From positions 1-64,000 of the forward strand of contig NZ_JACHEG010000015.1 of NCBI RefSeq assembly GCF_014201355.1: a stretch of DNA of 64,000 bases, in the 5' to 3' direction. The DNA is from Aliirhizobium wenxiniae. GTDB lineage: Bacteria > Pseudomonadota > Alphaproteobacteria > Rhizobiales > Rhizobiaceae. A model generated the notes under the pieces. It made no database searches, was not told the origin of the DNA, and saw only the letters and a program-made list of their open reading frames with translations. Positions 1 through 64,000 of the stretch are shown here, in pieces. Made by a program: the position numbers and the translations under genes. The first letter of the stretch is position 1. Every line of letters begins with the position of its first letter.

Positions 1-297
1 CTCCGCATAGCCGGCAACCTCTTGCTCGTCGCGTGTCGTAAACGACCCCAGGCGAATGTTTGCCAGCAGCTTTTCGACCTCTCGATCGGTGAGGCGTGCC
101 CCTTCGATACGGGTGGAGGAACCGACGCTTTCGATCGTGGCGACACGCCGGAGGCCGGACAGCCGCTCAGGCGCAATCCGGCCGATCGCACGCCAAGCAC
201 CCTTGAATTCGTCAATTTCGGCGATCAGCGACAGAATTTCAGGCGTGATCCGGACGGTCGCCGTATTTAGAAATTCCATTTGCGCATCCATTCCCAT
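1..297 (-). CDS. Fic family protein, N-terminal part (runs off window)
   Basis: The minus strand is open from the window edge to an ATG at 297 (alternatives at 291 and 279), giving 99 codons. The peptide carries ATIESVGSSTRIEGARLTD near residues 53-71, the N-terminal signature of Fic/DOC proteins. S61-TRI-E65-G66 fits the (S/T)xxxE(G/N) inhibitory-helix motif of class II Fic enzymes, which self-inhibit AMP transfer to target hydroxyl groups. The catalytic HxFx(D/E)GN(G/K)R loop would lie outside the window, so activity cannot be judged. The ATG at 297 lies inside a repeated motif that continues upstream, suggesting autoregulation. Confidence 0.82.
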   Translation of the reverse strand, partial: MGMDAQMEFLNTATVRITPEILSLIAEIDEFKGAWRAIGRIAPERLSGLRRVATIESVGSSTRIEGARLTDREVEKLLANIRLGSFTTRDEQEVAGYAE

Positions 298-350
298 CCA
301 ATTTTTAAGGCGCTGTCATGCACTATTTATCCATCCAATTCCATCCAATT
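294..350. repeat. Three copies of CCATCCAATT upstream of the Fic gene
   Basis: CCATCCAATT occurs at 294-303, 331-340 and 341-350; the last two are in tandem and the first overlaps the proposed Fic start codon at 297. Read on the gene strand the unit is AATTGGATGG. The position, over the start and 34-53 bases upstream, fits an operator for a DNA-binding regulator of the Fic gene. That role is inferred. Confidence 0.55.
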
Positions 351-866
351 TTCACGAAAGAGTTCGTCAGATCTATCAGTCGTGACCTGGATGACTGGCC
401 ATTCCTCAATTGAATCCAGACTTTTGCAGCGAGACGAGAGACGATGTACGAGGACGACAGCTATCAGCAACTCGAGACGCCCCTCCAATGTCATTGGCAA
501 GGCACTGGCGACCGAGGACGAGGATTTCTAAGTCTCTGACGTCTCTAGCAGTTCGGATGAGATCGACGCGGAACAACCGCGGGGCCGTAGGTTCGACCCC
601 GCTCAAGAGCAGAGCCCATCTTGGACCAACCTTATACACGTTGATCGGATGGGCGGAGCAAGGTTCAAATGCCTGCTCGATCGATTAGGCGATCATCTAC
701 CCTCGACGCCCCTGTGACTTTTGCCACTCGTACATCAAGTATCTGAGCCTTCAGATCTGTGATGAATAAAGCGTCTCATACGGCGCGGCGATGGCGCTCT
801 GTGAGATGCTGTTCGTTTTCGTGCGAATGAAATGAAGGAGTTGCGGCTTGAAGCGGGCGCCAGAAA
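351..866. other. Intergenic stretch without a convincing gene
   Basis: Between the Fic promoter and the 3' end of the glycan operon no reading frame has recognisable protein features. A segment near 565-610 (GGTTCGACCCC with flanking G/C runs) resembles a tRNA T-arm, but no acceptor or anticodon stem can be folded around it. No terminator with a T-run is evident after the operon. Confidence 0.5.
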
Positions 867-3116
867 TCAGACCGAATCGAAATAGGAACTGTCAACCAAC
901 ACGCTCTGCAGGGGTTGATATACCTCTCTGCCAGAAGATGTAATTTCGGCAGACAGCAAGCCGTTTGCGCAGGCACGGCCGTCGTCCCACCCTGGATGGT
1001 TGACGATCGGATAGAGGCAGAGGCCCTCCATCGGCACGCCAGATTTGATAGCTACTTGCACTTCGCCTGAAACATAAGAGAACCAAGGCGCTCGTCGTTC
1101 GTCCTCGATGCCCGTTTCCGCAACTAGCAGCGGCCGGCCATAGCGCGCATAAGTCTCGAAGAGGATTTTGGAGAAGGGCTTATAGAGCGGGTGGCCGATG
1201 TCGATCGGCGGGCCGCCGTGGATCCACTGGTTGTTGAAATAATAGTTCACACCTATGATGTCGAGATATCGCTCATCACCGCCGATCTGCGGCCAGATCC
1301 GGCCGGCGATCAGATCCCAGCCCTGGAACTGGGATTGCCGGTGGCCTTCCGCATGACCGCGCTCCCATGGGCGCAAGGGATCGGTGATGACGTTGATGAC
1401 CGGATCGCAATGCACGAAGCGTGCCCGGGGTTCGACATGCAGGATCGCCTCCATGGCAGCGATTGCCGCTCGGGCCAGTTGCACCTTCAGCTCGAAGCCG
1501 CGACCATTGGCAAACGGGTTTAGGTAGCCCGCATCGCCGCCGCCCCAGGAGAAGAACGAAATTTCGTTGACCGGGCAATAGAAGGGAACGGCGTCGCTCT
1601 CTTCCCTTACCGTGGTTGCGCAAGCGCCGGCGTATCTGGCAAACCGGTCTACGAAGCCGGGCGACCAGATGTCGAGGTCGTCCGGCCAGCCGTAATGCAA
1701 TAAGTCCCAGACGACCTGCGCGCCGGTCTCGGTCGCGGCGCGCAGCATCGGGCGTATGCTGGACCAGTCATAACCGCTGGATTTGTCTATCAAGTGCCAT
1801 CGGAAACCGTCTCGTACCGTGCGAATACCAAGGCCGGCCAGTTGCCGATAATCCTGCGCCGCATGCCGGTCGTGACCGACCGCATCGATTATGTCGAGGC
1901 GACGGCCCAAAGCCTCGCCAGCGCCCGGGCGAAGCCGATGCGTCGAACACTCGAAGCCGCCCTGAAGAAAGGAGCGGAACACGCCGGTTGGAGCGGCTGA
2001 CTTGCGCTCACTCAGAGTGTCGCTGAACAAGTTTTGCCATTGCGGCAGCACTGCTTCCACAGAATAGGCGGTCTCGACCTTCTGCCGCAGCGCAGTCCCA
2101 AGTACGCGTCGGCGTTCGGGACTGGTTATCAGGTCGCCCAACGCGCGGGACACCGCGAGCGGATCGTCATAAGGCACGAACAGGCCGGATATGCCGTCCT
2201 CGATCTGCTGCATGGCGCCGTTGTCCGGCGTGGCGATGACGGGAAGGGCGGCAGCTCCCGCTTCCGCGATCACATGCGGCATGCCTTCTCCACGCGACAG
2301 CCAGACAAATATGTCGAAAGCGGACAATAGATCAGGAATATCCTTGCGGTCGCCAAGGAATTGCAGCCGGTTCCCGAGACCGTACTGGCTGGCCAGCGCC
2401 TTTAACCGGTCGGCATAGTCCGGCACGAACGCGTCCGGCCCGCCGACAACAACGAACCGCGCCCCTTTGTGGATGGTGCAGATCATCGATGCAGCCTCGA
2501 GGAACTGCTCTACGTTTTTCTTCGGATCGAGACGGCCAACCCAGCCGATCAGAACTTGGTCTTCTGCGATGCCGATGCTTGCCCGCTTGTCAGCCCGCCG
2601 TGCCGGGTCGAACGAGGCAAGATCCACCATGGACGGGATTTCGATCGCATGTTGCTCGCGGCCCGGCATGAGAGATGCGGCAGCATCGCGTATCGAGCGG
2701 CAGACGCCGACATAACGGCTGGTCAGATGTTTTGGGCCGGCAAGAGCTTCGGAAACCAGGCCACCGTGTTCGATCAGTGGCGGACGCAGGTGCAGGCGTT
2801 CCAATGCCGGATAGATATCCGCGACATTCTGGCAGGAAACGACAATGTCGTATGCCGGAACCTTAGATGCAAGATAACCGACGGTGTCCTCAAATGAGAG
2901 GTCGTAAGGGGTCGTATCCACATCTACCCCGAGTGCGCGGAGTTGTTCGTGGGTCTGTTGCGGCATGCCCGACTTGCGAAAGCACGCCACGACATCGATA
3001 CGATACCGCCGCGGATCGAGGTTCTTCGCCAGCAACCGGACCTCGGTTTCCTCACCGCCGACCACGAGCCATGCGAAGACGAAAAGGATCCGGATAGGCG
3101 CGGGTTCCGCTGTCAT
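867..3116 (-). CDS. Fused GT4 glycosyltransferase and GH1-like glycosidase
   Basis: A 749-residue two-domain protein. Residues 1-370 are a GT-B fold family 4 glycosyltransferase: a glycine-rich N-terminal loop (WLVVGGEET) and the EX7E donor-sugar motif at E277 to E285. Residues 385-740 form a family 1-like beta-glycosidase barrel with acid/base E518 in CPVNE and nucleophile E667 in VAETG. There is no signal peptide, so it probably acts in the cytoplasm, building and trimming or transglycosylating one glycan. The start ATG overlaps the stop of the upstream gene (ATGA), so it is the last gene of a coupled operon. Linker residues 371-385 contain no methionine, so a hidden separate gene start is unlikely. 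Confidence 0.85.
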   Translation of the reverse strand: MTAEPAPIRILFVFAWLVVGGEETEVRLLAKNLDPRRYRIDVVACFRKSGMPQQTHEQLRALGVDVDTTPYDLSFEDTVGYLASKVPAYDIVVSCQNVADIYPALERLHLRPPLIEHGGLVSEALAGPKHLTSRYVGVCRSIRDAAASLMPGREQHAIEIPSMVDLASFDPARRADKRASIGIAEDQVLIGWVGRLDPKKNVEQFLEAASMICTIHKGARFVVVGGPDAFVPDYADRLKALASQYGLGNRLQFLGDRKDIPDLLSAFDIFVWLSRGEGMPHVIAEAGAAALPVIATPDNGAMQQIEDGISGLFVPYDDPLAVSRALGDLITSPERRRVLGTALRQKVETAYSVEAVLPQWQNLFSDTLSERKSAAPTGVFRSFLQGGFECSTHRLRPGAGEALGRRLDIIDAVGHDRHAAQDYRQLAGLGIRTVRDGFRWHLIDKSSGYDWSSIRPMLRAATETGAQVVWDLLHYGWPDDLDIWSPGFVDRFARYAGACATTVREESDAVPFYCPVNEISFFSWGGGDAGYLNPFANGRGFELKVQLARAAIAAMEAILHVEPRARFVHCDPVINVITDPLRPWERGHAEGHRQSQFQGWDLIAGRIWPQIGGDERYLDIIGVNYYFNNQWIHGGPPIDIGHPLYKPFSKILFETYARYGRPLLVAETGIEDERRAPWFSYVSGEVQVAIKSGVPMEGLCLYPIVNHPGWDDGRACANGLLSAEITSSGREVYQPLQSVLVDSSYFDSV

Positions 3117-6100
3117 TCGCTCACCTGGAACACGACCTGAAGAAAGTCTGGGCGGTTTTCGACTAGCTCCGCGAGGAAGACCGGAGCGTCTTCAATCGGC
3201 ACGACATGCGTCACCATATGCTCGCGGATCGTGGCGCCGTCCGCAATTAGCAGATCAATGGTGGCCAACGCCAGCCGGCGGCGGTTCCACGACCCCGTCA
3301 GTCCACGTGGTACACGGTTGATCTGGGCGCAGCGGATGTTGAGGCCGTTGTGGTGAAACTCCTCGCCCAGCCTTAGCGCATCGGCGCCACCTTGGTAAAA
3401 GGCAAGGTCGATAACGGTGCCCTGAGGTCTCAGTGCTTTCAACGCCGTATGAAGACTGCCGGAATGGGCGCGCGTCTGGAACACAAACTCTGCTCCGCGA
3501 CCCAGCCCGTCATGCCAACGGGCCTTGGCGTGCTGCCACACGTGGTCTTCCGTCATGGCGGTCAAGCCCATTGCTTCCGCCTTGCTACGGCGAAACTCGG
3601 ATGGGTCGGTGATCACCACTTCAGAGGCTCCAAGCGAACGGGCAAATAGTGCGGTCATCAACCCGACGACACCCGCACCGATAACGATAACAGGCCGGTC
3701 CTGCAGGCCGGCGCCGAGTGACGGCACATGGGCGCCAAATGCGTCGGCATCCGCGTGAAGGATGCCGTTCGCGGCAATCGGCCCCATCTGCGCGACCAGC
3801 ACGCCGAGCAATGGATCGATCTGCGGCGGCAGCGGCACGAGCAGGTCATGGAAGGGATTCGCAGTATGTCCGGTCTTGTGTGCATAGGTCGTCGCGACGA
3901 TTTCGCCTTCCAAGAACCCATGCGCACGAGATTCCGACACGCGAGCGACTTCCATATAGCCAAGGAATGGCACGGGATAATGCAGGTCCGGCTCGTTCTC
4001 GATAAATACGCCGCGCTCGCTATCGAAACGGGAGCGGAAATAAGGATTGGTGTTCTTGAGGAAGGTCATCTCGGTGCCTGCCGAAAGACCCGTATAAAGT
4101 GTGTCAAGCCGTATCTGCCCCTCGCCGGGAGGGCCTTCCTCGTATTCGAACAGATAGGGTCGACCGGGCGCCTCGACCCCGAGAGACCTGATCTTGCGAT
4201 GGCCCGGCGGCATGCCCTGCGGAGCCTCTGGTCGCGGCTGAAACGTGAGCGGAGCCGGTTCCACCCGCCTCAACTGTGGAGGGTCGAGCCGGACCGGCTC
4301 GCCGACCTGTGCCGATGACATTACCGCAAGCGCCAGGCGATGGGTGGCAAGCGCCTCGCCATAGGGGCAGCGAATGCGATTTTCACCGCCGCGCACGGCA
4401 TCGATGAAGTCGCGATCCTCCCGCCACACCGGATCACCATCCGCGCCGCGCACCGGCCGGCCGCGACCAACATCCACCATGATGTCGCGGTCGGTTAACT
4501 CGATCGCGAGCTTGTCGGCAAAGATGTGCAGGCCGACCCTGTGGTTCCAGCCGAGCAGGCAGGTTGAGGCGATGTTGGCAACGACGCCGGTTTCGAATGT
4601 CAGGTTTGCGGTGGTCACCGTCGGGACGTCGAGCCCGGGAAACTCCTCGCGATCCTTGTGTCCGACACGTCCGTAGACTTCCGTGACTTCGCCCACCAGA
4701 AAACGGACGAGGTCCAGGAGATGCGTCGTCTGCTCGATCATCTGGCCGCCGGACTTGTCCTGCTTCCACCACCACTGCGGCGGCGGAGTCGAATCCAGCC
4801 AGTAGCCGGAAAGAAGCTGCGCTGGATTTTCGGCCAAAAGCGCGCGCGCCTCGTCGACGATATCGAGATAGCGCCAATGATAACCGACGCCGGTGACAAG
4901 GCTCTTCGCCACGACGGCTTCGGCGATTTCTTCCGCTATCGCGAGGTCGAGGGATACTGGCTTCTCCACAAAAAAGGGAATGCCGCGTTCGATCAGATCC
5001 CGTTCCGGCTCACCATGAGCGAACGGTGGCACACAGACATAGACGGCGTCTGGTCGCACCGCATCCAGCATGTCTCGGTGGTGCGCGAAAGATTTTGCAC
5101 CGAAGCGCTTGGCAGCTTCGTCGGCGCGGTCGAGATCGGGATCTGCAAAGCCGACAAGCTCGACATCATTGAATCCCGCGAGGATATCGAGGTGGCGCCG
5201 GGCTATCCCGCCGGCGCCTATAAAGGCCAGACGTGTCTTATGCATGGAGCCGTTCCTTTGTCTGTACTTGCCTGGAATAGGAAGAAGCCGGTCGTAGATA
5301 GCACCCGTTTCGGCAGCCATTCGCTCGGCTGAAAAATGGTTATTAAGACGTTCGCGGCCTGCCGTCCCAGCCTCGGCCATTCGGGTGGGATCGCTCAGCG
5401 CCCGACCGATTGTGGCAGCAAGCGAGTTGGGATTTCCCGGTTCGGCATAATAAGGATGATTGTCGCCAAGAGCCTCGACCGTTCCGCCAATGCTGGTTGC
5501 GATCACCGGCACACCGAGCGACATTGCCTCAAGAACTGCAAGCGGAAGGCCTTCGAAGCGCGACGGTAGAACAAAGAGGTCGGCCGCTGCCAGGATCTCG
5601 TTGACGTCCGTGCGCTGGCCGAGGAAGCGGATATTGTTGCTGATTGCAAGTTCGTCCGACAGGGCTTCGATGCGCGGCTGCTCTTCACCCGACCCGATAA
5701 GAAGCAGCTTTATTGCCGGATAGGTTTCCAACACTTCGGACAACGCCCGGACTAGCGTCTCGTGATCTTTCTGAGCGGTAAAACGGGCGACGGTGACGAG
5801 CAGAGCCTCATCGCAGATGCCCAATGTCCGCCTGGTGTCAGAGACGGACTTCGTCGGCTCGAGCGGATGAACGCCGTTAAGCACCACGCTTAGCTTTTCC
5901 GGCGCGATATGCCCGTCGAAGCTTTGACGCGACGCCTCCGAGACGAGGATATGATGCGTAACGTTACGGGCCTCATGCTTGTAGAGCGCCTGTTGCGCCG
6001 GATCTGTCAGCAGATACGGGAGATGATCCGTGCGCATGACCGGGATACCGTGAGCCGTGCCGGCCATCGCAAGACCGTGGCCCTCCCAGCCTATGCCGGC

Positions 6101-6349
6101 ATGGATGTGCAGGAGATCGATTCCGGCCCGCGGCAGCCAGTCGCTGAACTCATCGAGATCAGGCGAGATCTTGATGGCGATGCCAGCACGTGCGGCACGT
6201 GGCAACAGCCCCGTCCTATCCTGGGAGACCAGCGATATGGTGATATCGTAGCGCGCGGCCAAAATTTGCCCGAGCGCCAGAATGTGTTCTCCCATGCCGG
6301 ACGGGTTGAGACTGTCGGTCGCAAGGAGGATGCGCTGACGATCACCCAC
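3113..6349 (-). CDS. Triple fusion: GT4 glycosyltransferase, Gfo/Idh/MocA oxidoreductase and MDR dehydrogenase
   Basis: A 1078-residue protein. Residues 1-360 are a family 4 glycosyltransferase with EX7E at E266/E274. Residues 369-690 are a Gfo/Idh/MocA NAD(P)-dependent sugar oxidoreductase (FIGAGGIARRHLD and the EKP motif at 462-464). Residues 715-1078 are a medium-chain dehydrogenase with Rossmann motif GAGVVG at 891-896. The last two domains also occur together in known bi-domain oxidoreductases. It starts with GTG and overlaps the end of the upstream mutase gene by eight bases. An internal ATG for M369 is preceded by AAAGGAA at ribosome-binding distance, so the oxidoreductase half may also be made alone or was once a separate gene. 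Confidence 0.85.
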   Translation of the reverse strand: MGDRQRILLATDSLNPSGMGEHILALGQILAARYDITISLVSQDRTGLLPRAARAGIAIKISPDLDEFSDWLPRAGIDLLHIHAGIGWEGHGLAMAGTAHGIPVMRTDHLPYLLTDPAQQALYKHEARNVTHHILVSEASRQSFDGHIAPEKLSVVLNGVHPLEPTKSVSDTRRTLGICDEALLVTVARFTAQKDHETLVRALSEVLETYPAIKLLLIGSGEEQPRIEALSDELAISNNIRFLGQRTDVNEILAAADLFVLPSRFEGLPLAVLEAMSLGVPVIATSIGGTVEALGDNHPYYAEPGNPNSLAATIGRALSDPTRMAEAGTAGRERLNNHFSAERMAAETGAIYDRLLPIPGKYRQRNGSMHKTRLAFIGAGGIARRHLDILAGFNDVELVGFADPDLDRADEAAKRFGAKSFAHHRDMLDAVRPDAVYVCVPPFAHGEPERDLIERGIPFFVEKPVSLDLAIAEEIAEAVVAKSLVTGVGYHWRYLDIVDEARALLAENPAQLLSGYWLDSTPPPQWWWKQDKSGGQMIEQTTHLLDLVRFLVGEVTEVYGRVGHKDREEFPGLDVPTVTTANLTFETGVVANIASTCLLGWNHRVGLHIFADKLAIELTDRDIMVDVGRGRPVRGADGDPVWREDRDFIDAVRGGENRIRCPYGEALATHRLALAVMSSAQVGEPVRLDPPQLRRVEPAPLTFQPRPEAPQGMPPGHRKIRSLGVEAPGRPYLFEYEEGPPGEGQIRLDTLYTGLSAGTEMTFLKNTNPYFRSRFDSERGVFIENEPDLHYPVPFLGYMEVARVSESRAHGFLEGEIVATTYAHKTGHTANPFHDLLVPLPPQIDPLLGVLVAQMGPIAANGILHADADAFGAHVPSLGAGLQDRPVIVIGAGVVGLMTALFARSLGASEVVITDPSEFRRSKAEAMGLTAMTEDHVWQHAKARWHDGLGRGAEFVFQTRAHSGSLHTALKALRPQGTVIDLAFYQGGADALRLGEEFHHNGLNIRCAQINRVPRGLTGSWNRRRLALATIDLLIADGATIREHMVTHVVPIEDAPVFLAELVENRPDFLQVVFQVSE

Positions 6350-8702
6350 CCGAGGCGTCCGCCAGTTTGCCGGTTACGCCGCGCTTTGCAACAAGGCGGC
6401 GGTAAGTAGCGAGCGCCTGTCCGACCACCTGATCCATATTGTAATATTTGTAGGTACCGAGGCGTCCCACGAACGTCACATCGTCGTGCTCGCGGGCCAG
6501 TGCCTCATACTGCTTGTAAAGCGCCTGATTTTCGGCACGGGGGATCGGGTAGTAGGGGTCGCCATCGGCCCGGGAATATTCATAGCTGATGCTGGTTTCA
6601 GGATGAACTTGGCCGGTTAGGTGCTTGTATTCCGTAACGCGGGTAAATGGCACATCCTCGGACGGATAGTTGATGACCCCGACCGGAAACATGCGCCGGA
6701 CGTCATGTGTTTCGTGGCGAAATTCTAGACTGCGGTAGGGCAGGCTTCCGAGACGATGGTCGAAATATTCGTCGATCGGGCCGGTAAAGATGGTATGTCT
6801 CGCCAGGCCCTTGCGATCGAGATCGGCGAACTCGGTACCGACCATGACCGTTATATTCTCGTGATCAAGCATCCGTTGAAACATCCGTGTGTAACCCTCA
6901 AGAGGCATCGCCTGAAAGGCATCGAGGAAATACCGGTCGTCCTCGTTGGCGCGGGTCGGTACGCGAGCCGTCACGGAACGATCTAGTTCGGACGGATCGA
7001 GACCCCACTGCTTGCGGGTGTAGCCTTCGAAAAATGTCTTGTAGAGGTCCGGACCTATCTGCGAAATCACTACGTCGCGCGATGTCAGAATTGGGTCGCA
7101 AGGTCGCGCGCGTTCCGAGAGGAAGCGAGCGGCGTCTGCCTCCGACCTAAGATCGACGCCGTAGAGCGCGTTCAACGTCGTACGATTGATCGGAACGGGC
7201 AGGCGCAAATTGCCGACCTGAGACAGGACCCGATGTTCATAGGGTCTCCACGCGGTGAAGCGAGACAGGTAGGAAAATACGTCGTCACTGTTGGTATGAA
7301 AGATATGCGGGCCGTATTTGTGTACGAGAATGCCTGCAGCGTCATGGTAGTCATAGGCATTGCCTGCGATGTGCGGCCGACGATCGCAGACGAGCACTTT
7401 AAGATCACTCTCGGACGCCAACCGTTCAGCTAGCACCGAGCCTGCAAAACCCGCACCAACTATCAGGTAGTCGTAAGCCATGGACCCTAAACGGGTAGTG
7501 CGAGGAAACTGTCTATCCGCCGGCATCTGCCTGCGCGCGCCAGCTTGCTCCACGATCAGCGACATGTTCTTGAACGTTGTATCCCAGGACGACGTTGCGA
7601 GGTATTTATCGACATCGTCGCGCCAGAGTGTGCCGGATCGTATCAGGTCCAGCGCCCCATCGCAGGCCTTTGCAAATTCATCAGCGTCGTCTACCAGAAA
7701 AACGCCCGGGATGTTGGCATAAGTGCGCTCCACATCCCTGATGCGAGTGCTGACAACAGGTCGGCCTGCGGCAAGGTATTCCGGCGTTTTGGTAGGGCTG
7801 ATAAAACGGGTCGCCTCGTTGAGCGCAAATGGCATCAGGGCCGCGTCCCAACCCGCGAGATAACCGGGCAAATCGGCATAAGACTTCTGACCGAGGTAAT
7901 GGATATTGGCGGCGCGCGGCAGTTCCGCCGGTAAAATCTTCACGACAGGTCCGACGAATACGAACGATTTATCGGGAGACGCGGCCGCCAGCATGCGGAT
8001 CAGATCGAGATCGAGACGCTCGTCTATAACGCCGTAATAGCCAAGCCGCGGACGGGGTATGGATGCCTGATCCGATGGTTCAGCGTCGATAATGCGAGCG
8101 GTACCGAAGTGGTTTATATCGACGCTTGAGGGAAAAGCGTGGATGTTGTCATGCAGGTGCTTCTTGGCCTCATAGAGACTGACGCCGCCGGTGAAGACCG
8201 CGTCTGCCCGTGCCAACAGGGCCGCTTCCGCATCCTTGAGGCTTGCAGGCGCGAATTTGAAATTCGCCAGTTCGTCCATGCAGTCGTAAATCACAGCAGT
8301 CGCATCGACATGTTTCGCAAAACCGAACATAAGCGGCGTGTAGAACCACAGAATCGGCCGTTCGGCGCGGTGTAGCTCGACCAATTCGTTCAAAAGGCCG
8401 CGCAGGGCGTTCTCGCGTTCCTGCTCGTTCCACCAATGCGGCACGCGTGGCCGGATTGCTTTGACACGGGTATTTTCAAACGGATGGATCTCGAGGTAGG
8501 GCAGGTGATGATCAGTCGGAATGAATTCCTCGAAATAGAAAACCCGACGTTGAGTGGAGAATCGCTCCATCAGATGCTGCGGTCGTTGCAGCACGAAATC
8601 CCATCGGAGATGCGAGAAACAGATGAGTGGGATGTCTGCCGGTTCGGTCGCGATGGTGGACAGTGTGAACGAACTCTGCAGATTCATCGAATACCTCGCC
8701 AT
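6342..8702 (-). CDS. glf: Fused glycosyltransferase and UDP-galactopyranose mutase
   Basis: A 786-residue fusion. Residues 1-395 are a GT-B type glycosyltransferase-like domain (CFSHLRWDFVLQRPQHLM near residue 30). From about residue 408 the protein is UDP-galactopyranose mutase: FAD-binding VGAGFAG at about 415-421, HKYGPHIFHT, and the typical NYPSEDVPFTRVTEYKHLTG segment. The mutase converts UDP-Galp to UDP-Galf, so the operon probably makes a galactofuranose-containing glycan. The ATG at 8702 is preferred over 8735 because AGGAG sits eight bases before it. An internal ATG opens the mutase half. Confidence 0.88.
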   Translation of the reverse strand: MARYSMNLQSSFTLSTIATEPADIPLICFSHLRWDFVLQRPQHLMERFSTQRRVFYFEEFIPTDHHLPYLEIHPFENTRVKAIRPRVPHWWNEQERENALRGLLNELVELHRAERPILWFYTPLMFGFAKHVDATAVIYDCMDELANFKFAPASLKDAEAALLARADAVFTGGVSLYEAKKHLHDNIHAFPSSVDINHFGTARIIDAEPSDQASIPRPRLGYYGVIDERLDLDLIRMLAAASPDKSFVFVGPVVKILPAELPRAANIHYLGQKSYADLPGYLAGWDAALMPFALNEATRFISPTKTPEYLAAGRPVVSTRIRDVERTYANIPGVFLVDDADEFAKACDGALDLIRSGTLWRDDVDKYLATSSWDTTFKNMSLIVEQAGARRQMPADRQFPRTTRLGSMAYDYLIVGAGFAGSVLAERLASESDLKVLVCDRRPHIAGNAYDYHDAAGILVHKYGPHIFHTNSDDVFSYLSRFTAWRPYEHRVLSQVGNLRLPVPINRTTLNALYGVDLRSEADAARFLSERARPCDPILTSRDVVISQIGPDLYKTFFEGYTRKQWGLDPSELDRSVTARVPTRANEDDRYFLDAFQAMPLEGYTRMFQRMLDHENITVMVGTEFADLDRKGLARHTIFTGPIDEYFDHRLGSLPYRSLEFRHETHDVRRMFPVGVINYPSEDVPFTRVTEYKHLTGQVHPETSISYEYSRADGDPYYPIPRAENQALYKQYEALAREHDDVTFVGRLGTYKYYNMDQVVGQALATYRRLVAKRGVTGKLADASGG

Positions 8703-8765
8703 GATTTGATCTCCTAACAAGGAATGTGAAGCCAAGTTCCTTGAAGGGCGAAATTAGATTTTCGC

Positions 8766-9944
8766 TTAAAGTAAAATCGGAGGTGGATTTTTGGCGCGCC
8801 GCTTCTGCGAGACGAGTTGTGCGAGCTTCTTCTGGCTGTGCGGCCAAGTCCAGTTAGAGAGTACGGTGTTGCGGGGGGAAAAGCTGTCGAGGTTTTCCAG
8901 AATGTCTAATATGGCGAGGTGAAAGTCTTCGGCCGATGCAGTTAGTCCGGTCTGCGGAGTGATGTACTGTAGACCGCAACTCAGCCCGCTATTGGCTAGA
9001 ACTGGAATGCCCGCCAGCATATACTCGGTGAGGATGGCCGGCGCGCCATCGTCGACCCCGCAGACAACGCCCATACGCGACAAGTTCATCAGCCGATTTA
9101 CCTCCGCAAACGGTACGCCCGGTGGTTCGATGAAATCCACGTCGACACCCTTGTCGGCGACCTGCCGGCGAAATTCCGGGACCAGCTCGCCGTAACCGCA
9201 GACGCACAACGCCTTGACCGAACGGGGTAGTCTGGACAGAGCATCGAACAGGATGTCGTGCCGCTTGTAGGGCTGTGCGGCTGCGACATAGACGACATCG
9301 TAGGTTTTTGGCAGATCGAGCGGCCTGAACGTCGTGTCCGAGGCAAATTCCGGCCCCACCGGCATGATTGCTGTCATCATTGTCGGATGTCGGCCACGGA
9401 CTGCCTCCGATTGCCAGTCCGCTCCCGTTAGCACCAGATCGAAATGGCGGCTTACTTCAGAGGGAATGCGCAGCGCCGGCGCATCGATGGAATTGTAGAT
9501 CTTGAAGCTTTCGCTGCATGCGTCGAGGATATCTTCGCTCACACCAAGCCCCCAAACGCAAAGAATGTCCGGCGGTCCGAATGCTGCAATGTGCCCAAGC
9601 ATGTCATTGGACCCGAACGGCGCTTCTGGACCGTTCATCCTAAATGCCCGCCGTTTCAAGTGGGGACTGTCACCGGTCCAGTCCGCTGGCGGAATGTCGC
9701 CGCGCCAGTGCGTCCAGATTTCCGCGCAATCGGCAAGCCCGGCGCGTAAGGCTGACAATGGAAGTCTCTCGATATAACCGCCGTCAACCTGGATGGGGCC
9801 TGCTGGACGCACCGGCCCGGGTATGCTGCCCCGCGAGCCGTCGAGCCACTGTTGCCGATATTCTTCAACCGAGGGCAGTTGCGCTGTTTTCCACTCGCCG
9901 TCCTGAAAGTCGCTGATGACGACAATGCGTCGATAATCAAACAT
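8766..9944 (-). CDS. Glycosyltransferase, GT4-like
   Basis: A 392-residue soluble protein and the first gene of the glycan operon. The C-terminal half has the GT-B nucleotide-sugar fold: TYDVVYVAAAQPYKRHD, then a glycine-rich LCVCGYGELVPEF, and DDGAPAILTEYMLAGIPVLAN, a family 4-like donor motif with only the second glutamate clear. The N-terminal acceptor half is not recognisable. It ends 63 bases before the mutase start, and the next three genes are translationally coupled or closely spaced, so one transcript is likely. Confidence 0.75.
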   Translation of the reverse strand: MFDYRRIVVISDFQDGEWKTAQLPSVEEYRQQWLDGSRGSIPGPVRPAGPIQVDGGYIERLPLSALRAGLADCAEIWTHWRGDIPPADWTGDSPHLKRRAFRMNGPEAPFGSNDMLGHIAAFGPPDILCVWGLGVSEDILDACSESFKIYNSIDAPALRIPSEVSRHFDLVLTGADWQSEAVRGRHPTMMTAIMPVGPEFASDTTFRPLDLPKTYDVVYVAAAQPYKRHDILFDALSRLPRSVKALCVCGYGELVPEFRRQVADKGVDVDFIEPPGVPFAEVNRLMNLSRMGVVCGVDDGAPAILTEYMLAGIPVLANSGLSCGLQYITPQTGLTASAEDFHLAILDILENLDSFSPRNTVLSNWTWPHSQKKLAQLVSQKRRAKNPPPILL

Positions 9945-10268
9945 GTAGGACCGAGATCTTGTGATGATGATGTGGTCGACTGCTCAATCGCTTTCGTCGA
10001 CTGAAAACGGATCACCAGGTAAGAGGTTCCACGGATCCACGGCCTGCGAACCTTGAGGATGACCCCGCTTGAAGAAGCGCAACCGTTCCTCGCCAGTTCC
10101 GGTTGTCTCGATTACCAGCCCGTCGTGTCTGCAATATAGGGTATTTCAGTCAATTAGTTTATCCTGAGGCATAGGGTCAGCGGTTCAGATGTCAGCAAGA
10201 GCTCCAAAGAACTTTGGTTCGTGCGTTGTGGCGGAAGCGTCACTAGCCCGGCACCTTAAGGGCCCAGC
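9945..10268. other. Upstream region of the glycan operon, with a possible short reading frame
   Basis: The interval between the glycosyltransferase start and the FixJ-type regulator end should hold the operon promoter; no consensus site stands out. On the minus strand about 10145 to 9984 reads as a codon-like stretch of about 53 residues (YCRHDGLVIETTGTGEERL, then KRGHPQGSQAVDPW, ending PFSVDESD) with a TGA stop at 9984 but no ATG, GTG or TTG at its head. It could be a decayed small protein or use an unusual start. Confidence 0.35.
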
Positions 10269-10889
10269 CTACAGCAGGCCATCTGCCATTTTGACCAAGT
10301 GCGCAACTGAGGTCGCTGCCATCTTGCTCATCATGTGGCCCCTGTGGAGTTTTACCGTCGGTTCCGCGAGCTGTAGCTCGCCGGCAATCTGCTTGTTCAG
10401 TTTCCCCGCAACGACCAGTTTCATAATCTGCCGCTCACGCTCGGTCAGCGTAGCGTATCTTGACTGGATAGCAGCTTTGGCAGTTCTATCTCCCCGGCGA
10501 GAGGCGTCATTGGCAATTGCTCGATTGACGGCCTCCAGCAGATCTTGCTCCCTTACGGGCTTAGTAAGGACATCTATCGCCCCGGCCTTCATTGCCCTTA
10601 CGGCCATCGGTACATCGACATGCGCACTGATGAGCACGACGGATCGCGGATGAGTGCTGTTCGCCAACGCCTCTTGAAACTCAAGCCCGCTTTGGCCGGG
10701 AAGGCGTATGTCCAGAACGATACACCCGGCCTTTTCAGGATCATCTGCTTCAATGAACTCTTTGACCGAGCCATGTGTCTCAGCGCTCAGACCAACGGAT
10801 TCGAACAGTCCTTTGAGCGCATCGCGAACGCTTTGATCATCGTCGATGACAATGACAATTGGCCGCCTGTTCTTCCTGTCATCGATCAA
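10269..10889 (-). CDS. FixJ/NodW-type two-component response regulator
   Basis: A 206-residue regulator: receiver domain ([14 protein letters not shown], phospho-acceptor Asp in [12 protein letters not shown], conserved Lys in LTKP) followed by a LuxR-type helix-turn-helix ([22 protein letters not shown], then [15 protein letters not shown]). The TTG start at 10889 is chosen because AAGGAG precedes it by seven bases; a longer frame to 10985 exists without such a site. The start overlaps the stop of the kinase remnant, typical of a two-gene operon. With the partner kinase broken, its input signal is uncertain. Confidence 0.87.
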
Positions 10890-11290
10890 CGGATGTCTCC
10901 TTGAAGCTTGAAAGCGTAAATCTGAATGCGCTGCCACGAGGATGATTGGCGGTCGCCCAGATCCGCCCTCCATGGGCTTCGACAATGGAGCGGCAGATGG
11001 AAAGACCCATTCCTATTCCGTCGGATTTCGTGGTGAAGAACGGCTCGAAAACACGGTCTAGTTGTTCCGGCTTTATCCCTTGTCCGGTATCGGAAACAAT
11101 CACCTCGATTTCGTCTTCCTCGTCCATCGTGCAGCCGACCCGAATCACCGCTTCGAGGCCTCAAGGTGTCGCCTCGGCACTATTCATAATCAGGTTGAGA
11201 AGGACTTGCTGGAGCTGGGTGGGGTCCCCGAGAACATCGACAGGCTCCGGCGGCGGATTCCCCGCTTTCTTCCATGTTGCTTTACGGAGG
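10879..11290 (-). pseudogene. Histidine kinase C-terminal remnant with in-frame stop
   Basis: The minus strand encodes the end of a sensor kinase in one frame: ILRKAT, then DVLGDPTQLQQVLLNLIMNS (N box), a TGA at 11163-11161, then VSDTGQGI (G1), FEPFFTTK (F box) and GIGMGLSI (G2). The stop is one C-to-T change from CGA (Arg), between N box and G1. The helix pairing with the phosphorylated histidine and all sensor domains are missing; the remnant begins next to the Hsp20 promoter. The 89-codon piece after the stop cannot act as a kinase. Confidence 0.75.
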
Positions 11291-11297
11291 ATATGGT

Positions 11298-11768
11298 ATG
11301 AGAACTGAACTTGATTTTGCCCCGCTCTATCGTTCGAGCATCGGCTTCGACCGCGTGTTCAATCTGCTCAGCAATACGCAGCGCCTCAACGCGATCGAGA
11401 CTTGGCCGGCCTATGACATCGTCAAGACTGGTGAAGACGACTATCGCATCACGATGGCGGTGGCAGGCTTTGGCGAAGGCGATCTCGATATCACTCAGGA
11501 GCGCAATGTCCTGGTGATCAAAGGCGGGAAGGCTGAAGAGCTGCAGGGCGAATATCTTCACCGCGGCATCGCCGGTCGTTCTTTCGAGCGAAAGTTTGAG
11601 CTCGCCGATCATGTGAGGGTGGAAGGGGCCGATCTGAAGAATGGCCTACTGACAATTGCTCTGAAGCGCGAGGTGCCGGAAGCCATGAAGCCGCGCAAGA
11701 TCGAAATCGGCGTTGCTTCAGCCGCTAGCGAGCCGCTCCGGCTCGAAGCCGACCGCAAGGTCGCCTAA
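11298..11768 (+). CDS. Small heat-shock protein Hsp20/IbpA family
   Basis: A 156-residue alpha-crystallin chaperone that holds unfolding proteins. Evidence: N-terminal RTELDFAPLYRSSIGFDRVF, YDIVKTGEDDYRITMAVAGF opening the crystallin domain, and GLLTIALKREVPEAMKPRKI with the G-x-L and IxI-like elements near the C-terminus. The ATG at 11298 is used because GGAGG lies seven bases upstream; the extension to 11274 lacks support. A perfect hairpin follows the gene. It diverges from the kinase remnant, whose decay may have followed insertion of this gene. Confidence 0.92.
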   Translation: MRTELDFAPLYRSSIGFDRVFNLLSNTQRLNAIETWPAYDIVKTGEDDYRITMAVAGFGEGDLDITQERNVLVIKGGKAEELQGEYLHRGIAGRSFERKFELADHVRVEGADLKNGLLTIALKREVPEAMKPRKIEIGVASAASEPLRLEADRKVA

Positions 11769-11798
11769 CCCGAAAAAGAAGAATTAACGCTTGCTATC

Positions 11799-11822
11799 AG
11801 CCGGCCCGATCTGGGGCCGGCT
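11799..11822 (+). terminator. Hairpin after hsp20
   Basis: AGCCGGCCC pairs perfectly with GGGCCGGCT across a six-base loop, 30 bases after the Hsp20 stop. Only two T residues follow, so it may be a weak terminator or an mRNA-stabilising hairpin. Confidence 0.6.
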
Positions 11823-11862
11823 TCCAGTCATCGCTCGGTACCGAGCAACGAAGGAGGTCTGT

Positions 11863-12159
11863 ATGTTGCTCGCTCAATTCGACAAGCCCCTCTACGCACA
11901 GCGCCGGTATTTCGTGCAGGAAATTACCAGACTGGATGACGTATTCGATTTTCTCGACGATACGAATACCAAGCTTCGAAGGGAAAACGAGACGGCAATT
12001 CCGGTCGTTTGGCCAGAGGGTCAAGTACCTATCACAGGAGGGCGTCCGGGGCGCAGCGAAGACGTAGCCGACGTCATTGCTTTCTTAGCATCAGACAGGT
12101 CTCGGCATATCACCGGATCACCGATTTGGGTCGACGGCGGTCAAGGTCTACTTCGTTAG
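11863..12159 (+). pseudogene. Chimera: DUF982-like start joined to an SDR C-terminal tail
   Basis: AAGGAGG precedes the ATG at 11863. The first 45 codons ([20 protein letters not shown], then FDFL) resemble the head of the rhizobial DUF982 family. The last 40 codons ([19 protein letters not shown], then [11 protein letters not shown]) are the universal C-terminal tail of short-chain dehydrogenases, which has no business there without the Rossmann domain. The two parts are in frame, so a 98-residue hybrid could be made. It is best explained as a deletion scar that joined two genes; function is doubtful. Confidence 0.6.
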
Positions 12160-12207
12160 TGACGCATATCAAGACAATCAACGCGAGTAACTAAAGTGAG
12201 CAGCCGC

Positions 12208-12459
12208 CTAGACGATGCGCTCCCGAAGCGCAGCTGATGGCACCGCTTCATCAATGGTTTCCCGAGTGGATAGCTTCTTGCGCACCTCGACGCCTATCTG
12301 CGTCAAGGTCACTTTAGCACTGCGGATTTCGCCATCAAGTTCGACAAGCCCATGCTCGCGAGCCTCGATTAAGGTCTTTAGTCCCACGCCTTTTGGAGGC
12401 TTTGCCGGCAGATGTGGATCGCATGCATCGAGTAGCACGAGAAGGCGTTGGTACTGCAT
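12208..12459 (-). CDS. Small hypothetical protein, possible winged helix
   Basis: An 83-residue protein of unknown function, rich in helices and charged residues (LKTLIEAREHGLVELDGEIR, then TLTQIGVEVRKK). The final part resembles the wing and last helix of MarR-like folds (T-x-x-G...), similar in pattern to the 88-residue protein at 37568-37834. It stands alone between a chimeric fragment and the DUF982 gene. Confidence 0.45.
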   Translation of the reverse strand: MQYQRLLVLLDACDPHLPAKPPKGVGLKTLIEAREHGLVELDGEIRSAKVTLTQIGVEVRKKLSTRETIDEAVPSAALRERIV

Positions 12460-12677
12460 GTAAGAAGAGCTGCCTCGTTGAACGTGAGCAGATTAACAAA
12501 GTACGGTTCGCCCACACAACTAGCGGTCACAAGTCTGTCCGTTGGCGGACCAAGCGCCTCCGCTCCCGAGGCCCAGCCTGCACACTCGGTTTAACGATGT
12601 GCCAGCGGTCGAACGGGCCCGAAAGGCGGTGATCAACGCGCCGTGACAAGCAAGTTACTCACTCAAGAGAACGGCAG

Positions 12678-12938
12678 CTAATGACGGCGCACGTCAAACT
12701 GGCTGCGGGCCTCCGCCGCGGCGGCTTCGAATGCTTGGCGAGCTTCGTCAATGGAACGGTGACCGGCAATAGCACCGCGGCAGGCACTTCTCGCACGAAC
12801 AAAGTCCGCTCCTTGTCGAGCAGGCCAATTTTCTGTCAGGTGCACCAAGGCTTCGAACGGCCCTTTGACTTTCTGCGATCCCGAATTTGGGAACACTATT
12901 TCTACCGGTTCATCCCACCGAGCATTTGGACCAGACAT
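12678..12938 (-). CDS. DUF982 family protein
   Basis: An 86-residue member of DUF982, a small family nearly confined to Rhizobiales. Matching features are WDEPVEIVF at the start, GPFEALVHLTENWPARQG in the middle and the helix RSIDEARQAFEAAAAEA at the end. Function is unknown; paralogues are numerous in rhizobia. The ATG at 12938 is preceded by GAGGG; a TTG five codons earlier is less likely. A perfect EcfG-type promoter ends 32 bases upstream, so it should be induced in the general stress response. Confidence 0.8.
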   Translation of the reverse strand: MSGPNARWDEPVEIVFPNSGSQKVKGPFEALVHLTENWPARQGADFVRARSACRGAIAGHRSIDEARQAFEAAAAEARSQFDVRRH

Positions 12939-12969
12939 TTTCTTTTCCCTCAAACTATCGACCTGTCAA

Positions 12970-12994
12970 AACGAAACTTGCTACGCGAAGTTCC
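12970..12994 (-). promoter_or_regulatory. EcfG-type promoter of the DUF982 gene
   Basis: On the minus strand GGAAC (12994-12990), 16 bases, then CGTT (12973-12970): a full match to the EcfG/RpoE2 consensus, ending 32 bases before the DUF982 start. Confidence 0.72.
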
Positions 12995-13215
12995 AGAGAT
13001 GGGCAGAGATTAGGCAGACTGGAATGAAATTAGGCAGCGCAACGGAGCCGACTGATCCGACGAATGCATTTCGCGCCTCGCCAACTCACGAAACAGCTAA
13101 CGCACGCCTAATTACTTAAAGACGTAAAGCAACGTCGGATTGCGCTCCTCTGAAAATCACGGCCGTCGCTTGAATTTTTACATCCGTGTTTTGGCAAGGT
13201 GTTTTCCGCGTAGCC

Positions 13216-13240
13216 GGAACATTTGGTCCTCTCCAAGGTT
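13216..13240 (+). promoter_or_regulatory. EcfG-like promoter of the secreted dehydrogenase gene
   Basis: GGAAC (13216-13220), 16 bases, then GGTT (13237-13240), 26 bases before the ATG at 13267. The -10 differs from CGTT by one base. The same GGTT variant recurs with identical spacing at three other places in the window. Confidence 0.58.
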
Positions 13241-13266
13241 TCCAGCCAAACCTATGGGAGACTTCG

Positions 13267-15063
13267 ATGAAATTTGGACTAGCACGTGCCGCCATGTTTG
13301 CGGCCGCTTCGATGTGGATCACGACGGCGGCGCAAGCGCAGCAGGGGGACGGGACGGAAGTCCAGATCACCACCAACGTCTTCAAACCCAACAAGGTCGC
13401 GCCGACAAGCGATCGGATTGGCGAGCTCAAGGTTCCGGAAGGTTTTTCCGTCCAACCGTTTGCACAAGGCCTCGGCAATAGCCGCATCATTGCAGTCTCC
13501 GACCAGGGCTTTGTCTATGTGAGCCGGCGAGAGGAGGGGGACGTCCTGCTTTTGAAAGACGATGATGGGGATGGCAGGGCTGACAAGGCGCCCGTGCAGG
13601 TCGCCGCCCGAGCTCAGGCTCACGGCCTGGCGATCAAGGACAACAAGCTTTATCTCGTCACCGTCAAGGAAGTCTTCGTTGCCGAGATAGAGAAGGATGG
13701 CACGCTCGGACCGCTTGAGATGATCATCGGTGATCTCCCAGATTCCGGCCAGCATCCCAACCGGGTTATGGCGTTCGGTCCTGATGGAATGCTTTACATC
13801 AGTGTGGGTTCGACCTGTAACGCCTGCAACGAAAGCAATGCCGAGAATGCGACGGTGTTGCGCGCCACGCCGGACGGCAAAAGTCGCACGATCTTTGCCT
13901 CCGGGCTTCGCAACACGATCGGCTTCGACTGGAACCGTGAAACCGGTGAACTCTGGGGCCTCGATCACGGCATTGATCTGCTTGGCGACGAGATCCAACC
14001 GGAGGAACTCAACAAGCTTGAGCAGGGAAAGCAATATGGGTGGCCACACGTGTATGGCGAAGGCGATATTTACCCGCAATCGACCCCTGTCGGTGGTCTG
14101 ACCAAACAGCAATGGCGCGATCAAAGCCAGCCAATGGTGATCGGTTATACAGCTCATGCTGCACCGATGCAGATGAAGTTCTACAGCGGCACGTCCTTCC
14201 CGGCACAGTATGCTGGCGACGCCTTCGCAACGATGCGCGGTTCATGGAACCGCAACCCGGCGTCCGGCTATGAGATCGTCCGTATCCGTTTTGAAAACGG
14301 CGCGCCGAAGTCGATCGAGCCCTTTCTCACCGGCTTTCTGACGGACGGCGGCAAGACACATTTTGCCCGTCCTGTCGGCCTTGCCGTTGCCAAGGATGGT
14401 TCTCTGCTAATGGCCGACGATGCCAACGGCGTGATCTATCGCGTGGCCTATACCGGCAATGACCAGAAAGCGACTGACAGCAAAGCTGTACCAGCGGATG
14501 CGATGAAGGCGCAGGCCGACAAAGCTGTCGGCGTGCCACTCGCCAAGGATCGGCCGGAAACCGAAAGCAAGGGCACAATCAAGATATCGTCGACGGCTTT
14601 CGCGACAAGCGGTGCGATCCCGTTGAAGCACAGTGAATACGCCGATGGCGTTTCGCCGGCGCTTCGCTGGGAGAGTGTGCCCGGCGCGGCCTCCTATGCC
14701 ATCCTCATGGAAGACCCGGACTCTCACCCGATCAAGCCGTTCGTGCATTGGGTGGCGTGGAATATTCCGGACTCCGTTACCAGCCTGCCGGAAGGGCTGC
14801 AGGAGCAGCTACGTCTTGTGGAACCAGAAGGCGTGCTGCAGGGTCGCAACAGTTCCGGCACGCATGGCTATTTTGGGCCGAAGCCGCCTGTCGGCGATCC
14901 CGCGCATCACTACCACTTCCAGATCCTAGCGCTGGACTCGATGCTGGACATTCCGCCAACATCTGACCGCGACGCGTTCCTTGCCGCCGCCTCCGGCCAT
15001 GTGCTGGCCAAGGGTGAACTGGTCGGCACCTATCAGCAGAAGATCGAGCCTCCGAAACAATAG
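13267..15063 (+). CDS. Secreted sorbosone dehydrogenase-like propeller fused to a PEBP/YbhB domain
   Basis: A 598-residue exported protein. The signal peptide ends at AQA-QQ (about residue 25). Residues 50-430 form a PQQ-dependent sugar dehydrogenase-like propeller (GLGNSRIIAVSDQGFVYVSR, HPNRVMAFGPDGMLYISVG, FASGLRNTIGFDW). Residues 450-590 are a phosphatidylethanolamine-binding/YbhB domain (SPALRWESVPGAASYAILM, HWVAWNIPDS, HGYFGPKPPVGDPAHHYHF). The first domain probably oxidises a sugar or aldehyde in the periplasm; the second may bind a ligand. The ATG at 13267 has GGGAGA upstream. It heads a run of three genes for exported proteins and has an EcfG-like promoter. Confidence 0.84.
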   Translation: MKFGLARAAMFAAASMWITTAAQAQQGDGTEVQITTNVFKPNKVAPTSDRIGELKVPEGFSVQPFAQGLGNSRIIAVSDQGFVYVSRREEGDVLLLKDDDGDGRADKAPVQVAARAQAHGLAIKDNKLYLVTVKEVFVAEIEKDGTLGPLEMIIGDLPDSGQHPNRVMAFGPDGMLYISVGSTCNACNESNAENATVLRATPDGKSRTIFASGLRNTIGFDWNRETGELWGLDHGIDLLGDEIQPEELNKLEQGKQYGWPHVYGEGDIYPQSTPVGGLTKQQWRDQSQPMVIGYTAHAAPMQMKFYSGTSFPAQYAGDAFATMRGSWNRNPASGYEIVRIRFENGAPKSIEPFLTGFLTDGGKTHFARPVGLAVAKDGSLLMADDANGVIYRVAYTGNDQKATDSKAVPADAMKAQADKAVGVPLAKDRPETESKGTIKISSTAFATSGAIPLKHSEYADGVSPALRWESVPGAASYAILMEDPDSHPIKPFVHWVAWNIPDSVTSLPEGLQEQLRLVEPEGVLQGRNSSGTHGYFGPKPPVGDPAHHYHFQILALDSMLDIPPTSDRDAFLAAASGHVLAKGELVGTYQQKIEPPKQ

Positions 15064-15110
15064 GCCGGCCTCCGTCTCCAGCTCCCCCGCTCTCACGTTC
15101 AGGAACTGTC

Positions 15111-16160
15111 ATGCTTGTTTCACTCAACACCTTAAGAATCGCCGGACTGGCTATCGCAATCGCATCCACATCAGCAGTCGCGCATGCTCAGCAAGCGCAA
15201 CCCGATCCCCAGATGCAGGCGGTGCTTGATGCACTGAAGGGGCTTGACGCCAAGCCGCTGCACACCTTGAGTGTGCCGGACGCCCGCACTCAAGCAAGTG
15301 CTGCCGACGCGGCGCGTACTGTCCAGCGCGACAAGAGAATTTCCGCGCTGCCGGAGGCCAAAGTCGCGACCAAGGACATCGCCATCCCGACCGCGGGCGG
15401 GTCACTGCCCGCACGCGTCTATATTCCTGAAGGAGACGGCCCATTCCCCGTCGTGCTTTACTTCCACGGCGGTGGCTGGGTGGTTGCGGACATCAACACC
15501 TATGACGCTACACCGCGCGCTCTGGCACTTGGCGCCAAAGCGATCGTGGTATCGGCAGACTATCACCATGCGCCAGAGAGCAAATTTCCTGCACAGCACG
15601 ACGACGCATGGGCGGCTTATACATGGACTGTCGAAAACGTTCACACGCTCAATGGCGATGCAAATCGGATTGCCGTGGCCGGAGAAAGTGCGGGCGGTAA
15701 CCTTGCTGCGAATGTTGCTTTGATGGCGAAGGCGAAGAAGACGACAATGCCGATTCATCAGCTTTTGGTCTATCCGATCGCCGGCAACGATATGACCACA
15801 CCATCCTACCAGGAAAATGCCAATGCCTCGCCGCTTGGAAAGGCAGATATGGAGTGGTTCGTCGGGCATGTCTTCAAGTCGAAGGACCAGATTTCGGATC
15901 CTCGCATCAACCTCGTCGGGCGAGACGATCTGGGAGGCCTTCCATCTGCAACTGTCATCACGGCCCAGATCGACCCCCTCCGTTCGGAAGGCCAGGCTTA
16001 TGCCGACAAGATGAAAGCGGCTGGCGTTTCGGTGAACCTCATCAACTACGAGGGGGTAACCCACGAGTTCTTCGGCATGGCCAAGGTCATCGACAAGGCA
16101 AAAGATGCCGTTGATGCGGCCAATGCGGACCTTGTCAAAGCCTTCGCCAAACGCAAGTGA
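15111..16160 (+). CDS. Secreted alpha/beta hydrolase, HSL-type esterase
   Basis: A 349-residue carboxylesterase of the hormone-sensitive-lipase family. A signal peptide ends near AHA-QQ (residue 26). The oxyanion hole HGGGW (119-123) and nucleophile S193 in GESAGG are clear; Asp in QIDPLRSEG and His in GVTHEF complete the triad. It hydrolyses short acyl esters, natural substrate unknown. It follows the dehydrogenase by 47 bases and is followed closely by the DUF4142 gene, so the three probably share a stress-induced transcript. Confidence 0.9.
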   Translation: MLVSLNTLRIAGLAIAIASTSAVAHAQQAQPDPQMQAVLDALKGLDAKPLHTLSVPDARTQASAADAARTVQRDKRISALPEAKVATKDIAIPTAGGSLPARVYIPEGDGPFPVVLYFHGGGWVVADINTYDATPRALALGAKAIVVSADYHHAPESKFPAQHDDAWAAYTWTVENVHTLNGDANRIAVAGESAGGNLAANVALMAKAKKTTMPIHQLLVYPIAGNDMTTPSYQENANASPLGKADMEWFVGHVFKSKDQISDPRINLVGRDDLGGLPSATVITAQIDPLRSEGQAYADKMKAAGVSVNLINYEGVTHEFFGMAKVIDKAKDAVDAANADLVKAFAKRK

Positions 16161-16183
16161 ACAGCGGCCAAATGGAGTCTCTC

Positions 16184-16729
16184 ATGAAAAAGTACACATT
16201 GATGATGACCGCTCTGTCGGTCTTGCTCGTCACTCAGCCGCTTGCGGCGCAGGAGATGAAACCCAAGCCTGCAGGCGACGCCGCGCCAATGATGGTCGTG
16301 GATCGGGCGACATTCGTTAAAGTCGTTTCAACCTCGAACGAATTCGAAATTCGCTCCAGCGAGCTTGCGAAGCAAAATGCCGAGCACCAGGGCATCGAGC
16401 AGGCAGCTGACATGATCATCGCCGATCATAAGAAGGCTGGCGAGAAGCTGAAGGCGACGCTTTCGGCCAAGGACGCGGCTCCGGCCGAGCCGCTCAAACT
16501 CGCCCCAAAACATCAAAAAATGCTCGATCAGCTCCAGGCTGTGAAAGGCAAGGATTTCGACGCGCTATATCTCGACATGCAGGCTCAGGCACATATGGAG
16601 GCCGTCGCCTTGTTTCGAACTTATGCGGGGACCGGTGATGATCAGGAGCTCGCAGGATTCGCCAAGGAAACCCTCCCAAGTCTCGAAACACATCTGGCTC
16701 ACGTCAAGATGCTCGTCATGCATCAGTAA
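16184..16729 (+). CDS. DUF4142 exported protein
   Basis: A 181-residue periplasmic protein with an N-terminal signal (MKKYTLMMTALSVLL, cleaved near AA-QE). The mature part is a helical DUF4142 domain related to the ferritin-like fold: DRATFVKVVSTSNEFEIRSS, then IIADHKKAGEKLK and HMEAVALFRTYAGTGDD. Function is unknown; such proteins often accompany envelope-stress genes. The ATG at 16184 is chosen over 16157 because the signal peptide begins there and the longer frame overlaps the esterase stop. Confidence 0.82.
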   Translation: MKKYTLMMTALSVLLVTQPLAAQEMKPKPAGDAAPMMVVDRATFVKVVSTSNEFEIRSSELAKQNAEHQGIEQAADMIIADHKKAGEKLKATLSAKDAAPAEPLKLAPKHQKMLDQLQAVKGKDFDALYLDMQAQAHMEAVALFRTYAGTGDDQELAGFAKETLPSLETHLAHVKMLVMHQ

Positions 16730-16874
16730 GTGGGTCTCAAGCGATGGGCGGCCGCTTGTAGGACCAGAATTGCGGGTCAGATCGCGATCGTTGCGCCTCT
16801 AAAGGCTGGTGCGGCAAAGATGAACCGGCGGAGAAAACGCCGCTTCGACGAAGAGAGCTGCGGGCCTTCCCGCA

Positions 16875-17471
16875 TCATGAGCGCCGCAGCCCCAGCGCAA
16901 GTGGTCTGCACCGCAATGCTGCGACGGCGACATCATGTCGTCGATAGAGCTCACGCCGATTTTGCCGCGTTCGGTTGCCAAGGTCATCCGCCGTTTCGTG
17001 CTGCAGATTGGTTTCAACTGCCATCATTACCCCAGCAAAAGCCCCGCTGATCAATTCGACGCCGCCGAAGAAGTCGCTCGCCACGGATTTTCTGATTCCA
17101 GGCTCAGCCTCGTCGCAGTGTTCCAGAAGCTCAACAAGCAGATGAGCTGCCGCTAGCGGCTCCCGCGTTGCGTCAGTGAGCGCGCGATTGTGAACGGTTT
17201 CGTCGGTCCCATCGCGGAGAGCTTTAATAAGCGTGAGCGCCGCCTCCCGGTCCCGCTCACCTGCATCGACCAATCGGACAGAGATCGAATCGAGCTTTTC
17301 GATTGCCATGTCATTGTCGATGCTGTGTTTGCCCGAGACCGCAAAAGCCATTCTGACCATGGCAACGCCGATCCGGGCAGCGATGAGCGATGCTGAGCTG
17401 CCGCTAATTGTTGGCTCAGCGCTGCCTACTCGCGAAAGAAGTTCTTCGAAGTGCACGTCCTGCAATCTCAT
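16875..17471 (-). CDS. Cyclodeaminase/cyclohydrolase (FTCD_C) family protein
   Basis: A 198-residue all-helical protein of the formiminotransferase-cyclodeaminase C-terminal family. Evidence: LQDVHFEELLSRVGSAEPTI, the small-residue turn ISGSSASLIAARIGVAMVRM, and TREPLAAAHLLVELLEHCDE. Relatives act on one-carbon tetrahydrofolate derivatives, but this stand-alone form has no assigned substrate. The ATG at 17471 is preferred; upstream residues lack family similarity. It follows the SemiSWEET gene by 32 bases on the same strand. Confidence 0.72.
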   Translation of the reverse strand: MRLQDVHFEELLSRVGSAEPTISGSSASLIAARIGVAMVRMAFAVSGKHSIDNDMAIEKLDSISVRLVDAGERDREAALTLIKALRDGTDETVHNRALTDATREPLAAAHLLVELLEHCDEAEPGIRKSVASDFFGGVELISGAFAGVMMAVETNLQHETADDLGNRTRQNRRELYRRHDVAVAALRCRPLALGLRRS

Positions 17472-17503
17472 TTGGTGACCGTGATCTTTCTTTACAGGCG
17501 CGG

Positions 17504-17767
17504 CTAACGTTGCATATGGGCGCGGATTTTGCGGATGAGGATATAGCCTGAGAGACAGAAGCAGATCGAATTCGTGAGGATGATCGGCCACTCGGTTCTC
17601 AGGATGCCGAAAGCTGTCCACAACGCGAAGCCAACGACCGTCAATGCGTACATACGTGCGGAGATCGCAGCGGTATCACCGGTTTTAATCACCTTCCAGA
17701 CCTGCGGCACAAAGCTCGTCACCGAGCAGATCGAAGCAAAATATCCTACTAGTAATGCCGTATCCAA
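17504..17767 (-). CDS. SemiSWEET sugar transporter
   Basis: An 87-residue integral membrane protein with three hydrophobic helices and the PQ-loop motif VPQVWKVIKTGDTAAIS near residues 20-36. SemiSWEETs dimerise to move mono- or disaccharides down their gradient. The length matches the family (80-95 residues). It precedes the FTCD_C gene on the same strand. No EcfG-like site is seen upstream. Confidence 0.85.
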   Translation of the reverse strand: MDTALLVGYFASICSVTSFVPQVWKVIKTGDTAAISARMYALTVVGFALWTAFGILRTEWPIILTNSICFCLSGYILIRKIRAHMQR

Positions 17768-17891
17768 TGATCGTTGTCCTCTCTACCGGATCGAGCGGAT
17801 AGCGCTGGATCATCTTAGCGTCGGCCGCCTGGCACCGTGAAATGGCTCATTCGTCGGATCGTTCGTGAACCGCTTGCAGCCACCTAACACA

Positions 17892-18188
17892 CTAAAGCCG
17901 CTCTATCTCCGTCGCACGAACGACGATCTCATCCTCGAAGAGCTGGTTTTCCAGCCGTTCACGGAATTGCGCCCACCAGGTACGGTCGAGCGTGTCTGTC
18001 ATGATTTCGACAATGACAATGCGGTCCCGCTCGAGGTCGCCGTCATCGCGCCACAAACCCTCTGCCGGAGCATTTGAATGAAGGGTCGCACCGCCAAACC
18101 GATCCGTCAGTTCGGCGCGAATGGTATCAAGCTTTTCGCGCGTCAGGGTTTTCGTCAGCGGAAGCAGGATTTCGACTAGATGCGGCAT
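17892..18188 (-). CDS. Small conserved protein, possibly tautomerase-like
   Basis: A 98-residue protein starting MPHLVEILLPL, with the conserved blocks RFGGATLHSNAPAEGLW and DRIVIVEIMTDTLDRTWW and ending VVRATEIERL. It looks like a conserved proteobacterial hypothetical family; the beta strand starting right after the initiator Met recalls tautomerase-like folds, but the residue after Met is Pro only by sequence and activity is unproven. The ATG at 18188 has AAGGGA upstream. Divergent from nadE, with its own EcfG-like promoter. Confidence 0.68.
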   Translation of the reverse strand: MPHLVEILLPLTKTLTREKLDTIRAELTDRFGGATLHSNAPAEGLWRDDGDLERDRIVIVEIMTDTLDRTWWAQFRERLENQLFEDEIVVRATEIERL

Positions 18189-18215
18189 TTCCAAATCCCT
18201 TGTTACTCGTTCTCT

Positions 18216-18240
18216 AACTTGACGGGTTGTCGTCGGTTCC
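18216..18240 (-). promoter_or_regulatory. EcfG-like promoter, leftward arm of a divergent pair
   Basis: On the minus strand GGAAC (18240-18236), 16 bases, AGTT (18219-18216), 27 bases before the start at 18188. Its -35 forms a palindrome with that of the nadE promoter. Confidence 0.6.
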
Positions 18241-18242
18241 GC

Positions 18243-18267
18243 GGAACCGTGCGAGCGATCGCGGGTT
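18243..18267 (+). promoter_or_regulatory. EcfG-like promoter of nadE, rightward arm of a divergent pair
   Basis: GGAAC (18243-18247), 16 bases, GGTT (18264-18267), 60 bases before the nadE start. Together with the opposite site the -35 region reads GGTTCCGCGGAACC (18235-18248), a perfect palindrome. Confidence 0.6.
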
Positions 18268-18327
18268 TCGCATGTGTCTGGTCGTATCAACTCAATCCCG
18301 GACCAACGCTTACGGAGATGATCGCCT

Positions 18328-20367
18328 ATGGAATTTCGGTCGCCTTACAGTCATGGCTTTGTGCGGTGTGCCGTCTGTACACCAGCATGCGAGGTCGCAG
18401 ATCCGGAATTCAACGCCAAGGCCGTTCTTGAGCTTGCACGCCATGGACACGAAAATCACGTTGCCCTGATGGTTTTCCCTGAACTCTGCCTCTCCGGTTA
18501 TGCCATCGACGATCTACTCGGCCAGGATGTTCTCCTCGATGCAGTCGAGGGGTCAATTGGTGCGGTTCTCACGGCAAGCGCGGACCTTGATCCAGTGCTT
18601 TTAATCGGCGCCCCGCTACAGCATGAGGGACGGCTATTCAACTGCGCTCTGGCAGTTCACGGCGGAAAAATCCTTGGGGTCGTGCCAAAGACCCATCTGC
18701 CAAATTACCGTGAGTTTTACGAGAAACGATGGTTTGCTTCTGGCCGCAATATCAGGGATACCGAAATCAATGTCGCCGGCCAGAAAGCACCGTTCGGGGT
18801 CGACCTGCAATTTGCGGCGCGAGACATTGCTGATTTTATTTTTCATGTCGAGATCTGCGAAGATCTGTGGGCACCGGCGCCACCAAGCGACTTCGGAGCC
18901 CTCGCCGGCGCGCTCGTGCTTGCCAATTTGTCTGCGAGCAATATTACGGTCGGAAAGGCCGATACACGCAAGCTGCTCTGCTCGGCGCAATCGGCGCGGA
19001 CTTGGTCAGCCTATCTCTACTCGGCTGCAGGTCCGGGCGAATCGACCACGGATCTTGCCTGGGATGGGCAGGCCTGCATCTATGAGCTTGGAGACTTGCT
19101 GGCTGAGACCGAGCGCTTTCCTGTAGGCCCACAGATGGGTGTCGCGGACATCGACCTGGAGCGGATGCGGCTCGAGCGCATGCGAACTGGTACTTTTAAT
19201 GACGCGGCGACACTGAATCTTGGCGGCAATACGTTTCGCCGCATCGAGTTCGACTTCAAGGCGCCATCAGGTACGATCGAGCTTGTTCGACCTGTCGCTC
19301 GGTATCCATTTGTGCCCGCCGATCCGGCCCGCCTCGACCAGGATTGCTACGAGACATTCAACATTCAGGTCCAGGGGCTGATGAAGCGGCTCAAGGCCAC
19401 TGGCATCAAGCGACTTTGCATCGGCGTGTCGGGCGGACTGGACTCGACGCACGCCCTTCTCGTCGCAGCGCGGGCCTTCGACCAATTGGGCTGGGCACGC
19501 TCCGACATTCTTGGGTTCACGATGCCAGGCTTTGCGACCGGCGATGGGACAAAGACCAACGCGTGGGCGCTAATGCGAAGCCTGGGCGTCACCGCGGACG
19601 AGATCGATATCAAGCCGTTGGCAACGCAACTTCTGAAGGATCTGGAACACCCATACGCCGATGGAGAGCCTGTTTACGACGTGACCTTCGAGAACGTCCA
19701 GGCGGGATTACGCACCGACTTTTTGTTTCGAGCCGCCAATCAGCGCGGGGCTCTCGTGCTTGGAACAGGTGATCTGTCAGAGATCGCCCTGGGCTGGTCC
19801 ACCTATGGCGTCGGCGACCAGATGAGCCACTACAACGTCAATGCGTCGGTCTCCAAGACACTGATCCAGCATCTCGTGCGCTGGGTGATCAATTCCAACC
19901 TCTTTGAAGATGAGGCGGGCGAGACGCTCGGCCGCATTCTCGATACCGTGATCTCGCCGGAACTTGTTCCGGCTGACGACGACGGATTGATTCAAAGCAC
20001 CGAAGACAAGATTGGTCCCTACGACCTGCATGACTTTTTCCTGTATTACATAACGCGCTTTGGTTTCAAACCGTCCAAGGTAGCCTACCTGGCCTACTCC
20101 GCTTGGCACTCCCGGCAACAAGGCGCGTGGCCCCCAAATTTCCCTGAAGCTAAGATGCGTGAGTTTGACCTTCCGACCATCAAGCATTGGTTGGAGGCCT
20201 TTCTGTTTCGGTTCTTCACGACAAGCCAGTTCAAGCGTTCCGCTTCCCCGAACGGTCCCAAGGTGACGTCTGGGGGGTCGCTCTCACCGCGGGGCGATTG
20301 GCGAGCGCCATCCGATGGCAATGCCCGTGTCTGGCTTAAGGAATTAAAGGCGAACGTGCCGGATTGA
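18328..20367 (+). CDS. nadE: Glutamine-dependent NAD+ synthetase
   Basis: A 679-residue enzyme that amidates nicotinic acid adenine dinucleotide to NAD+ using ATP and glutamine. The N-terminal nitrilase-type glutaminase has the Glu-Lys-Cys triad E52 (FPELCLSGY), K121 ([11 protein letters not shown]) and C177 (EICEDLW). The C-terminal ATP-pyrophosphatase domain has the P-loop [12 protein letters not shown] and [12 protein letters not shown]. Length and domain order match the bacterial two-domain form. GGAGATG lies before the ATG. The EcfG-like promoter suggests a stress-induced isozyme supporting NAD supply rather than the housekeeping copy, which cannot be checked here. Confidence 0.95.
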
Positions 20368-20369
20368 GC

Positions 20370-20394
20370 GGAACTCCGTCGCTCTTTGACGGTT
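20370..20394 (+). promoter_or_regulatory. EcfG-like promoter of the cysteine hydrolase gene
   Basis: GGAAC (20370-20374), 16 bases, GGTT (20391-20394), starting just after the nadE stop and ending 22 bases before the ATG at 20417. Confidence 0.57.
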
Positions 20395-20416
20395 CGTGGC
20401 CCTGACGGAGGTGACG

Positions 20417-21016
20417 ATGAAGGTTGTTGGCGAATGGCGGCATATCTGTGTCGATGCTCAGCGGATGTTTTGCGAAGATACGCCGTGGCACGTCCCCTGG
20501 ATGATGCGGGTCCTGCCCCAGCTCCAGGAACTATCCGAGCGCCATGCTGCGCGAACAATCTTCACGCGTTTCATTCCTCCGACACGCGCTGAAGACGCGA
20601 TCGGGAGCTGGAAAGACTACTATCGTAAATGGTGGATGATGACAGGCGAACATCTGCCAAAGGAACTCCTCGGTCTCGCCCCCTCGCTGCAGGCACTGGT
20701 TCCACCCGCACGCGTCTTCGACAAGATGGCCTACTCGCCCTGGGTCGACGGCAGGTTGGCCTCTCGCCTTCGGCAGGAGAATGTCGATACGGTCGTCGTG
20801 TCGGGAGGCGAGACGGATGTCTGCGTGCTCGCAACCATCCTTGGCGCAATCGACCTCGGCTTCCGCGTCATCATGTTGAGTGATGCCGTCTGCAGCGGAG
20901 CCGATGAGACGCATGATGCGGCCGTCGATTTGCTCGGCGATCGGTTCTCGGTTCAGCTCGAGCTGATGCAGACAGAGGCATTTCTATCCGCTGCAGCAGA
21001 CCAACCCATTGCCTGA
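20417..21016 (+). CDS. Isochorismatase-family cysteine hydrolase
   Basis: A 199-residue hydrolase with catalytic triad D13 (CVDAQRMF), K103 (FDKMAYS) and C136 (GGETDVCVLAT), and the usual cis-peptide region VVVSGGE. The family includes nicotinamidases and N-carbamoyl hydrolases. Its place directly after nadE fits a role in NAD salvage, but the metal site of classic nicotinamidase is not obvious, so the substrate is open. GGAGG before the ATG at 20417 decides the start. Confidence 0.85.
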   Translation: MKVVGEWRHICVDAQRMFCEDTPWHVPWMMRVLPQLQELSERHAARTIFTRFIPPTRAEDAIGSWKDYYRKWWMMTGEHLPKELLGLAPSLQALVPPARVFDKMAYSPWVDGRLASRLRQENVDTVVVSGGETDVCVLATILGAIDLGFRVIMLSDAVCSGADETHDAAVDLLGDRFSVQLELMQTEAFLSAAADQPIA

Positions 21017-21039
21017 TATTCTAAAGGAAAGGAAAAGAT

Positions 21040-21654
21040 ATGCTCAAAGCACTGGCATTTAACAGCACCCTGAAATCCTCCTCCGCATCGGAGGCATCGT
21101 CCACCGGAAAATTGCTTGAATTGATTTCTGAGGAGTTCCGAAAACATGGCGTCGAAACAGAGACGATCCGCCTTGCCGACCATGACATCAAGCCAGGCGT
21201 GACCTCCGACGAGGGTCTCGGCGACGCATGGCCAGCAATCCGGGAAAAAGTCCTTCAAGCTGATATCCTGCTGATCGGAACACCGATTTGGCTCGGTCAA
21301 ACCTCCAGCGTGTGCAAGAGAGCCCTTGAGCGTATGGATGCGTTTCTGGAGGAGACAGACGATCAAGGGCGGATGGTATCCTATGGTAAGGTCGCAGCCG
21401 TTGCCGTCGTCGGCAACGAAGACGGTGCGCACCATGTTTCGGCGGAAGTGTACCAGGCGCTGAATGACGTCGGGTTCACTATCCCTGCAAACGCCGTCGC
21501 CTACTGGGTGGGTGAAGCCATGGGATCGACCAACTTCGTCGATCTGAAAACGACGCCGGAAGAGGTGCAGACAATGATCTCAATGCTTGCACGCAATACC
21601 GCCCATCTCGCTGGCCTCTTGAAAGCCTCGCAATATCCTGGCGAAGAAGGTTAG
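21040..21654 (+). CDS. NAD(P)H-dependent flavin oxidoreductase, flavodoxin fold
   Basis: A 204-residue FMN reductase-like protein. It begins with the phosphate-binding strand-loop ALAFNSTLKSSSASEASSTG, then ADILLIGTPIWLGQTSSVCK typical of the NADPH-dependent FMN reductase/WrbA group, and AVVGNEDGAHH. It probably reduces quinones, nitro compounds or flavins at NAD(P)H cost. AAGGAAAGG precedes the ATG. It lies 23 bases after the cysteine hydrolase in a run of NAD-linked genes. Confidence 0.85.
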   Translation: MLKALAFNSTLKSSSASEASSTGKLLELISEEFRKHGVETETIRLADHDIKPGVTSDEGLGDAWPAIREKVLQADILLIGTPIWLGQTSSVCKRALERMDAFLEETDDQGRMVSYGKVAAVAVVGNEDGAHHVSAEVYQALNDVGFTIPANAVAYWVGEAMGSTNFVDLKTTPEEVQTMISMLARNTAHLAGLLKASQYPGEEG

Positions 21655-21745
21655 GCTCAATCTGCCCTCACAGTATCTTGTGCCATCTGGGGACTTTCCA
21701 GGCACGCCGATTGCCTCAGCCTGCCGAAGCCTTCAGACTGATCGG

Positions 21746-22291
21746 ATGAAGCCAGAAAAGAAGAAGCGTCAGCCGAAAACACGCAAGCAAGCGACGATCC
21801 TGCAGCAGCTTGCCGAGGCCCCGCAGACGCTAGCGTTTCGCAGCTTTCGCCATCAGTGCGGCGCGATCTGCTTTCGCCTCCAGGGCGATGTGGATGTGGA
21901 GGTTCTGCTGATCACCTCGCGCGACACTGGACGATGGATCGTTCCGAAGGGGTGGCCGATGAAAGGAAAGACGTCTTCGCAATCCGCCGCGATCGAGGCT
22001 TATGAGGAGGCGGGGGTCCACGGAAAGATCGGCAAGAAACCCGTCGGACGTTACACCTATCTGAAATCCCTCGATAATGGGGATGTGGTTCCGTGTGTAG
22101 TGGAACTTTACACTTTGGAGGTGACCAAGACCGACGAGGACTTCAAGGAAAAAGGCCAGCGCCAGTCTGCATGGGTCGCGACCGACGAAGCCGCGCGGCG
22201 GGTCAGGGAGGTGGAACTGAAATCGTTTCTGGCCGGTTTCAAGCCAAGGAAAAAGGGTTCGCGATTACTCGGACCGACGTCCAACAACTAA
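21746..22291 (+). CDS. Nudix hydrolase
   Basis: A 181-residue pyrophosphohydrolase. The Nudix box is recognisable but altered: KGWPMKGKTSSQSAAIEAYE followed by EAGV, keeping the EExG core but lacking the usual Arg before the first Glu of the core. This variant is like the alphaproteobacterial diphosphoinositol-polyphosphate/NADH-type Nudix proteins. Substrates may include nucleotide sugars, NADH or polyphosphates. The N-terminus is very basic (KPEKKKRQPKTRK). No clear ribosome-binding site marks the start; an upstream in-frame start at 21680 exists. Confidence 0.8.
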   Translation: MKPEKKKRQPKTRKQATILQQLAEAPQTLAFRSFRHQCGAICFRLQGDVDVEVLLITSRDTGRWIVPKGWPMKGKTSSQSAAIEAYEEAGVHGKIGKKPVGRYTYLKSLDNGDVVPCVVELYTLEVTKTDEDFKEKGQRQSAWVATDEAARRVREVELKSFLAGFKPRKKGSRLLGPTSNN

Positions 22292-22305
22292 GGTGCGGCG
22301 ACTGG

Positions 22306-22908
22306 ATGGAAGCGTTTGTCGAATCAATGATGCAGAAGCTCGGTTCTGTGGGGATCGCGCTTTTGATGTTTCTTGAGAACGTGTTTCCGCCTGTCCCCTC
22401 CGAACTGATCATGCCTTTGGCCGGTTACCTCGCGACGCGCGGCGACATGAACATCCTGTTCGTGGTTTTCGCAGGGACGATCGGTTCTCTCTTGGGGACG
22501 CTCCCCTGGTATTATCTTGGCAAACGGCTCGGACACGACGGCGTCCGCAAGCTCGCCTCCCGCCACGGCCGGTGGCTGACAATGCACCCCTCTGATATCG
22601 ACGCGGCGTCCGAAAAGTTCAAGCGCCATGGAAAGACGTCAGTCCTCTTAGGCCGGCTTATACCGACGGTCAGGACATTGATCTCGGTCCCGGCCGGAGT
22701 GGCCAACATGCCGATGGGCGAATTCCTTTTGTTTTCGGCCATTGGCACTTTCGTCTGGACGACGGCTTTCGCTATGGCGGGATATCTACTGGGGCAAGCC
22801 TATGAGGTCGTGGCGGATTACGTCGATCCCGTTTCGACGGCCGTTTTGGTCGGCCTTATCAGCCTCTACGTCTACCGTGTCGTCACCTTCAAGGAAGAGC
22901 GCACGTGA
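22306..22908 (+). CDS. DedA family membrane protein
   Basis: A 200-residue polytopic protein of the DedA/VTT family, putative lipid scramblases. Typical features: FLENVFPPVPSELIMPLAGY near the start, the GTIGSLLGTLPWYYLGKRLG segment and GRLIPTVRTLISVPAGVANM with the conserved Arg pair. The ATG at 22306 follows AAGGTG; the open frame extends upstream but into the Nudix gene. Its stop overlaps the start of mgtC (GTGA), so the two are coupled. Confidence 0.9.
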   Translation: MEAFVESMMQKLGSVGIALLMFLENVFPPVPSELIMPLAGYLATRGDMNILFVVFAGTIGSLLGTLPWYYLGKRLGHDGVRKLASRHGRWLTMHPSDIDAASEKFKRHGKTSVLLGRLIPTVRTLISVPAGVANMPMGEFLLFSAIGTFVWTTAFAMAGYLLGQAYEVVADYVDPVSTAVLVGLISLYVYRVVTFKEERT

Positions 22909-23375
22909 CCGACTGGTTGGCATCGTTCGGTGTGGAACTGAACATCATTCCGCACCTGGTCGCGCTTCTCGTAGCCTACGTGCTGGCGCTCCCGATAGGC
23001 TGGGATCGCGAACGCAACGAGCGAAGCGCGGGACTGCGGACGTTTCCTCTTGTAGCGATTGCTTCATGCGGCTTCATCCAGGCGGCCGAGACCATCACCT
23101 TGGGAAACCCTGAGGCCACAGCGCGGGTCGTTGAAGGGCTTATCAATGGCGTGGGTTTCATCGGCGGCGGTGCCATCCTTGTCGGCAAGATGGGGACGCG
23201 TGGGACAGCGACAGCAGCAAGTATTTGGGCGACCGGGGCCATCGGAGTTGCCGTCGGGCTTGGCTCCTACGATACAGCAATCGTCTTATCGATTGTGACA
23301 TTCGCAACATTGAGATGGATGACCAACTTCAAGTCCGAGACGAACGAACCGCCTCCGTCCCTGAGCAAGGACTAG
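22905..23375 (+). CDS. MgtC/SapB family membrane protein
   Basis: A 156-residue protein with four to five hydrophobic helices and the MgtC signatures LPIGWDRERNERSAGLRTF, VVEGLINGVGFIGGGAIL and GTRGTATAASIWATGAIGVA. MgtC proteins modulate membrane energetics and ATP synthase under Mg2+ or acid stress. The short form lacks the C-terminal soluble domain. It starts with GTG overlapping the dedA stop. Confidence 0.9.
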   Translation: MTDWLASFGVELNIIPHLVALLVAYVLALPIGWDRERNERSAGLRTFPLVAIASCGFIQAAETITLGNPEATARVVEGLINGVGFIGGGAILVGKMGTRGTATAASIWATGAIGVAVGLGSYDTAIVLSIVTFATLRWMTNFKSETNEPPPSLSKD

Positions 23376-23431
23376 CAGCGCCAACGCCGACGCTGGCCGG
23401 GAGCGCCAATCGGGTCTGGAGAGCGGGCCCC

Positions 23432-23456
23432 GGAACTTCTTCGGATCGAAGGGGTT
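23432..23456 (+). promoter_or_regulatory. EcfG-like promoter for the 23.6-28.5 kb gene run
   Basis: GGAAC (23432-23436), 16 bases, GGTT (23453-23456), 118 bases before the first ATG of the SDR-glucoamylase operon. The leader would be longer than at the other sites. Confidence 0.5.
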
Positions 23457-23574
23457 TCACCTTACCATTCGAAACATTGTTTCTGATCGAGGTGCGCAGC
23501 CTGGCGCGTCACTGATAGGCCGAAGGCGGCGGATTTAGCCGCTGGGCTGTCGATCATTTTATCGCGAGGGTACC

Positions 23575-23928
23575 ATGACGAATATCAAGGCGAGAGGCTT
23601 CGACAACGCTGAGCAGCTCCGGGAGCATCTTGCAGAACTCGACGATGAGGCGCCGGCCGAGGAGCACGTGACGCAAGATGATATTGCACTTCACGAGCAA
23701 ATCGCCGCGCTGCGGAGGGAAGTCGGGGACTTGGCGGAACTGCTTTCCATCCGGAACCAGGCCGATCTTGCGCAGACGACGAGGGCTCCTGACCGGCCAT
23801 GGCTTCGGATCGCCGCAACGGTTGCCGCCACGTTCGTCCTTGGTCGGCTTGTTCAGAAGCTGAGGCTTGGAACGCCGGGGGCCGCGGCCGTCCCGCTCAT
23901 TGCGACCCAGCTCAGCAGCCGCTTTTAA
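23575..23928 (+). CDS. Small membrane-anchored protein, DUF883-like layout
   Basis: A 117-residue protein with a charged helical N-terminal part ([18 protein letters not shown], then [19 protein letters not shown]) and one or two hydrophobic segments near the C-terminus ([17 protein letters not shown]). The layout recalls DUF883/ElaB-type inner-membrane stress proteins, but similarity is only general. It opens a same-strand run with the SDR gene 41 bases downstream. Confidence 0.6.
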
Positions 23929-23969
23929 AAAACGTCCGTTCTCAAAGTACTGCAAAAGGAAGAAGCAAT

Positions 23970-24869
23970 ATGGCCTCTGCCAACCAGTTCGATATTCAAA
24001 ACCCGCTCACCCAGTACCCGCAGCCGGAATTCCCCAAACAGCCTCAACCCGTACCGGGCCTTGCCAGCAAGATGCAGCCGGTTCCAGACCATGGCGAAAC
24101 AAGCTACAACGGGTCAGGCCGGCTCAAAGGTCGTAAAGCGTTGGTCACTGGGGGCGATTCTGGCATCGGACGAGCGGCTGCAATCGCTTTTGCACGCGAA
24201 GGTGCTGACGTCGTCATTAATTATCTCCCGGAAGAGCAGTCCGACGCCGATGAAGTGATCCAGCTTATCGAGGCAGAAGGTCGCAAGGCCGTCGCTATCC
24301 CTGGCGACTTGAAGAGCGAGGAGTTCTGCAATCTCCTGGTTCGAAAAGCTCACGATGAACTCGGCGGGCTTGACCTGATTGCCAACGTCGCCGGCCGCCA
24401 GAAGGCGGTTGAAAGCATCGCGGATCTCACGACGGATCAGTTCGATGAGACGTTCAAGACCAATGTTTATGCCCTGTTCTGGGTATGCAAGGCCGCACTG
24501 CCTCTCCTTCCTGCCGGCGCCACCATCATCAATACCGCGTCCATTCAGGCTTACGAGCCATCGGCCAGCCTACTCGACTACGCGCCCACCAAGTCGTCGA
24601 TCGTTGCATTCAGCAAGGCGCTCTCCAAGCAGGTGATCGAGAAAGGCGTGCGGGTCAATGTTGTCGCACCCGGTCCCGTCTGGACGCCTCTGCAGACATC
24701 TGGAGGGCAACCTCAGGAGGCCATCGTTAAATTCGGTAGCCAGGTGCCCATGAAACGCCCGGGCCAACCGGCCGAATGCGGACCGCTCTACGTCTTCCTT
24801 GCATCGCAGGAGTCGAGTTACATCACCGGTGAGGTCTTCGGCGTCACCGGCGGCAACACGCTTCCCTGA
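23970..24869 (+). CDS. Short-chain dehydrogenase, general-stress YhxC/YdaD type
   Basis: A 299-residue NAD(P)-dependent SDR with the long N-terminal extension ([17 protein letters not shown]) typical of the general-stress subfamily. Rossmann motif [10 protein letters not shown], catalytic Ser in [11 protein letters not shown] and the C-terminal [15 protein letters not shown] are present. At the usual YxxxK position the sequence reads YAPTKSSI, so Tyr-Lys are kept. AAGGAAG marks the ATG at 23970. The stop overlaps the glucoamylase start (TGATG). Confidence 0.92.
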
Positions 24870-26650
24870 TGCTGGAAGCGCTAGAGCCAAAACGCTCGGG
24901 CGGCTTCTTGCCGCTCGAGCATTATGCCGCGATTGGCGAGGGCAGGTCGGTTGCATTGGTTGGTGCCGATGGCTCCATCGACTGGTGGTGCCCGCCGGAC
25001 ATGGATTCCCCGCCACTTTTCAACCGCTTGCATGATGCTGATGGCGGTCGGTTCTCACTCACCCCGGTTCAGCCATTTTCCATCGAGCGACGCTACCGCA
25101 AAGACAGCAACGTCCTCGAAACCACCTTTGTTACGGAAACGGGCAAGGCTCGTGTCACCGAATCCATCAACAGCGGTGCTGGCGGCAGACTGCCGTGGTG
25201 TGAGGTGGCTCGACGCATCGAGGGGCTTTCCGGTCAAGTGGAATTCGAAGTCGTGATCCGGCCGATTTGTGCTCAAGGCAAGGTCCGCCGCGTCAACCAC
25301 CCGAATGCAGCCATTCGCTACATCGGAGATCTGACGACGACGTTCTGCCATCCGGATGAGGTTTCGATCGTCGACGATACCGATCAGCAAACGACAGCGC
25401 ACTACCGAGCGGAAGCCGGCTCGCGTGCATGCATCGCCTATCTCGTTGCCGACAAGGCGCCGCTGGCGATCCCTGCGTTGTCGGAGATTGACGACCGCAT
25501 CGATTTCAGCGACGACGAATGGCAGCGCTGGACCGAAAAGCTGTCCTATGACGGGCCGTTCAAGTCCGACTTCATCCGTTGCGCCCTTTCGCTCAAATTC
25601 CTGCTTTATTCGAAAACCGGCGCCATCGCGGCTGCCGCCACCTCCGGTCTCCCCGAACGGATCGGCGGCGACAAGAACTATGATTATCGCTATGCCTGGG
25701 TCCGCGACGCGGCCTACACCATCAAGGCTTTTCTGCGGGCCGGTGCCTTATCGGAAGCGATAGCCGCGTTCGGATGGTTGATCCGTACGATCGATGAAGA
25801 TGGACCTGCACCTTCGGTCGTCTATACATTGAGCGGTGGCGAGGTTCCTGACGAACGCGTGATCGAGGTCCCCGGCTACAAGGGCTCGACGCCGGTCCGC
25901 ACAGGCAACCGCGCCAAAAATCAGGTGCAGCTCAGTTGCTATGGTGACCTGCTGGAGACCGCTTCGCTCTTCGCGGAGATGGGGCACGTCCTCGATCCGT
26001 CTACCGCCCGCCTTATCCAGCGTCTGGCCGACCAGGTCGTTGACCGCTGGCAGGAGAAGGATTCCGGCCTCTGGGAGCTCGAAGAGCTTCAGCATCACAC
26101 CTTTTCGAAGGTCGGTTGCTGGCTGGCCCTTGACCGAGCGGCACGTCTCGCGCGGCATGGGCACATTGATGGCGATGCGGATCGATGGGTGGTGGAAAGT
26201 GACAAGATCCGCGACTGGATCGATACCCACTGCTGGTCGGAAACAAAAAAGGCATATACGTTCTATGCGGGCACTGAGAAGCTCGACGCGGCGCTTCTTC
26301 TGACGACGCGGTTCGGCTTCGAGCATGAAGGCAGGCTGGCGGCAACACGCAATGCCATTCAACAGGAACTCGCCGTAGGTCCGCTCGTTTATCGGTACAG
26401 CGGCGCTTCTGGCGAAGAAGGGGCCTTTGTCGCCTGCTCATGTTGGCTCGTTGAAGCCTTTGCTTTTCTCGGTGAGGTCGATCAGGCGGAACGAATGCTA
26501 GAGGATTTGCTCGTGCCGCTCGGAAACAACTTCGGCGTCCTCTGCGAGCAGATCGATCCCCAAACCGGTGCAGGCCTCGGTAACCTGCCCCAAGGCCTCA
26601 GCCATCTCACCCTTCTCCACGCAATCTTTTCACTGCAGGAAAACCGATGA
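24869..26650 (+). CDS. Glycoside hydrolase family 15 (glucoamylase/trehalase-like)
   Basis: A 593-residue cytoplasmic enzyme. N-terminal GH15-associated motif IGEGRSVALVGADGSIDWWC, then the (alpha/alpha)6 barrel with GGDKNYDYRYAWVRDAAYTI, catalytic acid in SGLWELEELQHHTFSKVGCW and base in GASGEEGAFVACSCWLVEAF. Relatives hydrolyse trehalose, maltodextrins or glucosylated compounds. Lack of a signal peptide and coupling to an SDR and an SMP-30 lactonase suggest turnover of an internal stress sugar. Start and stop overlap both neighbours. Confidence 0.93.
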   Translation: MLEALEPKRSGGFLPLEHYAAIGEGRSVALVGADGSIDWWCPPDMDSPPLFNRLHDADGGRFSLTPVQPFSIERRYRKDSNVLETTFVTETGKARVTESINSGAGGRLPWCEVARRIEGLSGQVEFEVVIRPICAQGKVRRVNHPNAAIRYIGDLTTTFCHPDEVSIVDDTDQQTTAHYRAEAGSRACIAYLVADKAPLAIPALSEIDDRIDFSDDEWQRWTEKLSYDGPFKSDFIRCALSLKFLLYSKTGAIAAAATSGLPERIGGDKNYDYRYAWVRDAAYTIKAFLRAGALSEAIAAFGWLIRTIDEDGPAPSVVYTLSGGEVPDERVIEVPGYKGSTPVRTGNRAKNQVQLSCYGDLLETASLFAEMGHVLDPSTARLIQRLADQVVDRWQEKDSGLWELEELQHHTFSKVGCWLALDRAARLARHGHIDGDADRWVVESDKIRDWIDTHCWSETKKAYTFYAGTEKLDAALLLTTRFGFEHEGRLAATRNAIQQELAVGPLVYRYSGASGEEGAFVACSCWLVEAFAFLGEVDQAERMLEDLLVPLGNNFGVLCEQIDPQTGAGLGNLPQGLSHLTLLHAIFSLQENR

Positions 26651-27486
26651 GCAAAGCTGTTGCGCTCGACACCACAATTCCGGCCTCTAAGCTCGGCGAG
26701 GGGATCTGTTGGGATGATGCCACGTCGTGTCTGTGGTGGGTCGATATCGCCGGCAAGCTGATCCACCATTACGATCCCGTGAGCAAAGATCACCGGTCAT
26801 GGTCGACGTCGAAGGAAGTCAGCCTTGTTTTCCCCCGAGCTGATGGTCTTTTGCTGATAGGCCTGAGCGATGGGGTGTACCTATTTGATTGCGAGACAGG
26901 CGTGGAGCGACCCGTGGCTTTGCTCGACCTGCCCGCCGAGCATCGTTTGAATGACGGAAAGCGTGATCCCGCCGGACGCCTTTGGGTCGGGACTATCAAC
27001 ACCGCCGCCGAGCCATCGGAGACAGCTGCACTTTACCAGCTACAGGACGATCGTCTGGTTGAAATCGAAGGTGGCTATACGAATGCGAACGGGAAGACCT
27101 GGAGTGCGGACGGCGATCTGATGTTCCACGCCGATACCGGTCGTAACACTGTGTGGGTGTACGACTACGATAATAGTGCGAGGGCGCTGTCGAATAAGCG
27201 CGTGTTCGTGAAAATCGAAATTGGGAGCCCTGACGGCCTTGAAGCCGACGGCCTGGGCAACCTCTATGCTGCGATCTTTGGCGGCTCTCGCGTCGATATT
27301 GTCTCGATGCGCGGCGACGTTGTTGGTCAGATCGACCTGCCGGTGCCAAACGCTACAAGTTGCTGTGTCGGCGGCCCGAGACGCAAAACGCTGTTTATCA
27401 CCACAGCTTTTGATGGCATGAGCGACGAGGAACGCGGGTCCGCGCCATTGTCGGGACACGTGTTCAAGGTCGAACTTGATGGGTAA
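26647..27486 (+). CDS. SMP-30/gluconolactonase family protein
   Basis: A 279-residue six-bladed propeller lactonase. Metal ligands are suggested by E at LGEGICWDD, N/D in HRLNDGKRDPAGRLWVGT, N in YTNANGKTWSADG and D in IGSPDGLEADGLGNLYAA. It probably opens a sugar lactone, perhaps one made from the glucose released by the upstream GH15 enzyme and oxidised by the SDR. It overlaps the GH15 stop by four bases. Confidence 0.9.
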   Translation: MSKAVALDTTIPASKLGEGICWDDATSCLWWVDIAGKLIHHYDPVSKDHRSWSTSKEVSLVFPRADGLLLIGLSDGVYLFDCETGVERPVALLDLPAEHRLNDGKRDPAGRLWVGTINTAAEPSETAALYQLQDDRLVEIEGGYTNANGKTWSADGDLMFHADTGRNTVWVYDYDNSARALSNKRVFVKIEIGSPDGLEADGLGNLYAAIFGGSRVDIVSMRGDVVGQIDLPVPNATSCCVGGPRRKTLFITTAFDGMSDEERGSAPLSGHVFKVELDG

Positions 27487-27506
27487 CACGCAACGGGGTA
27501 CTGGCC

Positions 27507-28019
27507 ATGAGTTCACTTGAGAAGCCAGCGGTCCGCGAGGATGGCCTGCAGCTCGAAGAGCATCGCAGGTTTCAGGAGCGGTTCTGGACAATCGAACGGT
27601 TCTCTTGGGGCATCTTTGCACTCATAATTTTCGCCGCTTTGCTGGGAGCCTTTGGTTCTGGTGGCCCGCTTGCCACGAAGGTTTCCGAGCTGGACGCGGC
27701 AATCGTGGAGCACCCCCGCATTGGCCGGTGGGAAGGGACCGACGAGATGACGATCCGGTTCAAGTCGGATCCGGCCACAGAGGCTCACTCGCTTTTTCTC
27801 TCGAATGCCTTTGCAGAAGTATTCCAGGTCGAGGATATCCAGCCTTTGCCAGCACGAACCCTAATAGAGGGGGGCGGACAGCAGTTGTTTTTTGATAATC
27901 CAAGCAAGAGCGGGGGTGTCGTAACGCTGCATTTGAGAGCACAGGCGGCCGGCCCGGCAAAATTCGATGTCAGGGTCGATGACGAGTTCGTCTCGTTATC
28001 CAGCTTTATATTTCCGTGA
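27507..28019 (+). CDS. Single-pass membrane protein of unknown function
   Basis: A 170-residue protein with a charged N-terminal segment (QLEEHRRFQERFWTIERF), one transmembrane helix at about 33-53 (WGIFALIIFAALLGAFG) and a periplasmic beta-rich domain. It is always plausible as partner of the next gene: the YetF-like protein starts eight bases after its stop. I do not recognise the family with certainty. Confidence 0.68.
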   Translation: MSSLEKPAVREDGLQLEEHRRFQERFWTIERFSWGIFALIIFAALLGAFGSGGPLATKVSELDAAIVEHPRIGRWEGTDEMTIRFKSDPATEAHSLFLSNAFAEVFQVEDIQPLPARTLIEGGGQQLFFDNPSKSGGVVTLHLRAQAAGPAKFDVRVDDEFVSLSSFIFP

Positions 28020-28026
28020 GGGTATT

Positions 28027-28473
28027 ATGGAATCTGTCATCCGGGGCGCTGCGATCTATCTCGTTCTACTGATGGCGTTGCGGCTGTCTGGCCGGCGGAC
28101 GGTCGCCCAGATGACGCCGTTTGACCTGGTACTTCTGCTCATCATCGCCGAAACCACGCAGCAGGCTCTGCTCGGCGACGATTTCTCTCTCATCAATGCA
28201 GCGCTTCTCATTGTTGTATTGTTCAGTCTCGACATCGGCCTTTCTTATGTGAAGCAGTGGGCGCCAAGCCTTGGACGGATCATCGACGGGACGCCAACCG
28301 TCCTTATCTCTGATGGAAAACCAGATCTACGAGCATTCGCTCGAGCTCGTATCAGCCTTGAGGATGTGCTGACCACTGCACGGGTCGAGCAAGGGCTCGA
28401 GCGTCTGGATCAAATCAAATCTGCAGTACTCGAAGCGGACGGTGCTTTGAGCATTATTCCTCAGGAAACATGA
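28027..28473 (+). CDS. YetF/DUF421 membrane protein
   Basis: A 148-residue DUF421 protein: helices at the N-terminus with the hallmark ALRLSGRRTVAQMTPFDLVL, then a cytoplasmic domain with PTVLISDGKPDLRAFARARI, LEDVLTTARVEQGL and a final VLEADGALSIIP. Function is unknown; the family is linked to spore coat and stress phenotypes. The ATG at 28027 is used because the family motif begins there. It closes the stress operon before a strong bidirectional hairpin. Confidence 0.87.
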   Translation: MESVIRGAAIYLVLLMALRLSGRRTVAQMTPFDLVLLLIIAETTQQALLGDDFSLINAALLIVVLFSLDIGLSYVKQWAPSLGRIIDGTPTVLISDGKPDLRAFARARISLEDVLTTARVEQGLERLDQIKSAVLEADGALSIIPQET

Positions 28474-28514
28474 ACGCTTCTAGCAGACGAGGCAGTTGTT
28501 AAGTGGAGTCTTAG

Positions 28515-28548
28515 GATTGCGGGCGCGTCTGGAGACGCGCCCGCAATC
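28515..28548. terminator. Long perfect hairpin between convergent genes
   Basis: A 15-bp perfect stem (GATTGCGGGCGCGTC and its complement) with loop TGGA lies between the ends of the YetF gene and katE. There is no T-run on either side. It can form on both transcripts and fits a shared bidirectional terminator or readthrough barrier. Confidence 0.68.
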
Positions 28549-28550
28549 GG

Positions 28551-30701
28551 TCACTTCACTGGCGGCGACGCCTTGCCGAGCTTGAGAGCGGGCTCGCGAC
28601 CCCAGACTCGAAGCTTGCCGAGCTCGGACACGAAGGCGGCGAGACCTTCTTCGCCGGGAAGAATGATCGTGCCTTCGTCGAGGTCGTCGGCGATTCCGGC
28701 CTTGACGAGGAGCGGAAAGGCGCTCTCGTCGTAGCCGATGAACTTGCAGTGCTGGAACGCATCCGCCACGAAATCTCGCGCGGTGGCCTCCTTCACCACA
28801 TCCTCGATCGCGGCTGCCGAGGCGAGGACAGCGACGGCGTCGAACAGCACCGAGGGGCCGCCGTCAATCATATGCTGCGCCTCGATCAATGTTCCATCTG
28901 AAGCGATTACCCCGCCGACCTTTGGCGCGATCAACTCGACCAAGGCCTTTTCCTTCTCGACTGCGGCCGCCAGCCCCTTGAGGAGCTTGGCGTCTACACC
29001 GTCCGTCACGAGCACGCCGAGCTTGCGGCCTTCGAACCGCTTCGGTCCGCGTTCAACGATGCTCAAGGCCGGAGACGGCTCCAGATCCTGACGGGTCGGC
29101 ATTGCGGCGTCCGCTGCCTTCGGCATCTCCTGGATGCCGAGCTTCTGGGCGACGGTGGTCGCGAGCGTTTCGTCTATGTTCAGGAGGTGCGAGATCATGC
29201 GTTCGCGTATGGCGACCGTTTCGACCTTGCTGAGCTCGAAGGTGAGCGCCATCGCAATGTGCCGCTGCTCCGCCGGCGTCTGGCTAAGGAAGAACTGACG
29301 AGCCTGGCTGTAGTGGTCGGCGAAGCTTTCTGGACGCAGTCGGGCCTTCTGGCCGTTTTCTTCGGCCGGGAAGTGTCGGTACCCACGCGCAGGCGATTCC
29401 CGCGGACCTTCCCCAAACGAGTTGGGTTGGTAGTTCACGCGGCCGACAGGATTGCGCATCGCCATGTGCCCATCCTGCTGGAAGTTGTGGAAGGGACACT
29501 TCGGCGCGTTGATGGGGAGATGCGTGAAATTCGGTCCACCCAAACGCTTGAGCTGCGTATCGAGGTAGGAAAAGTTCCGGCCCTGCAGGAGAGGGTCGTT
29601 GCTGAAATCGATGCCCGGGGGCACGTTCTGTGTCATGAACGCGACCTGCTCGGTCTCCGCGAAGAAGTTGTCCGGCATGCGGTCCAGAACCAGACGCCCG
29701 ATCGGCTTCACGGGCAAAATCTCCTCCGGAATGATCTTAGTGGGATCGAGGACGTCGAAGTCGAAGTTGTCGGCAAATTCCTGGTCGAAGAGCTGGACGC
29801 ACAATTCCCATTCCGGGAAGTTGCCCGACTGGATTGACTGCCAGAGATCGCGGCGATGGAAGTCCGGATCTGCGCCGTTGATCTTGACAGCCTCGTTCCA
29901 CGCGACCGACTGCAGGCCGAGCTTTGGCTTCCAGTGGAATTTCACGAAGGTGGACTCGTCCTTCTCGTTGACGAACCGGAAGGTGTGGACGCCGAAGCCC
30001 TCCATGAAGCGGAAGGAACGCGGTATGGTGCGGTCCGACATGATCCACATGACCATGTGCATGCTTTCCGGCGTGAGACTGATGAAGTCCCAGAAATTGT
30101 CGTGGGCCGTCTGCGCCTGTGGGAAAGCCCGGTCCGGCTCCTGCTTTGCAGCATGGACCATGTCCGGGAACTTGATCGCATCCTGGATGAAGAAAACCGG
30201 GATGTTGTTGCCGACTAGGTCCCAGTTGCCCTCCTGCGTATAGAACTTGACGGCGAAGCCGCGAACGTCGCGGGCGAGGTCGGCCGAACCCTTGTTGCCT
30301 GCCACGGTTGAAAAGCGGACGAACACTGGCGTCTTTTCGCCCGGTCGTTGGAAGATGTCGGCGCGGGTTACGTCCGACAGGGGTTCATACGTTTCGAAGA
30401 AGCCATGCGCACCGTAGCCGCGTGCATGCACGACCCGCTCCGGGATACGTTCATGGTCGAAATGGAAGATCTTCTCGCGGAAATGGAAGTCGTCGACCAG
30501 TAGCGGTCCGCGCGCTCCGACGCGAAGCGAGTTCTGGTCGTCGGCGACCGGTCCGCCCTGGGCGGTGGTCAGCACGTCGGCGCCGTCCTCGGCGATCTGG
30601 TGAAGTTCGCCGCCCGCGCCGCGGTGAAGCTTCTGGTCGTGGATGGTGACGGTGTCGCTGGATGAGGTCGAGCTCGAAGCCCGTGTCGTACGCTTTGCCA
30701 T
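28551..30701 (-). CDS. katE: Large-subunit catalase, HPII type
   Basis: A 716-residue heme catalase that dismutates H2O2. Distal His92 lies in [12 protein letters not shown]; the proximal heme-ligand region [18 protein letters not shown] keeps Arg and Tyr. The C-terminal 160 residues are the flavodoxin/DJ-1-like domain of clade 2 catalases ([35 protein letters not shown]). The length fits HPII (about 700-750). It lies 74 bases after the DUF892 gene with a terminator between, so expression may come from partial readthrough or an unseen promoter. Confidence 0.96.
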
Positions 30702-30731
30702 GGTTGTCCCCGATAATTGTGGCCGGATGTC

Positions 30732-30757
30732 AAAAAGGCCGCCCTACGGACGGCCTT
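30732..30757 (-). terminator. Rho-independent terminator after the DUF892 gene
   Basis: On the minus strand AAGGCCG, nine-base loop, CGGCCTT followed by TTT, starting 18 bases after the DUF892 stop and upstream of katE. Classic intrinsic terminator or attenuator. Confidence 0.78.
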
Positions 30758-30775
30758 CTCAAGAAGTTAGCGGCT

Positions 30776-31279
30776 TCAGGCAGCCTTGCTTTTGCCCTTG
30801 GCGTTAGCTGACGCCTTGGCGAGCTGGGTGAGCTTCTGGTCGGTCGCCTCTTCCTCGGCGAGGTTCGCCTGCAGGAGCGGCACGGCATCTTTCAGGCCAA
30901 GCTGGTTCGCCCATTCGATAAGGGTGCCATAGCGGGCAATTTCGTAGTGCTCGACGGCTTGGGCCGAGGAGATCAAGCCTGCGTCGAGAGCCGGAGAATC
31001 CTTGAACTCCTCGATGATCTCTTCGCCTTCGGAAATGATGCCCTGGATCGCTTCGCAGGTCTTGCCGCGCGCCGGCTTGCCAAGCAGTTCGAATACCTGT
31101 TCGAGGCGTTCGATCTGGCCCTGGGTCTCGTCGCGGTGCTGCAGGAAGCCCGCCTTGCCTTCTTCCGACTGGGCGGCGCGCGCCATCTTCGGAAGGGCCT
31201 TCAGAATCTGCTTCTCGGCGAAGTAGATGTCCTTGAGCGTGTCGAGGAAAAGGTCGTCCAATGTTTTGGTTGCTGCCAC
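30776..31279 (-). CDS. Ferritin-like DUF892 (YciE/YciF) protein
   Basis: A 167-residue four-helix protein of the YciE/YciF family, related to rubrerythrins and thought to handle iron or oxidative stress. Features: TLDDLFLDTLKDIYFAEKQI, then LEQVFELLGKPARGKTCEAI, and AVEHYEIARYGTLIEWANQL with metal-ligand-like Glu/His. The GTG at 31279 is chosen because AGGAGG lies seven bases before it. A lysine/alanine tail follows the domain. EcfG-like promoter upstream; catalase downstream. Confidence 0.9.
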   Translation of the reverse strand: MAATKTLDDLFLDTLKDIYFAEKQILKALPKMARAAQSEEGKAGFLQHRDETQGQIERLEQVFELLGKPARGKTCEAIQGIISEGEEIIEEFKDSPALDAGLISSAQAVEHYEIARYGTLIEWANQLGLKDAVPLLQANLAEEEATDQKLTQLAKASANAKGKSKAA

Positions 31280-31313
31280 GGTGGGTCCTCCTGAGTGTGG
31301 TTTCGAGCGACTC

Positions 31314-31338
31314 AACTCAGACGAACGTGGAAGGTTCC
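31314..31338 (-). promoter_or_regulatory. EcfG-like promoter of the DUF892 gene
   Basis: On the minus strand GGAAC (31338-31334), 16 bases, AGTT (31317-31314), 34 bases before the GTG start at 31279. Confidence 0.58.
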
Positions 31339-31357
31339 AGCCGTGGTCACGAAAGCG

Positions 31358-32221
31358 TTACCGGTCGTCTTCTTCGCGCATGCGTGCACGGATACCCCCA
31401 TCCACCTGTCCGTCCTGGACGGGCTGGTGGATCGCTCCCTGGTTCGGCGAGCGCGGCGATGCCTTATCAGACTCCTTCTTCGCGATATCGGCAGATAGTT
31501 TCTCTGTCAGATCAGGCATGAGGTGGTGCGAGATATTGGAAGTTTTTGCCTTCCATCCGACGGGCTGCTCTTCTTTCGGATGAAGACACGCGCCAATGAT
31601 CGCGTCGATAACAATCTCTGGATCGTCCATCATCGCCATGCGCGGCTCGTGGCCCGTGTAGTTGGCCGCATGGGTCCACCATGGCGTGTCGACCGCCCAC
31701 GGCATGATCGTGCCGACCTTGATGTCGTCCTCTCCGGCTAATCGCAGCTCCTCGTTCAACGAACGGCTTAGGCTGAGAATGCCGGCTTTCGTCGCCGCGT
31801 AGGTGTTTTGAAGGGCGAGGGGCACTTCGCTATCGATCGATCCAATGTTGAGAAGGGTACCGTAACCCTGAATGCGGAACTGCCGCAAAGCCGCGTGCGC
31901 TCCGTGGATCAGACCTTTCAGGTTGACGTCGACCAAGCGGGCGTGATCCTCGATGGGGATATCCCAGAAAAAACCGATAGCTCCGACACTGACATTGTTG
32001 ACCCAAACATCAATGCGGCTGAAAGCGTCGATGGCGGCCTTGTGAATATCTGCAACCTCGTTAGCGTTGCTGACGTCGGCCTTGACCGCGATCGCCGTTC
32101 CTCCGGCCGCTATGATCTCCCGAACGATGTCATCGAGAATGTTCTTGCGTCTGGCAGCGAGGGGCTTTGGCAGAGGCGCTGCGGTTAAACTGGCGGCAAA
32201 AGGCGCGAGAGTATTCCGCTC
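31358..32221 (-). pseudogene. Short-chain dehydrogenase with scrambled Rossmann region
   Basis: From about codon AARRKNILDD (near 32160) to the end the minus strand encodes a good SDR: KADVSNANEVADIHKAA, DVWVNNVSVGAIGF, catalytic Ser in LNIGSIDSEVP and YAATK, and a long tail. The first 30 residues, which should hold TGxxxGxG, instead read LAPFAASLTAAPLPKP. The plus strand of the same bases (32163-32215) reads GFGRGAAVKLAAKGARVF, a textbook Rossmann helix. The simplest reading is that about 55 bases are inverted. Residual frame continues to a start at 32305, but no nucleotide-binding motif would be made. Confidence 0.72.
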
Positions 32222-32319
32222 CGCTGGCCATGGGACAGGCTGCTCTATTCCCCAAGATTGATCATATGAACCAGACAATCCGTGCTCTCGAATTGTCTTG
32301 CACAATCATAGGAGCTGCG

Positions 32320-32565
32320 ATGCCAGGCTATTTCTTCAACTATCGGATCAACGGCGTTCTTGAGAAAGACCCGGAAGGCTCCGAGTTACCCTCCGATGAG
32401 GTGGCGCTCGAAGAAGCGCAGATTGCTGCCAGAGAACTGCTCGCGGCAAAGGTTCGCGTCGGCGACCTGGTTGACGGCGACGAGTTCGAGATAACGACTG
32501 GCGACGGCACTGTCGTGCACACTCTTCCGCTGCGATCCGTTTTGAAACTCGACGAGCATGGGTAG
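32320..32565 (+). CDS. DUF6894 family small protein
   Basis: An 81-residue protein starting MPGYFFNYRINGV, with DPEGSELPSDEVALEEAQIA and a strand-rich end, the pattern of DUF6894, common in Rhizobiales and often repeated in stress regions. Function is unknown. AGGAG six bases before the ATG at 32320 decides the start. The last codons overlap the next small gene. Confidence 0.75.
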   Translation: MPGYFFNYRINGVLEKDPEGSELPSDEVALEEAQIAARELLAAKVRVGDLVDGDEFEITTGDGTVVHTLPLRSVLKLDEHG

Positions 32566-32728
32566 AATACCTCCAACCGTCGGGCCTCGGCGCCATCGGA
32601 AAGCGATGATTGTCGTTTTCGCGTTCTGCGCCTTGCTTTGCGGAATTGCGTTCATGGGACAGTGGTGGATGACCGAACCGTCAGGTGATGTCGATGCCAA
32701 GTCAAGCATTACAGACCCGCCGCAATAG
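32558..32728 (+). CDS. Small single-pass membrane protein (56 aa)
   Basis: ATG at 32558 overlaps the last codons of the DUF6894 gene. The peptide has a basic head (MGRIPPTVGPRRHRKA), one hydrophobic segment (MIVVFAFCALLCGIAFMG) and an acidic short tail ending at a TAG. Positive-inside charge suggests an N-in membrane anchor. A start at 32606 would give 40 residues. No family is recognised; overlap and topology make it a plausible real small gene. Confidence 0.5.
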   Translation: MGRIPPTVGPRRHRKAMIVVFAFCALLCGIAFMGQWWMTEPSGDVDAKSSITDPPQ

Positions 32729-32769
32729 ACGTCTGGCTAAGTCCGGTTACAACCGTCTGGTGCCGGATG

Positions 32770-32794
32770 GGAACATAAAGCGTGCCGCCCCGTT
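32770..32794 (+). promoter_or_regulatory. EcfG-type promoter of the PhnA-like gene
   Basis: GGAAC (32770-32774), 16 bases, CGTT (32791-32794): full consensus, 41 bases before the ATG at 32836. Confidence 0.72.
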
Positions 32795-32835
32795 CTTGCC
32801 GCATTCACAGACCCGTGAGCAGCGAGGATTATCCA

Positions 32836-33738
32836 ATGACCGAACCCGTCTCCGTAGCGCACCTTCATGCGCGCACTGCGGACCCCAACATCAACGCCGC
32901 CTATAACAAAGTCTCGTGGGGCGCGATCTTCGCGGGCGTCGCCATCACGCTGACCACGCATATCCTCTTGACGCTTCTGGGCGTCGGACTAGGCGCGGCC
33001 GTGATCGACCCGGCTTCGAACGACAATCCCGCGGCCAGCACGATGTCAATTACGACGGCAGTATGGTTTGTCGTCACGGGCATCATCGCCTTTTTCGTTG
33101 GCGGTTATGTTGCAAGCCGCCTTTCCGGCCGCCCGCTCCGCTCGACCGGTTCCTTGCATGGCGTGGCGTCCTGGGCGGTGACCACGCTCGTTACGCTCTA
33201 TCTTCTGACAACATCGGTCGGCGCAATCGTTGGCGGCACCTTCAGCGGGCTCGGCGGTCTGATCTCAAGTGTCAGCTCGACGGCGGCAACGGCGGCGACA
33301 ACTGCTGCTCCGGCGATCGCTACCGCAGCTGACCCAATGGCCGATATCGAGCGCAGCGTTCGCGATGCCAGCGGTGGCAATGATCCGGCCGCACTTCGCG
33401 ATACCGCCGTGGCATCTGTCCGTGCAATGCTGACGGGCGACCAGGCTCAGATCGAGGACGCGCGTAACCGTTCGGCAGAAGCACTTGCCCGCGCCCAGAA
33501 TATTCCGGTTGATCAGGCTCGCCAGCAGGTTCAGCAGTACGAAACCCAATATCGCCAATCGGTTGAAGAAGCGAAGAAGCAGGCGACTGAGGCAGCCCAG
33601 GCTGCCGCAACAGCAGTTTCCGTCGGCTCGATCTTCGCGTTTATCTCGCTGGCTGTCGGTGCGATAGCAGGATGGATCGGCGGAGCGGTTGGCACGACCC
33701 GCGTCACCCGCGAAGACGAGCTCCATGCTACACGTTGA
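32836..33738 (+). CDS. PhnA-like multi-pass membrane protein
   Basis: A 300-residue inner-membrane protein with helices at about 28-55 (AIFAGVAITLTTHILLTLLG), 75-95, 110-135 and a C-terminal pair near 265-290 (IFAFISLAVGAIAGWIGGAV). Between them lies a long helical, glutamine- and alanine-rich soluble stretch (DQARQQVQQYETQYRQSVEE). It resembles proteins labelled PhnA-like in rhizobia; the role is unknown. A perfect EcfG-type promoter precedes it and a strong terminator follows. Confidence 0.75.
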   Translation: MTEPVSVAHLHARTADPNINAAYNKVSWGAIFAGVAITLTTHILLTLLGVGLGAAVIDPASNDNPAASTMSITTAVWFVVTGIIAFFVGGYVASRLSGRPLRSTGSLHGVASWAVTTLVTLYLLTTSVGAIVGGTFSGLGGLISSVSSTAATAATTAAPAIATAADPMADIERSVRDASGGNDPAALRDTAVASVRAMLTGDQAQIEDARNRSAEALARAQNIPVDQARQQVQQYETQYRQSVEEAKKQATEAAQAAATAVSVGSIFAFISLAVGAIAGWIGGAVGTTRVTREDELHATR

Positions 33739-33763
33739 ACGACTGTAGCCAGATCATCCGATG

Positions 33764-33792
33764 AGCGCGCGCAGAAGCGCCCGCTTTTTTTT
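33764..33792 (+). terminator. Rho-independent terminator after the PhnA-like gene
   Basis: AGCGCGCGC, loop AGAA, GCGCCCGCT (one mismatch) followed by a run of seven or eight T residues, 25 bases after the stop codon. Confidence 0.85.
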
Positions 33793-33920
33793 ACGGAAGC
33801 CTGACTGGCTTGGGACACCGATGGATGATTGCACTGGTTCACCAATTCGTGCTCGCCCTGTTTTTGTTGGATTTTCGCAGCCCGTACTATAGGTTACGCT
33901 CTAACTTAAGGGCTGGGTAG

Positions 33921-35437
33921 ATGCTGCTGGATCCAAACGACACCTGCAAGGTGGCAGACGCCATCACTTGGGATGAGGAAGAACGGTCAGCCGCGCTTCA
34001 ATCGTACGACGTGCTGGATACGCCTCGCGAGGAAGATTTCGATGATCTGGCACGGGTCGCATCGGATATCTGCGGTGCGCCGATCGCTGTGGTCAATCTG
34101 GTCGACACGACACGGCAGTTTTTTAAGGCTGAGGTGGGTCTCGGTGTTCGTTCCACGCCGCTTGAGACCGCGTTCTGCCGGCATGCTCTTCTTCGCAACG
34201 ATACGATGGTGGTTCCGGACGCCACAAAGGATCCGCGTTTCAATTGCAATCCGCTTGTTACAGAGGCCCCGCATATCCGGGCATATGCAGGCGCACTTTT
34301 GAAAACACCTAAGGCCTGCCGATCGGAACCGTTTGCGTTCTCGACTACGAGGTCCGGGAGTTCACGGACCAGCAAATCAAAATGCTGAAGTTTCTCGCCA
34401 GACAGACGATGACGCAGCTGGAACTTCGCAAGCGTATCGTGTTGCAACGCCGGCTTCTGCACCGCGCACGCAAGGCCGAGCACGAAAAAGCAAACTTTGA
34501 ACGCGTTGTTCGACAGGCTTCCGATTTCATCGGGATCGCGGACGGGCGCGGCGAAGTAATCTTTCTCAACGATGCGGCGAGGGCCCTCGTTGGGCTTCCA
34601 GCCGATGCTTCGCCGCCGAAGGTCGTCACCGACTACGTCATCGAAGCTGACAGAGCGGCTTTTCTCGAAGAGGTGAAGCCGGCTGTCAAATCAGGAGAAA
34701 GCTGCGAGCGCGAGCTCACGCTTCGCAACGTTGCGACCGGCGAGGAAGTGCCAGCGCTCTTTACGATGTTTCCGGTCAGGGACGGGGAAGGCGACCTTAT
34801 CGGTTATGGTGTTGTCACCAAGGACATCACAGCTCAAAAGGAAGAAGATGAGCGCAAGGCCCAAATCATGGCCGAAGCTGCCCACCGCATCAAAAACACC
34901 CTTGCCATCGTGCAGGCCATTGTCGCTCAGACCTTGAGAGGTGCTCGATCGCTTGAGGAGAGCCGCGACGCGATCATGAAGCGCGTCGGCGCATTGGCGG
35001 CGGCGCAGGACATTCTCACGGGTGCCCAAGGATCTGCCGCGGACATCATGTCCGTCGTCGCCGGGGCACTCGCACCGCATGACAGTGGCAATGGTCGTGT
35101 GTCATGGGAGGGCCCTGATCATCCTCTTGAATCGCCACAGGCAATTGGGCTTTCTCTCGCGTTGCACGAGCTGGCAACAAATGCTGCCAAATATGGCGCC
35201 TTGTCCGGCGACGCTGGGCGGGTCGATATCAAGTGGCACGTGGACCCAGACGGCAGCTTCAGGCTCGACTGGACCGAGCGAGATGGTCCGGTAGTGAACA
35301 CTCCCTCGGCAACCGGATTTGGGTCGAGACTGATACAGCGGATGATTGGTCCGTATTTTCAGGGCAGCACTACATTGGAATTTCCACCGGAAGGCGCTCG
35401 CTTCCGCCTGACGGGAAAAATCTCTCGTAGGTCCTGA
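33921..35437 (+). pseudogene. GAF-PAS-HWE histidine kinase, split by a frameshift
   Basis: Codons from 33921 encode a GAF domain (DFDDLARVASDICGAPIAVV, ETAFCRHALL). At about 34310 the frame breaks: after LLKTP the next frame continues with GLPIGTVCVLDYEV and reaches KMLKFLARQ, so one base (probably the G of GAA) is missing. The second part has a PAS domain (FIGIADGRGEVIFLND) and an HWE-type kinase: H box AAHRIKNTLAIVQAIV, N box LHELATNAAKYGALS, and DWTERDGP. HWE kinases serve light or stress signalling, including EcfG control. A product starting near 34382 without GAF is possible. Confidence 0.8.
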
Positions 35438-35587
35438 ATGCGCGGACGCCTGGTCGAAAGCTATCCAACAAATGCGTTTATGCCACCCAAATTACCGTAC
35501 GTTCAATAATTTAGAGAAGCCGTTGTCCGGGTCCATGAGTTTGAATCCGGTCAAGGCGACACGATCGGCTAGCTCTCGCATTTCCTT

Positions 35588-36680
35588 TTATAACGAGGGT
35601 TTGTCTGCGATTGAGTTGAGAAAGGTCTCCAACTCTTCAATGCTGGCCATGACAGAACTAAATTCAGGCGCCGCCCCGAAGATCATGGCGGACATTCTCT
35701 CGTAGTCGGATGCGAGTTTCTTGCGCATCTCGGGGGTGGGCACCAGCCGAAAACTACCGGGCACGGCTCGATCATATCGATGGTCCGGCGCGCGAAACAT
35801 TAGCTCCTTATGCCGGCGGCAAGCTTCGGCGAGCTCGAGCATCGATGCAGTGGCCTTGCCATAGTCGGGATTCGTCCAGATTTGAACATCGTAGTAGTGG
35901 CGCGAGTATCGATTGAGGTCTGGAACTTTCAGCTCAGGACTATTCTGTATGCTCCGTTTTTCCGTCATCTCCGTCATCGCGTGAAGGATCAGAACTTTCT
36001 CCCAAAAAGTGCGCTCTGGCTTGACGGTCGTTACATTCTGGACCGTCAGGTCACTGTCTTTTCTCATTTCCAAGGCAACGTATGGAATGATCTCTCGCTT
36101 CTCGGCCGGGACTGGATCCGGGCGTGCCCCGCCTTCGATGCGCACTGCCGCCTCGACATAACCGCCGCTGGTGTCAAAGACGCTTTTGTATCCCAGAACC
36201 AGTACATCGAGCACCTCATCCGAAGTCGAGCGAGAAATGTCCCGATTGGCCTGTCTCTCCCTCGACCGCGGCGATTTCGTCACCGAGCAAACTCTTGAGC
36301 GGCCCGGACATATAATGGCGCGCTGCCTCATCCACCTGCTCGGCCAGAGCCTTCTGCTGCTGATTGACGGAGGGAAGGGCTGCGATATCGGCCTCCAGCG
36401 GAACTTTTAGATCTGCTTTATAGATGCCAATGTCGATGTCTTCAGAAAAACGCTTTATCAGGCCATATGCCTTGCTGAGACTGGTGCCGCCCTTAAAGTA
36501 GAGGCCGATAGTATCGGCCTTGCGGCGGTTGAACAGGAAGTCCAGCACCCAGCAGACGTATAGATCCTTCTCAACATTCTCGGCTCGCGTCTCCAGAGCG
36601 GACGCAGCGGCGGAAAACAGTGCTCGCTGCTCGTCAGCGGTCGAGCGAAGGATATCAATGAAACTCTGGCGCATGTTCAT
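35588..36680 (-). pseudogene. AbiEii/AbiGii toxin (nucleotidyltransferase), frameshifted
   Basis: The first part (36680-36216) has the nucleotidyltransferase motif LYFKGGTSLSKAYGLIKRFS followed by EDIDIGI, which carries the catalytic aspartates. At about 36220 an extra G breaks the frame: LDFG-stop in one frame, DEVLDVLVLGYK in the next. The rest (KPERTFWEKVLILHAM, YSRHYYDVQIW) is the normal C-terminal part. AbiEii toxins modify tRNA or NTP pools to abort phage infection. As written, only a 154-residue N-terminal piece is made, so the toxin should be dead unless the base is a sequencing error. Confidence 0.82.
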
Positions 36681-37395
36681 CCATTCCCCCGCGGCTCGGT
36701 GAAGTGCTTCCGTCTTCCTGGGGCGGCGGATCGGCGGTTATGGTCTCCACAGCCTGGTACATCCAGGCTGGGATGGCGTGGATGTTTTCGCGCAGATCCT
36801 CGACGATCGGCTGCCTATGATGGCTTCGGGCCAGGTAGCGGACGATACCATCGACAACGGTCTCCAGATTGGATCGCTCGTCGCGAAACCAGTGGAGGGC
36901 TTGGATCACTCGCATTGCCGGCCGGCCCGCCCAAAAAGCAGTCTTTGCCGAAATGCGCTTGAAGTCCAAGATGTAGATTACAGGCTTCGTTGCCTCCGCG
37001 TCGCCGGCATTGGCCTCGATCTCGATGGTCCGGGGATATGTGTCCGCATAGATTGTTGACCTGGCGGGGACGGCCGTCGTCAGGCCAAGATCATTGGCAG
37101 CCGTCATGCCGTCGACGCAAACACGAAGCTTGTCACGTCGCGCGATTGCATCGATGAATGAGGCCCGTGGCGGAAACACCATCTTGCCGGTCAGTTGGCT
37201 GAGAGCTGGCTTGTCGTAAAGACCACGATGAGGGCGGCGGATGTCGCCGCGATTGGTCAGCCTCTGCAGCGCCTTTTCGACGGCGTTCGGTGTTGCGATA
37301 TCCAGGAAATCGGAGCGCGACCAAACCCCCGAAGGCGCCGCGTCGGCGATCCTTTGGTGAATGCGATCCAAAGTGTCAGACGTGGGATCCGGCAT
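36655..37395 (-). CDS. AbiEi antitoxin-like transcriptional regulator
   Basis: A 246-residue protein with an N-terminal winged helix (WSRSDFLDIATPNAVEKALQ, RLTNRGDIRRPHRGLY) and the C-terminal antitoxin domain of the DUF6088/AbiEi group (PRASFIDAIARRDKLRVCVD, FWAGRPAMRVIQALHWF). AbiEi proteins neutralise AbiEii and repress their own operon by binding inverted repeats. It overlaps the toxin start by 26 bases, as in other AbiE operons. The reading frame is intact although the toxin is broken. Confidence 0.85.
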   Translation of the reverse strand: MPDPTSDTLDRIHQRIADAAPSGVWSRSDFLDIATPNAVEKALQRLTNRGDIRRPHRGLYDKPALSQLTGKMVFPPRASFIDAIARRDKLRVCVDGMTAANDLGLTTAVPARSTIYADTYPRTIEIEANAGDAEATKPVIYILDFKRISAKTAFWAGRPAMRVIQALHWFRDERSNLETVVDGIVRYLARSHHRQPIVEDLRENIHAIPAWMYQAVETITADPPPQEDGSTSPSRGGMDEHAPEFH

Positions 37396-37428
37396 GGTTG
37401 TCCTACATTGTGTCCAAAAATTATATAC

Positions 37429-37498
37429 AAAAATTGGTCACCAATGGCAACTCCGCCGCTACTGACCAATTTTTATATCAAAACATTGGTCAGTAGCG
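37429..37498. promoter_or_regulatory. Inverted-repeat operator upstream of AbiEi
   Basis: CGCTACTGACCAAT (37457-37470) and ATTGGTCAGTAGCG (37485-37498) form a perfect 14-bp inverted repeat; AAAAATTGGTCA at 37429-37440 adds a third TTGGTCA half-site opposite TGACCAATTTTT. They lie 34-103 bases upstream of the AbiEi start in an A/T-rich stretch. This matches the known habit of AbiEi of binding paired inverted repeats over its own promoter. Confidence 0.72.
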
Positions 37499-37567
37499 TC
37501 AGCCGGCTAGGCTTTCATATTGTGAGGTGGATGTCTTTCCAACGGATCCAAAGCCGGAGCAGACAGA

Positions 37568-37834
37568 TTACTGAAGCAGCTGCGCCTTGATCGCTTGTCC
37601 GACAATGGTCAACTGCAGCACCGGTTCGCCGCGGATGAAGCTCTCCTCGACTAGTTCCGGCTTTTCCAGTCGCTCGACAAGCTCCTCGGACAGCCGCTTG
37701 TCACCCACCAGCCAACCCCTGCCCACTTTCCTCTGTCGCCGGAAGAAAGCAATTGCTCGAAGCGCTTCTTCTTGCGTCCGGGTCAAACTGCCTATTGCCT
37801 CGACGGCGGCAGGATGGTCTGCCGTATTGTTCAT
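37568..37834 (-). CDS. Small hypothetical protein, winged-helix-like
   Basis: An 88-residue protein. LTRTQEEALRAIAFFRRQRK and PVLQLTIVGQAIKAQLL suggest two recognition-type helices with a hairpin, as in MarR-like folds, but no family is certain. Its ATG overlaps the stop of the preceding gene by four bases. It is the last of three coupled small genes downstream of ligD. Confidence 0.55.
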   Translation of the reverse strand: MNNTADHPAAVEAIGSLTRTQEEALRAIAFFRRQRKVGRGWLVGDKRLSEELVERLEKPELVEESFIRGEPVLQLTIVGQAIKAQLLQ

Positions 37835-38088
37835 GGTCTCCGCCCCCCGTTTTCGTTCGACGGGTTATCGGCTGCGGGCCACTCGTTGGCAGGTTCTTCT
37901 ACCGGTTCATCCGCGGGATCAGGGTCGCGATCATAGGCGAGCTGTCGCTTTGCCAGAACGTCCTGAAGCGTCTCTACGACACGCGCTGTTCCGTGTCCCT
38001 CATTTGCGAAACGATCGATGATCTCAGCGACGGCATCATCCAACTGCTGAAACAGTCGTTCCTGATTTTCAGATCTCTCACTCATCAA
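37831..38088 (-). CDS. Small acidic hypothetical protein
   Basis: An 85-residue protein with a helical N-terminal half (RLFQQLDDAVAEIIDRFANE, VVETLQDVLAKRQLAYDRD) and a low-complexity acidic, proline-rich tail (DPDPADEPVEEPANEWP). No family recognised. It lies 12 bases after the 78-residue gene and overlaps the next one, so the three form one translation-coupled unit. Confidence 0.55.
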   Translation of the reverse strand: MMSERSENQERLFQQLDDAVAEIIDRFANEGHGTARVVETLQDVLAKRQLAYDRDPDPADEPVEEPANEWPAADNPSNENGGRRP

Positions 38089-38100
38089 AAATCCTCCTGA

Positions 38101-38337
38101 TCAGCCACCGACCCGGCGCTGCTGCCAATCCTTGTATGGCGCCATAAGCTGGCCCGGAAACCGATCCTCTATCGCCGTCTCCACCATTGCGATTTGGGCG
38201 AACACAACGCTGTCATCGCGATCTTCAGGACGAATGCTCTCGCTTGCTTCCTCAAGCTTCTTCATCAGCCCAAACACTTCCTCGTCCGTCATCGCCGCCA
38301 GACGGTCTGCGAACTCTACGGCGTCGAAATCTTGCAT
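38101..38337 (-). CDS. Small helical hypothetical protein
   Basis: A 78-residue acidic helical protein (FADRLAAMTDEEVFGLMKKL, VFAQIAMVETAIEDRFPGQL). No family recognised. It starts 84 bases after the ligD stop on the same strand and leads a run of three small genes, so cotranscription with ligD is possible. Confidence 0.55.
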   Translation of the reverse strand: MQDFDAVEFADRLAAMTDEEVFGLMKKLEEASESIRPEDRDDSVVFAQIAMVETAIEDRFPGQLMAPYKDWQQRRVGG

Positions 38338-38421
38338 ACCGACACTCCTTTGTTTCTCCCTCGGCCATCGCCATGGTTGACGAGCCCGGAAACGACCGCA
38401 CCAATGTGTCCCTGAGATATG

Positions 38422-40962
38422 CTATTCATCATCCAGTTCAATCCAGACCGGCGCGTGATCGCTGGTGTGCTCCCAGGCTCGCGCGAACTTGTCGACGCTG
38501 CAGGTCTGCAGTCTTTCCCGTAGCGATGGGCTCAGCAGGAAGTGATCGATGCGCAGCCCGGCGTCGCGAGCGAAGGCGTTGCGGAAATACTTCCAGAACG
38601 TATAGATTCGCTCCTCCGGGTGCAGCAGCCGGATGGCATCCGTCCAGCCCATGGCGATGAGTTCGGCATAAGCCGCGCGAACCTCAGGCCGAAACAGGGC
38701 GTCATCCCGCCAGCGCTCCGGCTTATAGACGTCGAGATCGGTGACGAGGCCGAGTTCCTCCAGCCGGTCGCGCATTTCCCGGGCGGCTTCGACCACGGTG
38801 GAGAAGGGCACGTTCGGACCGGGATCGAGGTCGAAGACAAGGCGGCCTGGCACCTCCGGCTGGCCCGGTTCGCAATTCCAGGGATGCAGCTCAACACCGC
38901 CGATCTGGGCAATGGCGGCAAGGCCCTCGACGCGATCGATCTGCAGATAGGGTTTCTTGTCGCCGAACACCTTGACCAGTTCCAGCAGGTTCGACGTTCC
39001 CGGCATGGCATGCCGCTGGAAGAACTGCTCGCCGCCAATGCCGTCAGGCGTCCGGATGATCGAGCATGGCCGCCCCTTGATATGGTCGATCAACCATGGA
39101 CCGACCGCTTCATGGTAGCGGGCGAGATCTTCTTTGGTCACCGGCTCTCCGTCGTTGGCGTCCGGCCACAGCGGCTTGTCCGGGCTGGAGATCATTACGC
39201 CCATCACCTCGGCCTTGGCGTTCTTGCCGCGTGCCGGCCTTGACGGCTTTGTGGTGGCCGGCATCGGTGTCTCGGTCTTTGCCGGCGATGCCGGCTTTTC
39301 TGCCTCGACTTCGTGTGCAGGCTTGTCTTCGCGCAATCCCTTGAAAGCCGCCTGGCGGACCAGTCCGTCCGCAGTCCAGCCTGCGAACTGGATCTCGGCA
39401 ACCAGTTCGGGTTTGACCCAGACGATGTTGGGATCCTTCTTCGGAGCGCCAATTCCGGTAAAGGGCGACTTTGAGGTTTCCAGTTCCTGGAGCCTCGGCA
39501 AGATCGTGTCGACCGTCTTGGCGCCATAACCAGTACCAACGCGACCGACATAGACGAAGTGAACACCGCGGTTGACTCCCACCAACAGCGAGCGGAACTT
39601 GCCGTTGGTCTTGGCATAGGCGCCGATTACGACTTCATGGCCGGCGCGACATTTGGACTTCGCCCAGGTCTCGGTGCGGCCCGATAGATAGGGCGCATCC
39701 GCCTGCTTGGAGACTATACCTTCCAGCGAGAGCTTGCAGGCCGATTTGAGGACGGCGTCGCCCCCGGTTTCGAAATGCTCGACGAAACGCAGACGTGGAT
39801 CCTCACCGGCGTCATCCAGTAGCTTCTGCAGTCGCTCCTTTCGTGTGGTCAGCGGCAGTTGTCGCAGATCCTCATTGCCCTCGAACAGCAAGTCGAAGGC
39901 AAAGTAGACCAATGCGTCGGTCTTGCCTTCCGACAGCGCCGCTTGGAGTGCGGCAAAGTCCGGCGCACCGTTTTCGTCGAGCGCGCAAATCTCGCCATCG
40001 ATCATGGCGTCAGGCAAGTTTGCAGCCGACGTCGCGATCGCCGGATATTTTGCCGTCCAGTCCAGGCCCTTGCGGGTCTTCAGCGTCACCTCGCCGTTTT
40101 CGATGCGCGCCTGGATGCGGTAGCCGTCGAACTTGATCTCGTGGATCCAGCCGTCGGCCGAGGGCGGCCGTTCCAGCGTTTCGCAAAGCTGCGGCGCGAT
40201 GAAGTCGGGCATCGCGGACTTCGCTGGCTTGGCAGCTTTGGCTGGGGCGGATTTTCTTTTCGTCTTCGTTTCGGCTTTGCGTTCTTCAGCAGCAAGGCCG
40301 TGGTTGCTGTCCCAGACGGCATCCGCCTGAACGTCGCCGCTCTGGACCATGAAGGGTTTTGGCTTCCTCCCCTTGCCGGCAGCAATCGCCTCCATGGTTC
40401 GGCCGGAGGCGATGGACGTCGCGTTGTCCTCAAGGACCGCAGCACCATTCTCCTCGACTGAGAAGTCGTCATGATGCTTGATCAGCAGCCAGTTCGTCCG
40501 CTTGCCCCCGTAGCGGTCATTGCGCATCCGCACCAGCACGAAGCTGCCATGCAGCCGCTCTCCCTCCAGTGTGAACTTGAAATCCCCTTTGGCGAGGGCC
40601 TGCTCGGGCGTCTTGTTGCCTTCCGGCTCCCAGTACCCGCGATCCCAGAGCATGACAGTCCCGCCGCCATATTGGCCTTTCGGAATAGTCCCCTCGAAGT
40701 CGCCATAGTCCAACGGATGGTCTTCGACCTCGACAGCCAAGCGCTTGTCGTGCGGATCAAACGACGGTCCCTTGGTGACAGCCCAGGACTTGAAAACGCC
40801 ATCAAGTTCGAGCCGCAAGTCGTAATGCAGCCGCGCTGCGTCATGTTTCTGAATGACGAAGCGCCTGCGGTTGGACGCCTTCAGCTTCGCTGCGCCGCTC
40901 GGCTCCTGCGTTTTTTGAAAATCGCGTTTCTGCTTGGAGGTCGAGAGCTTGTCGTTGGCCAT
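38422..40962 (-). CDS. ligD: DNA ligase D with truncated polymerase domain fused to an exonuclease III C-terminus
   Basis: An 846-residue chimera. Residues about 20-165 are the LigD 3'-phosphoesterase ([39 protein letters not shown]). Residues about 245-550 are the ATP-dependent ligase with adenylation lysine in EIKFDGYR. Residues about 585-740 begin the archaeo-eukaryotic primase-type polymerase ([25 protein letters not shown] with two catalytic Asp). After [10 protein letters not shown] at 38743 the sequence switches to [20 protein letters not shown] and continues to RIDHFLLSP and [11 protein letters not shown], the last 106 residues of exonuclease III (XthA). The third polymerase Asp and the first half of XthA are absent. 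Ligase and phosphoesterase look intact. The ATG at 40962 is preferred; a GTG at 40995 is possible. Confidence 0.88.
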
Positions 40963-41234
40963 GCCAGTCCCCGGTACAATTCCGACTTCCGCCACCTATG
41001 AGGGCGGGATGAGGCCCGGCCGGACAGGTTGGACGCTCGACTGCCGTTTCGTTGGCCACGATGAGAAACCGGAAAAACCATCGCGTTCGTCATCCCTGCC
41101 ACGTCCGGTTGACACGGCCTGGAACCTCGACAATGAGAAGCGTCCAGCCGTGATTTAGTTTCAGCCAACACCGTAAGCGGCTCGGCTTTTCGCTGACGAT
41201 GGAAACTGTCGCTCAGCTTGGCCGTTGCCACAGT

Positions 41235-42101
41235 ATGAGCGACGAGCAAACAACGGAGAATCTCGAAGCCGCGCCAGGAGAGACGGTGTCCTTTCCGTTC
41301 GACCGCATGACTGTCGAGCAATTTCGGACGCGTTTCCCCAGGGCGCGGTGGAGCGACACCCGGAAGGCATGGTTCGTGCCAGGCAAGACTGCCGCACGAC
41401 GTGTCGGGCGGTGGCTTGCTGAACTCGAAGCAGAGGCCGATGCGTTCGCCGACGCAAAGGGAAGGGATGCATTCGAGTTCGACCCGATCGAGAGCTGCTA
41501 TCTTGCGCTCGGAAAAGGGGGCTTCCTGATCAGGACGCCTTATTCGCGCACGGTCATCGACGAACTGCGCGAGATCCCCTATTCGCGGTGGGACCGCGAT
41601 CAGAAGATCTGGCACGTCCCCTACCGTTCATATCAAGAGCTCCGCAGCCACTGGCCGGCAATCGAGGAGGCGGCGAGAAGGAATGAGCCTGAGGAACGGC
41701 GACGTCGAGCTGAAGCCCGGAAAGGCTCGGAAGAGGAGGCGAAGTCGAAACGACGCTCGGCTGAGCGGAAAAGGCGGCGATACCCTCTCGCAAGCGACGA
41801 CCTTCCTCCTTTGGACCGTGTCGTCGGCATTCAATATGGCCTGGTGATCTTCACTGAGATCACCGGGGAACTTGTCGATCCAGAGGCGATGGCAGAATTC
41901 TATCGGGGTGTCACGGAAGATCATGTCTGGGGGCTGTGGCGCAAGCCGAGGTTGGACGAACTCGTACGCACATGGCCTGCAAAGGTAGCACACGCGGAAG
42001 GCGCCGAGTGGTGGCAGCCGACCATAGAAGAGCTTCGACCAATCCGGCGGGCCGCTCGCCGGGGAGAAGACAGAAAACTTCGCAACAACGGCGCACCCTG
42101 A
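41235..42101 (+). CDS. Protein with two HARP-like motifs (paralogue 1)
   Basis: A 288-residue protein of unknown function. Two repeats share the pattern aromatic-hydrophobic, RxRW, basic W-x-(V/I)P: DRMTVEQFRTRFPRARWSDT with KAWFVPGKTAARR (near 25-60), and RTPYSRTVIDELREIPYSRW with KIWHVPYRSYQEL (near 100-145). This resembles the HARP domain of SMARCAL1-type annealing helicases, but no helicase is attached. A very basic coiled region follows (EERRRRAEARKGSEEEAK). It diverges from ligD, hinting at DNA repair. A paralogue lies at 53395-54297. Confidence 0.65.
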   Translation: MSDEQTTENLEAAPGETVSFPFDRMTVEQFRTRFPRARWSDTRKAWFVPGKTAARRVGRWLAELEAEADAFADAKGRDAFEFDPIESCYLALGKGGFLIRTPYSRTVIDELREIPYSRWDRDQKIWHVPYRSYQELRSHWPAIEEAARRNEPEERRRRAEARKGSEEEAKSKRRSAERKRRRYPLASDDLPPLDRVVGIQYGLVIFTEITGELVDPEAMAEFYRGVTEDHVWGLWRKPRLDELVRTWPAKVAHAEGAEWWQPTIEELRPIRRAARRGEDRKLRNNGAP

Positions 42102-42136
42102 GAGTTTCACGTTCATCAAAGCCAAAGGAGATCATC

Positions 42137-42427
42137 ATGGCAGACGACAGCACCGTTACCATCCGCGCGAGTTTCTCAACGCGTGAGGCAGCCGACCTGG
42201 CGGTCGAGCATCTCGTTCAACAGCAGGGCGTGTCGCGGCCCGACATCTTCGTACAGTCGGCCACGGCCGAAAACACATCCGGTTCGCGCGCATCCGGCGG
42301 AGACGCCTCGCACGCCGATGGGACCCGCCATGATGGCGCCCTCGACGGCGACATTGAGGTCTCGGTCGACATCGCTGCGGATCAAATCGCGGCCGTTCAA
42401 CGCATTTCGGGGATGTCGGGGCGATGA
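42137..42427 (+). CDS. Small conserved rhizobial protein of unknown function
   Basis: A 96-residue acidic protein: VTIRASFSTREAADLAVEHL followed by a glycine/serine/aspartate-rich loop (SRASGGDASHADGTRHDG) and DIEVSVDIAADQIAAVQRIS. The ferredoxin-like strand-helix pattern at each end recalls small stress or RNA-binding folds, but I do not recognise a named family. AAAGGAG precedes the ATG; it starts 35 bases after the HARP-like gene and is probably cotranscribed with it. Confidence 0.68.
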   Translation: MADDSTVTIRASFSTREAADLAVEHLVQQQGVSRPDIFVQSATAENTSGSRASGGDASHADGTRHDGALDGDIEVSVDIAADQIAAVQRISGMSGR

Positions 42428-42531
42428 GAGTGTCGAAGGGTTGAGAAGGACAGTCGCGCGAGCGCACTGTTAGACGCGGCTGTCCTCAATCTCACGGTCT
42501 CTAACGCTCTTCCGATCTCCTCTCTTGGCTA

Positions 42532-42550
42532 CTAGGTGCTAGTCACCTAG
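42532..42550. repeat. Palindrome in the 42.4-42.7 kb gap, plus a possible short reading frame
   Basis: CTAGGTG-CTAGT-CACCTAG is a perfect 7-bp inverted repeat. A weaker hairpin lies at 42449-42486 (GGACAG...CTGTCC). On the minus strand from about 42690 to a TAG at 42549-42547 an unlisted stretch reads GDVKATWQELNAPYFTLNG, then TLQLDQSYRTEILIEGRR, ending FVLPWFRGR; it looks coding but has no start and overlaps the HxlR stop, so it may be a gene remnant. Confidence 0.35.
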
Positions 42551-42689
42551 CGGCCCCGGAACCACGGTAAGACGAACCGTCGTCCCTCGATAAGGATTTC
42601 GGTGCGATAGCTCTGGTCTAGTTGCAGGGTCGACGGTTCGGGTCCGTTCAAGGTGAAGTATGGCGCATTGAGCTCTTGCCAGGTGGCCT

Positions 42690-43061
42690 TTACATCCCCC
42701 GATTGAGTGCCAGCTCGTCTAAGGCATCCGAATTTTTTCTACCCCAGCCATATAAGAGCTCCAGCGGCTCAACGAAGCGCTTACCGAGCGGGGTCAGCGT
42801 ATAATCAACTGCTGGTGGGACTGTGCCATAAACGCGTCGCGTTACCAGCCCATCGGTTTCCATGTCGCAAAGCGTTTGCGTGAGCATCTTCTTCGATATC
42901 CCGGGAAGGCTCCGCTGGAGCACGCCGGTGCGGGCGCAACCACCTAGCCTCGTATCGAGCACATGAAGAATCATGCTCGTCCATTTGCTCGAAAAAATTT
43001 CAAGCACGCGGCGTGGAGCGCAGTCCCCGCGCCATTCGCTGTCCGGTGATCCTGCCCGCAT
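42690..43061 (-). CDS. HxlR family transcriptional regulator
   Basis: A 123-residue winged helix-turn-helix protein: VLEIFSSKWTSMILHVLD, then LPGISKKMLTQTLCDMETDG and the wing LVTRRVYGTVPPAVDYTLTP, all HxlR hallmarks. HxlR proteins sense electrophiles or ligands and usually control a divergent redox gene. Here the divergent neighbour, 95 bases away, is the PRISE-like reductase. Confidence 0.9.
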   Translation of the reverse strand: MRAGSPDSEWRGDCAPRRVLEIFSSKWTSMILHVLDTRLGGCARTGVLQRSLPGISKKMLTQTLCDMETDGLVTRRVYGTVPPAVDYTLTPLGKRFVEPLELLYGWGRKNSDALDELALNRGM

Positions 43062-43156
43062 GGTGGTTACCTCTGGGTGTCTATGTCCCGCTCGGGTGCC
43101 TTCTAGCGTATCGCGGGCACCCGGCCTAGATCAGATGCTGTGGCAAAGGAGCAAAT

Positions 43157-44236
43157 ATGACGAAGGAAGCATTGATCGTTGGTGCGAGCGGTATTATCGG
43201 CAGCGCTGCGGCGGACGTTCTACACAATGGCGGCTGGAAAGTTTGGGGTTTGGCGCGCAAGGCCCCGCAGCGAGGGAGCACGTTTCCCGTTGTTGCCGAT
43301 CTGCTGGATCCCGCCGGCCTGGCAGATGCGCTCGCGGGCCTCGATCCGTCACACTTGTTTTTCTCAAGTTGGCTGCGGCAGCCAACTGAGGCGGAAAACA
43401 TCCGTGTCAATTCGGCGATGGTGAAAAACCTCCTCGACGCCCTGCGCCCCGCCGGATCGGTGCGGCACGTCGCGCTGGTCACCGGTCTGAAGCACTATCT
43501 TGGCCCGTTCGAAGCCTACGGAAAAGGTGCGCTGCCGCAGACGCCATTCCGCGAAGAGCAAGGTAGGCTCGAGGTCGACAATTTCTACTACGCCCAGGAA
43601 GACGAGGTTTTTGCAGCGTCGGAGAAAGATGGCTTCAACTGGAGTATCCATCGCCCCCACACGGTCGTCGGCAAAGCGGTTGGCAATGCCATGAACATGG
43701 GCACCACATTGGCCGTCTACGCAACGATCTGCAAGGAGACAGGCCGGCCTTTCCATTTCCCCGGAGTGGCAGCCCAATGGGACAGTCTTACCGATATGAC
43801 AGACGCGCGTCTCCTGGGTCGACATATGCTCTGGGCATCCACCACGCCTGATGCGGCGAACAAGGACTTCAACGTCGTCAACGGAGATATTTTCCGGTGG
43901 AGCTGGATGTGGACGCGGATCGCGCAGTGGTTCGGGATCGAGCCTATGGCGTTCGATGGTCAGGTAAGACCGCTGCAGGAGCAGATGGCCAATGATGCCG
44001 AGATTTGGCGTAATATCGCCGGGAGGTATGAGCTGGCGGAAAGTGATCTCTCCCGCCTGGCTTCACCGTGGCATACAGATGCTGACCTCGGACGACCGAT
44101 CGAGGTAGTGACAGATATGTCGAAAAGCCGGAAACTCGGCTTTCTCGATTACCAGTCGACGGATGATGCGTTCTTTGATCTGTTCGAGCGCTTGCGCACC
44201 GATCGGATCATTCCGCCAGTGGGTTCCGAAACGTGA
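43157..44236 (+). CDS. PRISE-like SDR (atypical short-chain reductase)
   Basis: A 359-residue NAD(P)H-dependent reductase resembling the progesterone 5-beta-reductase/iridoid synthase group. It has the N-terminal motif IVGASGIIGSAAADVLHNGG, LVTGLKHYLGPFEAYGKG, a tyrosine-rich active-site segment NFYYAQEDEVF and SIHRPHTVVGKAVGNAMNMG. Such enzymes reduce enones; bacterial substrates are largely unknown. The divergent HxlR gene is its likely regulator. Confidence 0.85.
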   Translation: MTKEALIVGASGIIGSAAADVLHNGGWKVWGLARKAPQRGSTFPVVADLLDPAGLADALAGLDPSHLFFSSWLRQPTEAENIRVNSAMVKNLLDALRPAGSVRHVALVTGLKHYLGPFEAYGKGALPQTPFREEQGRLEVDNFYYAQEDEVFAASEKDGFNWSIHRPHTVVGKAVGNAMNMGTTLAVYATICKETGRPFHFPGVAAQWDSLTDMTDARLLGRHMLWASTTPDAANKDFNVVNGDIFRWSWMWTRIAQWFGIEPMAFDGQVRPLQEQMANDAEIWRNIAGRYELAESDLSRLASPWHTDADLGRPIEVVTDMSKSRKLGFLDYQSTDDAFFDLFERLRTDRIIPPVGSET

Positions 44237-44422
44237 CCCGTCGATAGTAGGAGCGGTAGATTCCGCAATTTCCTGATTTCATCCGCAATCACCATCCGAA
44301 CCGTCGAGTTTCTTTCCCGGCGGTTCATTGCTCTACCGAGCAGAAGCAGCCTGCAACGCTCGTCTTCTGCTACTGTTATGCTCCGCATCACTTCTTAAAT
44401 GCGGTCGGGATATCGTCAGCCT

Positions 44423-44836
44423 TTAGGCATTTCGTTGATCGTAACGCGCACGGCATGCCTCGATGTTCGGCCAGTTATTTCGGATCCAGGACGTAAATCC
44501 CTCCAGCGCCGGCAGCATGCTCGCCCCCATCTCGGTCAGATGATATTCGACCCGTGGCGGCACCTCGGGGAAATAGTCGCGCTCTAGCAATCCATCTCGC
44601 TCCAGATTGCGCAGGGTCAGCGTCAGCATGCGTTGTGTGATCCCATCGATACCGTTTTTCAGTTCGGAAAACCGCAGCCGATGACCCGGGGCTAGGGCGA
44701 GGTGCGACATTACGAGGATCGTCCATTTGTCGCCGAGTCGCGCCAGGACGGCATTAGGAGCGCAGGGCGTGAAATGTGGCTTGTTGTTCCGCTCCTCGTA
44801 GGGGCGACCGTGAATCTGCTTTTGCAATCGTATCAC
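44423..44836 (-). CDS. HxlR family transcriptional regulator
   Basis: A 137-residue regulator: HFTPCAPNAVLARLGDKWTI, RFSELKNGIDGITQRMLTLT, LRNLERDGLLERDYFPEVPP and RVEYHLTEMGASMLPAL. The early Cys in TPCAP could be a redox sensor, as in HypR/YodB relatives. It faces the NmrA-type gene across an 89-base gap containing an A/T-rich segment GGGTATATATAGGTAACCC (44885-44903), a candidate promoter or operator. Confidence 0.9.
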   Translation of the reverse strand: MIRLQKQIHGRPYEERNNKPHFTPCAPNAVLARLGDKWTILVMSHLALAPGHRLRFSELKNGIDGITQRMLTLTLRNLERDGLLERDYFPEVPPRVEYHLTEMGASMLPALEGFTSWIRNNWPNIEACRARYDQRNA

Positions 44837-44925
44837 TCCTGTGCCTCAGGCTGGAAAATGTGCCGTCTTCCGCTGACATTTCTAGGGTATATATAGGTAA
44901 CCCTTGTTCAACACGAGGGTTTGAA

Positions 44926-45825
44926 ATGTCTGTTGATAACAGTCCTATCCTAGTTTTTGGCGCGACCGGGCAGCAGGGCGGATCGGTTGCCGCAGCACTT
45001 ATGAATGCCGGCTGGGCGGTGAGGGCAATGGTGCGGGACCTCAGGTCGCCGCAGTCTGAAGCACTTGGAAATGCTGGCGCCGAACTTCTAGAAGGGAACT
45101 TTGACGACGTCGCATCCATGCGCACTGCAATGAGGGGTGCATATGGGGTGTTCAGCGTCCAGCCCAGTTCGCCCGGCGGCATCATCACCGATGAGGACGA
45201 GGTGCGCTATGGGACGGTTGTGGCCGATCTCGCGGTTGAGGCTGGCGCAAAACATCTCGTTTACACGTCGGGCAGCGCTGCGGGCGACCAGCCGACGGGC
45301 GTCGCGCATTATGACACCAAGGCTCAAATAGAGCGGCATATCCGATCCCTTCCGATCACATCGACTATCGTGCGCCCCGCAACCTTCATGGAACTTCTGC
45401 TCATGCCCGGTTTCGGGCTCGATCAAGGAGGTTTTACGTTCTTCATGCAGCCAGACAAGGTCATGCAGGTCCTGGCGGTTGAAGATATCGGCAAGATCGT
45501 TGCGGCGATATTCGCCAACCCTAAGGAATTCAGCGGGCAGACTTTTGAGATCGCCAGCGATGTCGTGACGGGTACCAAACTCGAAGAGCTGTTCTCTGAA
45601 TTGGCAGGGCGGCACATCCCTTACTCTCGTTTCTCTAACGAGGTTCTGGAGGCCAACCCTTTCCTTCAAAAGCTGACCGCGCTGGTCGATGACGGACGAC
45701 TGGCAGGAAATGCCGACCTCGCCAGCTTGCGGGAAATTAATCCAGACCAGTGGTCCTTCAAGTCCTGGCTGGAAGGGCCGGGCCGGCTTGCGTTCGAGAA
45801 GGCTTTGGGTACCGGCGGCGAATGA
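44926..45825 (+). CDS. NmrA-like NAD(P)-binding protein
   Basis: A 299-residue atypical SDR of the NmrA/HSCARG group: ILVFGATGQQGGSVAAALMN, GNFDDVASMRTAMRGAYGVF, HLVYTSGSAAGD and TIVRPATFMELLLMP. These proteins bind NADP(H), serve as redox sensors or quinone reductases, and often lack the catalytic Tyr-Lys pair. The ATG at 44926 has GAGGG upstream; the longer frame to 44776 would run into the HxlR gene. Probably controlled by the divergent HxlR. Confidence 0.88.
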   Translation: MSVDNSPILVFGATGQQGGSVAAALMNAGWAVRAMVRDLRSPQSEALGNAGAELLEGNFDDVASMRTAMRGAYGVFSVQPSSPGGIITDEDEVRYGTVVADLAVEAGAKHLVYTSGSAAGDQPTGVAHYDTKAQIERHIRSLPITSTIVRPATFMELLLMPGFGLDQGGFTFFMQPDKVMQVLAVEDIGKIVAAIFANPKEFSGQTFEIASDVVTGTKLEELFSELAGRHIPYSRFSNEVLEANPFLQKLTALVDDGRLAGNADLASLREINPDQWSFKSWLEGPGRLAFEKALGTGGE

Positions 45826-46288
45826 AAGTTCAATAAATGACGATTCGTAAGCCCGAGGAAAGAGGACCATCGGATAAGTGCGCGCATTTGGCGTCTCGAT
45901 AGGCTGGTCGGACTCGTCTGGCTGTGCCTTACGATGCTGACGCTTCGTCGAGCCTTGATGGTTGTGCTGCGCAAACCGACGCGAGAGAAATTAAGGCTCC
46001 GATCTGACACGTCTGCTTGATGCCGACCCAGTCCATGATCAAATGGCACAGCAGGTGCCAGGAAAAGAACGACCGCCCATTGGAAGGAAAACACCATGCC
46101 GATAGTCAACGCAGAATAATCGCCATGCGCCAAGGACAGTGCGAAGGGTTGGGTAGCCGGCAATCTGCACCGTCTATGCCAGAAGTGAACCAAGATTGAT
46201 GAAAGCGATGCCAATGCCCGTTGGTTCCGGCAAGGCTATGGTGTCAGCTTTTCCTGTCATGGCGCAGCTCGATCTACGAGCCCCACAA
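45826..46288. other. Gene-poor stretch with possible decayed membrane-protein codons
   Basis: On the minus strand 46260 downwards reads TIALPEPTGIGIAFINLGSL to a TAG, and another frame gives HGDYSALTIGMVFSFQWAVV near 46130. These hydrophobic pieces in different frames suggest the ruins of a membrane protein; no family can be assigned. Nothing else stands out. Confidence 0.3.
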
Positions 46289-46951
46289 TCAAACAGCAAA
46301 CCATTCGGGCTTTCGAACAGGGCTGGCTTCAGAAAGTTCCCGCTTGACGCCTTCCAGATCGAGGTTCGTGCCGTAAACCGGCGTATCCGGTTGCTGGCGC
46401 CACGACTCCGCCAAGCTGCCCACGTCTACGACATCGAAGCCGATATCGTCGATAACCTTGAATAGCTTTGCCTTGCTAGCGGCATCGTCGCCAGAGACCG
46501 GGAGTGCAATCCGGCCGGGCGCGCCGGCCGGTCTGCCGTCGTTCAAAAGGTTCTTCCAATTGATATTGTTGAATGCTTTTAATACCGGACGATTAAGCTG
46601 CGTCTCTACCCATTGGCTTTCCGGTAATCCGTCTTCAATCGCGGCAATCTTACCATCCCGTTCGCGGGGGTAGTAGTTACCCGTATCGACGACCACAACG
46701 CTCAGGTCAACGCCTTCAAACAGGTCATGCGGCAAATCAGGAACCCGGTTTTGTGGGATCGTAACGATTACAATCTCTCCTGAGCGGGCAGCCTCCTTTG
46801 CCGTAACGGCCGTGGCACCCGTTTCCGACGCAAGATCAGCCAGGGTCTCCGGGCCTCTGGAATTTGCGATGAACACTGTATGGCCTGCGTCGGTCAGACG
46901 TCGCGTGAGCGAACCGCCGATATGGCCTGCACCAATAATCCCAATATTCAT
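46289..46951 (-). CDS. NADPH-dependent F420 reductase-like oxidoreductase
   Basis: A 220-residue Rossmann protein with IGIIGAGHIGGSLTRRLTDA, VFIANSRGPETLADLA (NADP-phosphate binding), VVDTGNYYPRERDG and LPVSGDDAASKAKLFKVIDD, matching the NADP oxidoreductase, coenzyme F420-dependent family. Rhizobia are not known for F420, so the acceptor is probably another flavin or the protein acts as a ketopantoate/pyrroline-type reductase. A purine-rich AGGAGGAT region precedes the ATG. Confidence 0.87.
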   Translation of the reverse strand: MNIGIIGAGHIGGSLTRRLTDAGHTVFIANSRGPETLADLASETGATAVTAKEAARSGEIVIVTIPQNRVPDLPHDLFEGVDLSVVVVDTGNYYPRERDGKIAAIEDGLPESQWVETQLNRPVLKAFNNINWKNLLNDGRPAGAPGRIALPVSGDDAASKAKLFKVIDDIGFDVVDVGSLAESWRQQPDTPVYGTNLDLEGVKRELSEASPVRKPEWFAV

Positions 46952-47031
46952 ATCATCCTCCTGAAGGGGCCGCGCGAGGCGGGACGAGGTCTTGTCCCGG
47001 CCCGTTGGCGACAGTATGTGTCAAAATGTGC

Positions 47032-47241
47032 TTAGTCTTCGACTTTGAAACCAGCCTTGATCTCGACCTGGTAGTGCGCCACCGCTCCATCAACGATGTG
47101 CCCTCTGATCTGTCCAACCTCGAACCAGTCAAGGTTCTTGATCGTCACGGAAGCTTTTGCGATCGCTTTCTCGATGGCGTCGGTCACCGAGGTCATTGAG
47201 GTGCCGACCAACTCAACTTTCTTATAAACGTGCTCGGTCAA
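47032..47241 (-). CDS. Dodecin
   Basis: A 69-residue flavin-storage protein. HVYKKVELVGTSMTSVTDAI, EKAIAKASVTIKNLDWFEVG and GAVAHYQVEIKAGFKVED match the dodecin fold, including the Trp (W39) that stacks on flavin and the following Q44 region. Twelve subunits form a shell binding riboflavin or FMN and buffering photo-oxidative damage. It fits the redox and stress content of the neighbourhood. Confidence 0.93.
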   Translation of the reverse strand: MTEHVYKKVELVGTSMTSVTDAIEKAIAKASVTIKNLDWFEVGQIRGHIVDGAVAHYQVEIKAGFKVED

Positions 47242-47409
47242 AGACCAGATCTCCTATTGCTAGGGGGGAAGCCCTACACAAGCCAGCATATAAATCCGGC
47301 GCTTTATGCTCGCCGAATGCGTTACTAAAAGTCGCGGGGGTTTTAGAAAGTTTGGCTAGCAAAATTGTTGCAAGGTGTTTCAAGCCACATCAACGAAAGC
47401 AGGAGAGCA

Positions 47410-47817
47410 ATGACTTATCATCTGGGCCGTGTCATCGATCATGTGCATTTGAGGGTCGCCGATCTCGCGGCCAGCCGAACGTTCTATAGCGCCGTCTGCG
47501 ACGCTCTTCACCTCGGTGACGTTTTTAAAGACGCGGCGGATCACTTCACAATTGACGAAATCTATGTGGACGCAGCCGAGGATTATGTGTCCCGGATCCA
47601 TCTCGCCTTCCAAGCGCGCTCTCGAGACGAAGTTGACGCCTTCTATAGCCGCGCAATCCAAGCGGGTGGCACTTCAAACGGAGCGCCTGGTCTTCGCCCC
47701 TATCACGACAGGTACTACGCGGCTTTTGTACTCGATCCTGACGGAAATAATATTGAGGCCGTCTGTGACGCTCCAAATGCGCGAAGTGCAGATTCCGTTA
47801 CTGTCGAAAGACCTTAA
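47410..47817 (+). CDS. VOC family (glyoxalase/dioxygenase-like) protein
   Basis: A 135-residue vicinal-oxygen-chelate protein with paired beta-alpha-beta-beta-beta modules: IDHVHLRVADLAASRTFYSA (metal His in DHVHL) and YYAAFVLDPDGNNIEAVCDA (metal Glu in NNIEAV). The set His, His/Gln, Glu suggests a divalent metal site. Substrate unknown: glyoxalase, bleomycin-resistance or ring-cleavage activities are all possible. AGGAG marks the ATG at 47410. Confidence 0.85.
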   Translation: MTYHLGRVIDHVHLRVADLAASRTFYSAVCDALHLGDVFKDAADHFTIDEIYVDAAEDYVSRIHLAFQARSRDEVDAFYSRAIQAGGTSNGAPGLRPYHDRYYAAFVLDPDGNNIEAVCDAPNARSADSVTVERP

Positions 47818-47972
47818 ATCGTCTGGAGATGGTCCGACAACTTGGCTTCGTAGTCCCGCCGGAGGCGAGACAGCGAGTAATCTCGCTGTCGGCCCTCATG
47901 TCCGGCACCATGCCAGCCGCCGTGCTTCATGGTCGTCGTGCCGGATGATCGCAGTTCTTGGCTGGTTTTTGT

Positions 47973-49382
47973 TCATGGATGAACTCCAAAGGCGAGGCCA
48001 TAGACAAGACCGGCCAGCGCGCTCGCGGCCAGCACGGGCAGAAGGCCAATCTTGAAGCGAAAGACCGCAACGACGGCGGCCACTGTCAGGAAGAGTGAGG
48101 GGATGTTGACGGAACTCAGCACAGGGATGTCGACCGTCATGCCGAAGCCACTTACTGTTCGGACTTCGGAGAACAAGACATGGAGCGCAAACCAGACGGC
48201 CAGGTTGAGAATGATCCCGACAACCGCGGCGGTGATCGCCGCGAGCGCAGCCGACAGGGCCTTGTTGCGGCGAAGGGATTCCATGAATGGCGCGCCAAGC
48301 AGGATCCATAGGAAGCACGGGACGAACGTCACCCAAGTGGTCAGCAGTCCGCCCAGCGTTCCGGCAAGCAACGGCGATAGTAGCCCTCCCGGCGCACGGT
48401 AGGCGCCCATAAAACCGACGAATTGGGTGACCATGATCAGCGGACCGGGCGTCGTTTCCGCAAGACCGAGACCGTCGAGCATTTCTCCCGGCTTCAACCA
48501 GCCGTAGTGGTTCACCGCTTCCTGAGCGACGTAGGACAAAACTGCGTAGGCGCCGCCAAATGTGACCATCGCCATCTTCGAGAAGAAGACCGAAATGTCG
48601 GAGAAGACACTGTGTTGTCCGAGGAAGACGAATAACAGAGCGATGGGCCCCAACCATGCGACCGCGCCGATGGCCGCCACCTTCAGCAGCCACACTGCGT
48701 TCGGACGTGAATGCTCCGGTACGCCCTCGCCGAGCAGACTATCGGCGTCCGCGACCAGCTTGCCGCTGAACTTTCCATGTCCGCCTCCACCGGAAAAGGC
48801 CCTCCAGCCTGCCTTGCCACCAACGAAGCCAATTAAGCCCGCGATTACAACCACCAGAGGAAACGGCGCCCGGAAGAAGGCGAGTGCAACGAAGGCCGCC
48901 GCCAGCCCACTCATGACGTTGTTCTTCAGCGATCTCCTGCCAATCCGAAGAACGGCGCCGAGCACAATGGCGAGGACAGCCGCCTTCAGACCGAAGAACA
49001 GGGCTTGGACCGGGCCGACATTGCCGAAGATCGCATAGATCCAGCTCAAAGCCATGATCGCGACCGCGCCGGGCAGGACGAACAGCGTGCCGGCGACGAG
49101 TCCGCCCCTGGTCTTGTGCAGCAGCCAGCCGATATAGATTGCAAGCTGCTGGGCCTCTGGGCCCGGCAGCAGCGTGCAGTAGTTCAGGGCGTGGAGGAAC
49201 CGCTCTTCGCCGATCCAGCGCTTCTCCTCGACGATGATCCTCTGCATGACGGCGATCTGGCCGGCGGGACCGCCAAAGCTCAAGGCCGCAACCCGCGCCC
49301 AGACCGTAACCGCCTCGGAGAATGGCAGCGCGTGAGTGCTCGCACCGGACGATCCGATGCCTTCATCAATGAAGGCCCCCAT
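47973..49382 (-). CDS. chrA: Chromate efflux transporter
   Basis: A 469-residue membrane protein with two homologous CHR domains. The first has ALSFGGPAGQIAVMQRIIVE and LNYCTLLPGPEAQQLAIYIG; the second has MVTFGGAYAVLSYVAQEAVN and GLAETTPGPLIMVTQFVGFM. These PGPxxxQ blocks are diagnostic for ChrA, which exports chromate. The ATG at 49382 lies one base after the chrB stop, so the pair is coupled and the longer frame to 49532 is disfavoured. Confidence 0.95.
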   Translation of the reverse strand: MGAFIDEGIGSSGASTHALPFSEAVTVWARVAALSFGGPAGQIAVMQRIIVEEKRWIGEERFLHALNYCTLLPGPEAQQLAIYIGWLLHKTRGGLVAGTLFVLPGAVAIMALSWIYAIFGNVGPVQALFFGLKAAVLAIVLGAVLRIGRRSLKNNVMSGLAAAFVALAFFRAPFPLVVVIAGLIGFVGGKAGWRAFSGGGGHGKFSGKLVADADSLLGEGVPEHSRPNAVWLLKVAAIGAVAWLGPIALLFVFLGQHSVFSDISVFFSKMAMVTFGGAYAVLSYVAQEAVNHYGWLKPGEMLDGLGLAETTPGPLIMVTQFVGFMGAYRAPGGLLSPLLAGTLGGLLTTWVTFVPCFLWILLGAPFMESLRRNKALSAALAAITAAVVGIILNLAVWFALHVLFSEVRTVSGFGMTVDIPVLSSVNIPSLFLTVAAVVAVFRFKIGLLPVLAASALAGLVYGLAFGVHP

Positions 49383-49383
49383 G

Positions 49384-50199
49384 TCACTGCCCCGCCTTGG
49401 AACTTGGCCAGTTGTGCGTCTCACCGGTCGCGTCGCGGCACCATCGGAAGAAGGCGTCGTATAGAAGCATGCCTGCATCCAACTGTTCGAGATCGTCGTT
49501 GTACATGCGCGACAGCCCGAGCGAAGCAGCAAGAAGGCCTGCTACCTCGGGCGCGAGGTCCGGCCGACCCGTATCAGCACCGCGCACGATTGTCGCCAGC
49601 CGGTTCACCGGCTCTGAAGCCAGACCGAATTCCTCGACCATCACGTCGAACGTGCAGAGTTCGCCGCGATGAGACCAGAACACGTTCTCGACGTCGAACG
49701 GCGTCGCGGCGAAGCGGTCGGCGACAAGTTCGACATCGGATGCAGGAACGAACAGGAAGACCGCGGACGGATCGACGAAACGCCGGATCAGCCACGGGCA
49801 GGCGATCCGGTCGATTTTGGGCCGGGAGCGCGACACCCACAGAGTGCGACCCTGGTCATCTCGCGGTAGCTTGTCTGACGGTACGGCAATCCCGCCAAAG
49901 CTGGTCCAGGCCTCAAAGCCTACCTCCAGCACTTCAGAGTCCACGCCCTCATGGCGCAGGTAGGCAGCAACCCCATGGCTCAGCTTGCGCCCGCCCTGGC
50001 AGACAATGACGGCGGGGCCGTGAACACTTTTCGCCCAGATGCCGACATCGGCGTGACTGCGGCGTATGGAGCCGGGCAACAGTCGAGTATCGCGGGCAAA
50101 GTCTTCGTCCGTCCGCACGTCAATCAGGATTGGCGCGTTCGGAGTGCCGAGAATTCGGCTCAGTTTGTCGGGAGATATTTCAAGATATGACGGCATCAC
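49384..50199 (-). CDS. chrB: Rhodanese domain fused to ChrB C-terminal domain
   Basis: A 271-residue two-domain protein. Residues 1-110 are a rhodanese with active-site loop AVIVCQGGRKLSHGVAAYL (Cys nucleophile). Residues 125-265 are the chromate-resistance ChrB C-terminal domain: SRPKIDRIACPWLIRRFVDP, FWSHRGELCTFDVMVEEFGL. Classic ChrB has a different N-terminal part and acts as a chromate-sensing regulator; the rhodanese version may supply sulfane sulfur or reducing power. It directly precedes chrA in one operon. Confidence 0.88.
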   Translation of the reverse strand: MMPSYLEISPDKLSRILGTPNAPILIDVRTDEDFARDTRLLPGSIRRSHADVGIWAKSVHGPAVIVCQGGRKLSHGVAAYLRHEGVDSEVLEVGFEAWTSFGGIAVPSDKLPRDDQGRTLWVSRSRPKIDRIACPWLIRRFVDPSAVFLFVPASDVELVADRFAATPFDVENVFWSHRGELCTFDVMVEEFGLASEPVNRLATIVRGADTGRPDLAPEVAGLLAASLGLSRMYNDDLEQLDAGMLLYDAFFRWCRDATGETHNWPSSKAGQ

Positions 50200-50871
50200 G
50201 CGTCCCTCCGTTGTATCGGCTCAGTGGACGCGACACTTCGGCCGTAGCCTCGTGGGGTGATCGCAACCCCATTCGATGGTTATGAGATCGGGCATCTCGT
50301 CTGTCAACTACTAAAGGTAGGCGGCGGGCTCTGGCGCTGAGAGACTGCCGTTACCATGCCAAGCTCGCGAGGCGACTCTTATCGGAAATATCGGGCTTTA
50401 GGGAATTGGGCTCGGCATCTCACGCTTGGAATAAATTCCGGATCTTCATATCGACACGCTGAAGGTGAACAGCCGGAATTTTCATCGATGACGCTATCCC
50501 TACTGCCAATGCGATTAAACCGCCCGAGCTCGGCGAAAAATCCCTCTGCCGATATGCTATCAGATCGAAACGGCAAATCGCGGCAAAAAGGCTTCCGCAG
50601 TCACGGTGACTGCTCATAGGAAGAACGCGAACCACTAGATCAAGCCTGCAGACTTGTTGTTCCAAATTGCCAATTCACTTATGGGCATTTTATCAGGCAC
50701 TTGACGGAGTCTAGTAGCACGTTGACGGTTCAGCTCCCATCAAGAGCGATTACACACGTACGAAGGGCGAAGACGCTCCGCCCTGGGCCAACTGGTATAA
50801 ATTCAAGCGCCATCATCTCGGAAGGAACCTTGAACCGACCCCAATGAACGAAACGAGCGGAGACGACGGCT
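50200..50871. other. Gene-free stretch upstream of the chromate genes
   Basis: No frame has recognisable protein features. TTGACGG occurs twice near 50700-50730, a possible -35 element, but no gene follows on the plus strand. The chrB promoter should lie near 50200-50330. I see no repeat, hairpin with T-run or RNA gene. Confidence 0.5.
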
Positions 50872-51812
50872 TTAAGTTGGGCTACCTGGCGCGGCGCGCC
50901 CAGCGAACTGCTTCCAGACGGACAAGAGGATGACCGCGGCTGTGCCGATCACGATCCCGACAATTGACTGAACGAAGGATGTGGCCAGCCAAATCGTGAC
51001 TTGTGGGGCAACCACCACGATCTGTTCGACCCTCGATGCAAACGTTTCGATCAGATGCTCTGGCTGATGCCATCCCATGCCGGCCAAGCTGTGCACGATG
51101 ATACTCCCACCCACCCAAAGCATTGCCGCCGTTCCGACGACAGCCAACCCCTTCAAAAGAATGGGTACGCCTTTGACGAGAGCGGTCCCAACGGCTTTCG
51201 CTAGAGGGCCGCCAGCCTTTGTCAGGTGCAGTCCTATATCATCCGCTTTGACGATGAGCGCCACAACACCATAAACTGCTGCGGTGATCAGGATCCCGAC
51301 GGCCGCCAGCACACCGGCTTGCGAATAGATGTTCAGTGTCGAGACGCCCGCCAGCGTCAGCGCCATGATCTCGGCCGACAGGATAAAGTCGGTGCGAATT
51401 GCGCCAGCAACCTTCTGGTTTTCGAGACCCGTTGCGTCGAGTGCCTTCTCGTGAGCTGAACCGTGCTCTGAAACATGAGGGAAAAACGCCTCGTGAAGCT
51501 TCTCCGCGCCTTCAAAGCACAGGTATATGCCGCCGATCATCAGCAGGGGGGTGATGAGCCACGGCGCGAAATATCCAAGCACGAGGCAGATCGGCAGGAG
51601 GATCCGAGCGCGATCTTGCCGATAATCGGAAGCTCACGCGCGGGCGCCAGGCCGACGACATAGGTCGGGGTGACGGCGGTATCGTCGATCACGACGCCCG
51701 CCGCCTTCACACTGGCTTTCGCAGTCTGCGCCGCGACGTCGTCGAGCGAAGCAGCAGCCGCCTTGGCGATGGCTGCAACGTCATCGAGCAATGCGATCAG
51801 TCCGGTGGCCAA
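50872..51812 (-). pseudogene. DUF808 (YedI-like) membrane protein, broken by a small deletion
   Basis: The first part (51812 down to about 51603) has the family start ATGLIALLDDVAAIAKAAAA, then AAGVVIDDTAVTPTYVVGLA and ELPIIGKIALGS. Then the frame changes and resumes as LPICLVLGYFAPWLITPLLM, GGIYLCFEGAEKLHEAFFPH and long membrane helices to the end. About a dozen bases (the usual linker between the two blocks) are missing, and the first frame ends shortly after. DUF808 proteins are inner-membrane proteins of unknown function. The 236-codon second part could only be made from an internal start. Confidence 0.82.
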
Positions 51813-51888
51813 TTTAGCTCCTAAGGCTTCAGTTCATCCGCAGCGTCAGGTAGTGCGCGCTGAAGTGAGGGAAAGGTGCGCAATCATC

Positions 51889-52626
51889 CTACAGCCATCC
51901 TGTCTTCTTGAACCGGTAATAGAGGATCGCGCAGAGCGTCAGAATGACGGCGATCACGACATAGTAGCCGTACTCCGTTTTCAGCTCGGGCATGTGTTCG
52001 AAATTCATCCCATAGATGCCAGCGATCGCGGTTGGCACGGCGAGGATCGCCGCCCAGGCCGCAAGCTGGCGGGTGATGGTCCCCTGGCGTTGCTGTTCCA
52101 GAAGGTTCGAGGCTTCGAACACGGAGGTGATCACTTCCCGTAGGCCCGAGATCATGAACTCGACGCGCCGCACATGGTCGAGCACATCCCGGAAATAGGC
52201 CTTCGCATTCTCATCGATACAGGGCAGTTCCAGGTTTGTCAGCTTCCCGACGACTTCGGCCATCGGACCGAGGATACGCTGGAAGCGGATGACCTGGCGT
52301 CGCATACGGAAAAGCCGCCTGATCTGCTCGCGCTCCAGAAACGAGATCAGCATGTGCTTTTCCATTTCGAGCACCTTGTCCTCCAGCGTCTCGACCATGG
52401 GCAGATAGCCGTCGATGACGAAGTCGATGATGCCATGCAGGACGTAGTCGGGTCCGTGGTCGAGAAGCTTTGGCGACTGTTCGAGCTGCTCCCTCAGTTC
52501 CTTATGTGAACGAGCCGAACCGTGCCGGACCGAAATGTCGCCACGCGCGACGCCCGGTCGAAAAGTCTCTCGCGATGACGAGGCCTCGCTTGGACGGATC
52601 TTGAAGATCGTCTTCTCAATCCTCAT
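51889..52626 (-). CDS. CorA-like Mg2+/Co2+ channel, short at the N-terminus
   Basis: A 245-residue protein, against about 320-330 for CorA. It contains SVRHGSARSHKELREQLEQS, the long stalk helix, FRDVLDHVRRVEFMISGLRE, and both C-terminal membrane helices with the selectivity motif YGMNFEHMPEL. The first 35 residues (IEKTIFKIRPSEASSSRETF) do not resemble CorA, and about 80 residues of the cytoplasmic alpha/beta domain are missing. The pore is intact, but gating by the N-terminal domain should be impaired; it may be a 5'-deleted pseudogene. Confidence 0.8.
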   Translation of the reverse strand: MRIEKTIFKIRPSEASSSRETFRPGVARGDISVRHGSARSHKELREQLEQSPKLLDHGPDYVLHGIIDFVIDGYLPMVETLEDKVLEMEKHMLISFLEREQIRRLFRMRRQVIRFQRILGPMAEVVGKLTNLELPCIDENAKAYFRDVLDHVRRVEFMISGLREVITSVFEASNLLEQQRQGTITRQLAAWAAILAVPTAIAGIYGMNFEHMPELKTEYGYYVVIAVILTLCAILYYRFKKTGWL

Positions 52627-52715
52627 CTAGCGACTACCACCCGAAATCAACGATAGCCGCACCGCGAAATCATTTCGCGTGGTCGCGGCCGTCCGGGTGA
52701 ACGAGGTCGCTCCCC

Positions 52716-53360
52716 ATGACGGGTCGAGCGCCCTCGGTTTGTTCTACCCCTGAGAGCGAGAGCCATTTGCCTGACAAATCCTTGATCATCTTCCTGCATG
52801 GCATCGGTGCGACCGGTGCGCAGCTCATGCCGCTGGCGTCCTCCTGGAGCAACAACCTTCCGGAGACCCGTTTCATCGCGCCGGATGCCCCGATGCATCA
52901 TCGCTATGGACACCAGTGGTTTTCCACGGAGGGGAACCCGCTCGATCCGGCCCGTATCCTCGCCGCGAGACAAGCCTTCGACGAGCTCATCACGGATGCC
53001 GTGCGGCGGGAAGGCTTCGCCGACGCTCAGAACAGGATCGCCTTCGTTGGCGTTTCCCAAGGCGCGATCATGGCACTCGACGCGGTCGCCTCCGGTCGCT
53101 GGAAGGTTGGCGCGCTGGTCGCGTTCTCCGGTCTCCTGCCGCCGCAGCCGGTATCCCCGGCGAGCAAGGGGACGCCCGTCCTTCTGGTCCATGGAGAGAA
53201 CGACACCACCATCCCTCCCATGGCCTCGCGGCTCGCGGCCGCGCAGCTCGGATCAGCCGGCTTCAAAGTCGAGCTGGATGTCGAACGGGGCACCGGACAC
53301 ACGATTTCCAGCACCGGCGCTCAAAAGGCGCTGTCTTTTCTGAAGAGGACCCTGCCGTAG
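52716..53360 (+). CDS. Phospholipase/carboxylesterase family hydrolase
   Basis: A 214-residue alpha/beta hydrolase of the small carboxylesterase group: LIIFLHGIGATGAQLMPLAS (oxyanion hole), nucleophile Ser in AFVGVSQGAIMALD, Asp in VHGENDTTIP and His in GTGHTISSTG. It hydrolyses short acyl esters or lysophospholipids in the cytosol. It is followed after 34 bases by the second HARP-like gene and they probably share a transcript. Confidence 0.9.
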   Translation: MTGRAPSVCSTPESESHLPDKSLIIFLHGIGATGAQLMPLASSWSNNLPETRFIAPDAPMHHRYGHQWFSTEGNPLDPARILAARQAFDELITDAVRREGFADAQNRIAFVGVSQGAIMALDAVASGRWKVGALVAFSGLLPPQPVSPASKGTPVLLVHGENDTTIPPMASRLAAAQLGSAGFKVELDVERGTGHTISSTGAQKALSFLKRTLP

Positions 53361-53394
53361 TAGAACTCGACAGCGGGCGGATCGTTCTTATTCT

Positions 53395-54297
53395 ATGACC
53401 GATGACCACCAGGAACAGGCCGAGGCAGACCGCCCACCGCAGGAGACGGTTACCTTTACGTTCGACCGGATGACCGTCGCGCGTTTCAGGGAGACGTTCC
53501 CAAATGCCAGGTGGAGCGACCGCCTCCAGGCCTGGACGGTGCCCGGAAAGACGGCTCGCAAGCGCATCGACCGATGGCTCACGACGGAAGCCGACCGCCG
53601 GAAACCCTACGAAGAGGAGCGCGGCCGCGATGCTTTCGAGTTTGAGCCGATCCTGAGCCCCTACCTCCAAGTGTTCGCCGGTGGTCTTCGCATAAGGACG
53701 CCCAATTCCAGAACGGTTGTCGATGAGCTGCGTCAGGTGCCATTCGCCCGATGGAATGGTGACGACAAAGTCTGGGAAATCCCGTTTGCGTCATACGACG
53801 ATCTTCAGCACCGTTGGGAGGCGATCGAGGATGCTGCGAAACGGTCAGAGCCCGAAGAACGCCGGAAGCGTGCCGAGGCCCGTAGGGGGACAAAGGAGGA
53901 AGCCAGAGCCAAGCGCCGGGCGACCGAACGAAAGAAACGGAGACTGCCCGTGTCAAGTGACGACTTCCCGCCACTTTGCCGGCCGGTGGCAACAGCAGCG
54001 TATGGGATCGTCGTCATCACCGATGTGTCGGGCCAGATCGTCGATCCGGAAGAGATCGCGGAACATCATCCGGCCGCGACTGAAGAGCACGTGTGGGCCG
54101 GGTGGCGACCCTCTACCCTTGATGAACTCGTCCATACTTGGCCAGCGAGGTCCGAGCCTGGGGAATACGAGCGGCTCCGAGGATGGTGGAACCCGACACT
54201 CGACGAGCTCAGAGAAGCAAAAAGGGCCGCCAAATCCCGCGAACGACGGAAAGCGGAATCCAGGGATGCTGCGCGTCGCGGCGATGACGCTCTTTAG
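53395..54297 (+). CDS. Protein with two HARP-like motifs (paralogue 2)
   Basis: A 300-residue paralogue of the product of 41235-42101, similar over the whole length. Repeat one: DRMTVARFRETFPNARWSDR with QAWTVPGKTARKR; repeat two: RTPNSRTVVDELRQVPFARW with KVWEIPFASYDDL. A basic coiled stretch (PEERRKRAEARRGTKEEARA) and a C-terminal segment with paired Trp motifs (HVWAGWRPSTLDELVHTWPA) follow. HARP-type motifs bind and anneal DNA in SMARCAL1; a DNA-binding role here is inferred. Partners in this locus are an esterase upstream and the mobile element downstream. Confidence 0.62.
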   Translation: MTDDHQEQAEADRPPQETVTFTFDRMTVARFRETFPNARWSDRLQAWTVPGKTARKRIDRWLTTEADRRKPYEEERGRDAFEFEPILSPYLQVFAGGLRIRTPNSRTVVDELRQVPFARWNGDDKVWEIPFASYDDLQHRWEAIEDAAKRSEPEERRKRAEARRGTKEEARAKRRATERKKRRLPVSSDDFPPLCRPVATAAYGIVVITDVSGQIVDPEEIAEHHPAATEEHVWAGWRPSTLDELVHTWPARSEPGEYERLRGWWNPTLDELREAKRAAKSRERRKAESRDAARRGDDAL

Positions 54298-54445
54298 CGA
54301 CTGAAAAATTACTCGGGGCAAATACTTCGCGCCGCGTGGCTAGGTGACTGATTCGCTTGATGATTCGAAGATCGGCGTTTCAGCCGGCCCTAATTTATCC
54401 TCCGGAAGCCTACTTGGCTCTTTTCCGGCAACGGAACAAAAAGAG

Positions 54446-54749
54446 TGTCGCTTGGCACTTAATCGTAAGAATGCGCCCGTTCCGGCTGTCAATGGCACTT
54501 AATTTGAGACTATTCGACACGATTTTCGTGCTGGACGTCTTCCGGTCCGGCGATAACTTTCTGTAATAACAACAATTTTTCATGACGGGTCGATGACAGG
54601 CAGCCATTTTGAGCCAAACGGCGAATCTCACATTAACTGCAAAAGGCGAAGCCGGAATCTCAAATTAAATGCCAAGTCTCAGATCAAGTGTCGGCCTATC
54701 CTGCTGAAATTGTTAGGACAGGAGTCTTACGGTTAAATGCAAAACGACA
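54446..54749 (+). mobile_element. 304-bp non-autonomous element, copy 1 (IS21-like ends)
   Basis: Starts TGTCGCTTGGCACTTAATCG and ends in the near-complement GGTTAAATGCAAAACGACA, so it has imperfect terminal inverted repeats of about 28 bp. Further inward-facing repeats (GGCACTTAATTTGAGA; TCTCACATTAACTGCA) lie inside, the multiple-repeat arrangement of IS21-family ends. No transposase is encoded. A near-identical copy lies at 62732-63034 in the same orientation. No target duplication is visible. A truncated acyl-CoA dehydrogenase begins at its right edge. Confidence 0.75.
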
Positions 54750-55527
54750 GATGCGTGCCGACCTCAAATTCGGCAACGAAGAACAGAAGGAGCGCTTTCT
54801 GCCGCGCCTGGCACCAGGCGAATGGATCGGCAGTTTTGCGCTCACCGAACCGCAGGCAGGCTTGGACGCATCAACCTGAAGACGCGCGCGCGGCGTGATG
54901 GCGACCATTACGTCATCGACGGCGCGAAACAGTTCATCACCTCGGGCAAGAACGGGCAGATGATCATCGTCTTCGCCGTAACTGATCCTGACGCCGGCAA
55001 GAAGGGCATCACCGCCTTCATCGTCCCGACCGATACGCCAGGTTATGAGGTGATCCGTGTCGAGGAAAAGCTCGGCCTCCGTGCATCGGACACCTGCCAG
55101 ATCGCTTTCAACGAAATGCGCATACCGGCGGAACTCAGACTTGGAGAGGAAGGCGAGGGCTATCGCATCGCGCTCGCCACTCTTGAAGGTGGCCGGATCG
55201 GGATTGCCGCCCAGGCTGTCGGCATGGCACAGGCAGCGTTCGAGGCTGCGCGCGATTATGCCCGTGAGCGAAAGGCCTTCGGCAAGGCAATCATCGAGCA
55301 TCAGGCCGTAGCCTTCCGCCTTGCCATGTCTGTCCGAGGCTTCGATGGCCAAACTCTTCGCCTCGGAAATGGCGGAGCGTTTCTGTTCCGATGCGATCCA
55401 GATCCATGGCGGTTACGGCTATATGGCCGACTATCCGGTCAAACGTATCTATCGGGACGTACGCATATGCCGGAATTACGAAGGGACCAGTGACATACAG
55501 CGCATGGTCATTGCCCGTAATCTTTGA
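54750..55527 (+). pseudogene. Acyl-CoA dehydrogenase, 5'-truncated and frameshifted
   Basis: Directly at the element edge codons read [30 protein letters not shown] (FAD/substrate loop). At about 54873 one A is missing and the frame moves to [30 protein letters not shown]. After AFRLA near 55322 about 75 bases including the helix before the catalytic region are gone and another frame continues [40 protein letters not shown]. The N-terminal domain is absent. The gene is clearly dead. Confidence 0.87.
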
Positions 55528-55615
55528 TCCTTGCAGCGGTCGCGATAAACGTCATCGCAGGTGCCGTTCGACCTGTCTTGTGGCAGACACCTGAAAGGAC
55601 GTGGGCGAGGCTCCG

Positions 55616-55954
55616 TCAGGCCAGCTGCAGATCCAGCTGGGGAAAGAGTTTTTTCAGGTTCGGCAGCGACTTGGACTGCCAAGGGTACTGGGCCGTGCCT
55701 CTTATCACCAGTTGAACATCCGATTGCTTGCGCGCTTCTATCGTCAGCTTCGCCAGAAGATTGATCCCCGAAGAGTTCAAGAACTCCAAGCCAGTCAGAT
55801 CGAATATCACCCGGCCGTTATTCTCGTGAAGCGCCGCCGCCGCGAGCGAATAGATCGGTGCATAGGCATCCGGCCCGGCCAGCCGCAAAACGCCGTCGAA
55901 ATAGACACATTCGTTTTCGGCCCAGATTCGAAAGTTCTCATCCCTGATTTCCAT
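55616..55954 (-). CDS. STAS-like anti-anti-sigma type protein (slr1659 family)
   Basis: A 112-residue single-domain protein: RIWAENECVYFDGVLRLAGP, VIFDLTGLEFLNSSGINLLA with the phosphorylatable Ser pair at the STAS position, and YPWQSKSLPNLKKLFPQLDL. The LEFLNSSGIN and PWQxKSLxNL blocks match the slr1659 superfamily seen beside slr1658-type kinases. It should be phosphorylated by the neighbouring kinase-like protein and dephosphorylated by the PP2C. The ATG at 55954 lies seven bases after the slr1658-like stop. Confidence 0.8.
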   Translation of the reverse strand: MEIRDENFRIWAENECVYFDGVLRLAGPDAYAPIYSLAAAALHENNGRVIFDLTGLEFLNSSGINLLAKLTIEARKQSDVQLVIRGTAQYPWQSKSLPNLKKLFPQLDLQLA

Positions 55955-55961
55955 CTGCAGT

Positions 55962-56522
55962 TCACCCGTTTGAAGACAGTGGTAACGCAAGAGAGGCGGT
56001 CGTGGTAAGCGTAACGCGATCCTTGCCGGAAGTCTCGAACACCCATGCCAGGCGCGCATCATAGTCGGCCAGAAGCGTCAGCAAGCCCAATCCTGATCCG
56101 GTGGCATCGGATGCCGCATTCTCTTCGATCTGCTGAATAAGAAGTTCGCCCGGTTCAGCCGAAAGCATTTTTGCCAGGATCAACTGGAACCGTGCGGATG
56201 TATCGGTATCGATTTCATTTCGCACCCGCATCATGAAAACGTCGAGAGCTATGCAGGACTCGATGATGATATTGCCGGGCTGGCGGAATTTCACGGCATT
56301 CTCGATCAGCTCGTTGCTGAGATATCCGATGCTGTGATGAATATTGGCGTGAAGCGTTTTCGACGCCGCGAAGGGCAGCGACATCGCCTCGGCGATAAAG
56401 TCCGACGTCAGGCCGGAGTGTCGCCATCCGAGTTCGAGCGGGCCATCACTCAGTGTCAGGCAAGCTCCTGTCGAAAAGCTCGCTTCGCTAAGATCGTAGA
56501 TGCCCAAGACCGTTTTTGACAT
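55962..56522 (-). CDS. slr1658-like regulator with GHKL ATPase features
   Basis: A 186-residue protein. HHSIGYLSNELIENAVKFRQ is the N box of GHKL kinases such as anti-sigma factors RsbW/SpoIIAB and SiaB; GSGLGLLTLLADYDARLAWV is the G2-like lid. ELGWRHSGLTSDFIAEAMSL near the N-terminus and the final beta strands match the slr1658 superfamily. It is the likely protein kinase for the STAS-like partner. It lies three bases after the phosphatase gene and seven before the STAS gene. Confidence 0.77.
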   Translation of the reverse strand: MSKTVLGIYDLSEASFSTGACLTLSDGPLELGWRHSGLTSDFIAEAMSLPFAASKTLHANIHHSIGYLSNELIENAVKFRQPGNIIIESCIALDVFMMRVRNEIDTDTSARFQLILAKMLSAEPGELLIQQIEENAASDATGSGLGLLTLLADYDARLAWVFETSGKDRVTLTTTASLALPLSSNG

Positions 56523-56525
56523 GGA

Positions 56526-58880
56526 CTACCTGTGCCGTAAGACGAGAAGCGTGATGTCGTCGTGAATCTTATGCGAACCTATATAGGCCATCAGCTTGTC
56601 GATAATGCCGGTGGCGATGTGGTCCGCACTCTGTTCGTGCAATCGCACAGCCTCCTCGCAGAGGCGCTCGATACCGAAAAGCTCTCCTTCCGCGTTCTCG
56701 GCCTCCGTGACGCCATCGGTGTGAAGGACGATGATATCGTCTTTCTCGAGCGTAATCTTCCGGGTGTTCACGAAGGATGAGATATCGGACTCCAGCCCGA
56801 TCGGAAGGCCGAGATCCATCGTCTCGATCCGTTCCAGGGCGCCATTCGCCCGAACGATGATGACCTCTTCATGCTGGCCCGAGATGAACATGTCGTTTCC
56901 GTCATAGTCCAGAAATGCGAGGGTCAGATGCTTGTCGATCCTGGTGCGGACGATATTCTTGAACAGCGCGCTGTTGAGGTCGATGAGAAACTTGACTGGA
57001 TCGGTCGTGCCCGCTTCCTGCAAGGCTCTGGCGACGGATTGGACCATGAGCATGAGCACGCCGCTTTCCAGTCCATGGCCGGTTACATCGCCGATGCCGA
57101 TCTTGAACCGTCCGTCGGCTTCGAGGACGTCGTAGTAATCGCCGCCCACTTCATCGGCGGCACTCATATAGGCCGCGATCTCCAGGTCCTTTGATGAAGA
57201 CAATTCCGAGGCAAGAGGCAGAACCATCATCTGGATTCTCTCGGCAACCGCCAGTTCCGTCCCCAGGCGACGGTTCTCCCGTTCCAACTGGGCGTTGAGG
57301 ATCGATATTTCCTCCTTCGCATCTTCGATTTCGGCGGTTCGTTCCTCAACCAGCTGTTCGAGGTTTTCGGTGTGATAGCTGATCTGCTCGGCCATTCGGT
57401 TGAATGCTTCGCTTGCTTCACCGACTTCATCGCGACTGGCGACCGCCACGCGAACGGAATAGTCCTGCGCCTGGATCCGTCGCGCCGCGCCCGCTAGTGC
57501 GCTGATCCCGCCGGTGATGCGTTTCGAGACTGCAAGCACCGCCATCGTTACGATCGTCAGGGAAAGCAGGATTGCGAGGATCTGATAAAGAACGATGCGG
57601 TTGGTCGCATCGGAAATTTTGGCCTGGGCGGCAAACAGCGAGGCGTAGATTTCGCGCTCGGGCACGACGATCCCGAGTGACATGGCGTCTTTCCTCACCA
57701 GTCCCGGTTGCCACAGATTGACCGGTGGAAGCTCCTTCATGATCACCATGAAGGGCACGGTTTCACCGTTCTGATCCAGCAGAAGGTGTCGGATCCCGGT
57801 GCCGGGATTATTGGCCAGTTCGGCTATGGCGGGTTGTGAACTGCCCTTGAGCGAACGCTCCAGCCCTGTAACGCCGGTTCCCTTGGTGTCACTTGCCGAG
57901 CGCAGGCCAATCGTCTTTTCACCATCCTTGCTGATGGCAATGACGTTTCCGTCAGACATTGCCAGAAACCCGAAACCGCTCTCTGCAACCTTAACATTCT
58001 CAACCGTCTCGGCGAGCTGATCGAGAGTGATATCGGCGCCGGCGGTTCCGGCGACAGTTTTCCTATCAGCACTCCAGAGTGGATGAAAGAAGCTGACGAT
58101 CTGTTTGCCTGTTATCGCGTCGGTGTACGGAGCGGTCTGGGTAATGTCATCCGGAACGGGTTGCGACCCGGCGCCGGTCGCCCAGCTCTGCCATGACTCG
58201 TAAAGGCCGGGAAAAAAGAAGTCCCAGAAATTGGCGTCGTTATGCCCGGGATAAAGCCGGTCGAAAGTCTGTGCCTGGTCCGTGTAGGGCGCAGTCCTGA
58301 ATATCGGACGCTCCTTGGGGCCGATGAAATACATCTGAAGCTTCGAGGAGCCGCTCTTGAGAAGACTTGGCGCAACAAGATCGAGAATGGAACTTGCCTG
58401 AATTTCGGCCTGTACGTCGGGTCTTGGCGAGTGATCCTTATCCAGCAGATAGCCCCACGCGCTGACGACAGACGGTGCGCCGGGTGCGTTTTGCGCCCAC
58501 TTTCCGGCAGGATTGAAGGAAAGGCGCACGCTGTCCGGCGAAGTGCCTGAGATCGCAGACCCGATGTCTGCCTGTCTTTGCGGGCTGTCGATCTGCTCCT
58601 GCAGGACGTCTGCCAGTACACCAACGTCGTTGTTCACCTGGCCGAGAAGCAGAGAGACCTGGGCTGCAGTGGAATTCGCATAGGTGCGAATATAGTCTTG
58701 GCTCGCCTGCTCAAGCCCATGACCGACCTCCTCGGCCGCATCCCGCGACAGACGCTGAACGTTCCATAAGGCGAGCCCGCCACTGATCAGCAGATCAATG
58801 AGCACTGCCCCCCCGACAACGAGGATGAACTTCGCTCGAAACGAACCCCAGGGCCTGCTGCTGGTCGGTGTGTTGGTCAT
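56526..58880 (-). CDS. Membrane-bound PP2C (SpoIIE-type) phosphatase with dCache and HAMP
   Basis: A 784-residue receptor phosphatase. Helix 1 at about 17-39 (FILVVGGAVLIDLLISGGLA), a periplasmic double-Cache sensor to about 420 (SFFHPLWSADRKTVAGTAGA, DITLDQLAETV, SGFGFLAMSDGNVIAIS), helix 2 near 430-455, a HAMP and coiled coil (ENLEQLVEERTAEIEDAKEE), then the PP2C domain (SAADEVGGDYYDVLEADGRF, IGDVTGHGLESGVLMLMVQS, DDIIVLHTDGVTEAENAEGE). The layout is that of SiaA and RsbU-like phosphatases that release STAS partners on an outside signal. The ATG at 58880 overlaps the methyltransferase stop (TGATG). Confidence 0.9.
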   Translation of the reverse strand: MTNTPTSSRPWGSFRAKFILVVGGAVLIDLLISGGLALWNVQRLSRDAAEEVGHGLEQASQDYIRTYANSTAAQVSLLLGQVNNDVGVLADVLQEQIDSPQRQADIGSAISGTSPDSVRLSFNPAGKWAQNAPGAPSVVSAWGYLLDKDHSPRPDVQAEIQASSILDLVAPSLLKSGSSKLQMYFIGPKERPIFRTAPYTDQAQTFDRLYPGHNDANFWDFFFPGLYESWQSWATGAGSQPVPDDITQTAPYTDAITGKQIVSFFHPLWSADRKTVAGTAGADITLDQLAETVENVKVAESGFGFLAMSDGNVIAISKDGEKTIGLRSASDTKGTGVTGLERSLKGSSQPAIAELANNPGTGIRHLLLDQNGETVPFMVIMKELPPVNLWQPGLVRKDAMSLGIVVPEREIYASLFAAQAKISDATNRIVLYQILAILLSLTIVTMAVLAVSKRITGGISALAGAARRIQAQDYSVRVAVASRDEVGEASEAFNRMAEQISYHTENLEQLVEERTAEIEDAKEEISILNAQLERENRRLGTELAVAERIQMMVLPLASELSSSKDLEIAAYMSAADEVGGDYYDVLEADGRFKIGIGDVTGHGLESGVLMLMVQSVARALQEAGTTDPVKFLIDLNSALFKNIVRTRIDKHLTLAFLDYDGNDMFISGQHEEVIIVRANGALERIETMDLGLPIGLESDISSFVNTRKITLEKDDIIVLHTDGVTEAENAEGELFGIERLCEEAVRLHEQSADHIATGIIDKLMAYIGSHKIHDDITLLVLRHR

Positions 58881-60052
58881 CAATACGGTTTCCGCCCTGA
58901 TGCCGCCCAGATCGGCCATCCCGCATAACCCTTCGGGTGAAGGGCCGCGAGAACATGATCCTTGAAGCCTTGCCGAAACCGTCTGATGAAATCCGGCGTG
59001 TCGCCTCGCCGCACCGCCATCTGACCGGCATAGACGGTTTCCCATGCTTCGATCACATCGGCGAAATCCTGCGGATCTCCATCGAGGTTCGTCACCATGA
59101 AGGACTCGACCTTTATGGCATCGAAGCCTGCATCGTTCAGAAGTCGGCGGCTTTTCGGCCCCATCTCGACATCCATGTCGAAGTGACTGAAAAGCTTGGC
59201 TACCTGTTCATAGGTCCAGCGGATCGTTTCCGAATGCGGCTCGCCCAGGCAATGCGAGTTTTTCTCGTTGGTGATGTAGACCCTGCCACCCGGCTTGCAG
59301 ATCCGATACAGTTCGCGGAGCAGAACATCCGGGCGATCGAAGATCTGCAGTGAATGGCGGCAGGTGACGAAATCGAATTGATTGTCTGCCAGCAGCATCT
59401 GCGATGCGTCGCCATAGGTATATTCAATCGAATTCAAGCCGAATTCTGCCGCTACCCGTCTGGCATATTCCAGGCTTTTCTTCGAATGGTCCAAGGCGAC
59501 GAGACGCGTCGGATTAAATTGCCGTTTTATCAAGGTCGCGAAGTCCCCGATGCCACAGCAGATGTCTGCAATGGTCAAGCCATCGCGCAAGCCATGCCGG
59601 GGGAGAATTTCGCGCTCATGGCGCCAGGTCATTTTTGTCTGTGTTCGAAGGATCGGAATGAAGCTCTCGTCCTCCACGAAGGTTTGCCCCGGATAAAAGG
59701 CTGAATCATAAATCTCGACCGAGAGGTTGGGTTGGGTCGATGCCAGTGTCTGGAATAGGGGAGCGGACCAGGCGATGACGCTCGAGGTGACGACGACGAT
59801 CATGCGCTGCGGCTTCTGCTCGCAGGCGCTCTTCAACACTTCAGCAAGACAGCGAAAAGCGGTCATGTTCATATGGGTGAGGCGCTTTACGTTCACATAG
59901 GCGGTGCTGCCGCTCTCTGCGAGACTGCGCCGGACCATGTTGATCACACTTGCAATCTCCTGGACCGAGCGCGGACGCATTCTCCCGCTGAGCACGATCT
60001 CTTGGTTGATCTCGTTGAATTCTGCGGAAAATGAAGAGGTCTGTCGGCTCAA
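58880..60052 (-). CDS. STAS-like domain fused to SAM-dependent methyltransferase
   Basis: A 390-residue fusion. Residues 1-135: SVQEIASVINMVRRSLAESG, AYVNVKRLTHMNMTAFRCLA, MIVVVTSSVIAWSAPLFQTL, a STAS/slr1659-like fold without an evident phospho-Ser in the usual position. Residues 160-330: class I methyltransferase with ADICCGIGDFATLIKRQF (motif I), FDFVTCRHSLQIFDRPDVLL and ICKPGGRVYITNEKN. The TTG start at 60052 is chosen because it overlaps the upstream TGA (TTGA); a GTG or ATG nearby is lacking, and the frame to 60211 would overlap. Methylation target unknown; a small molecule or a signalling protein of the cassette are both possible. Confidence 0.78.
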   Translation of the reverse strand: MSRQTSSFSAEFNEINQEIVLSGRMRPRSVQEIASVINMVRRSLAESGSTAYVNVKRLTHMNMTAFRCLAEVLKSACEQKPQRMIVVVTSSVIAWSAPLFQTLASTQPNLSVEIYDSAFYPGQTFVEDESFIPILRTQTKMTWRHEREILPRHGLRDGLTIADICCGIGDFATLIKRQFNPTRLVALDHSKKSLEYARRVAAEFGLNSIEYTYGDASQMLLADNQFDFVTCRHSLQIFDRPDVLLRELYRICKPGGRVYITNEKNSHCLGEPHSETIRWTYEQVAKLFSHFDMDVEMGPKSRRLLNDAGFDAIKVESFMVTNLDGDPQDFADVIEAWETVYAGQMAVRRGDTPDFIRRFRQGFKDHVLAALHPKGYAGWPIWAASGRKPY

Positions 60053-60531
60053 CGAACAGCCTCCCGCGGGAGAAAATCTGCGATCAGCGTCACACGATCG
60101 TCTCCATCTATTTCGATATCGAGGCTCACCCCGATGGCCTGTGCAAGCATCATCAGGTGGTGAGCAGGGTGCTGGCCGCTTGAGTCGGCCGACCTGTCGA
60201 ACGAGGACCATGCCGCCCGGTTGTTCCTGTCATAGGAAAACGCGACGCTGGCACGCACGAGTGCTTCATTCCTGAGGAGATTGAAATCAATCCTGCCGAC
60301 CGGGATGGCCGAGCGAAAGGCCAGTTCGATGATCTCATTGATGAGAAGCGAGCTGAAATTGGCGCAACGGGCCGGGTCTTCGTGTGACTGGGCCAGAAGA
60401 TCTGCGAGATATTCGGCGATCGTGTCGCAAAGGCGAAATTCCGAGATGAACAGCCCGACATCCAGCGCCAAAGCTGCCATGTTCTTTAATGCGCCTGGTT
60501 TGGCGCTGATGTGTTGTCCGGTCATAATCAT
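60049..60531 (-). CDS. GHKL-like partner protein of the signalling cassette
   Basis: A 160-residue protein. NFSSLLINEIIELAFRSAIP resembles the N box (xNExxELA) of slr1658/SiaB-type kinases, followed by a core of beta strands with VTLIADFLPREAV; no clear G boxes are seen, so ATP binding is uncertain. Its place, overlapping the STAS-methyltransferase start, suggests it controls that protein as slr1658 controls slr1659. M3 at 60525 is an alternative start. Confidence 0.62.
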   Translation of the reverse strand: MIMTGQHISAKPGALKNMAALALDVGLFISEFRLCDTIAEYLADLLAQSHEDPARCANFSSLLINEIIELAFRSAIPVGRIDFNLLRNEALVRASVAFSYDRNNRAAWSSFDRSADSSGQHPAHHLMMLAQAIGVSLDIEIDGDDRVTLIADFLPREAVR

Positions 60532-60569
60532 CTTCGCCCGCCTTGCCGAAAGATGGTGAGGTATCGCTC

Positions 60570-62243
60570 TTACATACGAACATATTCATCGGGGATGATG
60601 GGCCGTCGAGTGACTGTTTTCAGCATAAATCCAGAACCTGCCACGAACTCTCTTATCGCCTGGGTGGGCAGGGGTTTGCCGATCGCATGACCCTGGAGGC
60701 GATCACATCCCAGACCACGGAGCCAGTCGGCCTGCTCCGCCGTTTCGACACCCTCGGCGGCAACTTCCATGCCCAGATCGTGAGCCAGGGTTATGACCGA
60801 ACGAACAATGGCCTGGCTCTTGGTATTCGTCTCAAGATCGGAGACGAAATACTTGTCGATCTTCAACGTGTCGAAGGGAAAGTTCTTCAGGTAGCTCAGG
60901 GAGGAATATTGCGTTCCAAAATCGTCGAGCGCTATCCTGATGCCGAGTACGCTGAGTGTGTTTAGAGTGTCGAGGTTGTTGACGGTGCGTTCCAGCAGCA
61001 CGCTCTCGGTGATCTCCAGCTCAAGACGGTCGGAAGCAAGACCGACACTATCGAGAACCTGGGAGATCCGATCGGTCAAACCGCTGACCAGGAACTCGGC
61101 AGGAGACAGGTTTACAGCGACGATATAGTCGGATGGCCAGTTCAGTGCTTCGCGACAGGCATTTTCTAGAACCCAGCGCCCGATCTCGCTCATCAGGCCA
61201 TCGGTCTCTGCCATCGGAATGAAAACCGCCGGAGGAATTTGCCCGAGTAGGGGATGCTGCCATCGCAACAGAGCCTCGAAGCCGATCAGCCGATCGCTTT
61301 CGGCAATCGGTTGATATTCGATGGAGAATTGATCCCTCTCCAAGGCTATCCGCAGGCTGCGCCTCAGAAGTTCCCTTTGCTCGATGATCTGCAGCATTGA
61401 AGCATCGAAGGCGCTGGCTCTGCCGCGGCCTTCCTTTTTTGCCGCGTAAAGGGCAACGTCGGAAGCCTTCATCAGGGTTTCCGGATCGGAGCCGTCGGCA
61501 GGTGCCGTGGAGATGCCGACGCTGAGACCGACAAACACCGAAATGCCGTCGATGGTGAAAGACTGCTTGAAGGCCTGGACGAGAGCGTCTCCCAATTCTC
61601 TCTGCCGCTGCTTGTGGCCGGAGGCTGTCGATATTATTGCGAATTCATCTCCCGCCAATCGATAGGCCCGCTCCGTGTCGGTGAGGCAGTCCTTGATCCG
61701 GCCTGCGGCAAACTGAAGGAGTTTGTCGCCGGCGGGGTGGCCTAACGTATCATTGACCGGTTTGAAATCATCGAGATCGAGTTGCATCAGGCAGACGGCA
61801 TTGCTCTCGGCCGGGATGCCCATGAGGACTGCCGACAGGTCGCTGGCAAACTGCCGCCGGTTTGGCAGCCCGGTCAGCGGATCGTGGGTCGCTTGATGCA
61901 GCAGGGCGGCCCGTTCTGCTCTGTCACCTGTCCGGTAGGTCTGTACAACGGCATAGAAATCACCGATGGCGTGAAGAGCAAGTTCGCGAAATGAGCCGTT
62001 ACCCAGGTCGTGGCTGAAATGAAGTGACTGCTTGTGCGCCGATTCCGAATAGCTGGTGACAGCCGTACTATCGAGCTCGGGATAGATATCCCACAGGAAG
62101 AGGTTACCTTCGCGCAGGGCGGGGTCTGTCAGGTCGGCCGTTGTCTCGACAAGTCTGAACTTTCGATCAAAGAGCGCGATTGTGTCAGCCCAATCTCCCG
62201 TAGCTTGTGTGGAATGCTGCCAACTGGATTGCGCATTGCTCAT
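60570..62243 (-). CDS. GGDEF-EAL protein (cyclic-di-GMP synthesis and breakdown)
   Basis: A 557-residue cytosolic protein. Residues 1-110 are a PAS-like sensor. The GGDEF domain (about 115-280) has DPLTGLPNRRQFASDL and the signature AGDEF at 197-201, a variant usually active. The EAL domain (about 300-545) has EALLRWQHP, NLSP, LELEITES, DDFGTQYSSLSYL, IDKYFV and AAEGVETAEQ, so its metal ligands are kept. It could make and degrade cyclic-di-GMP. It is first in the cassette, 38 bases before the next gene, and parallels SiaD in the SiaABCD system. Confidence 0.93.
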   Translation of the reverse strand: MSNAQSSWQHSTQATGDWADTIALFDRKFRLVETTADLTDPALREGNLFLWDIYPELDSTAVTSYSESAHKQSLHFSHDLGNGSFRELALHAIGDFYAVVQTYRTGDRAERAALLHQATHDPLTGLPNRRQFASDLSAVLMGIPAESNAVCLMQLDLDDFKPVNDTLGHPAGDKLLQFAAGRIKDCLTDTERAYRLAGDEFAIISTASGHKQRQRELGDALVQAFKQSFTIDGISVFVGLSVGISTAPADGSDPETLMKASDVALYAAKKEGRGRASAFDASMLQIIEQRELLRRSLRIALERDQFSIEYQPIAESDRLIGFEALLRWQHPLLGQIPPAVFIPMAETDGLMSEIGRWVLENACREALNWPSDYIVAVNLSPAEFLVSGLTDRISQVLDSVGLASDRLELEITESVLLERTVNNLDTLNTLSVLGIRIALDDFGTQYSSLSYLKNFPFDTLKIDKYFVSDLETNTKSQAIVRSVITLAHDLGMEVAAEGVETAEQADWLRGLGCDRLQGHAIGKPLPTQAIREFVAGSGFMLKTVTRRPIIPDEYVRM

Positions 62244-62377
62244 CTCTGAGAGAATCCCTCCTCGCCACAGGCTGCTTTCTCGCTCAGCCCAGATATAGGG
62301 TTTATATTAGAGTAAGCTACTTAAAAATCGACCAATAAATTCTCGCGGAATGTCAGCTTCGATCTGCGGCCGGATCT

Positions 62378-62731
62378 TCATGATCCTTTTCCGCGGTTTG
62401 GCAGAACCCTGTCTCCCGAATCGAGATCCCAGAACAGCCCCGTCATCATCTACAGACCTTCAAGGGCGATGCTGGCCGGCAGATGCTCGTTTAGTTCGTG
62501 CTGCCTGCAGCCGGGATAGGGGTGCGGTATCCACAGCGTGGGAAGACCCAGATTGACCGAAAAGGCATCGTTGGGAATGGTGCCGCCAATGTTGGGCAAT
62601 ATTGCTGGGTCGTAGCCGATCGTTGGAGGCTGCCGCCCATCTGACCCGAGGGTCTTCCGGGTCGAGGCGGGTTGCGGGAAACAGCGCCTCCTGCTGTGCA
62701 GAAATCTCGACCATGGTGAAGCCGCTGGCGT
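62378..62731 (-). pseudogene. M20 peptidase C-terminal fragment, decayed
   Basis: From the element edge the minus strand reads ASGFTMVEISAQQEALFPAT, DPEDPRVRWAAAS; then one base shifts the frame to TIGYDPAILPNIGGTIPNDA, LGLPTLWIPHPYPGCRQHEL. A TAG at 62452-62450 interrupts the frame before MMTGLFWDL. These are C-terminal blocks of M20 dipeptidases/acetylornithine deacetylase-like enzymes. The front of the gene, beyond 62731, has been replaced by the mobile element. Confidence 0.8.
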
Positions 62732-63034
62732 TGTCGCTTGGCACTTAATCGTAAGAATGCGCCCGTTCCGGCTGTCAATGGCACTAATTTGAGACTATTC
62801 GGCACGATTTTCGTGCTGGACGTCTTCCGGTCCGGCGATAACCTACTGTAATAACGACATTTTTTGGTGGAGGGTCGACGACAGGCAGCCATTTTGAGCC
62901 AAACGGCGAATCTCACATTAACTGCAAAAGGCGAAGCCGGAATCTGAAATTAAATGCCAAGTCTCAGATTAGGTGTCGGCCTATCCTGCTGAAATTGTTA
63001 GGACGGGAGTCTTACGGTTAAATGCAAAACGACA
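62732..63034 (+). mobile_element. 303-bp non-autonomous element, copy 2 (IS21-like ends)
   Basis: Same orientation and almost the same sequence as 54446-54749, differing at scattered bases (one missing T in the run after GGCACT, changes near 62850-62875). Same terminal repeats TGTCG...CGACA. Left neighbour is a truncated M20 peptidase, right neighbour a truncated receiver domain, with no target duplication, so recombination rather than simple insertion shaped this site. Confidence 0.75.
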
Positions 63035-63167
63035 AGCGGAGCCCGATATGCCCATCCTGCTGGTCTCGGCTATGCTGAGAGCAAGGGTTGATCCAGACCT
63101 CCCGCGCTTGACAAAGCCTTTCCGTAAGGACGAACTCGCGGCAAGTCTCGCGCAACCGGTGACCTAA
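63035..63167 (+). pseudogene. Response-regulator receiver domain fragment
   Basis: Right after element copy 2 the plus strand reads AEPDMPILLVSAM, then RLTKPFRKDELAASLAQ to a TAA. This is the last third of a CheY-like receiver: the Thr/Ser strand (LLVSAM) and conserved Lys-Pro (TKPF). The aspartate-bearing front is missing, cut by the element. Not functional. Confidence 0.77.
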
Positions 63168-63312
63168 TCACCTTTACACATTGAAAGATGCTTCGTCACG
63201 GACGTGATGACGTGATGACGTGTTTGTCGGAAGCGGATGCTGCCCTTGTCGTGGGTCAGTCGTGACGATCTGGATTGACGCTGAGTTACAGCGAGCCGAC
63301 GAAGGCTCCAAT

Positions 63313-63525
63313 CTATTCGCTGATGAAATAGCCGTCTTTCTTTACTGCCTTCGCAACGCTTACTGCCTCGTGGCCAAAGATTTCCTCCTCAAGTTTAAAG
63401 GCTTTCCAGGAGACCCAAGATTTCCCATCCGGATGGCCTGGGCGAGGAGAATTCTGATCTTCAACGATCAAGTAGGGCGGATGTGATCCTGCGTGGTCAG
63501 TTGAAAACAGGTATGCGTCCATCAT
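63313..63525 (-). CDS. Small conserved hypothetical protein
   Basis: A 70-residue protein: DAYLFSTDHAGSHPPYLIVE, PRPGHPDGKSWVSWKAFKLE and a C-terminal KKDGYFIS. The regular aromatic and proline spacing looks like a real small domain. No family named. AAGGT precedes the ATG. It lies downstream of the molybdopterin oxidoreductase on the same strand, 18 bases after its stop. Confidence 0.55.
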   Translation of the reverse strand: MMDAYLFSTDHAGSHPPYLIVEDQNSPRPGHPDGKSWVSWKAFKLEEEIFGHEAVSVAKAVKKDGYFISE

Positions 63526-63543
63526 GTGACCTTGTGATACTGA

Positions 63544-64000
63544 CTATAGGGCTGCGTGGGTTTTCACTTGTATGCGAACAGGCACCGCCTTTGACGCCGG
63601 CGTCTTCGACAACTCATCGTGATGGTCGATCGCAACCAGTACATTAGCTTCAGGATAGTATGCTCCGATCGTCCCTCGCGGAAGGTTATGCTGGGTCACC
63701 TTAAGATCGGGAAGCTCGCGCGTGATCCCGTGTAGCCCCGCCGACCGAATATCGTCGGCACACATCAGCACTACGTCTCGGGTTCCCTCAATTCCACGAA
63801 AGCGGTCAGAGTATCCGTAAATCGTCTTGTTGAACTGATCGTTCGACCGCATGGTGACGAGGCGATAGCGCCCCTCCGCGTCGCCGAAGGCCAGCACGTT
63901 TAACTGTTTGAGCGTGGTGAAGACTGCTTTTTTCTCTTCAGTCTTCCAGACGCGCTCGTGCGCCGCATTGCCGTGATAAAACCCTCCCGGCTGAAGCGTA
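63544..64000 (-). CDS. Molybdopterin oxidoreductase (FdhF/YdeP-like), C-terminal part
   Basis: The frame is open from the window edge to a stop at 63544, 152 codons. NAAHERVWKTEEKKAVFTTL, SNDQFNKTIYGYSDRFRGIE, TRDVVLMCADDI and GAYYPEANVLVAIDHHDELS with TPASKAVPVRI are the C-terminal molydopterin-dinucleotide-binding domain of the formate-dehydrogenase-like YdeP group. These proteins bind the molybdenum cofactor and are linked to acid or formate metabolism. The active-site region lies outside the window. Confidence 0.88.
   Translation of the reverse strand, partial: TLQPGGFYHGNAAHERVWKTEEKKAVFTTLKQLNVLAFGDAEGRYRLVTMRSNDQFNKTIYGYSDRFRGIEGTRDVVLMCADDIRSAGLHGITRELPDLKVTQHNLPRGTIGAYYPEANVLVAIDHHDELSKTPASKAVPVRIQVKTHAAL

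Follow-up and report, generated by a model that had tools for sequence, protein, structure and literature searches.

The window analyzed here is a 64,000-nucleotide stretch of Aliirhizobium wenxiniae DNA (contig NZ_JACHEG010000015.1), and positions 55616 to 62243 carry six minus-strand genes, named A, B, C, D, E, and F in their order on that strand, whose reading frames are all open at the coordinates in Table 1. A and B are separated by 38 bases, B and C overlap by 4 bases (TTGA), C and D overlap by 1 base, and gaps of 3 and 7 bases separate D from E and E from F, respectively. A preliminary description of this DNA had proposed a six-gene minus-strand operon encoding a GGDEF-EAL protein, a GHKL-like protein, a STAS-methyltransferase fusion, a dCache-HAMP-PP2C phosphatase, and slr1658- and slr1659-type proteins; the open frames, spacing, and profile matches confirmed it.

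Table 1. Genes of the six-gene cassette, with positions in the window
Gene	Predicted product	Length	Coordinates	Strand	Basis or remark
A	GGDEF-EAL protein	557 aa	60570..62243	-	Pfam GGDEF + EAL; lineage-variable member
B	Degenerate GHKL protein, slr1658-like, predicted pseudokinase	160 aa	60049..60531	-	Fold model and motif loss
C	STAS-like domain + class I SAM methyltransferase; TTG start	390 aa	58880..60052	-	NF047705, Pfam, fold
D	Membrane sensor phosphatase, dCache-like-HAMP-PP2C (SpoIIE)	784 aa	56526..58880	-	Pfam
E	slr1658-superfamily GHKL protein, intact N box and G2 motif, predicted Ser kinase	186 aa	55962..56522	-	NF047703
F	slr1659-superfamily STAS protein, predicted acceptor Ser in NSSG	112 aa	55616..55954	-	NF047705

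The TTG at 60052 was taken as the start of C, and the ATG at 60211 was rejected, because the 53 extra residues that the ATG would add do not fit an open frame in 91 of 100 relatives. One depositor places the start of C 24 codons further downstream. Scans of the locus returned 2 promoter sites, compared with a mean of 3.1 after shuffling, and 10 terminators, compared with an expected 6.5 (SD, 2.8), and we claim no regulatory site from either.

In D, the SpoIIE/PP2C domain (PF07228, 135.4 bits) and the HAMP domain score above the Pfam cut-off and the dCache match scores below it (30.8 versus 45 bits); the catalytic Asp motifs (EVGGDYYD) are kept in 95 of 95 rows, conservative changes included, and D is the sole PF07228 match found in its own genome. 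E, the one slr1658 match of that genome, exceeds the NCBIfam cut-off of 100 (NF047703, 166 bits), with the N-box Asn present in all 94 distinct sequences and the SGLG of the G2 motif in 93 of them. F exceeds both the Pfam cut-off for STAS and the NCBIfam cut-off of 100 for slr1659 (NF047705, 128.6 bits) and has the acceptor motif NSSG in 85/85 distinct sequences; the genome holds two slr1659 matches, F and C. As predicted from these motifs, D, E, and F are one live PP2C/GHKL/STAS switch. The GGDEF and EAL domains of A likewise score above the Pfam cut-off; an AGDEF variant of GGDEF is found in 86 of 89 rows (the other 3 are gapped), and the EAL motif is kept (FEAL in 88/89 rows).

B had no Pfam match up to an E value of 1 and only a weak NCBIfam match to slr1658 (14.7 bits, E = 0.015; cut-off, 100). 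We identify it as a GHKL protein from this weak match, the higher slr1658 scores of its relatives (27.8 bits in S. meliloti and 83.6 bits in locus L112), its homology to E in a profile-profile comparison, and a confident fold model (AF2 pLDDT, 85.1; pTM, 0.81). The best PDB matches of the model are anti-sigma kinases with Z scores of 14.1 to 12.5 (UsfX, 14.1; SpoIIAB, 13.3; RsbW, 12.6), with SiaB at 11.2, in agreement with the GHKL-like fold previously suggested for the product of the gene at 60049. The Mg-binding Asn of the N box is absent from all 96 distinct sequences of B and the G2 motif from 95, the other being G2-like, and the position that matches the invariant Asn102 of E in the B-E profile alignment is occupied by Phe in 84/96. 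The N-E..E of the N box is kept in 96/96, and so some nucleotide binding is possible. Judged by dN/dS values of 0.18 and 0.22 in two comparisons in which dS exceeds 1 and is near saturation, B is under purifying selection.

The methyltransferase domain of C scores above the Pfam cut-off, is backed by its fold, and has intact SAM motifs. The N-terminus (approximately residues 1 to 117; here, C-STAS) matches slr1659 (NF047705) with 35.5 bits (E = 1e-8) without reaching the cut-off of 100, and its comparison with the profile of F gave a probability of 95 (E = 3.6e-8), by which C-STAS and F are homologous and the STAS fold suggested earlier for this N-terminus is upheld as STAS-like. The structural model of C is poor (mean pLDDT, 68), and the STAS part was judged by profiles and by the order of strands and helices; the PDB match lists of the model are filled by methyltransferase entries, with nothing STAS-like among them. 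Searching the PDB by sequence with B, E, and C-STAS gave no trusted match, the best for C-STAS (E = 0.0007 and 0.0011) being designed repeat proteins. The acceptor position of C is Ser in 6 of 96 distinct sequences, Asn in 46, Met in 35, and other residues in 9; a Thr follows it directly in 82/96 and could be an acceptor in many members. Given the motif losses in both B and C, B should not pass on phosphate, nor should C accept it, by the usual route.

A search of other genomes for the gene order found it conserved. Of 80 loci, 79 keep the order A-B-C-D-E-F and one is truncated by a contig end, and the cassette is therefore beyond chance; B-C-D-E-F is kept in 18/18 further loci from five families. 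Altogether, these five genes stand together in 97 of the 98 loci read (the exception is the contig-end cut, and one genome, L071/L119, was probably entered twice), while any one flanking gene family, counting open reading frames of at least 150 aa, is shared by at most 15 of 42 loci. These counts leave out L023 and L024 (refetched as L120 and L121), two weak methyltransferase matches with no B, D, E, or F adjoining. Well-studied symbionts commonly carry the cassette, S. meliloti 1021 (pSymB) and R. johnstonii 3841 among them. A is present in 79 of the 80 loci, plus L072, but stands beside the core in only 5 of the 18 further loci and is absent from the neighborhood of the core in 13, including those of three families (f23, f41, and f126), which speaks against cyclic di-GMP as the shared output. 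Since A is optional and C stays with the core, cyclic di-GMP appears to be a lineage add-on and the methyltransferase a core member; of the linkage to both cyclic di-GMP and methylation proposed earlier, the methylation part is retained as a proposal, and cyclic di-GMP as a common theme is not.

Rate covariation was calculated over 107 branches of 56 loci for 21 pairs of parts, with A left out of the set. B with C-STAS gave the highest value of the 21 pairs (rho = 0.58), followed by E with F (0.39), and the partial correlation between B and C-STAS was 0.40 to 0.53, ranking first or second in 6/6 branch subsets. C-STAS showed no covariation with either half of its own methyltransferase (-0.02 and 0.02); physical closeness alone therefore does not explain its covariation with B. 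Covariation of B with F was weak (0.12); that of B with E, whose genes are not adjacent in the operon, reached a partial value of 0.35 and dropped to 0.10 and 0.15 when only long or only short branches were used. The weak B-F and subset-dependent B-E values provide no direct tie between D-E-F and B-C, a point against the switch model set out below. The sensor of D and the methyltransferase covaried at 0.55 in two subsets, a link that this model does not predict.

We propose, with belief and doubt in about equal measure, that the cassette works as a methylation switch gated by a signal, in which D-E-F sets an output arm made up of B and C. By sequence, B-C is an ancient duplicate of the GHKL/STAS pair that has lost the nucleotide motifs of the kinase and, in most members, the acceptor Ser. 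An extracellular ligand would bind the dCache-like domain of D and change its phosphatase activity, the NSSG serine of F would be phosphorylated by E and dephosphorylated by D, and noncatalytic B would hold C via C-STAS; depending on the phosphorylation state of D-E-F, B would keep hold of the methyltransferase, let it go, block it, or activate it. The two arms could be coupled by pairing of B with E, as GHKL proteins dimerize, or by unphosphorylated F drawing B off C. With both phosphotransfer ends lost, the output arm would offer no substrate and the signal would be carried by F only; A, found in Rhizobiaceae and one other family, may be an added second output or input. We suggest more tentatively that B and C-STAS, as pseudokinase and pseudosubstrate, form a phosphorylation-blind binding clamp that gives an extracellular signal control of a SAM methyltransferase. 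The genome contains 38 HATPase_c_2 matches (5 above the cut-off), none of them in the cassette; other GHKL partners thus exist, which counts against the model, as do the N-E..E kept in B and the Thr beside the acceptor position of C.

The preliminary description had two kinase/partner pairs sharing one phosphatase; the duplicated GHKL/STAS pair, one copy of it fused to a methyltransferase, stands, and the idea that both pairs work does not. Phosphorylation of C by B and of F by E, with D shared, would agree with the same order of the two gene pairs, the anti-sigma-kinase-like fold of B, the STAS-like N-terminus of C, and the Thr beside the acceptor position. However, two active pairs were rejected on the absence of the Mg-binding Asn in every B and of G2 in all but one, together with loss of the acceptor Ser in 90/96 C sequences, and the Phe at the Asn102 equivalent also speaks against them, leaving this arrangement highly improbable. 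The lost catalytic ends of B and C would also be expected if B and C-STAS were relics that stabilize the methyltransferase, with D-E-F merely cotranscribed and no regulation; the cohesion of B-C-D-E-F amid varying flanks argues against relics, and we consider this improbable.

A further possibility is that F, in one phosphorylation state, binds A and sets cyclic di-GMP turnover, with B-C a separate or secondary arm. The position of A at the head of the operon in 79/80 loci is consistent with this, as are the SiaC-SiaD and HsbA-HsbD precedents in the excerpts available of PMC8457831 and PMC6482189, but the loci that keep B-C-D-E-F without A indicate that A is not the general target, and we regard the reading as unlikely. 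In a distinguishable version of the switch model, B might heterodimerize with live E and inhibit or retarget it without being displaced by F, C-STAS being a third partner. The partial B-E covariation between nonadjacent genes and the RsbW3-RsbW1 pairing in Mycobacterium smegmatis (PMC10950880, in excerpt) point this way, yet the covariation falls away in the long-only and short-only branches, and this reading too is doubtful.

Our literature search found no published function for the cassette and no paper under the S. meliloti locus tags searched, and the part available of PMC2887360 contains nothing on the locus. A SAM methyltransferase as the output of partner switching was not found among the titles and abstract openings searched, and the excerpt of PMC10315480 mentions partner switching only for RsiB1. 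Among the papers listed, four name slr1658 and one mentions slr1659, a single time. If the switch model is true, a fused STAS domain can bring an enzyme under partner-switch control, and selection can maintain a dead GHKL/STAS pair as a clamp; in laboratory strains, the cassette offers a test system in which the D ligand, the methyl acceptor of C, and F as the phosphoprotein are each separately approachable.

Among known systems (described here from excerpts of the reports cited), SiaABCD of P. aeruginosa also combines a HAMP-PP2C phosphatase, a GHKL kinase, a small phosphoprotein, and a cyclic di-GMP enzyme in one operon. The SiaC acceptor, like that of the cassette, follows an Asn (T68 in LNTSS; PMC7647112), and unphosphorylated SiaC activates SiaD (PMC8457831). 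Nevertheless, classing the locus as SiaABCD was rejected: the cassette scores far below the cut-offs of the SiaA (126.4 versus 700 bits), SiaB (13.8 versus 85), and SiaD (90.9 versus 290) profiles, and SiaABCD is better seen as an analogue than as the family of the cassette, which has an extra dead GHKL protein and a STAS-methyltransferase and whose cyclic di-GMP gene is optional and of the GGDEF-EAL type. F has no SiaC-named match up to an E value of 1 in Pfam and NCBIfam, which may lack a SiaC profile. In the slr1658 and slr1659 superfamilies, E and F lie above the curated cut-offs, whereas B and C are remote and lie below them. HsbR-HsbA-HsbD of P. aeruginosa likewise has a single STAS protein that binds multiple partners, a diguanylate cyclase among them, with phosphorylated HsbA binding HsbD, but it joins PP2C and kinase in one response regulator, and the excerpt describes neither a methyltransferase nor a dead pair (PMC6482189). 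RsbU-RsbV-RsbW and SpoIIE-SpoIIAA-SpoIIAB share with the cassette a PP2C phosphatase, a GHKL kinase, and a STAS phosphoprotein, and the fold of B matches SpoIIAB, RsbW, and UsfX; unlike them, the cassette has no sigma factor gene, the target presumed for it is an enzyme that itself carries a STAS domain, and B is degenerate. The likeness for B itself is found in RsbW1/RsbW3 of M. smegmatis, where a second homologue of RsbW works through protein contact by entering a heterodimer, although there the target is SigF and the excerpt has no STAS-enzyme fusion (PMC10950880).

The six genes of the cassette, labelled A to F in the table, are closely spaced and all encoded on the minus strand. Two relatives of B score higher against slr1658 than B itself, at 27.8 bits (S. 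meliloti) and 83.6 bits (locus L112), both below the cut-off, and a Pfam search up to E 1 gave no match for either B or E. The start of C should be read as the TTG at 60052, which overlaps the stop of B; a longer form of C was rejected, as the frame leaves no room for one in 91 of 100 relatives, and one annotated relative places the start 24 codons further downstream. In S. meliloti Ak57 the annotation calls the B homologue ubiquinone methyltransferase UbiE, a label that neither the fold nor the sequence of this protein family supports.

Coordinates of the cassette genes and of neighbouring or related features (NCBIfam cut-off for slr1658 and slr1659, 100 bits)
Feature	Locus	Coordinates	Strand	Evidence
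A, GGDEF-EAL protein	window	62243-60570	-	Pfam GGDEF + EAL
B, degenerate GHKL protein	window	60531-60049	-	NCBIfam slr1658, 14.7 bits
C, STAS-like/methyltransferase fusion	window	60052-58880	-	Pfam methyltransferase; N-terminus slr1659, 35.5 bits, E 1e-8, below cut-off
C-terminal tail of C	window	58883-58930		GWPIWAASGRKP
D, membrane phosphatase	window	58880-56526	-	Pfam HAMP + SpoIIE/PP2C; dCache match sub-threshold
E, GHKL kinase-like protein	window	56522-55962	-	NCBIfam slr1658, 166 bits, above cut-off
F, STAS protein	window	55954-55616	-	Pfam STAS; NCBIfam slr1659, 128.6 bits, above cut-off
Acyl-CoA dehydrogenase remnant	window	54822-55493	+	translation
B homologue, S. meliloti Ak57	L135	9459-9977		annotated UbiE
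Second PP2C/RsbW/STAS set and type VI genes	L110	7769-9591, 9738-15939		TssA/ImpA, VipA by Pfam
Second PP2C/RsbW/STAS set and type VI genes	L111	6323-10065		translation only
Transporter-like genes	L112	1874-7813		translation
Transporter-like genes	L114	1083-7143		translation
Transporter-like genes	L131	1772-5285		ATPase by Pfam
bcsA cellulose synthase	L147	15415-17571		annotation

The model of B (53 sequences; mean pLDDT 85.1, pTM 0.81) matched best, among solved structures, the anti-sigma kinase UsfX (Z 14.1, rmsd 2.2, 123 residues aligned), followed by the anti-sigma kinases SpoIIAB (Z 13.3) and RsbW (12.6) and then by SiaB (11.2); the comparison was also run with Foldseek. Profile alignment of B with E spans the N box (E 3.9e-5, probability 70.6). 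The model of C is weaker than that of B (pLDDT 68.4, pTM 0.54); its methyltransferase part resembles class I enzymes, UbiG among them (Z 16.1), and the modelled strand/helix order of residues 1 to 115 is that of a STAS domain. The N-terminus of C aligns with F at a probability of 95 (E 3.6e-8), setting N-M-T-A of C against N-S-S-G of F.

Motifs were counted after removal of identical sequences and re-fetched copies. The N-box Asn, which binds Mg in GHKL kinases, is missing from all 96 B sequences, whereas all 94 E sequences keep it, and a single B sequence of 96 carries the G2 motif, against 93 of 94 for E. Where E has its invariant Asn102, 84 of 96 B sequences carry Phe; N-E..E of the B N box is retained in 96/96. 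The acceptor Ser58 of SpoIIAA follows an Asn. So does the acceptor T68 of SiaC (LNTSS), according to the available sections of PMC7647112. NSSG, in which the predicted acceptor Ser likewise comes after the Asn, is kept in 85 of 85 F sequences, while the acceptor position of C (n = 96) is occupied by N (46), M (35), S (6) or other residues (9) and is followed by T in 82. The three loci of family f126, which stand outside these counts, likewise have a B without the N-box Asn and a C with NNVAF. The PP2C motifs of D are kept in 95/95 rows with few conservative changes, and the SAM motif of C in 116/116 (conservatively changed in 6). Of the 89 rows of A, 86 carry AGDEF (the other 3 are gapped) and 88 carry FEAL. 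B is the fastest-evolving of the parts compared and is under purifying selection (dN/dS 0.18 and 0.22). The C-terminal tail of C is shared without change by 67 of 116 rows, the next three forms differing from it at one or two positions; it is perhaps part of an acceptor site or contact.

Covariation of rates was examined in 56 loci, those remaining of 95 after dereplication at 93% (with f126 and A left out), by fitting branch lengths for every part to a single shared tree and comparing relative rates over 107 branches. The highest correlation was that of B with the STAS-like domain of C (rho 0.58), followed by E-F and C-methyltransferase/D-sensor (both 0.39), B-E (0.32) and D-PP2C/E (0.28). 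By partial rank correlation, B/C-STAS ranked first or second in all six branch subsets (0.40-0.53); C-methyltransferase/D-sensor was first in two, and did not reach the top six in the short-branch subset or in that without L105-L117. Because most high-scoring pairs are operon neighbours, the proteins were split into smaller parts: B/C-STAS still gave 0.52, compared with -0.02 for C-STAS and the adjoining methyltransferase half and 0.13 between the methyltransferase halves, and D-PP2C/E gave 0.42, B-E 0.35, E-F 0.26 and B-F 0.12. These values support B as the partner of the C-STAS domain, less firmly a B-E link, and give little support to a B-F exchange.

When genome contigs were scanned with C, 193 relatives were obtained; among the best 80 of these, 79 loci have A-B-C-D-E-F in the same order and strand, and in the remaining one (L072) the contig ends after part of D. 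In the order sample, 23 of 397 genomes match C at E <= 1e-15, our own included (21 full-length, 2 weak generic methyltransferases); the class sample gave 4 of 385 (our own and three from f126) and the phylum sample 6 of 398, every one from the same family as the window. The cassette is therefore common in Rhizobiaceae and patchy in the other alphaproteobacteria sampled. We read 18 further loci at length, 15 matched order loci (L105-L119) and the three from f126 (L131-L133). All contain the core B-C-D-E-F; A was found in five (L107 and L113 of f50; L117, L118 and L119 of f1), and no A adjoins the core in the other 13 (f23, f41, f126). L119 and L071, one from each locus set, are probably the same genome. 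C matches occur in 120 of 72,556 plasmid records, and pSymB of S. meliloti 1021 has all six genes in order.

No flanking family (ORFs of at least 150 aa) recurs in more than 15 of 42 dereplicated loci. Next to the core in two f41 loci (L110, L111) stand type VI secretion genes and another PP2C/RsbW/STAS set, of the conventional kind. Of the 13 loci without A, 9 (L105, L106, L108-L111, L131-L133) carry a second PP2C-like gene on the opposite strand, no more than about 2.5 kb from B; three of the nine were confirmed as SpoIIE by Pfam, and no such gene was seen in the five loci carrying A. In loci of f41 and f126, genes resembling a polyamine-type ABC transporter adjoin the core, and L112 also has a creatinase/M24 peptidase gene nearby; these neighbours are a possible hint at a ligand or substrate. 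On one Rhizobium plasmid, bcsA is annotated downstream of the cassette. The acyl-CoA dehydrogenase remnant in the window, its middle in frame and both ends apparently out of register, is probably a pseudogene, judging from translation alone.

In our genome SpoIIE phosphatase and slr1658 each match once and slr1659 matches twice (F and C), and D is therefore probably dedicated to the cassette; HATPase_c_2 has 38 matches elsewhere (5 above cut-off), so other GHKL proteins exist. Across 95 rows the sensor region of D shows strong conservation, which suggests that D sensors bind one class of ligand. We propose that this ligand would set the phosphorylation state of F, that B, a dead kinase, may grip the methyltransferase C by way of its dead STAS domain, and that the D-E-F side would control release or activation of C.

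On a STAS-methyltransferase partner switch, titles and the opening lines of abstracts yielded nothing relevant, and a review of STAS-only proteins (PMC8256260) nowhere uses the word methyltransferase in its text. Published excerpts describe HsbA as a single STAS protein serving several partners, a diguanylate cyclase among them (PMC6482189), and RsbW3 as an RsbW homologue able to act through pairing (PMC10950880). In SiaABCD, as far as the available sections of PMC7647112 and PMC8457831 describe it, SiaA and SiaB determine the phosphorylation of SiaC, and unphosphorylated SiaC activates SiaD. Although the cassette proteins fall short of the SiaA, SiaB and SiaD profile cut-offs, the first steps of the cassette would, on the proposed mechanism, work similarly.
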